Positions 1-33,620 of a stretch of 33,620 nucleotides of DNA are shown piece after piece. This DNA is from Cyanobacteria bacterium M_surface_10_m1_298 (GTDB lineage: Bacteria; Cyanobacteriota; Cyanobacteriia; PCC-6307; Cyanobiaceae): the NCBI GenBank assembly GCA_016882485.1, contig VGPT01000014.1:1-33620 (forward strand), in the 5' to 3' direction. The notes beneath the pieces are model-generated. The model was not told the DNA's origin. It did not search any database and was given only the letters and a program-made list of their open reading frames with translations. Positions within the stretch are counted from its first letter, which is position 1, and each line of letters opens with the position of its first letter. The translations under genes were made by a program, and so were the position numbers.

Positions 1-2
1 AA

Positions 3-2012
3 TGGTCCCTGGTGGGGAGGCTGCACCACCGCTCCGGCGCCTACGGCACCTACGGGGGCGTGAGCGAGGGCAGCAACGCCTATCTCGTGGGCCTGCGTTA
101 TCGCTTTGGTGAGGCACCGCCCCCTCGGATCGCGCCAGACATGCCACCGGCTGCAGGCTGCCCGGGTGCACCGACAACAGGTGATGGCCAGGCACAGCCC
201 TTGGCCGATCAACTCAATTCCGTTGCCAATTCAAAAGCGGCTCTGGTCATCCAGCCCAGCCAACTGCCTCCCCCCCCGGAGTTACCTCCTCTACCAGCAG
301 CGGAACTCGAGAAAGAGCGTCACGCTGCCATTGAGGCAACTGTCGATCAACGGATTAGTGGTCTTTACTACGTTCGCAGCCTAAAAGCAGAACGTCGTCA
401 AGGCACGGGCTTTGCAGGACGCTCCAGCGAAGAAGATCAATTTGGATCAGTTAAGCCCAGTCAGTTAATCAATCCCAACGGCGACCAGAAGCTGATTGAA
501 GGATTCATTAGTCGCTGGCGTTTCCAGGCCGCTCGGATCCGCATCACGCCACAAGGCTGGAGCGCCAATCGCGCCGCCTTCAGCAACGACCCCTTCACAC
601 CAGCCCAATCTTGGGTTGATATGGAAGATGTCGTAGCCGTGCAAGAAACAGAAGAGCGAACCAGCATCAAAGGCAAACGGAGCCGACTGATTCTCGAGAA
701 TCGGCTACCGATACCCATGCGAAAGAACATCGTTCTTGAGAAAGATCAGCCTGCAGACAACCCCTGGGTGATTGCCGATGACGGCGTCGATCGCAGCGGA
801 ATCTACCTGGGCTACAACATGAAGGAAATTGAACTCCGGAAAGCCCGCTCGTTGACCAATAAACAAGGCGTCGAGGTCAGCGAAGAACCCCTCAGGTTGA
901 TGCTTCAGCCGCAGTTCATGGTTGCCCGAGCCCTCAATGGAGAAGTCAACAGTTATCCGCTGCCTGGAGATCCAGCAGGGGGGCCAACGGGGACACAAAC
1001 AGCACAAATAGGCGATCTTTTTGGTGGCCTGGTGAAACTGAAAGGGTCTCTCTTTGGCTACTCAACGAGTGATTTTACCCTCAGCCTCTCCACGCTCAAT
1101 CCTCAGAACATCTCAAATGGCACGCGCAGCTGGGGAGACTTCTCAAGACAGGTTTTCATTCCCAAAATCAGCATCATTCCGGCCGGCACTTACACAACCC
1201 GCCTGTTCGGCGCCTATCGCTACAAAACCTACAATGGCTCTCTTGGTCAGCAGGATGTTTATTCCGCTCTGGGTGCTTCTTTAGAACGCCAAGGCGATCT
1301 GAAGCCCTGGGGAAAGATCACGCACAACTACTTCTGGCGTGGCGCCTTCGGCAACTTCCAAGGCAATGACTTCAACACCTCGACGATCGTTGACAACACA
1401 CGCGGCAGCTTCTTTGGGGCCGTCAATAGCAACCTTCAAATTTGGCGCGCGAAAGAGAGCAACCGTGACAATCCCAAAACCACCATCAACACCCCCTCCC
1501 CGATTACTCCTGGGCTGAGGTTCAGTACCAACACCAGCGCTCGACTCGACTACTACGGTGATGGAACGAACCAGAACACGGTCACACTCACCGGAGGTCC
1601 AACATTGACATTGGGCCGCCTTCAGAAGAATTTCTTCGATTTCACCGAGCTCACCATCTCAGGTGGAGGAAGCCTGCAGCAGGGCCAGAGCCCCTTCGCC
1701 TTTGACCGCAACGTCGATCTGGCAACTTTGGGCATCGGCCTTAAACAGCAGCTGTTCGGCCCACTGCTGTTCAGCGGCGGAATCGGATTCAACGTGGATC
1801 CCAGCTCCGGCTATTACGGAGACATCACCGGCGCCTATGGAGAGTTGGTCTGGCAGCGGCGTGGCTATGAGTTTGCGATCTACTACAGCCCCTATGAGCA
1901 AGTGGGCGGCATCCGCGTGCGCCTGAACGACTTCAACTACCAAGGCACCGGTCTGCCGTTTGTGCCCTACACACCCACCGATGCCACCAAGCGCCGGCAG
2001 AGCCTGTTCTGA
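3..2012 (+). CDS. DUF3769 (LptD-like) outer-membrane beta-barrel protein, 5' end outside window
   Basis: The frame is open from base 3, so the true start lies upstream. The bulk (from about base 260) matches my knowledge of the cyanobacterial DUF3769 family, considered the counterpart of LptD, which inserts lipopolysaccharide into the outer membrane. Recognisable stretches are FSNDPFTPAQSW, RLILENRLPIPM and LMLQPQFMVARAL, followed by many alternating aromatic/polar beta-strands and the ending YYSPYEQVGGIRVRL. The first 40 codons read differently: RLHHRSGAYGTYGG and YLVGLRYRFG look like the last strands of a PagL/acyloxyacyl-hydrolase barrel, including an H-x-S motif. A Pro-rich linker joins the two with no stop. 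An internal ATG at 141 would give a protein with no signal peptide, which is odd for an outer-membrane protein. I favour one upstream start; a fusion is inferred. The gene is visibly less G+C-rich than its neighbours. Confidence 0.75.
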   Translation, partial: WSLVGRLHHRSGAYGTYGGVSEGSNAYLVGLRYRFGEAPPPRIAPDMPPAAGCPGAPTTGDGQAQPLADQLNSVANSKAALVIQPSQLPPPPELPPLPAAELEKERHAAIEATVDQRISGLYYVRSLKAERRQGTGFAGRSSEEDQFGSVKPSQLINPNGDQKLIEGFISRWRFQAARIRITPQGWSANRAAFSNDPFTPAQSWVDMEDVVAVQETEERTSIKGKRSRLILENRLPIPMRKNIVLEKDQPADNPWVIADDGVDRSGIYLGYNMKEIELRKARSLTNKQGVEVSEEPLRLMLQPQFMVARALNGEVNSYPLPGDPAGGPTGTQTAQIGDLFGGLVKLKGSLFGYSTSDFTLSLSTLNPQNISNGTRSWGDFSRQVFIPKISIIPAGTYTTRLFGAYRYKTYNGSLGQQDVYSALGASLERQGDLKPWGKITHNYFWRGAFGNFQGNDFNTSTIVDNTRGSFFGAVNSNLQIWRAKESNRDNPKTTINTPSPITPGLRFSTNTSARLDYYGDGTNQNTVTLTGGPTLTLGRLQKNFFDFTELTISGGGSLQQGQSPFAFDRNVDLATLGIGLKQQLFGPLLFSGGIGFNVDPSSGYYGDITGAYGELVWQRRGYEFAIYYSPYEQVGGIRVRLNDFNYQGTGLPFVPYTPTDATKRRQSLF

Positions 2013-2035
2013 TCAGCCTCCGCAAAGACAAGCGC

Positions 2036-2539
2036 TCAGGGCAGCGGCGGTAAAGGTGGCGGGCCATCCGGCTGCTCACCGCCCACCATCAAGTCGCTGC
2101 CGGTGAAATCGGCTCCCACCAGGATTGCTCCATCCAACTTGGCGCCTGCGGTGAGGGCCTGGATGATCACCGCTCCGGTGAGATCCGCTGCCGAGAGATC
2201 CACATCCGTGAGGTCGGCATTGCTCAGGCGCACCCCCTGCAGCTGAGCCGCGCTCAGGTCAGAGCCCGTGAGATCTGCCCCTTCCAGGTTGCTGCCCCGC
2301 AGATCGGCACCGCGCAGATCGGCATCGCGCAGATCGATGCCATTGAGCAGCAAGCCGCTCAGATCAGCACCGCGCAAATTGCAGCCCCGGCAAGCGTCCC
2401 ACGGGGGGGAAGCCGCCTGAGCGGCGGCCTGGGGATAGGGCTGCACCGCGAGGGGAACGGCTTGGGCAGAACCCCAGCCAGCCAGCACGGCGGCCATGAC
2501 CAAACTCAGGCGAGCTGCCCTGGGCTGCCTACGGAACAT
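2036..2539 (-). CDS. Secreted pentapeptide-repeat protein
   Basis: This 167-residue protein begins with a signal peptide (basic RRQPRAAR, hydrophobic core, then GSAQA before the likely cleavage point near residue 27). From about residue 50 to 150 it is built of A(D/N)LxG pentapeptide repeats, for example GADLSG, DADLRGADLRG, GADLTGSDL, which fold as a right-handed quadrilateral beta-helix. A C-x-x-C (CRGC, about residues 50-53) opens the repeat region, and the C-terminus is Pro-rich. Such periplasmic or thylakoid-lumen pentapeptide proteins are numerous in cyanobacteria and mostly of unknown role; nothing here indicates a partner. The ATG at 2539 is the natural start because the signal peptide begins there. 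It follows leuD on the same strand after 62 bases that hold an inverted repeat (2567-2584), so it may have its own promoter. Confidence 0.85.
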   Translation of the reverse strand: MFRRQPRAARLSLVMAAVLAGWGSAQAVPLAVQPYPQAAAQAASPPWDACRGCNLRGADLSGLLLNGIDLRDADLRGADLRGSNLEGADLTGSDLSAAQLQGVRLSNADLTDVDLSAADLTGAVIIQALTAGAKLDGAILVGADFTGSDLMVGGEQPDGPPPLPPLP

Positions 2540-2566
2540 GAACGCGACGCACCTGTCTCATTCATA

Positions 2567-2584
2567 GACAGTGTCGCGACTGTC
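2567..2584. repeat. Inverted repeat upstream of the pentapeptide gene
   Basis: Perfect 6-base arms GACAGT (2567-2572) and ACTGTC (2579-2584) flank a 6-base centre, gtcgcg. It lies 28 bases upstream of the pentapeptide-protein start and downstream of leuD. No T-run follows on either strand, so it is not an intrinsic terminator. An operator is possible; this is inference. Confidence 0.35.
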
Positions 2585-2601
2585 CGCCACGGCGGGGTTG
2601 T

Positions 2602-3231
2602 TCAGGCTCCCTGGAACTGATGCAAATAGGGCAGACGCGCCGCTGTGGCCTTCAGCTCCGCGTCGTGGGCCAGCAGCTGCCCGGTGGCATCCCATTGACC
2701 ACTAAGCAACATCTGGTGCGGCCCCTCCGCCAGGCTGAGGGTCCAGTGCTGCGTGCCGCAGCTCAGCGTCTGATCCGCGACTTCGAGACAGAAGGGAGCA
2801 GCGGGATCAGCCTCAGCCGCCTCCTGAATGGCGAGCATGGTGTCGTGGTCTGCCGTGAGGCAAGGGATGCCGAGCGCCAGGCAGTTTCCGTAGAAAATCT
2901 CAGCGAAGCTCTCGCCCACCACAGCGCGGATCCCCCAGCGCATCAGCGCCTGGGGGGCATGCTCACGGCTGGAGCCGCAACCGAAGTTGCGGTTCACCAG
3001 CAGGATCGATGCGCCCTGATGCGCGGGGCGATCAAACGGGTGGGGGCCTGCCGCGCTGCCCGCCAGCTCGGCGCGATCGTCGGCGAAGGCGGCCGGACCC
3101 AGTGCATCAAAGGTCACGCACTTGAGGAAGCGGGCCGGAATGATCCGATCGGTATCGATGTCATCGCCGCGCACCACCACGCTGGTGCCGCTGACGCTGC
3201 TGATCGGGCCGGAGGGGAAAGGGGTCGACAT
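2602..3231 (-). CDS. leuD: 3-isopropylmalate dehydratase small subunit
   Basis: LeuD is the small (swivel-domain) subunit of isopropylmalate isomerase, which with LeuC converts 2-isopropylmalate to 3-isopropylmalate in leucine synthesis in the cytoplasm. Family motifs are clear: GDDIDTDRIIPARFLK near the N-terminus, NFGCGSSREHAPQAL in the middle and a following GESFAEIFYGNCLALGI. From the ATG at 3231 the protein has 209 residues, normal for the family. An upstream in-frame start at 3273 would add 14 residues overlapping the end of leuC and matching nothing in the family, so I reject it. The gene follows leuC by 13 bases, an obvious leuCD pair. Confidence 0.95.
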   Translation of the reverse strand: MSTPFPSGPISSVSGTSVVVRGDDIDTDRIIPARFLKCVTFDALGPAAFADDRAELAGSAAGPHPFDRPAHQGASILLVNRNFGCGSSREHAPQALMRWGIRAVVGESFAEIFYGNCLALGIPCLTADHDTMLAIQEAAEADPAAPFCLEVADQTLSCGTQHWTLSLAEGPHQMLLSGQWDATGQLLAHDAELKATAARLPYLHQFQGA

Positions 3232-3244
3232 GGCGGGGGCTAGA

Positions 3245-4654
3245 TCAGGCGTTGAGAAGGGTGCGCACGTCACTGACGCGACCGTTGATGGCTGCCGCGG
3301 CCACCATCGCTGGACTCATCAGCAGGGTTCGGCCACTGGCCGAACCTTGGCGGCCCTTGAAGTTGCGGTTGCTGGAGCTGGCACTGATCTGCCGGCCTTC
3401 CAGGCGATCGGGATTCATCGCCAGGCACATGGAGCAGCCGGGCTCGCGCCACTCAAAGCCGGCCTCAACAAACAACTTGTCGAGCCCTTCGGCTTCAGCC
3501 GCCGCGGCCACCTGTTCGCTGCCGGGCACCACAAACGCCTTGATCCCAGGGGCCACGTGGCGGCCCTTGGCCACGGCAGCGGCGGCCTGTAGATCGCTGA
3601 GGCGTCCATTGGTGCAGCTGCCGATGAAGCACACATCCACCGGCAGGCCAGCAATCGGCGCACCAGGCTGAAGATCCATATAGCGGTAGGCCTCCTCCGC
3701 CAGAGGGCGCTCATCCGGCTCGGTTTGCTCCAGGGTCGGAACGGTTTCATCCACACCGATGCCCTGCCCAGGCGTGATCCCCCAGGTGATCGTGGGGGCG
3801 ATGGCGGCCGCGTCGAAGCGCACCTCGTCGTCGAAGACCGCCTCGGATCCACTGGCCAGGGCGCTCCACCAGGTCACCGCCTGATCCCAGGCCGCACCAC
3901 TGGGGGCAAAGGGCCGGCCCTTCAGATAATCGAAGGTGACCTGATCGGGGTTCACGTAGCCGCAGCGAGCACCGCCCTCGATCGCCATGTTGCAGAGGGT
4001 CATGCGCTCTTCCATCGAGAGCGCCGCAATCGCCGGACCGGCGAATTCATAGGCGTAACCCACACCGCCCTTCACGCCGAGGGTGCGGATCACGTGCAGC
4101 ACCAGATCCTTGGCGTACACGCCGCTCTGCAGCTGGCCATCCACCCAGATGCGCCGCACCTTCAGCTTGCCCATCGCCAGGCTCTGGCTGGCGAGCACAT
4201 CGCGCACCTGACTGGTGCCGATGCCGAAGGCGATCGCCCCGAAAGCACCGTGGGTGGAGGTGTGGGAGTCGCCGCAGGCGACGGTCATACCCGGCTGGGT
4301 GAGGCCTAATTCGGGGGCAATCACGTGCACGATGCCCTGGCGGCCGCTGCCGATGCCATGCAGGGTGATGCCGTGCTCAGCGCAGTTGGCCTCGAGGGTG
4401 GCGAGCATCTCCTCGGCAAGGGGATCAGCAAAGGGCCGTGCCTGGCTGGTGGTGGGCACGATGTGATCCACCGTGGCCACCGTGCGCTCGGGATGGCGCA
4501 CGCTCAGGCCGAGATCCTTGAGGCCGGCAAAGGCCTGCGGGCTGGTGACCTCATGGATGAGGTGGAGGCCGATGAACAGCTGCGTGGCCCCTCCTGGCAG
4601 CTGGGAGACCTCATGCAGATCCCAGACCTTGTCGTAAAGGGTGCCGGAGCTCAC
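3245..4654 (-). CDS. leuC: 3-isopropylmalate dehydratase large subunit
   Basis: LeuC carries the [4Fe-4S] cluster of isopropylmalate isomerase, an aconitase-family enzyme of leucine synthesis. The three cluster cysteines are visible at C347 (FIGSCTNGR), C407 and C410 ([12 protein letters not shown]). The substrate-binding stretch [16 protein letters not shown] is at about 126-140. Length from the chosen start is 469 residues, the usual size. The start is a GTG at 4654 giving [16 protein letters not shown], which is where family members begin. The frame stays open up to 4888, but that extension is Arg/Gly-rich out-of-frame translation of cinA. cinA ends 32 bases upstream and leuD follows 13 bases downstream, so all three probably share a transcript. 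Confidence 0.95.
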
Positions 4655-4686
4655 GGCGATGCCTGCAGCTGAATCGATGAGACTAC

Positions 4687-5934
4687 TCAGGCCAACTGAA
4701 GCCTCAGTCGATTGAGGGCCTCGCCCGCACTGAGGGTTTGGATCCAGTCGCGGCCCCGACTGGGACTGAAGCGCACCCCTTCGCTGCTGCATCCCGCAGG
4801 GCCGGCAACCGCCAGATGCACCAGGCCAACGGGCTTCTCTGCGCTGCCACCGCCCGGGCCAGCCACGCCAGTGATAGCGAGCGCCCAATCGGCGCCAGTG
4901 GCCCGCCGAACGCCCTCCGCCATCGCCTGGGCGACGGGATCACTCACGGCGCCGTGGACCTCGAGCAGAGCAGAGGGCACCCCCAGCAGCCCCTGCTTCA
5001 CGCTGTTGGCGTAGGCAATCACTCCGCCGAGAAACACATCGGAGGCACCAGGAACCGCGGCCAGCGCCGCTCCCAGGCCACCGCCGGTGCAGCTTTCGGC
5101 CACCGCCAGGGTCTCGCCGCGCTGCCGCAACTGCTCCAGCACCACCGAGGCCAGGCTGTCGCCATCGCAGCCAAAGCAGCAGACACCAGTGCGGGAGCGG
5201 ATCTCCGCCTCCACGGGCTGCAGAAGCTGTTCAGCTCCCTCAGAGGTTTTCGCCCGCGCCGTGATGCGCAGCTTCACCTCCCCAGCACCCGCGTAGGGAG
5301 CCACGGTGGGATTGCTCTGTTGCAGCAGATCCGCCATCTGCTCAGCCAAGGCCGATTCCGACACCCCCCAGAACTGCAGCATCCGGCTGGCGAACACCCC
5401 GGAAGCCAAACCGGCCTCGCGCAGCCAGGGCGCCGCGGTGGCCAGCCACATCGCCCGCATCTCGCTGGGGACCCCGGGGAAGGTCAGCACCGTGAAATCA
5501 GGCCTCGGGGTCCAGATCACACCGGGGGCCGTCCCCGTGGGATTGGGCAACACCTGCGCTCCCTGGGGAATCAGCGCCTGACGGCGATTGCTGGGGGAGC
5601 AGCTGCGCCCTCGCGCAGAGAGCTTGGCCTGAATGTCAGCCCACACCTGCTGGTTCTCCACCAGGGGGGTGTCAAAGGCGGCAGCAAGGGCCTCGGTGGT
5701 GAGGTCATCGGGGGTAGGTCCCAGACCGCCGGTGGTAATCAGCACGCGACAGCGCTCAGGGGCGGCCCGAAATTCGGCAATCAGGCGCTCCCGGTTGTCA
5801 CCCAGCACCAGCTGACGCTGATGGGGAATCCCGAGGGAAGCCAATTGCTCGGCGATCCAGCGGGCATTGCCATTGGTGATGTTGCCGAGCAGCAACTCGG
5901 TGCCGATACAGAGGATCTCGGCTGCAGCAGCCAT
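4687..5934 (-). CDS. cinA: CinA-like protein (MoCF-like domain plus PncC-type NMN amidohydrolase domain)
   Basis: This 415-residue protein has two domains. An N-terminal molybdopterin-binding/MoCF-like domain occupies about residues 1-170, with [17 protein letters not shown] and [18 protein letters not shown]-terminal CinA domain lies at about 270-415, with [15 protein letters not shown] and [12 protein letters not shown]. In this family the N-terminal domain can act as an ADP-ribose pyrophosphatase and the C-terminal domain as an NMN deamidase that recycles NMN to nicotinate mononucleotide; which activities this copy keeps is inferred. The start is the ATG at 5934, whose A is also the last base of the preceding gene's TGA (TGATG). 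A GTG immediately before it (5937) is the alternative. Location between a cell-envelope transferase and leuC suggests no specific pathway link. Confidence 0.92.
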
Positions 5935-7037
5935 CACTCGCTCTGGAGCTCAGCTTCTGCCTGTTCGCGCTTGAGGCTGCGCCGGCAGAGGATCACCACA
6001 GCAATCAACACCGCGGTGGCCAGACCCAACCAGAGGAAACGCAGCTCAGCATTGACGAACACGAGGGCCAACGCGGCGAGCCACTGGGTGAAGGCGTAGA
6101 TCAACACCACCGTGCGGCGGTGACTGAAGCCTGCCCGCAGCAAGCGGTGATGCAGGTGCCGCCGGTCGGGATAGAAGGGGGAGCGGCCGGAGCTGACCCG
6201 GCCCATGATCACGGCGGACATGTCCGCCAGGGGCAGCGACAGGATCAACAGCGGGAAGATCAGGCTGACGCTGGTCAGACCCTTGGCCGGGCCCACGATG
6301 CTGATGGCCGCCAGGGCAAACCCCAGGAAATAGGAGCCTCCATCGCCCATGAAGATGCGGGCGGGATTGAAGTTGTGGCGCAGAAAGCCGAGGCAACTGC
6401 CGGCCAGGGCAGCGGCCAGCAGCCCCGGAGCGGGTTGATTGAGGCTGTAGCTGACCGACAGCAGTGCGACAGCGGCGATGCCGCTGACACCGGCCGCCAA
6501 TCCATCCAGACCATCAAGCCAGTTGATCGCATTGGTAATCCCCACCAACCAGATCACCGTGGCCAGAAGACTCAACGGATCAGGGAGCGGGATGACCCCT
6601 GGCGCCTCACCGAACCAGCCAAAGGGGAGATCAATCCCGCCAATGCGCACCCCCTGACTCCAGACGGCAATCGCAACCGCCACCTGGCCCGCCAAGCGGG
6701 GCAAGGGGGGCAGGGCGAACAGATCGTCCGCCAGGCCGATCACAAAAAAGCAGAGAGAACCAGCCAGGGTGGCCCAAATCAGGGCATCGCGCTCGGGAGG
6801 CAACTCCACAAAGCCACCCAGCCTCCAGATCAGCAGCAAAGCGAGCACAAAGCCCGCCACGATGCCGACCCCTCCGAGACGCACCATCGGAGTGGTGTGC
6901 TGCTTGCGGGGATCAGGCTGATCGGTGAGCCCGTAGGCCAGGCCCAAACGCCTGACCAGGGGAACGATCAAGGCCGTGAGCAGGGCCGCACTTCCAAACG
7001 CCAGAGCAGCGGCGAGATCCGGCCGGCTGGAAATCAT
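5934..7037 (-). CDS. Polyprenyl-phosphate GlcNAc-1-phosphate transferase family (WecA/MraY-like)
   Basis: This is an integral membrane enzyme of the family that moves a sugar-1-phosphate from a UDP-sugar to a C55-type lipid phosphate on the cytoplasmic face, starting glycan assembly. All hallmark motifs are visible: DDLFALPPL (D104-D105), [15 protein letters not shown] (169-183), [14 protein letters not shown] (D232) and the cytoplasmic [10 protein letters not shown] (about 294-303) typical of WecA-type, polyprenyl GlcNAc transferases. About ten hydrophobic helices are present. The length of 367 residues from the ATG at 7037 is normal; an earlier start at 7058 would add only seven residues. 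WecA-like is favoured over MraY because of the HHRLL loop. Its stop overlaps the cinA start by one base. glyA ends 80 bases upstream on the same strand. Confidence 0.9.
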
Positions 7038-7117
7038 CGGAACTGCCGCACCGCCCAAAGCTTAAGCAGGGCCTGACGCGGAGGCGATCCCCCGGCGCGG
7101 CCCCACAGGACAGTCGC

Positions 7118-8392
7118 TCAAGCGGGCTGAAGCTCGCGGACCCCGGCGTAGAGGGGGAAGCGCTCGCACAGGGCGGCCACACGATCGCGGCAGCGCTGCT
7201 CGATTGCAGCGTCTTCGGGATTGAGCAGGCGATCAGCGATCACATCGGCCACCTCGCGGAAGGCCGCCTCATCGAAGCCACGGGTGGTGCAGGCAGCGGT
7301 GCCGAGGCGCAGGCCGCTGGTCACGAACGGCGACTGGGGGTCGAAGGGCACGGTGTTCTTATTAGCGGTGATGTGCACATCGCTCACCAGCAGATCGGCC
7401 ACCTTGCCGGTCATGCCGATGCCGCGCAGATCGAGCAGCACGAGGTGGTTATCGGTGCCGCCGCTCACGACATCGATCCCACGCTCCTGAATGCGGGCGG
7501 CCAGGGCCTGGGCGTTCGCCACTACCTGCTGGGCATAAGCCTTGAAGCTGGGCTGCAGCGCCTCTCCGAACGCCACCGCCTTGGCAGCGATCACATGCTC
7601 GAGCGGGCCACCCTGGCTGCCGGGGAACACGGCCTTATCGAACTGCTTGGCGAATTCGGCATCGCGGCAGAGGATCAGGCCGCCGCGGGGGCCGCGCAGG
7701 GTTTTGTGGGTGGTGGTGGTCACCACGTCACACACGGGCACCGGGTTGGGGTGCACGCCAGCGGCCACGAGGCCAGCGATGTGGGCCATGTCGGCCAGGA
7801 GGTAGGCGCCCACCTCATCGGCGATGGCACGGAAGGCCTGGAAATCGATCGTGCGCGGGTAGGCGGAGTAGCCGCAGACGATCAACTTCGGCTTGTGCTC
7901 GAGGGCCAGCTGGCGAATGCTCTCGAAGTTGAGCTGCTGGGTGGCTTCATCCACTCCGTATTGCACCACCTTGAACCACTTGCCGCTCACATTCACGGGC
8001 GAGCCATGGGTGAGGTGGCCGCCGTGGCTCAGGTCCATGCCCATGATCGTGTCGCCGGGCTGGAGGAGGGCCAGGAAGACGGCGAAGTTGGCCTGGGCGC
8101 CGCTGTGGGGCTGCACGTTGGCCCAGGCGGCCCCGAACAGCTCCTTGGCACGCTCAATCGCCAGCTCCTCGATCGCATCCACGTGCTCGCAGCCGCCGTA
8201 GTAGCGCTTCGACGGCAAACCCTCGGCGTACTTGTTGGTGAGCACCGAGCCCTGGGCCTCCATCACGGCCCGGGAGGCGAAGTTCTCCGAGGCGATCAGC
8301 TCGAGGTGGGTCTGCTGACGCTCAAGCTCCTTGCCGATCAGCGCAGCAATGGCCGGATCGCCAGCAGCGAGTGCTTGGTTGGTCTGCGCCAT
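7118..8392 (-). CDS. glyA: Serine hydroxymethyltransferase
   Basis: GlyA is the cytoplasmic PLP enzyme that interconverts serine and glycine while loading tetrahydrofolate with one-carbon units; in cyanobacteria it also feeds photorespiratory metabolism. The PLP lysine is K230 in [14 protein letters not shown]. Other signatures are ELIASENF (31-38), [22 protein letters not shown] and [15 protein letters not shown]. The length of 424 residues from the ATG at 8392 is typical; an in-frame TTG at 8410 is a less likely start. No Shine-Dalgarno sequence is evident. Upstream on the same strand lie a terminator and tRNA-Arg, so glyA probably has its own promoter in the short 8393-8463 gap, where TTCTTACGAT is a weak -10-like sequence. 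Confidence 0.97.
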
Positions 8393-8463
8393 TGCAGATC
8401 GGAAGGACAACTGGGGCTGATCGTAAGAAACCGCAGCAGTGGCGCGTCATCCCGGTTGGCGCA

Positions 8464-8489
8464 CAAAAAAACCGCCCCCAGGGGCGGTT
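8464..8489 (-). terminator. Intrinsic terminator of tRNA-Arg
   Basis: On the minus strand an 8-bp GC-rich stem (accgcccc at 8471-8478 and ggggcggt at 8481-8488 on the plus strand) is followed by six T residues (8470-8465). It lies 15 bases beyond the tRNA 3' end and separates tRNA-Arg from glyA. Confidence 0.85.
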
Positions 8490-8504
8490 CGTTCGGTTGC
8501 AAGG

Positions 8505-8578
8505 CGCGCCTGGAGAGATTCGAACTCCCGACCCTCTGATCCGTAGTCAGATGCTCTAATCCGCTGAGCTACAAGCGC
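8505..8578 (-). tRNA. tRNA-Arg (anticodon ACG)
   Basis: A complete 74-nt cloverleaf reads on the minus strand. The acceptor stem is GCGCTTG/CAGGCGC with discriminator G. The D-stem is GCTC/GAGC. The anticodon stem TCTGA/TCAGA carries loop CTACGGA, giving anticodon ACG (decoding CGN after A-to-I editing). The T-stem is GGGAG/CTCTC with loop TTCGAAT. The CCA end is not encoded, which is usual in cyanobacteria. Confidence 0.97.
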
Positions 8579-8594
8579 CTGCGCCTGCCCAAAC

Positions 8595-8625
8595 ATTGTG
8601 CCCACATCGAGGGCCCACCCGTCAA
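8595..8625 (-). promoter_or_regulatory. Candidate sigma-70 promoter for tRNA-Arg
   Basis: Reading the minus strand, TTGACG (8625-8620) resembles a -35 box and CACAAT (8600-8595) a -10 box. Spacing is 19 bases, longer than ideal. Transcription would begin about 8-10 bases before the tRNA 5' end. It is pattern-based only. Confidence 0.35.
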
Positions 8626-8672
8626 CCAACAGACTCAAGCCAGTGTTGACCACTGCAAGAGGCTCTAAACCA

Positions 8673-8912
8673 ATGCCGATCCGCTGGTACGGCCCTGCCG
8701 ACCCCGAGGACCCCACCTACCGGCACTTCAACCGGATCGTCAATCTGGTGCTGCACGCGATGGTGTTTGCGGCCCTCAACAGCGGCCTCTGGTTCGTGCA
8801 AAACATGCGTCAGCCCTGGACGCATCTGGACTGGCTGACCGAAGCCTGGGCTCTGGTGCTCCTCGTGCAGCTCATCAGCGTGGTCGCCAGGCGCCCGAAG
8901 GCGTCATCCTGA
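8673..8912 (+). CDS. Small conserved two-helix membrane protein
   Basis: This 79-residue protein begins MPIRWYGPADPEDPTY and has two hydrophobic segments (about residues 24-42 and 55-73), consistent with a small inner- or thylakoid-membrane hairpin. I recognise it as a family seen across picocyanobacteria (possibly DUF6737) but know no function. The ATG at 8673 is chosen because the conserved-looking N-terminus begins there and AAGAGG precedes it as a possible ribosome-binding site; a longer in-frame start at 8598 would run through the tRNA promoter region. It leads three small co-directional genes (8673-9501). Confidence 0.75.
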   Translation: MPIRWYGPADPEDPTYRHFNRIVNLVLHAMVFAALNSGLWFVQNMRQPWTHLDWLTEAWALVLLVQLISVVARRPKASS

Positions 8913-8933
8913 GCGCAGCACCGCGCCTCTGGC

Positions 8934-9221
8934 ATGGCCCTTTCCTCGAGCGAGATCCGCGATCTGCAACTGGCCATCGCCGATCGGCTCTACATCCAGA
9001 TCGGCGGCTGGCACTTGTATCTCGGCGATGCCGGCCTGGCGGAAGCCTTGGCGATCGAATGTGCCGCGCGGCTGGATCAGGGCGCTGATGTGTGCGCCCG
9101 CCAAGCCCTGGAAGCCGTTCAGGTGCCCATTGGCGGAGGCAGCAGCAAGTTGCCGTTAGCCCGCCTCGTGCCGGCCGGGCAACTGCAGGATCTTGAGGAG
9201 CTTCTGAGCCAGCACAGTTAG
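8934..9221 (+). CDS. DUF3181 family protein
   Basis: The protein has 95 residues. The stretches ADRLYIQIGGWHLYLGDAGL and LAEALAIECAARLDQGAD, and the ending QVPIGGGSSKLPLARLVPAGQLQDLEELL, are what I recall of DUF3181, a short soluble family restricted largely to cyanobacteria with no known role. It starts at the ATG at 8934, 21 bases after the preceding gene, and probably shares its transcript. No signal peptide, membrane helix or metal-binding motif is seen. Confidence 0.8.
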   Translation: MALSSSEIRDLQLAIADRLYIQIGGWHLYLGDAGLAEALAIECAARLDQGADVCARQALEAVQVPIGGGSSKLPLARLVPAGQLQDLEELLSQHS

Positions 9222-9246
9222 GGTTGCCCGCACCTGCAAGGCCCGT

Positions 9247-9501
9247 GTGCTGGTCATCGAGGTCACCAACGCACGCGAGGTGGTGCGCCAGCGCATCGGC
9301 AGACTCGGCAGCCGACTGATCGGCAAGGTGGTCGACGCAGAAGCTCAGGTGGAGAAGGCCCTGATGCAGGAAATGGAAAACGCCTTCCGGGAATTCGGGA
9401 TCGAAGCGCGGATCTATTCGGTGGATGGGCCGGCCATGGTGGGCCGCAGCCATCTGGAGATTCCGATTCAGGTGCGCGAGGAGCGCGTGGTCGAGCTCTA
9501 A
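9247..9501 (+). CDS. Conserved hypothetical protein
   Basis: This 84-residue protein of unknown function starts at a GTG (9247) and reads MLVIEVTNAREVVRQRIG onward, with a charged helical middle (DAEAQVEKALMQEMENAFREFGIEAR) and a beta-like end (HLEIPIQVREERVVEL). The alternation suggests a small alpha/beta fold. No membrane segment or catalytic motif is apparent. It is third in a row of small conserved genes. Its TAA stop overlaps the TAG stop of murJ on the other strand (shared CTAA at 9498-9501). The start is uncertain; no ATG is available. Confidence 0.65.
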   Translation: MLVIEVTNAREVVRQRIGRLGSRLIGKVVDAEAQVEKALMQEMENAFREFGIEARIYSVDGPAMVGRSHLEIPIQVREERVVEL

Positions 9502-11120
9502 CGCCGTCCGGGCAGGCGCTGCTGCAACTGTCGGGTGATCTCCCGGGCCTCGGGCACAGCGGCTGCATGGGCCAACACGCCGTAGACGAGCACACCCACT
9601 GCACCACTGAAACTGCACTGCAAGGCGATCCCGAGCAGATCGTCGGGCCAGGCAATACCTTCGGCCAGTAACCAGGCGGCCAAGCCAGCCACCAGGGCCG
9701 AGACCAAGAGCAGCGCGCTGTCGCGGGCCCACACCCTTAGCGGCAAGCCCCCCAAGCGGCGCTGCAACGCCAGCAGTAGGCCCAGGCAGGTGATCAGGTT
9801 CACCGCCACCGTGGCCAGCACCAACCCAGGAGCGCCGAAGTTCAAGGCGGGCACCTGCAGACCCCAGGGGCTGGGACCACCCACCAGCAACCAATCGAAG
9901 ATCACGTTCAAGCCGATCCCGGCCATCGAGAAGCGAAACGGGGTGGTGCCATCCCCAAGGGCATAGAACACCCTCACCAGCACGTCCCGACCCAGATAGG
10001 CGGGCATTCCCACGCCGTAGGCCATCAGCAAACCGCCCACCAACGCAGCGGCGCTGGCATTGAAGGCGCCGCGTTCATAAACGAGGGCCACGATCGGCCC
10101 GGCCAGCGCCACCATCAACGCCCCCAGCGGCAGCATCGAGGCATTGGAGAGCATCAGCCCCTGGCGAATCCGGGCAATCAGCTCAGGGCGGTCCTCAGGT
10201 GCTGTGAGTCGGGCATACACCGGCAGCAGGGGAACCAGCAGCGCGTTAGAGAGCAGACCCAGGGGTGTTTGCACCAACAAGTTGGCGTATCCCAAACCGG
10301 CCGCCGCCCCGACGATCCCCGAAGCGAAGAACAGATCGGTAAACACGTTGATCTGCAACATGCCCGAGGACAACGTCGCTGGCCCCATCACCTGAAGCAC
10401 CTCCTTCACCCCGGGATGCTTCCAATCCCAGACCAGCTGGAACTTGTGCAGGCCCTGCTTCGCCAGGGCCGGCAGCTGAATCAGCCACTGGAACACCGCC
10501 CCCAGCAAGGTGGTGCCCGCCAGCACGGCGCCGCCCAGGAAGGCGTACTGGGGCAGGGCAATCTCTGAACCGAGTTGAAACCAGAGGATCCCCAGACCCC
10601 CGATCACCGCCACGCTGGAGAGCAAGGGGCTGACCGAAGGCAACCAAAACTCATCGGCAGCGTTGAGGGCCCCGAAACCCAGGCCGATCAGACCGGCGAA
10701 CAGGGCCATTGGCGCCATCCAGCGCAACTGCAACACGGCGATCGCATGGCGTTCGGCATCGAGGCCTGGGCCCACCAGATCGATCAAGGGATCGGCCGCC
10801 ACAAACAGCAGCAGGGTCACCCCGATCAGAGCCGCCCCCACCAGGGTGTTGATCGCCGCGAGCACATGGGCACCCTCCTCCCGCGGCCGGCGGGCTAGGG
10901 CGCTCACCATGGCGCTGTGGAACGGACCATTGATCCCCCCCAGCAGGATCAACAGAAAGCCCGGCAGCACATAGGCGTAGTTGTAGGCGTCGTACGCCGC
11001 CCCCACTCCGAAGGCCGCCGCGATCACCTGCTGACGCACCAGGCCGGCCAGCTTGCTGAGGGCCGTGGCCACGGCCACGATCAAGGCGATCCGCCGCAGC
11101 GAGCGATTGGCTTGGCTCAT
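9498..11120 (-). CDS. murJ: Lipid II flippase MurJ (MviN)
   Basis: MurJ moves lipid II, the peptidoglycan building block, across the cytoplasmic membrane. The protein has 540 residues and about 14 hydrophobic helices, as expected for the MOP-superfamily exporter. Recognisable family stretches are the N-terminal SLRRIALIVAVATALSKLAGLVRQQVIAAAFG, AYNYAYVLPGFLLILLGGINGPF and FAGLIGLGFGALNA. The ATG at 11120 gives this canonical start; a longer frame to 11180 adds Cys/Gly-rich residues outside the family pattern. It is transcribed away from sfsA, 58 bases separating the two starts. The C-terminal stop overlaps that of the small gene on the other strand. Confidence 0.94.
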   Translation of the reverse strand: MSQANRSLRRIALIVAVATALSKLAGLVRQQVIAAAFGVGAAYDAYNYAYVLPGFLLILLGGINGPFHSAMVSALARRPREEGAHVLAAINTLVGAALIGVTLLLFVAADPLIDLVGPGLDAERHAIAVLQLRWMAPMALFAGLIGLGFGALNAADEFWLPSVSPLLSSVAVIGGLGILWFQLGSEIALPQYAFLGGAVLAGTTLLGAVFQWLIQLPALAKQGLHKFQLVWDWKHPGVKEVLQVMGPATLSSGMLQINVFTDLFFASGIVGAAAGLGYANLLVQTPLGLLSNALLVPLLPVYARLTAPEDRPELIARIRQGLMLSNASMLPLGALMVALAGPIVALVYERGAFNASAAALVGGLLMAYGVGMPAYLGRDVLVRVFYALGDGTTPFRFSMAGIGLNVIFDWLLVGGPSPWGLQVPALNFGAPGLVLATVAVNLITCLGLLLALQRRLGGLPLRVWARDSALLLVSALVAGLAAWLLAEGIAWPDDLLGIALQCSFSGAVGVLVYGVLAHAAAVPEAREITRQLQQRLPGRR

Positions 11121-11178
11121 CGAGGCGCGGCAAGGCCCAAACTCGGGCGATTCTTGCCTGCACCCGCTGCCTGACGCC

Positions 11179-11946
11179 ATGTCGCCTGACCATCAACGGG
11201 TTCTGACGCTGGAGAACCTGCACGAGGGGGTGCTGCTCAAGCGCTACAAGCGCTTTCTGGCGGATGTGGAACTGAGCAGCGGCGAAGTGGTCACGGCCCA
11301 CTGCGCCAACACCGGTCCGATGACCGGGGTGCTGCAGGTGGGGGGACGGGTGCGCCTGCGCCATGCCCCATCCCCCACCCGCAAGCTCGCCTGGACCTGG
11401 GAACAAGCCGAAGTGCCTGGATCCGGCGGAACACCCGTCTGGGTGGGCATCAACACAGCACTGCCCAACCGGCTGGTGCGGGCCACGATCGAGGCGGGTT
11501 GCCTTGAACCCTGGCTGGGGCCGATTGCCGGGATCCGCGCTGAGGTGGCCTACGGATTGAACCGCCGCAGCCGCATCGATCTGCTGCTCACCCCCGCCGA
11601 AGGCGCCGCCGATCCCCGCCCGATCTATGTGGAGGTGAAGAACACCACCTGGAGCGATGGCGACCTGGCCCTGTTCCCCGACACGGTGACCGAGCGGGGC
11701 CAGAAGCACCTCGAGGAACTGATGGGGGTGCTGCCGGAGGCACGGGCGGTGCTGGTGCCCTGCCTCAGCCGCGCCGATGTGAGCCGCTTTGCCCCCGGTG
11801 ACAGCGCCGACCCCCGCTACGGCGAACTGTTCCGCCAGGCCCTCGATGCCGGCGTGGAAGTGCTGCCCTGCCGCTATGCGTTCAGTGCGAGCGGCATCGA
11901 CTGGCTGGGACTGGCCGCCGTCCAACGCCGCAGCGAAGCCCCATAG
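11179..11946 (+). CDS. sfsA: SfsA family protein (sugar fermentation stimulation homologue)
   Basis: This 255-residue protein carries an N-terminal OB-like part with AHCANTGPM (40-48) and a C-terminal PD-(D/E)xK-like nuclease fold with RIDLLL (D134) and VEVKN (E152, K154), then [13 protein letters not shown]. In E. coli SfsA was linked to maltose-gene expression and DNA binding; its biochemical role remains unclear. The ATG at 11179 is chosen because the family-like sequence begins directly after it, and the upstream open frame runs through the murJ promoter region. The ispH start follows within 27 bases, so the two are probably co-transcribed. Confidence 0.92.
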
Positions 11947-11972
11947 AGTTGGTGACCCCCGTGCCCATCGCC

Positions 11973-13169
11973 GTGGATACCCGCGCGTTCAAGCGATCCC
12001 TGCACCACTCGGATCGCTACAACCGCCGCGGCTTCGGCCTGGGCGAGGAAGTCGCCGGCAGCTTGGAGCAGGCCTACCAGAGCAACCTGATCGCCAACCT
12101 GCGCGAGAACGGCTATCAGCTCAGCCACGGCCGGCTCAACGTGAAGCTGGCTGAGGCCTTCGGCTTTTGCTGGGGTGTGGAGCGGGCCGTGGCCATGGCC
12201 TACGAAACCCGCCGCCACTACCCCAGCGAGCGGATCTGGATCACCAACGAGATCATTCACAACCCGTCGGTGAACGATCACCTGCGCGAGATGAACGTGC
12301 TGTTCATCCCGGTGGAGAAGGGCGTGAAGGACTTCTCCGGTGTGGCCAGCGGTGATGTGGTGATCCTGCCGGCCTTCGGCGCCACGGTGCAGGAGATGCA
12401 GCTGCTCAACGAGCGCGGCTGTCACATCGTGGACACCACCTGCCCCTGGGTCTCCAAGGTGTGGAACACCGTGGAGAAGCACAAGAAGCACGACATCACC
12501 TCGATCATTCACGGCAAGGTCAAGCACGAGGAAACGCTGGCCACCAGCTCCTTCGCCGGCACCTACCTGGTGGTGCTGGATCTGGCTGAAGCCCAGCTGG
12601 TGTGTGACTACATCCTCGGCAAGGGCGACCGTGAGGCCTTCATGGCCCGCTTTGCCAAGGCCTGCTCGCCTGGCTTCGATCCCGACCGCGACCTGATCCG
12701 CGTGGGCGTGGCCAACCAGACCACGATGCTCAAAAGCGAAACCGAGGAGATCGGCCGCCTGTTTGAGCGCACGATGCTGCAGCGCTTCGGGCCTACCGAA
12801 CTGAACGATCACTTCCTGGCCTTCAACACCATCTGCGATGCCACCCAGGAACGGCAAGACGCGATGTTCGCCCTGGTGGACGAACCCCTGGATCTGATGG
12901 TGGTGATCGGTGGCTACAACTCCTCCAACACCACCCACCTCCAGGAAATTGCCATCAGCCGGGGGATTCGCTCCTTCCACATCGACACCCCCGAGCGGAT
13001 CGGCCCGGGTAACCGCATTGAGCACAAGCCGTTGGGCGGAGAACTCGAAGTGGTGGAACCTTTCCTGCCGGACGGTGCCCTACGGGTCGGCATCACCTCT
13101 GGGGCCTCAACCCCTGACCGGGTGGTGGAAGACGTGATCAGCCGCCTGATCGATCTCGCTGACGCCTGA
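11973..13169 (+). CDS. ispH: 4-hydroxy-3-methylbut-2-enyl diphosphate reductase
   Basis: IspH performs the last step of the MEP isoprenoid pathway, reducing HMBPP to IPP and DMAPP with a [4Fe-4S] cluster; in cyanobacteria this supplies carotenoid and chlorophyll side chains. The three cluster cysteines are C66 ([10 protein letters not shown]), C157 (DTTCPWVSK) and C288 ([12 protein letters not shown]). The length of 398 residues and the N-terminal [19 protein letters not shown] mark the longer cyanobacterial/plastid form rather than the roughly 315-residue E. coli form. I start at the GTG at 11973 (MDTRAFKRS), matching the family; GTG 11952 or TTG 11949 would add seven or eight residues. A weak terminator-like hairpin follows at 13197. 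Confidence 0.96.
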
Positions 13170-13196
13170 TCCGGCTGTCACAGACGCTGCAGAGTC

Positions 13197-13214
13197 AGCC
13201 CCCCAGCGGGCTTT
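13197..13214 (+). terminator. Possible weak terminator after ispH
   Basis: A 5-bp stem AGCCC (13197-13201)/GGGCT (13208-13212) with a 6-base loop is followed by only a short T-run (ctttaca). It is too weak to be sure it terminates. Confidence 0.3.
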
Positions 13215-13261
13215 ACATTGATTCACGACGACCACTCCAGGGCCCAGGCGAGCTGTCTGCA

Positions 13262-13900
13262 TTGACCTCATCGGTGACCACTCCCTTCGCTGAGGTCGAG
13301 ACCCCCGACCTGCCCCTGCGGCGCAGTGGAGATAGTCGCGTTCGCTGCTACAGCAGCCACTTCGCCGACCTGATGGAGATGCGCGCTCCTGCGCGCTCCG
13401 TAGCCGCCTATCTGGATCGCCACGATGGCTGGTTCCGCCGCTGCGCGGCCCCGATGCAGGTGGAAGCCCTGGGGGCTAATGGCTACGTGCTCACCCTCGG
13501 ACGCTTCGGCAATTTCGGCTTCGAGGTGGAGCCCACCATTGGCCTTGAGCTGCTGCCCCAGAGCCAAGGGGTGTATCGCATCTGCACCGTGTCGCCTGAG
13601 CAGTTTCAACCCGGGCTCAGGGAGCTGTACGACGTGGAATTCAATGCGGCCCTGCGCCTTGAGGAGCAGAACGCCGAGGTGCCCTGCACCGAAGTGCGCT
13701 GGGAGCTCGATCTGAGTGTGTGGATCAAGCTGCCGGCCGTGATCGGCCTGCTGCCCGAAAGCCTGGTGCAGAGCAGCGGCGATCACCTGCTGCGGCAGAT
13801 CGTGCGCCAGATCTCACGGCGCCTCACCTGGAAGGTGCAGGAAGACTTCCACGCCACCCACGGCCTGGATTGCCCGCCAAGGCGGCGGGCCCAGTTCTGA
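13262..13900 (+). CDS. DUF1997 family protein
   Basis: This soluble protein has up to 212 residues and resembles the DUF1997 family found in cyanobacteria and plastid-bearing eukaryotes. The recognisable part runs from about residue 26 (RVRCYSSHFADLMEMRAP) through GRFGNFGFEVEPTIGLELLP to LTWKVQEDFH near the C-terminus. The predicted pattern of long amphipathic strands with a C-terminal helix resembles lipid-binding START-like folds, but that is inference. The start is uncertain: no ATG is available, and TTG 13262 or GTG 13274 are the candidates. It lies head-on against the DUF4079 gene with one base between the two stop codons. Confidence 0.75.
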   Translation: MTSSVTTPFAEVETPDLPLRRSGDSRVRCYSSHFADLMEMRAPARSVAAYLDRHDGWFRRCAAPMQVEALGANGYVLTLGRFGNFGFEVEPTIGLELLPQSQGVYRICTVSPEQFQPGLRELYDVEFNAALRLEEQNAEVPCTEVRWELDLSVWIKLPAVIGLLPESLVQSSGDHLLRQIVRQISRRLTWKVQEDFHATHGLDCPPRRRAQF

Positions 13901-13901
13901 T

Positions 13902-14366
13902 TCAGGCGGGGCGGTTCTCCCAGATCTTGTTGAGGATCTGCATGCCGCTCACCGCCTGCCAGAGGAACAGTGTGAACACCCCCATATTCAGCATCACGTG
14001 AAGCTTCCGGGCGATCAGATTGCCCTGCTGCATCAAGGGAGAGAGCGCCGCGGCGAGGGCCAGGCCGGAGGTCATCGCGATCCCCACCAACAGGTGAGGG
14101 CCCACGAACAGCTTGCCGTTGTTCAGATAGGTGACCGCCATGCCGCCGAAGGTGCCCAGCACCATCACCGCCAAAACGGCACTGCCGTAGAGGTAATGGC
14201 GCTTGGCGAATTGGCCCTTGATCAGGGTTTTGCGGGCTTCGGCATCCGCGGTGCGCGTTTTCTTGGCCTTGATGCCAAGAAACATCGCGTAGCCGCTGAG
14301 GGCGAGCAGGCCCCACATGGCCAGCGGATGCAGGAAGTTGAGGTTGTAGGCGAGGGCTTCCGGCAT
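13902..14366 (-). CDS. DUF4079 four-helix membrane protein
   Basis: The protein has 154 residues and four hydrophobic segments (about 10-30, 58-80, 88-110, 121-143). I recognise it as DUF4079, a cyanobacterial family. Histidines sit at or near helix ends: H13 (NFLHPLAMWG), H57 (KRHYLYG), H91 (VGPHLLVG) and H123 (RKLHVMLNMG). This placement recalls di-haem membrane cytochromes such as cytochrome b561, so haem binding is a reasonable but unproven idea. The basic loop KAKKTRTADAEARKTLIKGQFAKRH is probably cytoplasmic. It begins at the ATG at 14366, 38 bases downstream of purH on the same strand. Confidence 0.8.
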   Translation of the reverse strand: MPEALAYNLNFLHPLAMWGLLALSGYAMFLGIKAKKTRTADAEARKTLIKGQFAKRHYLYGSAVLAVMVLGTFGGMAVTYLNNGKLFVGPHLLVGIAMTSGLALAAALSPLMQQGNLIARKLHVMLNMGVFTLFLWQAVSGMQILNKIWENRPA

Positions 14367-14404
14367 GGAGCGCTGGCTGTGGAGATGGAAAGCGCGACGC
14401 TAAA

Positions 14405-15964
14405 TCAGTGCAGGAAGTGGCGGCGGCCCGTGACGACCATCGCCAGGCCCAGCTCATCGCAGGCCGCGATCGAATCCGCATCGCGCACGCTGCCTCCGGG
14501 CTGAATCACCGCGGTGATGCCGTGCTGCGCCGCCAGCCGCACCGTGTCGTCAAAGGGGAAGAAGCCATCACTGGCAAGCACTGCGCCGCGGGCCTTCTCA
14601 CCGGCGGTGTCCAAGGCGATCCGGGCGGAGCCCACCCGGTTCATCTGCCCGGCCCCGATCCCCAGACTCTGACCGGCCTTGGCCACGGTGATTGCATTGG
14701 AGCGCACATGACGCACCAAACGCCAGCAGAACGCCAGATCTTCCAGTTCCTGAGGGCTGGGCTGACGCTGGCTCACCACCTGCCAGGCGGTTTCATCCAC
14801 CGGCTGATCATCGAGATCCTGGGCGAGAACGCCACCTAACACGCTGCGCAGCTGCTGCCGGCTGGCCCGCTCAATCGCCTCCGGAGCCAGTTCCAGCAGG
14901 CGCAGGTTGGCCTTGGCGACCAGCAGCTCCCGGGCCGCAGGCTCAAAGGCCGGGGCCACCACACACTCGAGAAACAGGCTGGTGAGATGGCTGGCCGTTG
15001 CCGCATCCACAGGGCCATTGATCGCCACAATCCCGCCAAAGGCGGACAGGCGATCAGCATCGAGGGCCCGCTCAATGGCGTTGGCACTGCCATGGCCGGT
15101 GGCCACACCACAAGGGTTGGTGTGCTTCACCACGACAGCGGCGGGCTTGAAGGCATTCCCGCCGGCGGGCTGACCGCCGTAGCCGAACTCCCGCACCGTG
15201 GCGAGGGCGGCTTCCAGATCGAGGATGTTGTTGTAGCTGAGCTCCTTGCCCTGCAGCTGCGCTGCAGCGCCCAATCCGGCACCGGGCTGGGCATACCAGG
15301 TGGCGCTTTGGTGGGGGTTCTCGCCATAACGCAGGCTCTGCCGCGCCGGCAGGCTCACACTCAGGCTGGAGGCCGCATCGGGCTTCAGCTGCGTGGCCAG
15401 CCAACTGCTGATGGCCGTGTCGTAGTCAGCCGTGTGCGTGAAGGCCTCCAAGGCCAGCTGACGGCGCAGCTCGGAGCTGATCGCACCATTTGCCAGGGCC
15501 TCCAGGAAGGCGGGGTACTGGCTGGGGCTGGTGAGCACCGCCACATCGGCGTGGTTCTTGGCAGCGGCTCGCACCATCGCCGGCCCGCCGATGTCGATGT
15601 TCTCGATCGCCGCATCCCAGCTGACATCCGGACGGGCGATGGTCTCCCGGAAGGGATAGAGATTCACCACCACCACATCGATCGGGGCGATGCCCTGGGC
15701 CTCGAGATCACTCTGGTGAGAAGGCTCGGAGCGCTTGGCGAGGATGCCCCCATGGATGCGGGGATGCAGGGTCTTCACCCGTCCACCCAGGATCTCGGGG
15801 GCACCGGTGTGCTCGGCCACCTTGGTCACCGGCAGTCCGGCAGCCGCCAGGGCCGAGGCCGTGCCACCGCTGGAAATCAAGCGATATCCCGCCGCCAACA
15901 GCCCCTGGGCCAAGGGCACCAGACCCTCCTTATTGGACACGCTGAGCAGGGCCGTGGGCGCCAT
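14405..15964 (-). CDS. purH: Bifunctional AICAR formyltransferase / IMP cyclohydrolase
   Basis: PurH catalyses the last two steps of IMP synthesis in the cytoplasm. The N-terminal IMP cyclohydrolase (MGS-like) domain shows [10 protein letters not shown], the SSGGTA loop and [13 protein letters not shown] (64-76). The C-terminal AICAR transformylase domain shows [10 protein letters not shown] (210-219) and the catalytic KH pair K280-H281 in VVKHTNPCG; the ending [17 protein letters not shown] is also typical. At 519 residues it has normal length. The ATG at 15964 begins exactly at the family N-terminus. The divergent esterase gene starts 59 bases away. Confidence 0.97.
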
Positions 15965-16023
15965 GGCTTGGTGAAGGTCGGCGGAAGGTCCAACCTACGC
16001 AGCAGCAGCTCCATCCCCCGCCG

Positions 16024-16629
16024 ATGACCACCAGCCCCGATCTCCTCAGCCTCGGCCCCACCGATGCCACGCAACGGCTGGTGCTGCTGCATGGCTGGGG
16101 AGCCGATGCCGACGATCTCCTCGATCTCGGTGAACTGCTGGTGGAGCCCAGCGTGAGTGTGGTGGCCCTGCGGGCCCCCGAACCCCATCCCTTCGGCCCA
16201 GGGCGCCAGTGGTATGGCCTGCAGCCGATCGATTGGGAAGCCTTGCCGGCTGCGCAACAGGCCCTGACCGAGCGCCTCCAGGCCCTCGGCGAGAGCGTGC
16301 CGCTGCGGCAAACAGTGCTGCTGGGCTTCTCCCAGGGAGCCGCAATGGCCCTGGATGTGGGAAGTCGCCTACCCCTGGCTGGCATCGCCGCCTGCAGTGG
16401 CTATCCCCACCAGGGCTGGGCCGGCCAGAGCGGGATGCCCCCTGTGCTGCTCACCCATGGGCGCCACGACCCGGTGGTCCCCTTCGCCGCCAGTGAAGAA
16501 ATTCTGAGGATGGTGCAGGCCTCGGGAGGCACGGCCGAGCTGCTGGCCTTCGAGGGCGACCACGGCATTGATGCGTCGGTGTTGCCGCAGATCAAGGCCT
16601 TTGTGCAGCACTGCCTGCGCACAAGCTGA
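16024..16629 (+). CDS. Alpha/beta-hydrolase, phospholipase/carboxylesterase family
   Basis: This 201-residue serine hydrolase has a complete apparent triad: S103 in the nucleophile elbow GFSQGAAMAL, D149 in HGRHDPVVP and H180 in EGDHGID. The oxyanion-side motif LLHGWGADADDL is at 21-32. Size and motif spacing fit the YpfH / acyl-protein-thioesterase-like carboxylesterases; the natural ester substrate cannot be told from sequence. No signal peptide is present, so it is probably cytoplasmic. It diverges from purH and ends 16 bases before a strong hairpin that terminates the opposing gene. Confidence 0.88.
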   Translation: MTTSPDLLSLGPTDATQRLVLLHGWGADADDLLDLGELLVEPSVSVVALRAPEPHPFGPGRQWYGLQPIDWEALPAAQQALTERLQALGESVPLRQTVLLGFSQGAAMALDVGSRLPLAGIAACSGYPHQGWAGQSGMPPVLLTHGRHDPVVPFAASEEILRMVQASGGTAELLAFEGDHGIDASVLPQIKAFVQHCLRTS

Positions 16630-16645
16630 ACGCCGAGTGAGCAAC

Positions 16646-16673
16646 AAAAAAGCCGGCCCCTGATGGGGCCGGC
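16646..16673 (-). terminator. Intrinsic terminator of the DUF3155 gene
   Basis: On the minus strand a 9-bp perfect stem (gccggcccc 16652-16660, ggggccggc 16665-16673 on the plus strand; 4-base loop) is followed by six T residues (16651-16646). There is no T-run on the plus side, so it mainly serves the minus-strand gene. Confidence 0.85.
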
Positions 16674-16699
16674 CGAACCAGCGCGCACGTCGTCTCGCG

Positions 16700-17071
16700 T
16701 CAGACGAAGGCGTATTCGTATTCCTCCATCTCTTCCCAGTCATCAGCCGCCAGGGCTTCAAGACCAGCAAAGAGGTTGTCTTCGCCGATGCGATCGACGA
16801 TCTCGCGAAGGGAGGGGAACAGGAAGTGGTTTTCTTCGGCGTATTGCGCACTGAAGAGACCTTTCTCACCCCAGAAGAAGCGATCGGTGGTGTGCTCGTT
16901 GCGACGCACGTTCACCAGGGCGGGGGGGAAGATGGCGCTCTCAGCGATAAAACGCCGAGCAGCGGTCACCGGCTTGTATTCACCGGTTTCGATGTTGTGG
17001 GTGGTCACATGGGCGAGAACCCGCTGACCCGCTAGGCGGCGGCGGCTGACGCGCTTGCGCTTCTTTGACAT
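16700..17071 (-). CDS. DUF3155 family protein
   Basis: This 123-residue protein of a cyanobacterial family of unknown function is recognised by the very basic start MSKKRKRVSRRRLAGQRVL, the central NIETGEYKPVTAARRFI and FPPALVNVRRNEHTTDRFFW, and an acidic tail (ADDWEEMEEYEYAFV). Opposite charges at the two ends and the basic N-terminus suggest nucleic-acid or ribosome contact, which is inference. The ATG at 17071 is chosen because the family begins there; the frame stays open to 17335 but that part is non-family. The gene has a strong terminator and a long, structured upstream region, suggesting regulated expression as a single-gene unit. Confidence 0.85.
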   Translation of the reverse strand: MSKKRKRVSRRRLAGQRVLAHVTTHNIETGEYKPVTAARRFIAESAIFPPALVNVRRNEHTTDRFFWGEKGLFSAQYAEENHFLFPSLREIVDRIGEDNLFAGLEALAADDWEEMEEYEYAFV

Positions 17072-17109
17072 GAGGGAAAACCCCGTAGGGCGGTGGGGAC
17101 GAAGAAAGC

Positions 17110-17128
17110 AGGACGTGAGGCACGTCCT
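17110..17128. repeat. Hairpin in the DUF3155 upstream region
   Basis: Perfect 8-base arms AGGACGTG (17110-17117) and CACGTCCT (17121-17128) surround a 3-base loop. It lies 38 bases upstream of the DUF3155 start, so would be in its 5' leader if transcription starts further up; it could act as a leader hairpin or as a dyad operator. Confidence 0.6.
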
Positions 17129-17221
17129 CAGCAACGCCCAAACGTCTGACAGCCCAGACCGAGAACGACGCCGACGAAAGCCTTCAACCAGCAGTAGAGA
17201 CAACACCACTGCTGTAGCCTC

Positions 17222-17239
17222 GATGCAAAGAAGATGCAA
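17222..17239. promoter_or_regulatory. Direct repeat with one-helical-turn spacing (possible response-regulator site)
   Basis: GATGCAA occurs at 17222-17228 and again at 17233-17239, an 11-base period. Tandem half-sites one helical turn apart are characteristic of OmpR/PhoB-class response regulators. The regulator is unknown; the site lies about 150 bases from both flanking start codons. Confidence 0.4.
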
Positions 17240-17284
17240 CCGAGACCGAAGGGCCTGCGCCGCGCCGCCCGCATCGGGCCGCGA

Positions 17285-17300
17285 GGTATTGGTCGATACC
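17285..17300. repeat. Inverted repeat upstream of the histidine kinase
   Basis: GGTAT (17285-17289) and ATACC (17296-17300) are separated by 6 bases, a 16-bp dyad typical in size of a dimeric-repressor operator. It is 90 bases before the kinase start. Function is inferred only. Confidence 0.35.
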
Positions 17301-17390
17301 GGAAATCTTAAGACTTTTTCTCGGATTTGAATCACGTCAGCGGCAAATTGCCCGCTGTCAACCGTTACGGATGATGAAGCCGCTGGTCAG

Positions 17391-18527
17391 ATGCAAGTCT
17401 CAGAGCGGTTTTTAGCCCTGCTTGAGCAGCAGCTGGCCCAATTCACAGATCGGCCTGACCTCCGTTCGCTGGTGGTGTATGTCGCCCTTCCGAGCGACAG
17501 CGGTGAGCCCTCCTTGCTGGCCATCGGCCACTGGCCCAGCAGCTTGGCCCTGCCCAGCAGGCGCCCCGATGCCACTCCCGCCTCCGAGCAGGACACCCGC
17601 CGCTGGCTCGCCCTCCGTGACGGATCCCTGCTGCTGGGGGCCCTCCGAATCGACAGTCAGTGCTGGCCGTGGCCGGGCGACTTCAGGCAACGGCTGGAGG
17701 CGACCGCCCAATGCCTCACCGAAGCGCTCAAACTCGACCTGGAGCAGCAGCGTTTGGGCCGTCAGCTCGCCCTGCGGGACGACCAGCTGAAGCTGCTGGT
17801 GCATCAATTGCGCAACCCCCTGGCGGCCCTACGCACCTTCGGACAGCTGCTGCGCCGGCGCCTGGATGGAGACAGCTCCAATCAGGATCTGGTGGACAAC
17901 CTGCTGGCTGAGCAACGGCAGCTGAACCGCTATGTCGATGCGATCGATCAACTGACGCAAAGCCCAGCCCTACCCGCGAGCGCATCCCCGCTGCAGCCGC
18001 TGCTGCTGCCACCGGCGCTCAACAACACAAGGCAAGAGCCCTTGCCGCAGGTTCTTGAACCGCTGCTGGAGCGCGCCGCCGCCACCGCTGCCCTGCAACA
18101 GAGGCCATGGCATCCACCGAAGGGCCTGCCGGATCTGCCCTGCCCGGCGGCCGCCATCTCCGAGATCCTGGCCAACCTGCTGGAGAACGCCTTCCGCTAC
18201 AGCCAAGCGGGAGGTCCGATCGGACTGCACTGCAGCGAACAGTCCGGAGAAATCCAGCTCACGATCTGGGATGGCGGACCGCCCATCCCCGCAGCAGAAC
18301 GGGACACGGTCTTTGCCAAAGGGGTGCGCGGCAGCACCGGACAGGCGCTGGCGGGTAGCGGCCTGGGGCTGGCCTTGGCTCGAGACCTGGCCGAAAGCGT
18401 GGGGGGCCGGTTGGAGCTGATCGTTCCGGCGTCCCGCATCGACCCCAGCCTGAGCGAGGCGGGCAATGGCTTTCGGCTCACACTCCCAGCCGCAGCAAGA
18501 GACCCAGCAGCAGCAAGGTCCAACTAA
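17391..18527 (+). CDS. Soluble sensor histidine kinase
   Basis: The 378-residue protein has an N-terminal sensory region (about 1-120, GAF-like in size but not confidently assigned) and a kinase core. H-box: H138 in LLVHQLRNPLAALRTF, the likely phosphorylation site. N-box: ILANLLENAFRYS (259-271; N262, N266). G1: IWDGGPPIP (D294). G2: GSGLGLALA (322-330). No membrane helix is present, so it is probably cytoplasmic. No response-regulator gene is nearby, making it an orphan kinase. The ATG at 17391 is followed by the family-like sequence. The last 50 bases overlap the 3' end of cobS on the other strand. The Pro/Gln-rich insert at about 190-250 between H- and N-boxes is unusually long and low in complexity. 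Confidence 0.9.
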   Translation: MQVSERFLALLEQQLAQFTDRPDLRSLVVYVALPSDSGEPSLLAIGHWPSSLALPSRRPDATPASEQDTRRWLALRDGSLLLGALRIDSQCWPWPGDFRQRLEATAQCLTEALKLDLEQQRLGRQLALRDDQLKLLVHQLRNPLAALRTFGQLLRRRLDGDSSNQDLVDNLLAEQRQLNRYVDAIDQLTQSPALPASASPLQPLLLPPALNNTRQEPLPQVLEPLLERAAATAALQQRPWHPPKGLPDLPCPAAAISEILANLLENAFRYSQAGGPIGLHCSEQSGEIQLTIWDGGPPIPAAERDTVFAKGVRGSTGQALAGSGLGLALARDLAESVGGRLELIVPASRIDPSLSEAGNGFRLTLPAAARDPAAARSN

Positions 18528-19260
18528 CGCTCCACTCCACACAGGCCCCGTAGCTGTCGCCGCTGTGTCCCCCCAGACGGCGGCCGAGACCGAGCGGCAG
18601 CATCACAGCGGGAGCCGCGCCGAGCCAACCCAACCACCACCAGGGGGCGGCGCCGAGTCCGATCTGCAGCCCACTCAAACCAGCCAGGAGCAGCAAGGCA
18701 GGGCTGAACTCAGCCAGCCAGCCCTGCCAGTGACGGCGGTGAAACCCAGCGCTGCCCTGCTGATCCCGCAGGTAAGGGAACGCATGCATCGCCACCAAGG
18801 GCGACACCCGGCCCCAGCAGGCCGCCCAGAGCAGAGCCCAAGGCGCCGCGCCTTGCAACAGACCCAGGCCGGCCACCTGAAGCAGGGTCGCCACCAGCAA
18901 CGCCTGCACCCCGCTCGCTCCCACTCTGCTGTCGTCCATCGCCGCCAAGCGCCGCTCTGGCGGAGCCGCCAGGCCATCGGCGGTGTCCATCAAGCCATCA
19001 AGGTGAAGGCCCCCGCTCAGGCTCCAACCGAGGGCCAGCACCAGGGGGATCTGCACCCAGAGTCCGGCGGGCTGGAGCAGCAGCCAGAGCAGAGCCTGAA
19101 GCACCCCCAGCACCAGGCCAACCCAGGGAGCGAACCGGGCGATGCGCTCAAAGCGCGGCGTCAGGCCTGGCGGCAGCGGCAACACGCTGTAGAAGATCCA
19201 AGCGCCGGCCAGATCCCCCAGCCAGGCGGCGCGAAACGGGGCCTTGGCCACGGCCAGCAA
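18478..19260 (-). CDS. cobS: Adenosylcobinamide-GDP ribazoletransferase (cobalamin synthase)
   Basis: CobS is a membrane enzyme that joins adenosylcobinamide-GDP with alpha-ribazole in the last stage of cobalamin (in picocyanobacteria, pseudocobalamin) synthesis. Its hallmark acidic motif GGLHLDGLMDTADGL is at 83-97, followed by MDDSRVGASG (108-117) and later GRVSPLVAMHAFPYLR. About six hydrophobic helices and 260 residues fit the family. The start is TTG at 19260 or GTG at 19251; no ATG is near. The C-terminal 50 bases overlap the histidine kinase gene in opposite orientation. The divergent tgt start is only 32 bases away. Confidence 0.93.
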   Translation of the reverse strand: MLAVAKAPFRAAWLGDLAGAWIFYSVLPLPPGLTPRFERIARFAPWVGLVLGVLQALLWLLLQPAGLWVQIPLVLALGWSLSGGLHLDGLMDTADGLAAPPERRLAAMDDSRVGASGVQALLVATLLQVAGLGLLQGAAPWALLWAACWGRVSPLVAMHAFPYLRDQQGSAGFHRRHWQGWLAEFSPALLLLAGLSGLQIGLGAAPWWWLGWLGAAPAVMLPLGLGRRLGGHSGDSYGACVEWSVSWTLLLLGLLLRLGV

Positions 19261-19292
19261 CGATGGATGCAGCCAATCCTGCCGCCTGATCG

Positions 19293-20411
19293 GTGTTCGC
19301 GTTCGAGATCACGGCCCACTGCCAGAACACCCGCGCCCGCTGCGGCTGCTTCCACACGCCCCACGGTGTGGTGCACACGCCCCGCTTCATGCCGGTGGGA
19401 ACCCTGGCCACGGTGAAGGGGGTGACGCCGGCGCAGCTCAAGGCCACCGGCGCCGAGATGGTGCTCTCCAACACCTTCCACCTGCACCTGCAACCGGGGG
19501 AGCAGATCGTGGCCGACGGCGGCGGCCTGCACCGCTTCATGGCCTGGGACGGGCCGATGCTCACCGATTCCGGAGGCTTCCAGGTGTTCAGCCTGGGCGA
19601 CATCAACACGATCAACGACCGGGGCGTGGTGTTCCGCTCCCCCCGCGATGGCGCCCGCATCGACCTCACCCCCGAGCGCTCGATGGCGATCCAAATGACC
19701 CTGGGGGCCGATGTGGCGATGGCCTTCGATCAGTGCCCTCCGTATCCGGCCACCGAAACCGAGGTGGCCGCCGCCTGCCGCCGCACCCACGCCTGGCTGG
19801 AGCGCTGCGTCGCCAGCCACACCAAAGCTGATCAGGCCCTGTTCGGCATCGTGCAGGGGGGCTGCTTCCCGCACCTGCGCGAGGAATCGGCGCGAGTGGT
19901 GAGCTCCATGGGGCTTCCGGGCATCGCCGTGGGCGGCGTGAGTGTGGGCGAGCCCGCTGAAGAGATGCACCGGATCGTGCGTCAGGTGGGACCGCTGCTC
20001 CCCGATGACAAACCCCACTACCTGATGGGTGTGGGCACGCTGCCGGAGATGGCGATTGCCGTGGCCAACGGCTTCGATCTGTTTGATTGCGTGCTGCCCA
20101 CACGTCTGGGCCGCCATGGGGCCGCCTTGGTGGGCGGTGAGCGCTGGAACCTGAAGAACGCCCGCTTCCGCCATGACCACACCCCCCTTGATCCGAGCTG
20201 CAGCTGCCCGGCCTGCACGGTGCACAGCCGCGCCTACCTGCACCACCTGATCAAGACCGATGAACTGCTGGGCAAGATCCTTTTGAGCCTGCACAACATC
20301 ACCCAGCTGGTGCGCTTCAGCAGTGCCATGGCCCGCGCGATTCAAGACGGCTGTTTTTCAGAGGATTTCGCTCCCTGGGAAGCAGACTCCCCGGCCGCCC
20401 ACACGTGGTAG
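19293..20411 (+). CDS. tgt: tRNA-guanine transglycosylase (queuine/preQ1 tRNA-ribosyltransferase)
   Basis: Tgt exchanges guanine-34 for preQ1 in tRNAs with GUN anticodons, leading to queuosine. The 372-residue protein shows the base-binding/catalytic D92 in [12 protein letters not shown], the nucleophile D265 in [12 protein letters not shown], and the zinc site C303, C305, C308 and H334 ([11 protein letters not shown] and SLHNITQ). FGIVQGG and [12 protein letters not shown] are typical. The start is a GTG at 19293 ([16 protein letters not shown]), matching the family N-terminus. psbK begins 30 bases after the stop and there is no terminator between them, so the two probably share a transcript. 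Confidence 0.97.
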
Positions 20412-20441
20412 TTTCCGTCTCTAGCCAACGAACATTCCGGG

Positions 20442-20585
20442 ATGGCCGCCTACGCCCTGCAGACCCTGGCCCAGCTGCCCGAGGCCTATCAGGCCTTCGG
20501 CCCTCTGGTGGACATCCTGCCGATCATTCCTCTGTTCTTCTTGCTGCTGGCCTTTGTCTGGCAGGCCTCCGTGGGCTTCCGCTGA
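20442..20585 (+). CDS. psbK: Photosystem II reaction centre protein K
   Basis: This 47-residue single-helix protein is encoded as [11 protein letters not shown] followed by the mature part beginning [12 protein letters not shown] and ending [11 protein letters not shown]. The mature form would be 37 residues, exactly the usual PsbK size, with one hydrophobic helix ([18 protein letters not shown]). PsbK is a low-molecular-mass subunit next to CP43 in photosystem II and helps bind carotenoid and plastoquinone-region cofactors. It fixes the organism as an oxygenic phototroph. Its ATG at 20442 lies 30 bases after tgt, and a strong terminator follows within 21 bases. Confidence 0.95.
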
Positions 20586-20605
20586 ATCCAGAAGCAACCC
20601 ACCAG

Positions 20606-20637
20606 CGGTGAGGGTTTCATACCCCCACCGTTTTTTT
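20606..20637 (+). terminator. Intrinsic terminator after psbK
   Basis: A 10-base stem with one A-C mismatch (CGGTGAGGGT at 20606-20615, ACCCCCACCG at 20621-20630; loop TTCAT) is followed by seven T residues (20631-20637). It ends the tgt-psbK unit just before the opposing glycosyltransferase stop at 20642. Confidence 0.9.
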
Positions 20638-20641
20638 GTGT

Positions 20642-21376
20642 CTAGCCGCGGCGCAGCACGGCCCAGGCAAATTCAGGTAGCGCCAGCATCCGGCGCCAGC
20701 GGCTCGGCTCCTGAATCAAGCGATACAGCCATTCGATCTGCAACCGGCTCATCCATTGCGGCGCCCGTTGCTTGGTGCCTGACCACACGTCAAAGCTTCC
20801 GCCCACTCCCATCCACAGACCCGGCTGCCCTTGGTGCATCCGCTGGATCCAGGTCTCCTGCCGCGGCACGCCCAAGGCCACCAGCACCAGATCGGGTTGG
20901 GCCTGCCGCAGTTGCTGCTCCAAGCCCGGCCACTGCTCAGGGCTCTGATACCCGTGCAGGGTGAAAGCAAGGTTCAAGCCAGGGATCTCGGCGCAAAGGC
21001 GCGTTGACACCAGGGCCATCACCTCCGGGCTCGCCCCCACCAGGGCCACCCGCCAGCCCCGCTGCGCCGCCTGCTCCAGCAGGGCCCGGGCCAGTTCGAT
21101 CCCTGGGCTACGCCGCACCCGATAGCCCCGCCGCTTCAGAGCCCAGACCACCCCTGCGCCATCGGGGATCACCAGGTCTGCGGCAGCGATGGCGGCCCCC
21201 AACTCCGGGTTCGCCAGGGCCGCCATCGTCATCTCAGCGTTGAGGGTCACGATCTGACCGCCCCCGCGCTGCTTGAGCTCCAGGGCCGCGAGCAGCACGT
21301 CATCCGCCACGGCCACCTGCACCCCCAGCACCTGGGTCACCCTCCAGGAGGGGGTCTCAGCAGCGTCAGTCGCCAT
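20642..21376 (-). CDS. WecG/TagA/CpsF family glycosyltransferase
   Basis: This 244-residue protein belongs to the GT26 family, which adds ManNAc-type sugars to lipid-linked precursors of wall or surface polymers. Signatures are VTLNAEMTMAALANPEL (43-59; N46, E48), VIPDGAGVVWALKRRGYRV (69-87; D72 is the equivalent of the TagA catalytic Asp), VALVGASPEV, VALGVPRQETWI and the C-terminal IEWLYRLIQEPSRWRRML, a membrane-association region in this family. The ATG at 21376 is chosen; the frame is open to 21616 but the extra 80 residues are Cys-rich noise lying over the next gene. A WecA-type enzyme is encoded at 5934-7037, so both steps of one lipid-linked glycan pathway may be in this window. Confidence 0.9.
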   Translation of the reverse strand: MATDAAETPSWRVTQVLGVQVAVADDVLLAALELKQRGGGQIVTLNAEMTMAALANPELGAAIAAADLVIPDGAGVVWALKRRGYRVRRSPGIELARALLEQAAQRGWRVALVGASPEVMALVSTRLCAEIPGLNLAFTLHGYQSPEQWPGLEQQLRQAQPDLVLVALGVPRQETWIQRMHQGQPGLWMGVGGSFDVWSGTKQRAPQWMSRLQIEWLYRLIQEPSRWRRMLALPEFAWAVLRRG

Positions 21377-21440
21377 CGATGCTGTCTTGAGGAAGGCCGC
21401 GCGAGAGAATCTATGGCCGGCCTCACGGCAACACCAGCCC

Positions 21441-24400
21441 ATGACCCTCAGCAGCGCCCCCGTGGCGAATACCGCCGCACCGCTGCAGCTGAGTGCCGCT
21501 GATGCCTGGCAGCGCCTCAACGAACTGGACCGACAGATCGAGCAGGTGGTGTTGCAGAGGCAGCATCCGATCACCGGTCTGTTGCCCGCCAGCACCGCCA
21601 ACAACGTGCACGGCAACTACGGCGACGCCTGGGTGCGCGACTGCGTCTACTCGATCCAATGCGTTTGGGGGCTGGCCCTGGCCCACCGGCGCCTGAGCGG
21701 GGCCTCCAGCCGCGTTTATGAATTGGAGCAGCGGGTGCTGCAGCTGATGCGCGGCCTGCTCAACGCGATGCTGCGCCAGGCCCACAAGGTGGAGCGCTTC
21801 AAGCACAGCCTCGCTCCGCTCGACTGCCTGCACGCCAAATACGACACCGGCAGCGGTAATCCGGTGGTGCCGGACGACGGCTGGGGGCACCTCCAGCTCG
21901 ATGCCACCGCCCTGTTTCTGCTGCAGCTGGCCCAGTTGACCCGCTCAGGCCTGGTGGTGGTGCAGACCAGCCACGAGCGCGACTTCATCCAAAACCTCGT
22001 GTATTACGTCGCCCGGGCCTACCGGGTGCGCGATTACGGGATCTGGGAGCGCGGCGACAAGGGCAACCACGGCATGCCGGAGCGCAACGCCAGCTCGATT
22101 GGCCTGGTGAAGGCGGCTCTGGAGGCCCTGGAGGCGCTCGATCTCTATGGCCCCCATGGCAACGGGCAGTGCACGTTGCACATCCCCCACGACGCGATCG
22201 TGCGGCTGCGCCGCGCCCTCACGAGCCTGCTGCCGCGTGAATCCGCCAGCAAAGAAGTCGATTCAGCCTGCCTGTCGGTCATTGGCTACCCCGCCTGGGC
22301 GGTGGAAGATCCCGCTCTGGTGGAGCGCACCCGAGCCAAGATCCGCACCGATCTGGGCGGCCCCTACGGCTACAAGCGTTTCCGCCGCGACGGGCATCAG
22401 ACCGTGGTCGAAGACCACACCCGTCTGCACTACGAGCGCGAGGAGCTGGCCCAGTTCGAGCACATCGAGTGCGAATGGCCGCTGTTTCTTGCCTATGAGC
22501 TGATCACCGCCTGCTGCGAGGAGCGCTGGGCGGAAGCCTGGAGCTGGCGTGAGCGGCTGCGCAAGTTGGCCGTGGAGGTCGATGGAGTCGCCCTCCTGCC
22601 CGAGCTCTATCTGGTGCCGAAGGGGTCAATCGAGGCCGAACGGCGCCTCCCCGGCAGCCAGGAGCGCCAGGCCAACGACAACGTGCCTCTGCTCTGGACC
22701 CAGAGCCTGACCTGGCTCAGCGATCTGATGCTGATGGGGCTCCTGGAGCCGGAACAGCTCGACCCGAGCAATCGGCGTTTGGGCAGCCAGCTCGGCGCGG
22801 AAGAGGTGTTGGTGAGCTTTGTTCCCGCACGGGAATCCATCGCCGCGGCCCTGGAAGCGGCTGGGCTGTCGGTGACCCGCCCTGGCACCGCCACCATCGC
22901 CAGCTCCAAAGAGCTGGGAGAGCGCATGGCTCAGGTGGGCGCCAACGCCCGCCTGGGGCTAAGCGGCCATCCGCCACTGCGGATGGAAACCATGGCGACC
23001 GCCAGGCTCTATCGCCAGGGAGGCGAAACCCTCGCCTTCCTGCCGGCGGTTCTCGAGGAGAGCACTTTCTACCTCTCCGATGACCCGGAGCAGCTGGTGG
23101 ATGCGGTGGCCAACGAAATCAGCCAGCTGCAGCGCCACTGGAGAGGCAGTGGGTCACCCCTGTTGCTGATCCCTGTGGAGGAGGGTCCCTTCCTGCGCAG
23201 CCCCGAGGCCTTCCTGCGCCTGGGGGAAACCCTGCGCTCTGGCCTGCTGGATGGGGTGGCGGTGCAACTCGACAGCCTCGAGGCCCTCAAAGAGCAGGCC
23301 TGCTGGGCTGAGCTGCCGAAGGGCACGGGCCAATCCGGCAGCACCACTGCGGCGAAGCCGGCCGTGCTCCTCCCCAGCGCGACCGATGCCAAACCACTCA
23401 CCGCCGAAGAGGAGCAGGAGCTCGAGGAATCGCCGCTGGAGGCTCTGTTGGAGCGCCTCTGGCAGAGCGCATCTCTCGAGGAGCAGGCGGAACTGCTGGA
23501 GCAGGTGGTGCGCCGCTTGGGCCTGACGGCCATGCTCACCGGGCCGAAGGGCAAGGCCTCCCCCAAGGCCCTGCTGGAGGAGGCCTACCGCCGCGCCCTC
23601 AAGCAGGGCAACTGGAATGTGGTGCGGCGCTGCGCGGGCTCCCTCGGCCTGGTGCACCCCCAGTTGGAAGACGCACTCACCGATCTGCTGGTGCGCCAGA
23701 AGCAGGTGGTGGTGGGCCGGAACTACACCAATGACTCCCTGATCACCCAGCCCACCGGCAGCCTGGCCATCGCCGCGATGATCCAGCGCTACAGCGGAGA
23801 AGACGGGCGCGAATGGGTGCTGCAGCAGGAGTTGCTGCTGGCCCTCGACGGGCTGGCCCGCCGCGACCCGAACCTGCTCAGCGGCAGCCTCACCCTGCAA
23901 CTGGGTCAATTGCTGCTGCTGCTCACCAGCGAACTCGCCGGTGAGCGCAACCTCTGTCCCAGTGAGGCTTTTGAAGCCCTATGCGAGCTGCCGCCCCACA
24001 GCATTGGCCGGCGCCTGCAACAGGTTCTGAGCGATGTAGAGCACGCCAAGGCAGCTCTCCAACGCAAGGAGCAGCTGCATCTGAGCGGGCGGGTCAGCTG
24101 GGAGGCCCCCGAACCCCTGGAGGAACTCAACAAGAGCGGTGACTGGCTGAAGCACCGCGAGCGGATGGGTGCCCTCCAAAACGTGCCCCGCAACTTCCAC
24201 CCCGGTATCTGGAGCCTGCTGCACCACTGCCAAGGCCTGGTGATCGGCGACAAGCTCGAGCGCCGCAACCGGCTCGAGAGCGCCCCACTGCTCAATGAGA
24301 AAACCCCCGGCGAGCGCAACTTCGCCATCCACGTGGAGCACCTGCTCAGCAAGATCGAGGCCCCCGAATACCGGCGCCTCTGCATCGAGACCCTGGTCAC

Positions 24401-24641
24401 CCTGATCGCCTTCGTCGATGCGAACCCCGATGTTCGCCTCGAGGATGACCTGGTGCTCGATGTAGTGATCGGCCACGCCGTGCGGGTGGGCTGGCAGCAA
24501 CGCCACCCGGAGCACGATGCGGCGGACTACCCCAGCCACAAGGCGGAAGCCTGGGATCAGTTCTACCGCTCATCCCCGGCCGATTGCCGCCGCTGGCAGC
24601 TGCTGGCGCTCAAGGAACTGGCGGAGCTGCAGCCGGCCTAA
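21441..24641 (+). CDS. Phosphorylase-kinase-alpha/beta-like protein with GH15 (glucoamylase-like) domain
   Basis: The protein has 1066 residues. The N-terminal (alpha/alpha)6 GH15-like region (about 30-430) contains HPITGLLPAS, YGDAWVRDCVYSIQCVWG, WGHLQLDATALFLLQLAQL, DYGIWERGDKGNHG (E203 is the likely general acid), NASSIGLVKAALEAL and ECEWPLFLAYE. As I recall the animal phosphorylase kinase alpha sequence, these align nearly word for word with it. The likeness continues: SLEEQAELLEQVVRRLG (about 678), a stretch near 715-770 and the C-terminal FHPGIWSLLHHCQGL and HVEHLLSKIEAPEYRRL (about 915-975). So the whole PhK alpha/beta architecture seems present except the prenylated tail. Database labels usually say GH15 glucoamylase. 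Substrate and role are unknown; a link to glycogen use is likely. ATG 21441 is preferred over an upstream frame start at 21273, which overlaps the divergent gene. Confidence 0.9.
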   Translation: MTLSSAPVANTAAPLQLSAADAWQRLNELDRQIEQVVLQRQHPITGLLPASTANNVHGNYGDAWVRDCVYSIQCVWGLALAHRRLSGASSRVYELEQRVLQLMRGLLNAMLRQAHKVERFKHSLAPLDCLHAKYDTGSGNPVVPDDGWGHLQLDATALFLLQLAQLTRSGLVVVQTSHERDFIQNLVYYVARAYRVRDYGIWERGDKGNHGMPERNASSIGLVKAALEALEALDLYGPHGNGQCTLHIPHDAIVRLRRALTSLLPRESASKEVDSACLSVIGYPAWAVEDPALVERTRAKIRTDLGGPYGYKRFRRDGHQTVVEDHTRLHYEREELAQFEHIECEWPLFLAYELITACCEERWAEAWSWRERLRKLAVEVDGVALLPELYLVPKGSIEAERRLPGSQERQANDNVPLLWTQSLTWLSDLMLMGLLEPEQLDPSNRRLGSQLGAEEVLVSFVPARESIAAALEAAGLSVTRPGTATIASSKELGERMAQVGANARLGLSGHPPLRMETMATARLYRQGGETLAFLPAVLEESTFYLSDDPEQLVDAVANEISQLQRHWRGSGSPLLLIPVEEGPFLRSPEAFLRLGETLRSGLLDGVAVQLDSLEALKEQACWAELPKGTGQSGSTTAAKPAVLLPSATDAKPLTAEEEQELEESPLEALLERLWQSASLEEQAELLEQVVRRLGLTAMLTGPKGKASPKALLEEAYRRALKQGNWNVVRRCAGSLGLVHPQLEDALTDLLVRQKQVVVGRNYTNDSLITQPTGSLAIAAMIQRYSGEDGREWVLQQELLLALDGLARRDPNLLSGSLTLQLGQLLLLLTSELAGERNLCPSEAFEALCELPPHSIGRRLQQVLSDVEHAKAALQRKEQLHLSGRVSWEAPEPLEELNKSGDWLKHRERMGALQNVPRNFHPGIWSLLHHCQGLVIGDKLERRNRLESAPLLNEKTPGERNFAIHVEHLLSKIEAPEYRRLCIETLVTLIAFVDANPDVRLEDDLVLDVVIGHAVRVGWQQRHPEHDAADYPSHKAEAWDQFYRSSPADCRRWQLLALKELAELQPA

Positions 24642-25630
24642 ATCGGCTCCGGCAGGGTCATGCAGATGTTGGCCTGCTCCACACACTGCTCGATTAGATC
24701 AGCCAGCAACAGGGCACGGGAGGCCTGCGGACCATCCACCGCCGGCTTCTCCTCGCCGCGCACGCACTGAAGGAAGTGCTCCAATTCCGCCACCAGGGGA
24801 TCCACCGGAGAGGTGCTCACCTCCTCAATGAAACCGTCGTTGCGGTAAAGCAACTCCCCGTGATCAGCACTGAACGACTGGTTGGTGCGGCGGTGGATCT
24901 GAAGACTGCGGTTGAGGAAATCGGTTTCCACCAGCGCGCTGCGGCAGTGGGCCGAGAGGCTGCGGATCTTGCGGTGGGCCATCTTGCTGGCCGTGAGGCT
25001 GGCCACCACGCCGTTGGCAAAACCGAGCGTGGCGTTCACATAGTCGATCGGGCCATCCGCACTGCGGCCCCCAGCAGCCGCCAGACGCACCACCGGTGAG
25101 CGCGCCAGCTCGAGCACCAGATCGATGTCATGGATCATCAGATCCAGCACCACCGACACATCATTGGCTCGGTCGGGATTGGGGCTGTGACGGCGGGCTT
25201 CCAGCACCACCACCTCCTCGTTCGCCACCACCTTCACCAGTTCGCGGAAGGCTGGGTTGAACCGCTCGATGTGCCCCACCTGCAGCAGCCGACCAGCGGC
25301 CTTGGCGGAGCGGATCAGATCGGAGGCTTCGTCCTGGGTGGCGGCGATCGGCTTTTCGATCAGCACGTGCACGCCGGCGTCGAAACAGGCCATGCCAACC
25401 CGGTGGTGCAGCAGGGTCGGCACCGCGATACACACCGCCTCCACCTCGTTCAGCAGCTCTGCGTAGTCGGGAAACCAACGGCAACCGAACTGCTCAACCG
25501 CCAACTGACCGCGGTGGGGATCCGGGTCCGCGACCCCCACCAGCTCTGCATCCTTGAGCAGGCTCAGCACCCGGGCGTGGTGCCAGCCCATGTTGCCGAT
25601 TCCAATCACCCCAACGCGGACAGGCTTCAT
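24638..25630 (-). CDS. Gfo/Idh/MocA family NAD(P)-dependent oxidoreductase
   Basis: This 330-residue protein has an N-terminal Rossmann domain with VGVIGIGNMGWHHARVL (6-23) and the family signature EKPIA (K93), plus the C-terminal alpha/beta domain with IHDIDLVLEL (H167, D168), where the substrate-handling His-Asp pair sits. These enzymes act on sugars, inositols, UDP-sugars or tetrapyrroles, and the substrate cannot be named from sequence; UDP-HexNAc dehydrogenases of surface-glycan pathways are plausible given WecA/WecG-like genes in the window. The ATG at 25630 gives MKPVRVGVIGIG; a TTG at 25642 is the alternative. It follows the CorC-type gene by 24 bases on the same strand, and its stop overlaps that of the PhK-like gene (CTAA). 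Confidence 0.9.
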   Translation of the reverse strand: MKPVRVGVIGIGNMGWHHARVLSLLKDAELVGVADPDPHRGQLAVEQFGCRWFPDYAELLNEVEAVCIAVPTLLHHRVGMACFDAGVHVLIEKPIAATQDEASDLIRSAKAAGRLLQVGHIERFNPAFRELVKVVANEEVVVLEARRHSPNPDRANDVSVVLDLMIHDIDLVLELARSPVVRLAAAGGRSADGPIDYVNATLGFANGVVASLTASKMAHRKIRSLSAHCRSALVETDFLNRSLQIHRRTNQSFSADHGELLYRNDGFIEEVSTSPVDPLVAELEHFLQCVRGEEKPAVDGPQASRALLLADLIEQCVEQANICMTLPEPI

Positions 25631-25654
25631 GGCGTTGGACAACCGGCGCAGTGA

Positions 25655-26947
25655 TTATCGGGGATCAGGGTCGTCGTCCACCAGCGGTTCGGGCAATCGC
25701 CGACTGATCTCGACACGCTCGATGCGCGGACCATCCATCGCCAGGATCTCGAAGCGGTGCCCCTTCCAGCGCACACTCTCTCCAGGGGAAGGGATGTGCT
25801 GCAGGCGCTCCAGCAGAAAGCCCGCCAGGGTGTGGTGTTCATCGGATTCCGGCAACTGCAGCGCAAGCTCACGGTTGATCTCGTAAATCTCCAGGTCACC
25901 GGCCACCAGCCAGCTGTGCTCCTGCAGCTGCTGCAGGTCGTCTTCCGGGTTTTCGGGATCCTCTTCCTCGCCCACGATCTCGCTGGTGAAATCGGAGATG
26001 GTCACCAGCCCTTCGGTGCCGCCGTGCTCATCCACGACCACCAGCAGGGGCTGACCGCTGCGGATCACCGGCAGCAGTTCAGCCACGGGAGTGGTCTCCT
26101 GCACCTTGGTCACCGGCGTCACGAAGGGAGCCAGGGGGGAGTGGCTCTGCAGCAAACCCTTGGCGATCGGCTCAGCCAGGCGGCGCAGGTCGAGCATGCC
26201 GCGGATGTCGTCAAGGGAGCTGCCGATCACCGGGAAGCGGGCGTGATGGGTGCTGTGCACCGCCTCCATCAGCTCCGCGAAGCGCACCTCGAGCGGCAGG
26301 GTGACCATGCCAGAGCGGGGCACCATCACCTCCCGCACCTGGGTGTCCCGCAGGGAGAACAAGCCCTCGAGCATGTCCCGCTCATCCGGCATCAGCCCGG
26401 TGACACTGTTGGACTCGATCAGCGTCTCCAACTCACCGGCCGAGAGCGCCGGCACCAGCTCATCCCAGTTGCGGGGCAAACCCAACAGCCGCAGCAGCCC
26501 GTTACCCAGCCGCTCCACCACCACCAGCAGGGGCGCCAAGCTGCGCATCAAGCCCTCCAGCACTGGAGCCAGGCGCAGGGCGCTGGCCTCCGGGCGATGC
26601 AACACCCAGGCCTTGGGCACCAAGCCCCCGAGCACCGTGGCGAGCAGCACCAACGCCAGAAACACCCCCGCATCCCACCAGGGCTGATCGGCGCCGCGCG
26701 CAGCCCAGCGCTCCGCCAGGCCGCGTCCACTCCAGCCCAAGGCAATCAAGGCCATCGTCATGCCCAGCTGAGTCGCCACCAGGGCACGGCGAAGGCGTCT
26801 CTGCAAGCGGGCCACCGCCGTGGCCCCGCGGTGGCCATCCGCCTCGAGCAACTGCACCCGGGTGGGGCGCAAGCGGATCAGGGCAAATTCCGATGCGGCG
26901 AAAAAGGCCAGCAGGATCAACAGCGCCGCCGGAGCCAGAAATCGCAT
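25655..26947 (-). CDS. CNNM/CorC (HlyC/CorC) family membrane protein
   Basis: The 430-residue protein has the standard three-part layout. An N-terminal DUF21 membrane domain (about 1-150) has three to four helices and the start FFAASEFALIRLRPTRVQ. A CBS-domain pair (about 195-320) includes VREVMVPRSGM, HHARFPVIGSSLDDIRGML and PLLVVVDEHGGTEGLVTISD. A C-terminal CorC_HlyC domain (about 335-425) includes INRELALQLPE and FEILAMDGPRIERVEI. Family members are implicated in Mg2+ or Co2+ efflux, with the CBS pair sensing Mg-ATP; the ion here is inferred. It starts at the ATG at 26947, only ten bases after the 3' end of a tRNA on the same strand, so it is probably read from the tRNA transcript. Confidence 0.92.
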   Translation of the reverse strand: MRFLAPAALLILLAFFAASEFALIRLRPTRVQLLEADGHRGATAVARLQRRLRRALVATQLGMTMALIALGWSGRGLAERWAARGADQPWWDAGVFLALVLLATVLGGLVPKAWVLHRPEASALRLAPVLEGLMRSLAPLLVVVERLGNGLLRLLGLPRNWDELVPALSAGELETLIESNSVTGLMPDERDMLEGLFSLRDTQVREVMVPRSGMVTLPLEVRFAELMEAVHSTHHARFPVIGSSLDDIRGMLDLRRLAEPIAKGLLQSHSPLAPFVTPVTKVQETTPVAELLPVIRSGQPLLVVVDEHGGTEGLVTISDFTSEIVGEEEDPENPEDDLQQLQEHSWLVAGDLEIYEINRELALQLPESDEHHTLAGFLLERLQHIPSPGESVRWKGHRFEILAMDGPRIERVEISRRLPEPLVDDDPDPR

Positions 26948-26957
26948 CGCGTTGAGA

Positions 26958-27030
26958 TGGGGGTCGCGAGGATCGAACTCGCCTAAGGCGGATTATGAGT
27001 CCGCTGCATTCACCAGATTGCTAGACCCCC
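26958..27030 (-). tRNA. tRNA with CAU anticodon (elongator Met or Ile2)
   Basis: A complete 73-nt cloverleaf reads on the minus strand. The acceptor stem is GGGGGTC/GACCCCC with discriminator A. The D-stem is short (GCA/TGC). The anticodon stem GCGGA/TCCGC has loop CTCATAA (anticodon CAU). The T-stem is GCGAG/CTCGC with loop TTCGATC. Initiator identity is excluded because base pair 1-72 is G-C and the three G-C pairs next to the anticodon loop are missing. Elongator Met and lysidine-modified Ile(CAU) cannot be separated by eye. CCA is not encoded. Confidence 0.93.
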
Positions 27031-27054
27031 GACTGGTGCGCCAGCAGGCCTGAT

Positions 27055-27537
27055 TTACCACAGGCCGCGGATCGGAGCAGCCGCTGGCGAGGGGGTGCTG
27101 CAGCCGCCGCGGGCCAGGCCGGTGCAGAAGCCATTGGAGACATCGGCCGTGCGCCAGGGGAGCGGATGGCTCTGCTGCTCCAGCAGCACTTGATAGGTGT
27201 TCTCCACCGCCGATCCATCCCAGACGATGGTTTGATCCGGGAAGCCCAACCCCATCACCTTGGTGCCATCGCCGCCGCCCATGGCGATGCCGAGGATGTC
27301 GGTGATCTGATGGGTGACATCAATGCCCCGGGCATAGGGCGCGGTGTAGCTGTAGAAGCGCCGCGTCATCAGCTCGGAGGTGGTGGTGACTGGCCCGCAG
27401 CGGCTGACCTCCACCGGCACGGAGCCCTCCAGTGGCGCCTCGAGGCTGGTGGTGCAGACCACGGGGCCCGCCTGCACAGGCGTCAGCGCGCCAAGGCTGA
27501 GCAGCAGCACCAAAGCGGAGGAACGCACTGCCACCAA
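27055..27537 (-). CDS. Small secreted protein, conserved in picocyanobacteria
   Basis: The protein has up to 160 residues and a clear signal peptide (hydrophobic SSALVLLLSLGALTPVQA, cleavage after about residue 23). The mature part begins GPVVCTTSLEAP and contains CGPVTTTSELMTRRFYSY, GIDVTHQITDILGIAMGGGDG and GLGFPDQTIVWDGSAVENTY. Four cysteines remain after cleavage, compatible with two disulphides in the periplasm or lumen. I recall close relatives in other marine Synechococcus but no function. There is no ATG; TTG 27537, GTG 27534 and GTG 27528 are all possible. The tRNA begins 24 bases downstream with no terminator between, so this gene's promoter may also drive the tRNA. Confidence 0.75.
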   Translation of the reverse strand: MVAVRSSALVLLLSLGALTPVQAGPVVCTTSLEAPLEGSVPVEVSRCGPVTTTSELMTRRFYSYTAPYARGIDVTHQITDILGIAMGGGDGTKVMGLGFPDQTIVWDGSAVENTYQVLLEQQSHPLPWRTADVSNGFCTGLARGGCSTPSPAAAPIRGLW

Positions 27538-27591
27538 GCCGTTGGGATCTCTACGCGCAAACTAGACAGCACTTGAGCCTGATGCCAGGGC

Positions 27592-28176
27592 GTGACCCAG
27601 ACCCTCTCGATCCCCTCATCCAGCGCCGAACAACGGCAATTGCTGTTGAAGCTCCTGGCGCAACGGGCCTACCGCCACGGCAACTTCACCCTGGCCTCCG
27701 GACGCACCAGCACGCACTACGTGAATTGCAAGCCCGTGAGCCTGAGCGGGCTGGGGCTGGCCCTGCTCTCGGCCCAAATGCTGGAGCTGGTGGAACCCGA
27801 GGCGGCCGCCGTGGCCGGATTGACCCTCGGGGCTGACCCCCTGGTGAGCGGTGTGGCCCAGGCGGCTGCCCTGGCGGGCCAAGCTCTGGATGCGCTGATC
27901 GTGCGCAAGGAAGCCAAAGGCCATGGCACCGGGGCCTGGCTGGAGGGGCCCCTGCCCGAGCCTGGCAGCCGCATCACCGTGCTGGAAGACGTGGTCACCA
28001 CCGGTGGCTCCTCGCTCAAGGCCGTGAAGCAACTGCGGGAGGCGGGCTACGTGGTGGAACGGGTGGTCACGATCGTGGACCGCCAGGAAGGCGGCCTAGC
28101 AGCGATGCAGGAGGCGGGTCTGGAGCTGCGCAGCCTGTTCCAGCTCGATGAAGTTGCTGCAGCGCATCAGCCGTGA
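27592..28176 (+). CDS. pyrE: Orotate phosphoribosyltransferase
   Basis: PyrE joins orotate to PRPP to make OMP in pyrimidine synthesis. The 194-residue protein shows the PRPP-binding motif [17 protein letters not shown] (129-145), the flexible catalytic loop [10 protein letters not shown] (105-114) and the N-terminal [16 protein letters not shown], all diagnostic. The start is a GTG at 27592 (MTQTLSIPS); CCAGGG just upstream might serve as a weak ribosome-binding site. The TGA stop overlaps the GTG start of the next gene by three bases (GTGA), implying translational coupling. Confidence 0.96.
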
Positions 28177-29033
28177 GGCCTACCTGCCGCTGGGGCCTGC
28201 CGATCAGCCTGATTCGGCTCGAAGGCCCAGACGCCCGCCGCTTTCTGCATGGCCAGAGCAGTCAGGCGATTGAGCTGGCCCAACCCGGCAGCTGCCTGCC
28301 CACCTGCTTGATCAGCCCCACGGCCCGCATGCGCGGCCTAGCCCTGGCCTGCATCGATGCCTCAGGGATCGACCTGTTGGTCGTCGCCGGCGATGGCGAC
28401 ACGATCCGCACCCAGCTCGATCGCGTGCTGTTCCCCGCCGACAAGGTCAAGCTGGGCCCCGTCGACTCCGCCACCCTCTGGCAGTGGCAGGGCGAGCCTC
28501 CCAACCACGAAGCAGATCTGCTGCGTCCCGGTGTGGACCTCGGCAGCGGAGCCGGTGCTGCGGTGTGGCTGCAGCGCGCTGGCCAGGGGTTACCTGGCTG
28601 GCTAAGCGACCTGCAGGACCTGGAGCCCGGCGCGATCGAAGCGAACCGGCTCCGGCATGGCCTCCCCGCCGCACCGGCAGAACTCAACGACGAAACCAAC
28701 CCCTTTGAGCTCGGTCTGGCGCCCTGGGTCAGCCTCAACAAGGGGTGCTACGTGGGCCAGGAAACCCTGGCCAAGCTGGCCACCTACGACGGGGTTAAAC
28801 AACAGCTGCGCCACTGGCGAAGCGACACCCCCGTGGCTCCCGGCACCAGCCTGTCCACCAGCGCTGGGGAGCGGGCCGGATTGATCACCTCCGCCCAGGG
28901 CTGTGAAGGCTTGGCGCTGGTGCGGCGCAGCTGCCTGGAGCACGCAACCCTGCTGGCCGCTGAGACTCCCCTGCAAGTCAGTGTGCCCCTGGGCTTTGTC
29001 GCGCCCCCCGTGGGAGCAGGCGGCCAGGGCTAA
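28173..29033 (+). CDS. ygfZ: YgfZ/GcvT-domain folate-binding protein
   Basis: The 286-residue protein belongs to the YgfZ (IBA57-like) family, tetrahydrofolate-binding relatives of the glycine-cleavage T-protein that help repair or maturation of Fe-S enzymes. The diagnostic K-G-C-Y-x-G-Q-E motif is present at 190-197, including the essential C192. The N-terminal [17 protein letters not shown] is the usual opening. The GTG at 28173 overlaps the end of pyrE. Its TAA stop shares CTAA (29030-29033) with the TAG of the convergent nuclease gene. Clients in this organism could include LeuC and IspH, both Fe-S enzymes in this window, but that is only circumstantial. Confidence 0.93.
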
Positions 29034-30490
29034 TCCTGCCGGTCCTGGTGGAGCAGCCAAGCCGCCACCGCCCAGGTGGCCAGGGCATCGTCGTGGTTGT
29101 AGCGGAAGATCCGGCGCAGGTTCTGGCGTGAGCCGCGGCCGGCCGGCCCTTGGCCCCCCAGCCGCCAACGGCGCCACCAGAGCAGGGCTCTGGCACCATC
29201 GACGCCCTTCTGGCGCCAGGCAAAGCCCATCCAGCTGGCCACGGCCTTGAGGCCATAGCTGTTGGTGGGCATCCACCAGTGGCGGCGCAAGCGCTGGTGC
29301 ACATCCAGCATCCGCTCGCGCAGGGCCTGGATCTCCCGCTCCCGAGCCCCCTGGCGCTGGGCCAGCTTGACCAAAGCCAGCAGTTCTGTTTCGCCGTAGT
29401 GCAGCACCGGCCAGCCCGGATAGGCCGCTAGCAGACGCTGCAAGCGCAGCCAGAGCCGCTCTTCCCCGTGTTCCCATAGGGCCAGCATCGGGTGATAAGG
29501 CGCTTGGGCCGCCTCACTGAGCGCAGGCCAATGGCCATCGGGGTTGCGGGGCAAACGCACGAAGCCGTGCAGAAAATCGTCGCGGGCGTCGGGATCCGAC
29601 TCGATGTCGTAGATCAGCACCCCGGGAGCCGTCTCCAGCTCGGGGAGCGCGGCTGCGGGATCTCGCCGCAGGGGCTCGCCCCGATGCTGCACCTGGGCTT
29701 GCGTCACCAGTTGTCCCGCAATCTCTGCGTGCTGCTCCCCATAGACCAGCAGGGATTGAGAGAGGGCCTCGGGCTGCGCTTGGGCCAGGGCCTCCAGACG
29801 ATCGATCCCCAGCTCCAGGAGCATGTCGCGGCGCTTCGCCCCGATGCCACTCACCTCACTGAGGTGCCCCTCCTCTGCCGCGGCCTGATCACAACAGGCC
29901 TTCCAGCTGCAAAGCACGCACTTCTTGCGGTCCGCCACCAAAGGCGGTGGCGTGGGCCGCTCCAGATCCGTGGCCAGGCGCTGCAGGGCCTCATCGAGCT
30001 GCTGGGGCAGGCTGCCGCCGAGGGTCAGGGTTTCCTGCTGCAACGCTCGCCCCGAGCCTGAGAGCACCAAGCCACTGCGCACCGCAGCCTGCTGCTCCTC
30101 CGCCAACAGACGTCCCCAGAGGGCCAACACCACCCGGTGTTCACGGGTGGTGCGGCGGCCGGGGCGAAACATCACGGGCCGGTAGCCGTGCTCACCCCAG
30201 CGACTACTGCCTGGCACCCGCTGCAGCAAGGGGGGATGGGCTTCCACACCAGCGCCCCGCAGACGCAGACCAACCACCGCTGGCGCCCCCGCGAGGGCCG
30301 CCGCTTCTCCACGCCCCGGCCGCTGCGGGAACAGGGTGGAAAAACTGCGGCGCTGCTCATCGAGTTGCAGCTCGCGGTGGGCCGTCCACAGCCGCAGATC
30401 AGGATCAGCGTGTCGGTCCAACCAGGCGCGACGCTTGCAGCGCAACCAACTGCGCAACAGGCGATCGTTGAGCGGGATCGGAGCTGGCAC
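29030..30490 (-). CDS. TM0106-family RecB-like putative nuclease
   Basis: The protein has 486 residues in three parts. The N-terminal Cas4/RecB-like portion has C18 (LRCKRRAWLD) and a distant cysteine set C191, C194, C199/C200 (KKCVLCSWKACC), the four-cysteine arrangement that holds an Fe-S cluster in Cas4/AddB-type nucleases. A helix-hairpin-helix DNA-binding motif follows (LSEVSGIGAKRRDMLLELGI, about 210-229). The C-terminal RNase-H-like, DEDD-type exonuclease region has IYDIESDP (D295, E297), an HYGETEL stretch (about 364-370) and YNHDDALAT (464-472). It is a predicted DNA or RNA processing enzyme of unknown pathway; no CRISPR array or cas gene is nearby. The start is GTG at 30490. Confidence 0.88.
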   Translation of the reverse strand: MPAPIPLNDRLLRSWLRCKRRAWLDRHADPDLRLWTAHRELQLDEQRRSFSTLFPQRPGRGEAAALAGAPAVVGLRLRGAGVEAHPPLLQRVPGSSRWGEHGYRPVMFRPGRRTTREHRVVLALWGRLLAEEQQAAVRSGLVLSGSGRALQQETLTLGGSLPQQLDEALQRLATDLERPTPPPLVADRKKCVLCSWKACCDQAAAEEGHLSEVSGIGAKRRDMLLELGIDRLEALAQAQPEALSQSLLVYGEQHAEIAGQLVTQAQVQHRGEPLRRDPAAALPELETAPGVLIYDIESDPDARDDFLHGFVRLPRNPDGHWPALSEAAQAPYHPMLALWEHGEERLWLRLQRLLAAYPGWPVLHYGETELLALVKLAQRQGAREREIQALRERMLDVHQRLRRHWWMPTNSYGLKAVASWMGFAWRQKGVDGARALLWWRRWRLGGQGPAGRGSRQNLRRIFRYNHDDALATWAVAAWLLHQDRQD

Positions 30491-30551
30491 CCCGCAACGC
30501 TAAGTGGCCATCACGAGTAGCAGCATGGGAGGGCGACCATGCTCCGCCCCG

Positions 30552-32018
30552 ATGGCTTCAGCGCCCCTGCCCCTGGAGGCCAGCCCGATCGCCTTCGGCA
30601 CCGATGGCTGGCGCGGCATCCTCGGGGTCGACATCACCGTGGAGCGCCTGCTGACGGTGGCCGCGGCCTCCGCACGGGAGCTCGAGTATTCGGCACCCGA
30701 GAGGCTGAACAGCCGAGAAATCGTGATCGGCTACGACCGGCGTTTCCTCGCCCCCGAGCTCGCCGAAGCGATCTGCAGCGCCGTGCGTGGCGCCGATCTG
30801 GTGCCGGTGCTGGCCGAAGCGCCAATCCCCACCCCCGCCGCCAGTTGGGCCGTGGTGGAGCGCCAGGCCCTGGGGGCCCTGGTGATCACCGCCAGCCACA
30901 ACCCCCCCGAGTGGCTGGGGCTCAAGATCAAAGGCCCCTTCGGCGGCTCGGTGGAAGGCGACTTCACCAAGCGGGTGGAGCTGCGGCTGGAAGCTGGCGG
31001 AGTCAGTGTGCCGATCCCTGGCGAAACCCTGCGCTTCGATGCCATGGGCACCTACCTGGCGGGCCTCAAAGCCAAGGTGGATACTGCGGCCCTCAGCGCC
31101 GGCCTGGAGCGCTTGGGCCTGCAGGTGATCGTGGATCCGATGCATGGCTCCGCCGCCGGTGGGCTGAGCCGTCTGCTGGAGGGGGCCGCCGCCAGTGATC
31201 ACCTGCGCGAAATCCGCTCCAACCGCGATCCGCTGTTTGGCGGCAACCCACCCGAGCCCCTGGCGCCCTATCTGCAGGAGCTGATCGCCGAGGTGCGCGC
31301 TTCCACCCTGGCCGGCCGGCCGGCGGTGGGGATCGTCTTCGACGGCGACGGCGACCGCATCGCCGCCGTGGATGAACACGGCCGCTTCTGCAGCACCCAG
31401 CTGTTGATGCCCCTGTTCATCGATCACCTAGCCCGCGCCAAAGGGCTGGGCGGTTCGGTGGTGAAAACCGTGAGCGGCTCCGATCTGATGCAGCTGGTGG
31501 CCGAAAACCTGGGCCGCCCGGTGCTGGAAAAAGCGGTGGGCTTCAAGTACATCGCCGCCGAGATGCTCGCCAGCGACGTACTGGTGGGCGGTGAGGAATC
31601 GGGCGGTGTGGGCTTCGGAGGGCACCTGCCGGAGCGCGATGCCCTCTACGCGGCGTTGCTGTTGATCGAGGCGTTGGTAGAGGGCGGCAAGCCCCTGGGC
31701 GAGCGCGTCAGTGAATTGCAAGAGCGCTGCGGCGGCGCCGCGGCCTACGACCGCCTCGATCTGCGCCTGCGTGACATGGCCACCCGACAGCGCCTGGAAC
31801 AGTTCCTGGCCGCCACGCCCCCGCAGGAGGTGGCCGGCGTGGCCGTGCAGGAGGTGATCACCACCGACGGCGTGAAGCTGCGGCTTGGACCCAGCCACTG
31901 GCTGATGCTGCGCTTCTCGGGCACCGAGCCCCTGCTGCGTCTCTACTGCGAGGCCCCCAGCCAGGCCCGCGTAGCCGAGGTCCTGGCCTGGGCCCGTCAG
32001 CTGGCGGAGAGCATCTGA
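30552..32018 (+). CDS. Phosphoglucomutase/phosphomannomutase family protein
   Basis: This 488-residue alpha-D-phosphohexomutase shows all four signatures: the phosphoserine loop TASHNP (S115), the Mg2+ loop FDGDGDR (D264, D266, D268), the sugar-recognition loop GEESGGVGF and the phosphate-binding FSGTEPLLRLY near the C-terminus. It interconverts hexose-1- and hexose-6-phosphates, feeding glycogen or surface-polysaccharide synthesis; glucose versus mannose preference is not certain, though GEESG favours glucose. The ATG at 30552 matches the family start (FGTDGWRGILG follows); an upstream frame start at 30504 is less likely. The stop and the rdgB start overlap as TGATG. Confidence 0.94.
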   Translation: MASAPLPLEASPIAFGTDGWRGILGVDITVERLLTVAAASARELEYSAPERLNSREIVIGYDRRFLAPELAEAICSAVRGADLVPVLAEAPIPTPAASWAVVERQALGALVITASHNPPEWLGLKIKGPFGGSVEGDFTKRVELRLEAGGVSVPIPGETLRFDAMGTYLAGLKAKVDTAALSAGLERLGLQVIVDPMHGSAAGGLSRLLEGAAASDHLREIRSNRDPLFGGNPPEPLAPYLQELIAEVRASTLAGRPAVGIVFDGDGDRIAAVDEHGRFCSTQLLMPLFIDHLARAKGLGGSVVKTVSGSDLMQLVAENLGRPVLEKAVGFKYIAAEMLASDVLVGGEESGGVGFGGHLPERDALYAALLLIEALVEGGKPLGERVSELQERCGGAAAYDRLDLRLRDMATRQRLEQFLAATPPQEVAGVAVQEVITTDGVKLRLGPSHWLMLRFSGTEPLLRLYCEAPSQARVAEVLAWARQLAESI

Positions 32019-32620
32019 TGACCACCCTGGTGATTGCCAGCGGCAACGCCGGCAAGGTGCGCGAATTCGCCGCCCTCCTGAGTGAGCTCAGCCTCGATGT
32101 GCAGCCGCAACCGGATGGGTTTGAGGTGGAGGAAACGGGCAGCACCTTTGCGGAGAACGCCCGCCTCAAAGCGATCGCCGTGGCCCGCATCACCGGCTGC
32201 TGGGCCCTGGCCGACGACTCGGGCCTCAGCGTTGATGCCCTCGGCGGCGCTCCCGGGGTGCACTCCGCCCGCTACGCCGACAGCGACAGCGCCCGGATCG
32301 AGCGCCTGCTGCGCGAACTGAGTGAGGCCGGCGCCCACAGCGACGAGGCGCGCGCCGCCCACTTCACCGCGGCCCTGGCCCTTGCCAATCCGGCGGGCGA
32401 AGTGGTGCTGGACGTGGAAGGCCTCTGCCCCGGCCAGATCCTGGAAGCCCCGCGCGGCGAAGGCGGCTTCGGCTACGACCCGGTGTTCTTCGTGCCGGAA
32501 GCGGGCCTCACCTTTGCGGAGATGCCCCACAGCCAGAAAGCCAGCCTGGGTCATCGAGGCCGAGCCTTTGCGGCGCTGAAACCGAAGCTGCGGGAGCTGC
32601 TGGTGAACCCTGCGGGTTAA
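32018..32620 (+). CDS. rdgB: Non-canonical purine NTP pyrophosphatase (RdgB/HAM1)
   Basis: RdgB hydrolyses dITP, ITP and XTP to monophosphates, keeping deaminated purines out of DNA and RNA. The 200-residue protein shows VIASGNAGKVREF (5-17), TFAENARLKA (E46, N47), ALADDSGLSVDALGGAPGVHSARY (64-86; catalytic D67), GFGYDPVFFVPE and GHRGRAF. Its ATG at 32018 shares a base with the preceding stop (TGATG), so it is translationally coupled to the hexomutase gene. Its TAA stop shares TTAA (32617-32620) with the stop of the convergent HepT-like gene. Confidence 0.96.
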   Translation: MTTLVIASGNAGKVREFAALLSELSLDVQPQPDGFEVEETGSTFAENARLKAIAVARITGCWALADDSGLSVDALGGAPGVHSARYADSDSARIERLLRELSEAGAHSDEARAAHFTAALALANPAGEVVLDVEGLCPGQILEAPRGEGGFGYDPVFFVPEAGLTFAEMPHSQKASLGHRGRAFAALKPKLRELLVNPAG

Positions 32621-33117
32621 TCCTGATCAGCAGCCAGCTCCTCCAACCAGAACTCAAACGCTTGCAGCTGCTGCTCCACAGCAGGCCACAGATCAAGCGA
32701 TTGCCGAAGCAAGCGCAACACCTGATCTGGCTCGAGCTCGTAGGCATAGAGATGACGCACCACATGCCGAAAGCGCATGAGCTCCGCCAAAGGCCGAACC
32801 GTTGAGGCATCCAGCACGGCGGGTCTGCTCTCGGTGGCCACCGCCATGCGCTCGAGCAAGCGCCGATGCCAATCAGCTCCCTCCGGCGGGCCTCCATTCA
32901 GCACACGCACAATCTGAACAAAACAACGCTCAATGCCGGTGTAGAGGCTCTGCAAGCGCAACGCCGCTGCATCACAGCGCTCTTTAGCAGCTTCAGGAAC
33001 CTGCCACAGCCGCTGCAATTCATCCAGGCTTTGAACGAGTTGGTTGAGCTTGGAGCGCTCCACCTGTAAGTCGATGCGCAGCTCGGCCACTCGACGCTCG
33101 GAGGGCAGCGGTGCCAT
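32617..33117 (-). CDS. HepT-like protein (putative RNase toxin / nucleotidyltransferase partner)
   Basis: This 166-residue, almost all-helical protein carries R117-x4-H122 followed by x-Y124 (RHVVRHLYAYEL), matching the R-X4-6-H / H-x-Y motif of HEPN-type HepT ribonucleases; in characterised systems the tyrosine is AMPylated by the MNT partner to silence the toxin. The residue usually following R is N; here it is H118. An N-terminal coiled region (about 10-45) precedes the core. The ATG at 33117 overlaps the stop of the nucleotidyltransferase gene (TGATG), the normal arrangement for an MNT-HepT pair. Toxicity and direction of control are inferred from the family. It is longer than many HepT proteins (about 110-145 residues). 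Confidence 0.8.
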   Translation of the reverse strand: MAPLPSERRVAELRIDLQVERSKLNQLVQSLDELQRLWQVPEAAKERCDAAALRLQSLYTGIERCFVQIVRVLNGGPPEGADWHRRLLERMAVATESRPAVLDASTVRPLAELMRFRHVVRHLYAYELEPDQVLRLLRQSLDLWPAVEQQLQAFEFWLEELAADQD

Positions 33118-33482
33118 CAGAGCAGCCTGCGCCCTTGATCACGCAGCCGCTGCTGCCAATGGAGCGGCAAAGATTCCAGGCGCACGAGATCCACAGGGAG
33201 CTGGGCTTCTGAACCAGGGCCCTCAAGACACTCCATCGCAGCTAACAGGGCCTCATGGGGCAAGCCCTGCACACAGAGGTCGAGATCCGAACCAAGCCCG
33301 AAGCCAGGCTCCAGCAGCGATCCGAACACCCACATGGCTTGGATCTCAGGCCAACGCGCCCGCAATGTGGCTGCAGCGTCCTGGGCCTGGCGCTCTCCTA
33401 GTCGACGGCGCTCAGCAATCGCCACGGCTTCGGCCTGGCGTCGCTGCTGCCAATGCTGGCGATGGGCAGGCGAAACCACCAT
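33117..33482 (-). CDS. MNT-type nucleotidyltransferase (MntA-like antitoxin)
   Basis: The 121-residue protein has the minimal nucleotidyltransferase signature with exact spacing: G54-S55-x10-D66-x-D68 (VFGSLLEPGFGLGSDLDL), and a third acidic residue D98 in LPVDLVRLE. In MntA-HepT systems this enzyme adds AMP units to the HepT toxin. The N-terminal basic helix (about 8-45, rich in Q, R and A) is unusual and might contact nucleic acid or the toxin. Start is ATG at 33482, four bases after the stop of an upstream gene that runs off the window, so the pair may be expressed from that gene's promoter. Confidence 0.85.
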   Translation of the reverse strand: MVVSPAHRQHWQQRRQAEAVAIAERRRLGERQAQDAAATLRARWPEIQAMWVFGSLLEPGFGLGSDLDLCVQGLPHEALLAAMECLEGPGSEAQLPVDLVRLESLPLHWQQRLRDQGRRLL

Positions 33483-33486
33483 CTCT

Positions 33487-33618
33487 TCAGATTAGGCAGT
33501 AATCCAAAGCCAAACTCACGGAGTTGCTGGGCGCAGGGGCTTCATCGGGATTGAAGCTGCGGGCCATGGCGAGGTACGGCATCGGTCTGGGCGAGCCGCC
33601 GCCGCGTTGATCAATGCG
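33487..33618 (-). CDS. C-terminal tail of an unidentified protein (truncated by window end)
   Basis: A frame open to the window edge gives 43 residues ending DEAPAPSNSVSLALDYCLI then TGA at 33489-33487. The segment includes RIDQRGGGSPRPMPYLAMAR. I do not recognise the family. Support is only the lack of stops, tight spacing (four bases) to the nucleotidyltransferase start and a codon usage like the neighbours. Confidence 0.45.
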   Translation of the reverse strand, partial: RIDQRGGGSPRPMPYLAMARSFNPDEAPAPSNSVSLALDYCLI

Positions 33619-33620
33619 CA

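Follow-up and report, generated by a model that had tools for sequence, protein, structure and literature searches.

The window, as we call the whole 33,620-nucleotide stretch analysed here, encodes a protein of 1066 amino acids on its forward strand (21441..24641, stop codon included; ATG start), which its open reading frame, Pfam, a PDB sequence search and Foldseek together mark as a relative of the α and β subunits of phosphorylase kinase (PhK). All features named within this gene lie on the same strand. An N-terminal GH15-like domain, D1 (residues 24–432; 21510..22736), is recognized by Pfam Glyco_hydro_15 (PF00723, E 4.4e-57), its limits being our own. It is followed by a D2-like region (residues 433–625; 22737..23315), delimited approximately from PhK alignments, by a mostly helical middle region (residues 626–834; 23316..23942), delimited approximately from the PhK alignment and a structural model, and by a KPBB_C domain (residues 835–1064; 23943..24632; PF19292, 4.6e-93). 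An existing Pfam model already picks up this family. The window holds 105 open reading frames of at least 100 amino acids, many of them shadow frames, and 28 of these besides the PhK-like gene were put through Pfam. None of the 28 encodes a Pkinase-family kinase or a phosphorylase. The original prediction had the window without any kinase or phosphorylase gene; Pfam does find a histidine kinase at 17391–18527, about 3 kb from the PhK-like gene. A phosphoglucomutase-family gene, also assigned by Pfam, lies about 6 kb from it, at 30504–32018.

The protein is homologous to human PhK α and β along its full length and with the same domain order. At E≤1, the PDB sequence search with the whole protein returned only PhK α (2.8e-169) and PhK β (3.8e-136). 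The original prediction had extended the resemblance into the middle and C-terminal regions and was to be abandoned if residues 430–1066 showed no similarity to PhK; instead, these residues alone match PhK α (4.3e-44) and PhK β (1.8e-42) among solved sequences at E≤10, and nothing else falls below 0.5, the next matches being two HMG-box proteins (E 0.53 and 0.66). The C-terminal 242 residues by themselves also find PhK α (8.8e-14) and PhK β (8.4e-12); residues 614–759 and 969–1048 of PhK α fall outside the displayed alignments. The near-identity of short motifs is likewise borne out, with WGHLQLDAT and GIWERGDK identical in human PhK α, SLEEQAEL paired with its SLQEQADI, and FHPGIWSLLHHCQGL and HVEHLLSKIEAPEYRRL paired in the PhK alignment with FYQKVWKVLQKCHGL and HVESVLNRVPQPEYRQL, respectively. 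An AlphaFold2 model of the protein finds PhK α/β chains at Foldseek ranks 1–8 (TMq 0.66–0.71) over about 1080 columns (1072–1111), which supports the whole-chain fold; the whole-chain rmsd of 14–15.5 Å leaves the domain arrangement unconfirmed. The next seven ranks are glycosidases of the 5Z3/7C2 series, whose alignments span about 440 columns and so match D1 in length. Because pLDDT falls below 50 at residues 54–59, 147–149, 200–210 and 314–336, which surround the active site and include E203, the geometry of that site cannot be read from the model.

Two sets of D1 residues bear on function. E203 (22047..22049), the likely general acid, aligns with PhK α E185, and E388 (22602..22604), the likely general base, aligns with PhK α E371. 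Each is kept in all 110 distinct cyanobacterial sequences, as are R66, D67, W148 and W346, so that the predicted retention of the acid holds across the family and extends to the base. The second set corresponds to a nucleotide site. In human PhK β, as described in the accessible text of the structure report, ADP lies between D1, D2 and D4 with R211, Y213, R214 and R274 around its diphosphate, and its presence accompanies a slight shift of D2–D5 (PMC10978961). By alignment, the first three of these residues are R192, Y194 and R195 in the window protein (22014..22025) and the fourth is R255 (22203..22205). Conservation is 106/110 for R192, 109/110 for Y194, 109/110 for R195 and 110/110 for R255, and all four occur together in 105 of the 110 sequences, this comparison covering the phosphate-contacting residues, with the adenine pocket outside it. 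The other five sequences carry Q or H in the clamp, which we count against an ADP-sensing reading. The β-type clamp had no part in the original prediction.

Since human PhK α has lost three of the four clamp residues (A, Y, K and H at these positions in the alignment) and human PhK β has a lysine in place of the catalytic base, the cyanobacterial protein appears to unite an α-type sugar site and β-type ADP-clamp residues in one chain. What the present analysis newly shows, at the level of aligned residues, is this pairing of both GH15 glutamates (110/110) with the complete clamp (105/110). Like human muscle PhK α (PDB 8JFK/8JFL), the protein shows whole-length homology, the PhK domain order and both glutamates, and PhK α D1 shares 50% identity with that of the window protein, with values reaching 65% for other cyanobacterial members. 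PhK β shares the whole-length homology and the four-residue clamp, is 39% identical to the window protein in D1, and differs there beyond the lost base, with K, Q, Y and F in place of W64, R66, W148 and W346, respectively, all four of which are common to PhK α and the cyanobacteria. Among D1 positions at least 95% conserved across 39 rows, 38 have their cyanobacterial residue in α and not in β, and 10 have it in β and not in α; the 10 include the three clamp arginines, with a hand-computed probability of about 0.007 for all three to fall on the β side. GH15 glucoamylase-type glycosidases (e.g. PDB 5Z3A/7C25) match the fold over the size of D1 and have the acid and base glutamates, which align in 12/12 ordinary GH15 proteins of the phylum, but they have no KPBB_C part, and 0/12 have all four clamp residues. 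One PhK-like fragment, in which clamp and acid are retained and an aspartate aligns at the base, was excluded from this set of 12.

The surroundings of the gene offer little guide to function. A WecG-type gene is divergent from it at 68/71 Cyanobiaceae loci, and a phosphoglucomutase-family gene is nearby at 15/71 Cyanobiaceae loci and 0/42 others. Neighbours are thus kept within Cyanobiaceae and hardly outside, and we therefore drew no functional link from genome context. Apart from the phosphoglucomutase-family gene about 6 kb off, no glycogen gene is a close neighbour in the window, which we count against a role in glycogen metabolism. Co-occurrence with glycogen phosphorylase was also set aside as uninformative, because in a family-level sample the phosphorylase is near-universal (143/151 genomes) whether the PhK-like gene is present (74/151) or not. 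No glycogen phosphorylase match was found in three genomes that carry the gene and are 90, 82 and 74% complete (G436, G455 and G487). When compared with full-length animal chains, both GlgP proteins of the window genome begin to align only at about chain residue 24–34, a local-alignment start being weak evidence. Ser14 of animal glycogen phosphorylase, which we take to be the site phosphorylated by PhK, precedes that start. In a proteomics study, the available text has "glycogen phosphorylase kinase" in the abstract and names glgP in the results (PMC6716455).

We propose that the protein is a stand-alone, kinase-free regulator of the PhK α/β family, sensing both carbohydrate and energy status, a function to which we would give an even chance. 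A regulator of glycogen metabolism that senses glucan and ADP is the most likely form of such a protein, and an ADP-gated glucan hydrolase is its main rival. In the proposed mechanism, α-glucan chain ends or a malto-oligosaccharide would bind D1, and ADP would bind the D1/D2/D4 cleft, where human PhK β binds it. Bound ADP is expected to shift D2–D5, and the moved surface could then contact a partner in glycogen metabolism, most simply glycogen phosphorylase. Glycogen use would thereby follow both glucan supply and ADP level, making the protein a candidate regulator of night-time glycogen use in cyanobacteria.

It is also possible, though rather unlikely, that the protein is an active exo-acting GH15 hydrolase of glucans or oligosaccharides, which would directly supply glucose taken from glycogen or from some small glucoside and in which D2–D5 would serve oligomerization and ADP-controlled gating. 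The invariance of E203 and E388 suits a hydrolase no less than it does a sensor. R66, D67, W148 and W346 are invariant too, residues of a kind that binding-only proteins often lose, and the glycosidases that follow the PhK chains in Foldseek point the same way. Against this stands a profile of ten cyanobacterial D1 sequences, which retrieved from solved sequences PhK α/β and one chance-level match (E 0.68) and no working GH15 enzyme, along with the D1 tree, in which eight ordinary GH15 proteins sit on a long branch (100/100). Human PhK α, moreover, keeps the glutamate pair, yet the accessible text of the structure report describes no glucoamylase activity of human PhK on maltose, isomaltose or glycogen (PMC10978961). 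A role as subunit of a bacterial kinase complex, with an unrecognized or other-family kinase (two-component or atypical) in place of PhK γ, is improbable. In its favour, the protein is built like a kinase regulator, the histidine kinase lies close by, and Pkinase matches occur, 2–4 per genome, in six congeners. The window's own genome has none; because that assembly is 93% complete and its congeners have matches, its absence is not telling alone, and we turned to three complete genomes (single contig, 99–100% complete; G205, G257 and G266). All three carry the PhK-like gene, together with one glycogen phosphorylase each, and have a single weak Pkinase match apiece (E 7.8e-4, 6.2e-4 and 4.9e-4), whose cut-off status we inferred, rows with better values such as 6e-5 being marked below cut-off. 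The PhK-like gene thus occurs in complete genomes that have no good Pkinase-family match, in line with the suggestion that it acts without a γ subunit. Features of the animal complex are missing as well: the PhK α γ-contacts K588 and Y593, given in the accessible text of PMC10978961, are T597 and L602 in the window protein and variable across 39 rows, and the C-terminal CaaX farnesylation motif of human PhK α and β has no counterpart, with Cys at −4 in 0/114 rows.

Acquisition of the gene by cyanobacteria from a eukaryote, or contamination, is the least probable alternative, and we consider it very unlikely. The family exceeds the cut-off in 101/386 sampled genomes of the phylum, its neighbours within Cyanobiaceae are conserved, and same-family rows mostly cluster in the D1 tree. 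When rooted, this tree joins PhK α and β in one clade (99/98) placed among the cyanobacteria. In favour of a eukaryotic source, human α D1 shares 58–65% identity (median 63%) with the 42 rows from outside Cyanobiaceae, more than those rows share with Cyanobiaceae sampled one in six (53–64%, median 58%), and a topology test on D1 did not reject a single cyanobacterial clade (p-AU 0.52). Nor was a clade of cyanobacteria with α to the exclusion of β rejected at 0.05 (p-AU 0.087). The trees included 32 of the 39 rows and 8 or 4 of the 12 ordinary GH15 proteins, and their eukaryotes are human α and β only, both on long branches. Among control genomes, Synechococcus elongatus matches the family and the other 13 do not, and searches of the phage, plasmid and viral collections yielded no member. 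In a contig scan, the best 80 loci among the matches listed are all cyanobacterial by title; five of them, with no closed reading frame, are absent from the 114 rows.

If the stand-alone regulator is as we propose, it also suggests an origin for animal PhK, which we offer tentatively as a doubtful but concrete model for the division of work between its subunits. A single cyanobacterial-type chain, kinase-free and sensing both glycogen ends and ADP, would directly control an enzyme of glycogen metabolism, glycogen phosphorylase or some other, by means other than phosphorylation; once the gene had passed to eukaryotes, its duplication would have left the glucan site to α and the ADP site to β, with kinase and calmodulin added. 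The accessible text of the 2024 human PhK structure paper holds that what the glucoamylase-like domains signify still calls for investigation (PMC10978961), and a bacterial relative with conserved sugar-site and ADP-clamp residues, from organisms in which the kinase can be missing, makes this question testable in one easily handled protein. Among the matches listed in the literature searched, where subscription journals are thinly covered, we found no discussion of a cyanobacterial PhK α/β relative. That human α D1 is closer to the non-Cyanobiaceae rows than these are to the sampled Cyanobiaceae represents remarkable conservation for a domain of unassigned function. One locus with the look of a natural fission between D1 and D2 (L070) was rejected as such, because its DNA reads as a shift of frame, with the homology otherwise unbroken.

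The open reading frame at 21441-24641 (+ strand) encodes a protein of 1066 residues with a Pfam Glyco_hydro_15 match (4.4e-57) and, at residues 835-1064, the phosphorylase b kinase C-terminal domain KPBB_C (4.6e-93). Among PDB sequences at E<=1, its only matches are phosphorylase kinase (PhK) alpha (2.8e-169) and beta (3.8e-136). Residues 430-1066 searched alone match PhK alpha at 4.3e-44 and PhK beta at 1.8e-42, the next values being 0.53 and 0.66; the homology therefore spans the full length, in line with the original prediction of a whole-length PhK alpha/beta-like protein. This homology is not strictly a discovery, because the Pfam KPBB_C model detects the protein at once. NCBIfam holds no good model for it (best, trehalase, 0.006), and our literature search found no paper on a cyanobacterial PhK-like protein. 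What would be new for the specialist is the combination of predicted alpha-type and beta-type sites, together with the kinase-free setting.

An AlphaFold2 model built with 48 cyanobacterial sequences (mean pLDDT 82.2, pTM 0.79; active-site loops <50) has PhK alpha/beta chains as its eight best Foldseek matches in the PDB (E 7e-58 to 1e-52; query-normalised TM-score 0.66-0.71 over 1072-1111 columns). Glycosidases follow, aligned over ~440 columns, the length of the GH15-like domain D1. In the suggested comparison with PhK structures, the model does not reproduce the domain placement, since the whole-chain rmsd to the PhK chains is 14-15.5 Å.

A study of human PhK (PMC10978961) names E185 and E371 of PhK alpha as the catalytic pair and places R211, Y213, R214 and R274 around the ADP diphosphate in PhK beta. 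We aligned human PhK stretches from the PDB-search alignments with 114 cyanobacterial rows, 110 of them distinct. E203, the likely GH15 general acid that was predicted to be kept, and E388, the putative base, are glutamate in 110/110 distinct rows. The clamp residues R192, Y194, R195 and R255 are conserved in 106, 109, 109 and 110, and all four in 105. Human PhK alpha, in contrast, has A, Y, K and H at the clamp positions, and human PhK beta has K at the position of the base. Taken with the per-site counts, these residues indicate that the predicted ADP clamp is common to the cyanobacterial family and PhK beta, and the predicted catalytic pair to the family and PhK alpha. Ordinary GH15 proteins of the phylum (n=12) align glutamate at both catalytic positions in 12/12, with the complete clamp in 0/12 and its tyrosine in 0/12; arginine stands at two clamp positions in three of them and at one position in another, in a divergent alignment. 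D1 positions were then counted where conservation across 39 cyanobacterial rows reaches 95% and neither human row has a gap. Both human subunits retain the cyanobacterial residue at 99 of these positions, only alpha does so at 38, only beta at 10, and at 8 it is missing from both. The clamp arginines are three of the ten beta-alone positions, and the tyrosine is retained by both subunits. For random placing of the three arginines among the 48 single-subunit positions the chance is ~0.007 (hand computation), the clamp positions having been taken from PMC10978961 and not picked from this alignment.

Other features of animal PhK differ: its CaaX-type C-terminal motif occurs in 0/114 cyanobacterial rows, and the gamma-contact residues K588 and Y593 of PhK alpha are not conserved. 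The genome search proposed with the original prediction yielded its phosphorylase, in two copies, and no Pkinase match; this zero is less telling because the assembly of the window's genome is 93% complete and matches do occur in six congeners, at 2-4 per genome. Firmer evidence on kinase absence comes from three single-contig genomes (99-100% complete) that carry the PhK-like gene, G205, G257 and G266, whose sole Pkinase matches are at 7.8e-4, 6.2e-4 and 4.9e-4; cut-off flags are not shown for these rows, and rows near 6e-5 are flagged below cut-off. Across the Cyanobiaceae, 131 of 151 genomes have Pkinase at E<=0.001 and 70 above cut-off. The alignment of both glycogen phosphorylases of the window's genome with full-length animal chains starts at about residue 24-34, and the phosphorylated serine of the animal enzyme presumably lies before that start.

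Given the observed architecture, the residue conservation and, in some genomes, the lack of a good kinase match alongside the gene, the best reading is a protein that senses glucan ends and ADP and works without a kinase. Both ligands would bind the protein, which would then change conformation and may act by contact on a glycogen enzyme. Its main rival, an ADP-gated and catalytically active GH15 hydrolase, draws on the perfect conservation of both catalytic glutamates, but human PhK lacks glucoamylase activity on maltose, isomaltose and glycogen according to PMC10978961.

Of 386 genomes sampled from the phylum, 101 have a KPBB_C match above cut-off (102 with E<=0.001 as the limit), as do 74 of the 151 Cyanobiaceae genomes; Synechococcus elongatus is the only carrier among 14 control genomes. 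Of 20 listed among the 77 family genomes lacking KPBB_C, many incomplete, 19 have sizes of 1.2-1.9 Mb, with G390 the exception at 2.2 Mb; the phylum scan includes two larger ones, G141 (2.6 Mb) and G264 (2.4 Mb). Every locus in the best 80 of at least 558 relatives from the genome scan is cyanobacterial by title, the closest being Vulcanococcus (84% identity). A tblastn search at E<=1e-5 detected no PhK-like match among 50,697 phage records or 72,556 plasmid records, and viral contigs, scanned twice, were likewise negative.

A WecG/TagA/CpsF-type glycosyltransferase gene (20642-21616, - strand) diverges from the PhK-like gene, a pairing present at 68/71 Cyanobiaceae loci and at 2/40 loci outside the family with 1 kb of upstream DNA (L045, L055). 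The convergent Gfo/Idh/MocA oxidoreductase gene (24638-25642, - strand) overlaps the PhK-like gene by 4 bases at the stop codons. About 6 kb downstream lies a phosphoglucomutase/phosphomannomutase-family gene (30504-32018, + strand), matched at 15 Cyanobiaceae loci, many loci having flanks too short to judge.

It is plausible that the eukaryotic PhK gene derived from cyanobacteria. Rooted with eight ordinary GH15 proteins, and with human alpha and beta as the eukaryotes, the D1 tree joins the two subunits in one clade (99/98) nested in cyanobacteria (98/95). Constraining the cyanobacterial rows together fits equally well (p-AU 0.52), a clade of cyanobacteria and alpha without beta survives the 0.05 level (p-AU 0.087), and alpha's placement is unsettled when beta is left out. 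The full-length unrooted tree sets cyanobacterial and human groups apart (98/97), with long human branches. Over D1, 42 non-Cyanobiaceae rows are 58-65% identical to human alpha (median 63%) and 53-64% to a one-in-six Cyanobiaceae sample (median 58%), named-locus rows being assigned to Cyanobiaceae from title and identity.

The phylum scan gives G197 two copies of the KPBB_C gene, both full-length PhK-like (L052, L053) with catalytic glutamates and clamp intact. On a distant branch of the phylum, G016 encodes a very long GH15-containing protein (L193, 1035 aa frame) whose D1 motifs are not PhK-like. The homologue in G215 (L070, 7407-10645) comprises two open frames joining at the D1/D2 border, which looks like a frame change, not a true split. 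In G051, a PhK-like D1 fragment (L187, 488 aa frame) has WERGNKIN and the clamp intact and may be a family copy in decay.
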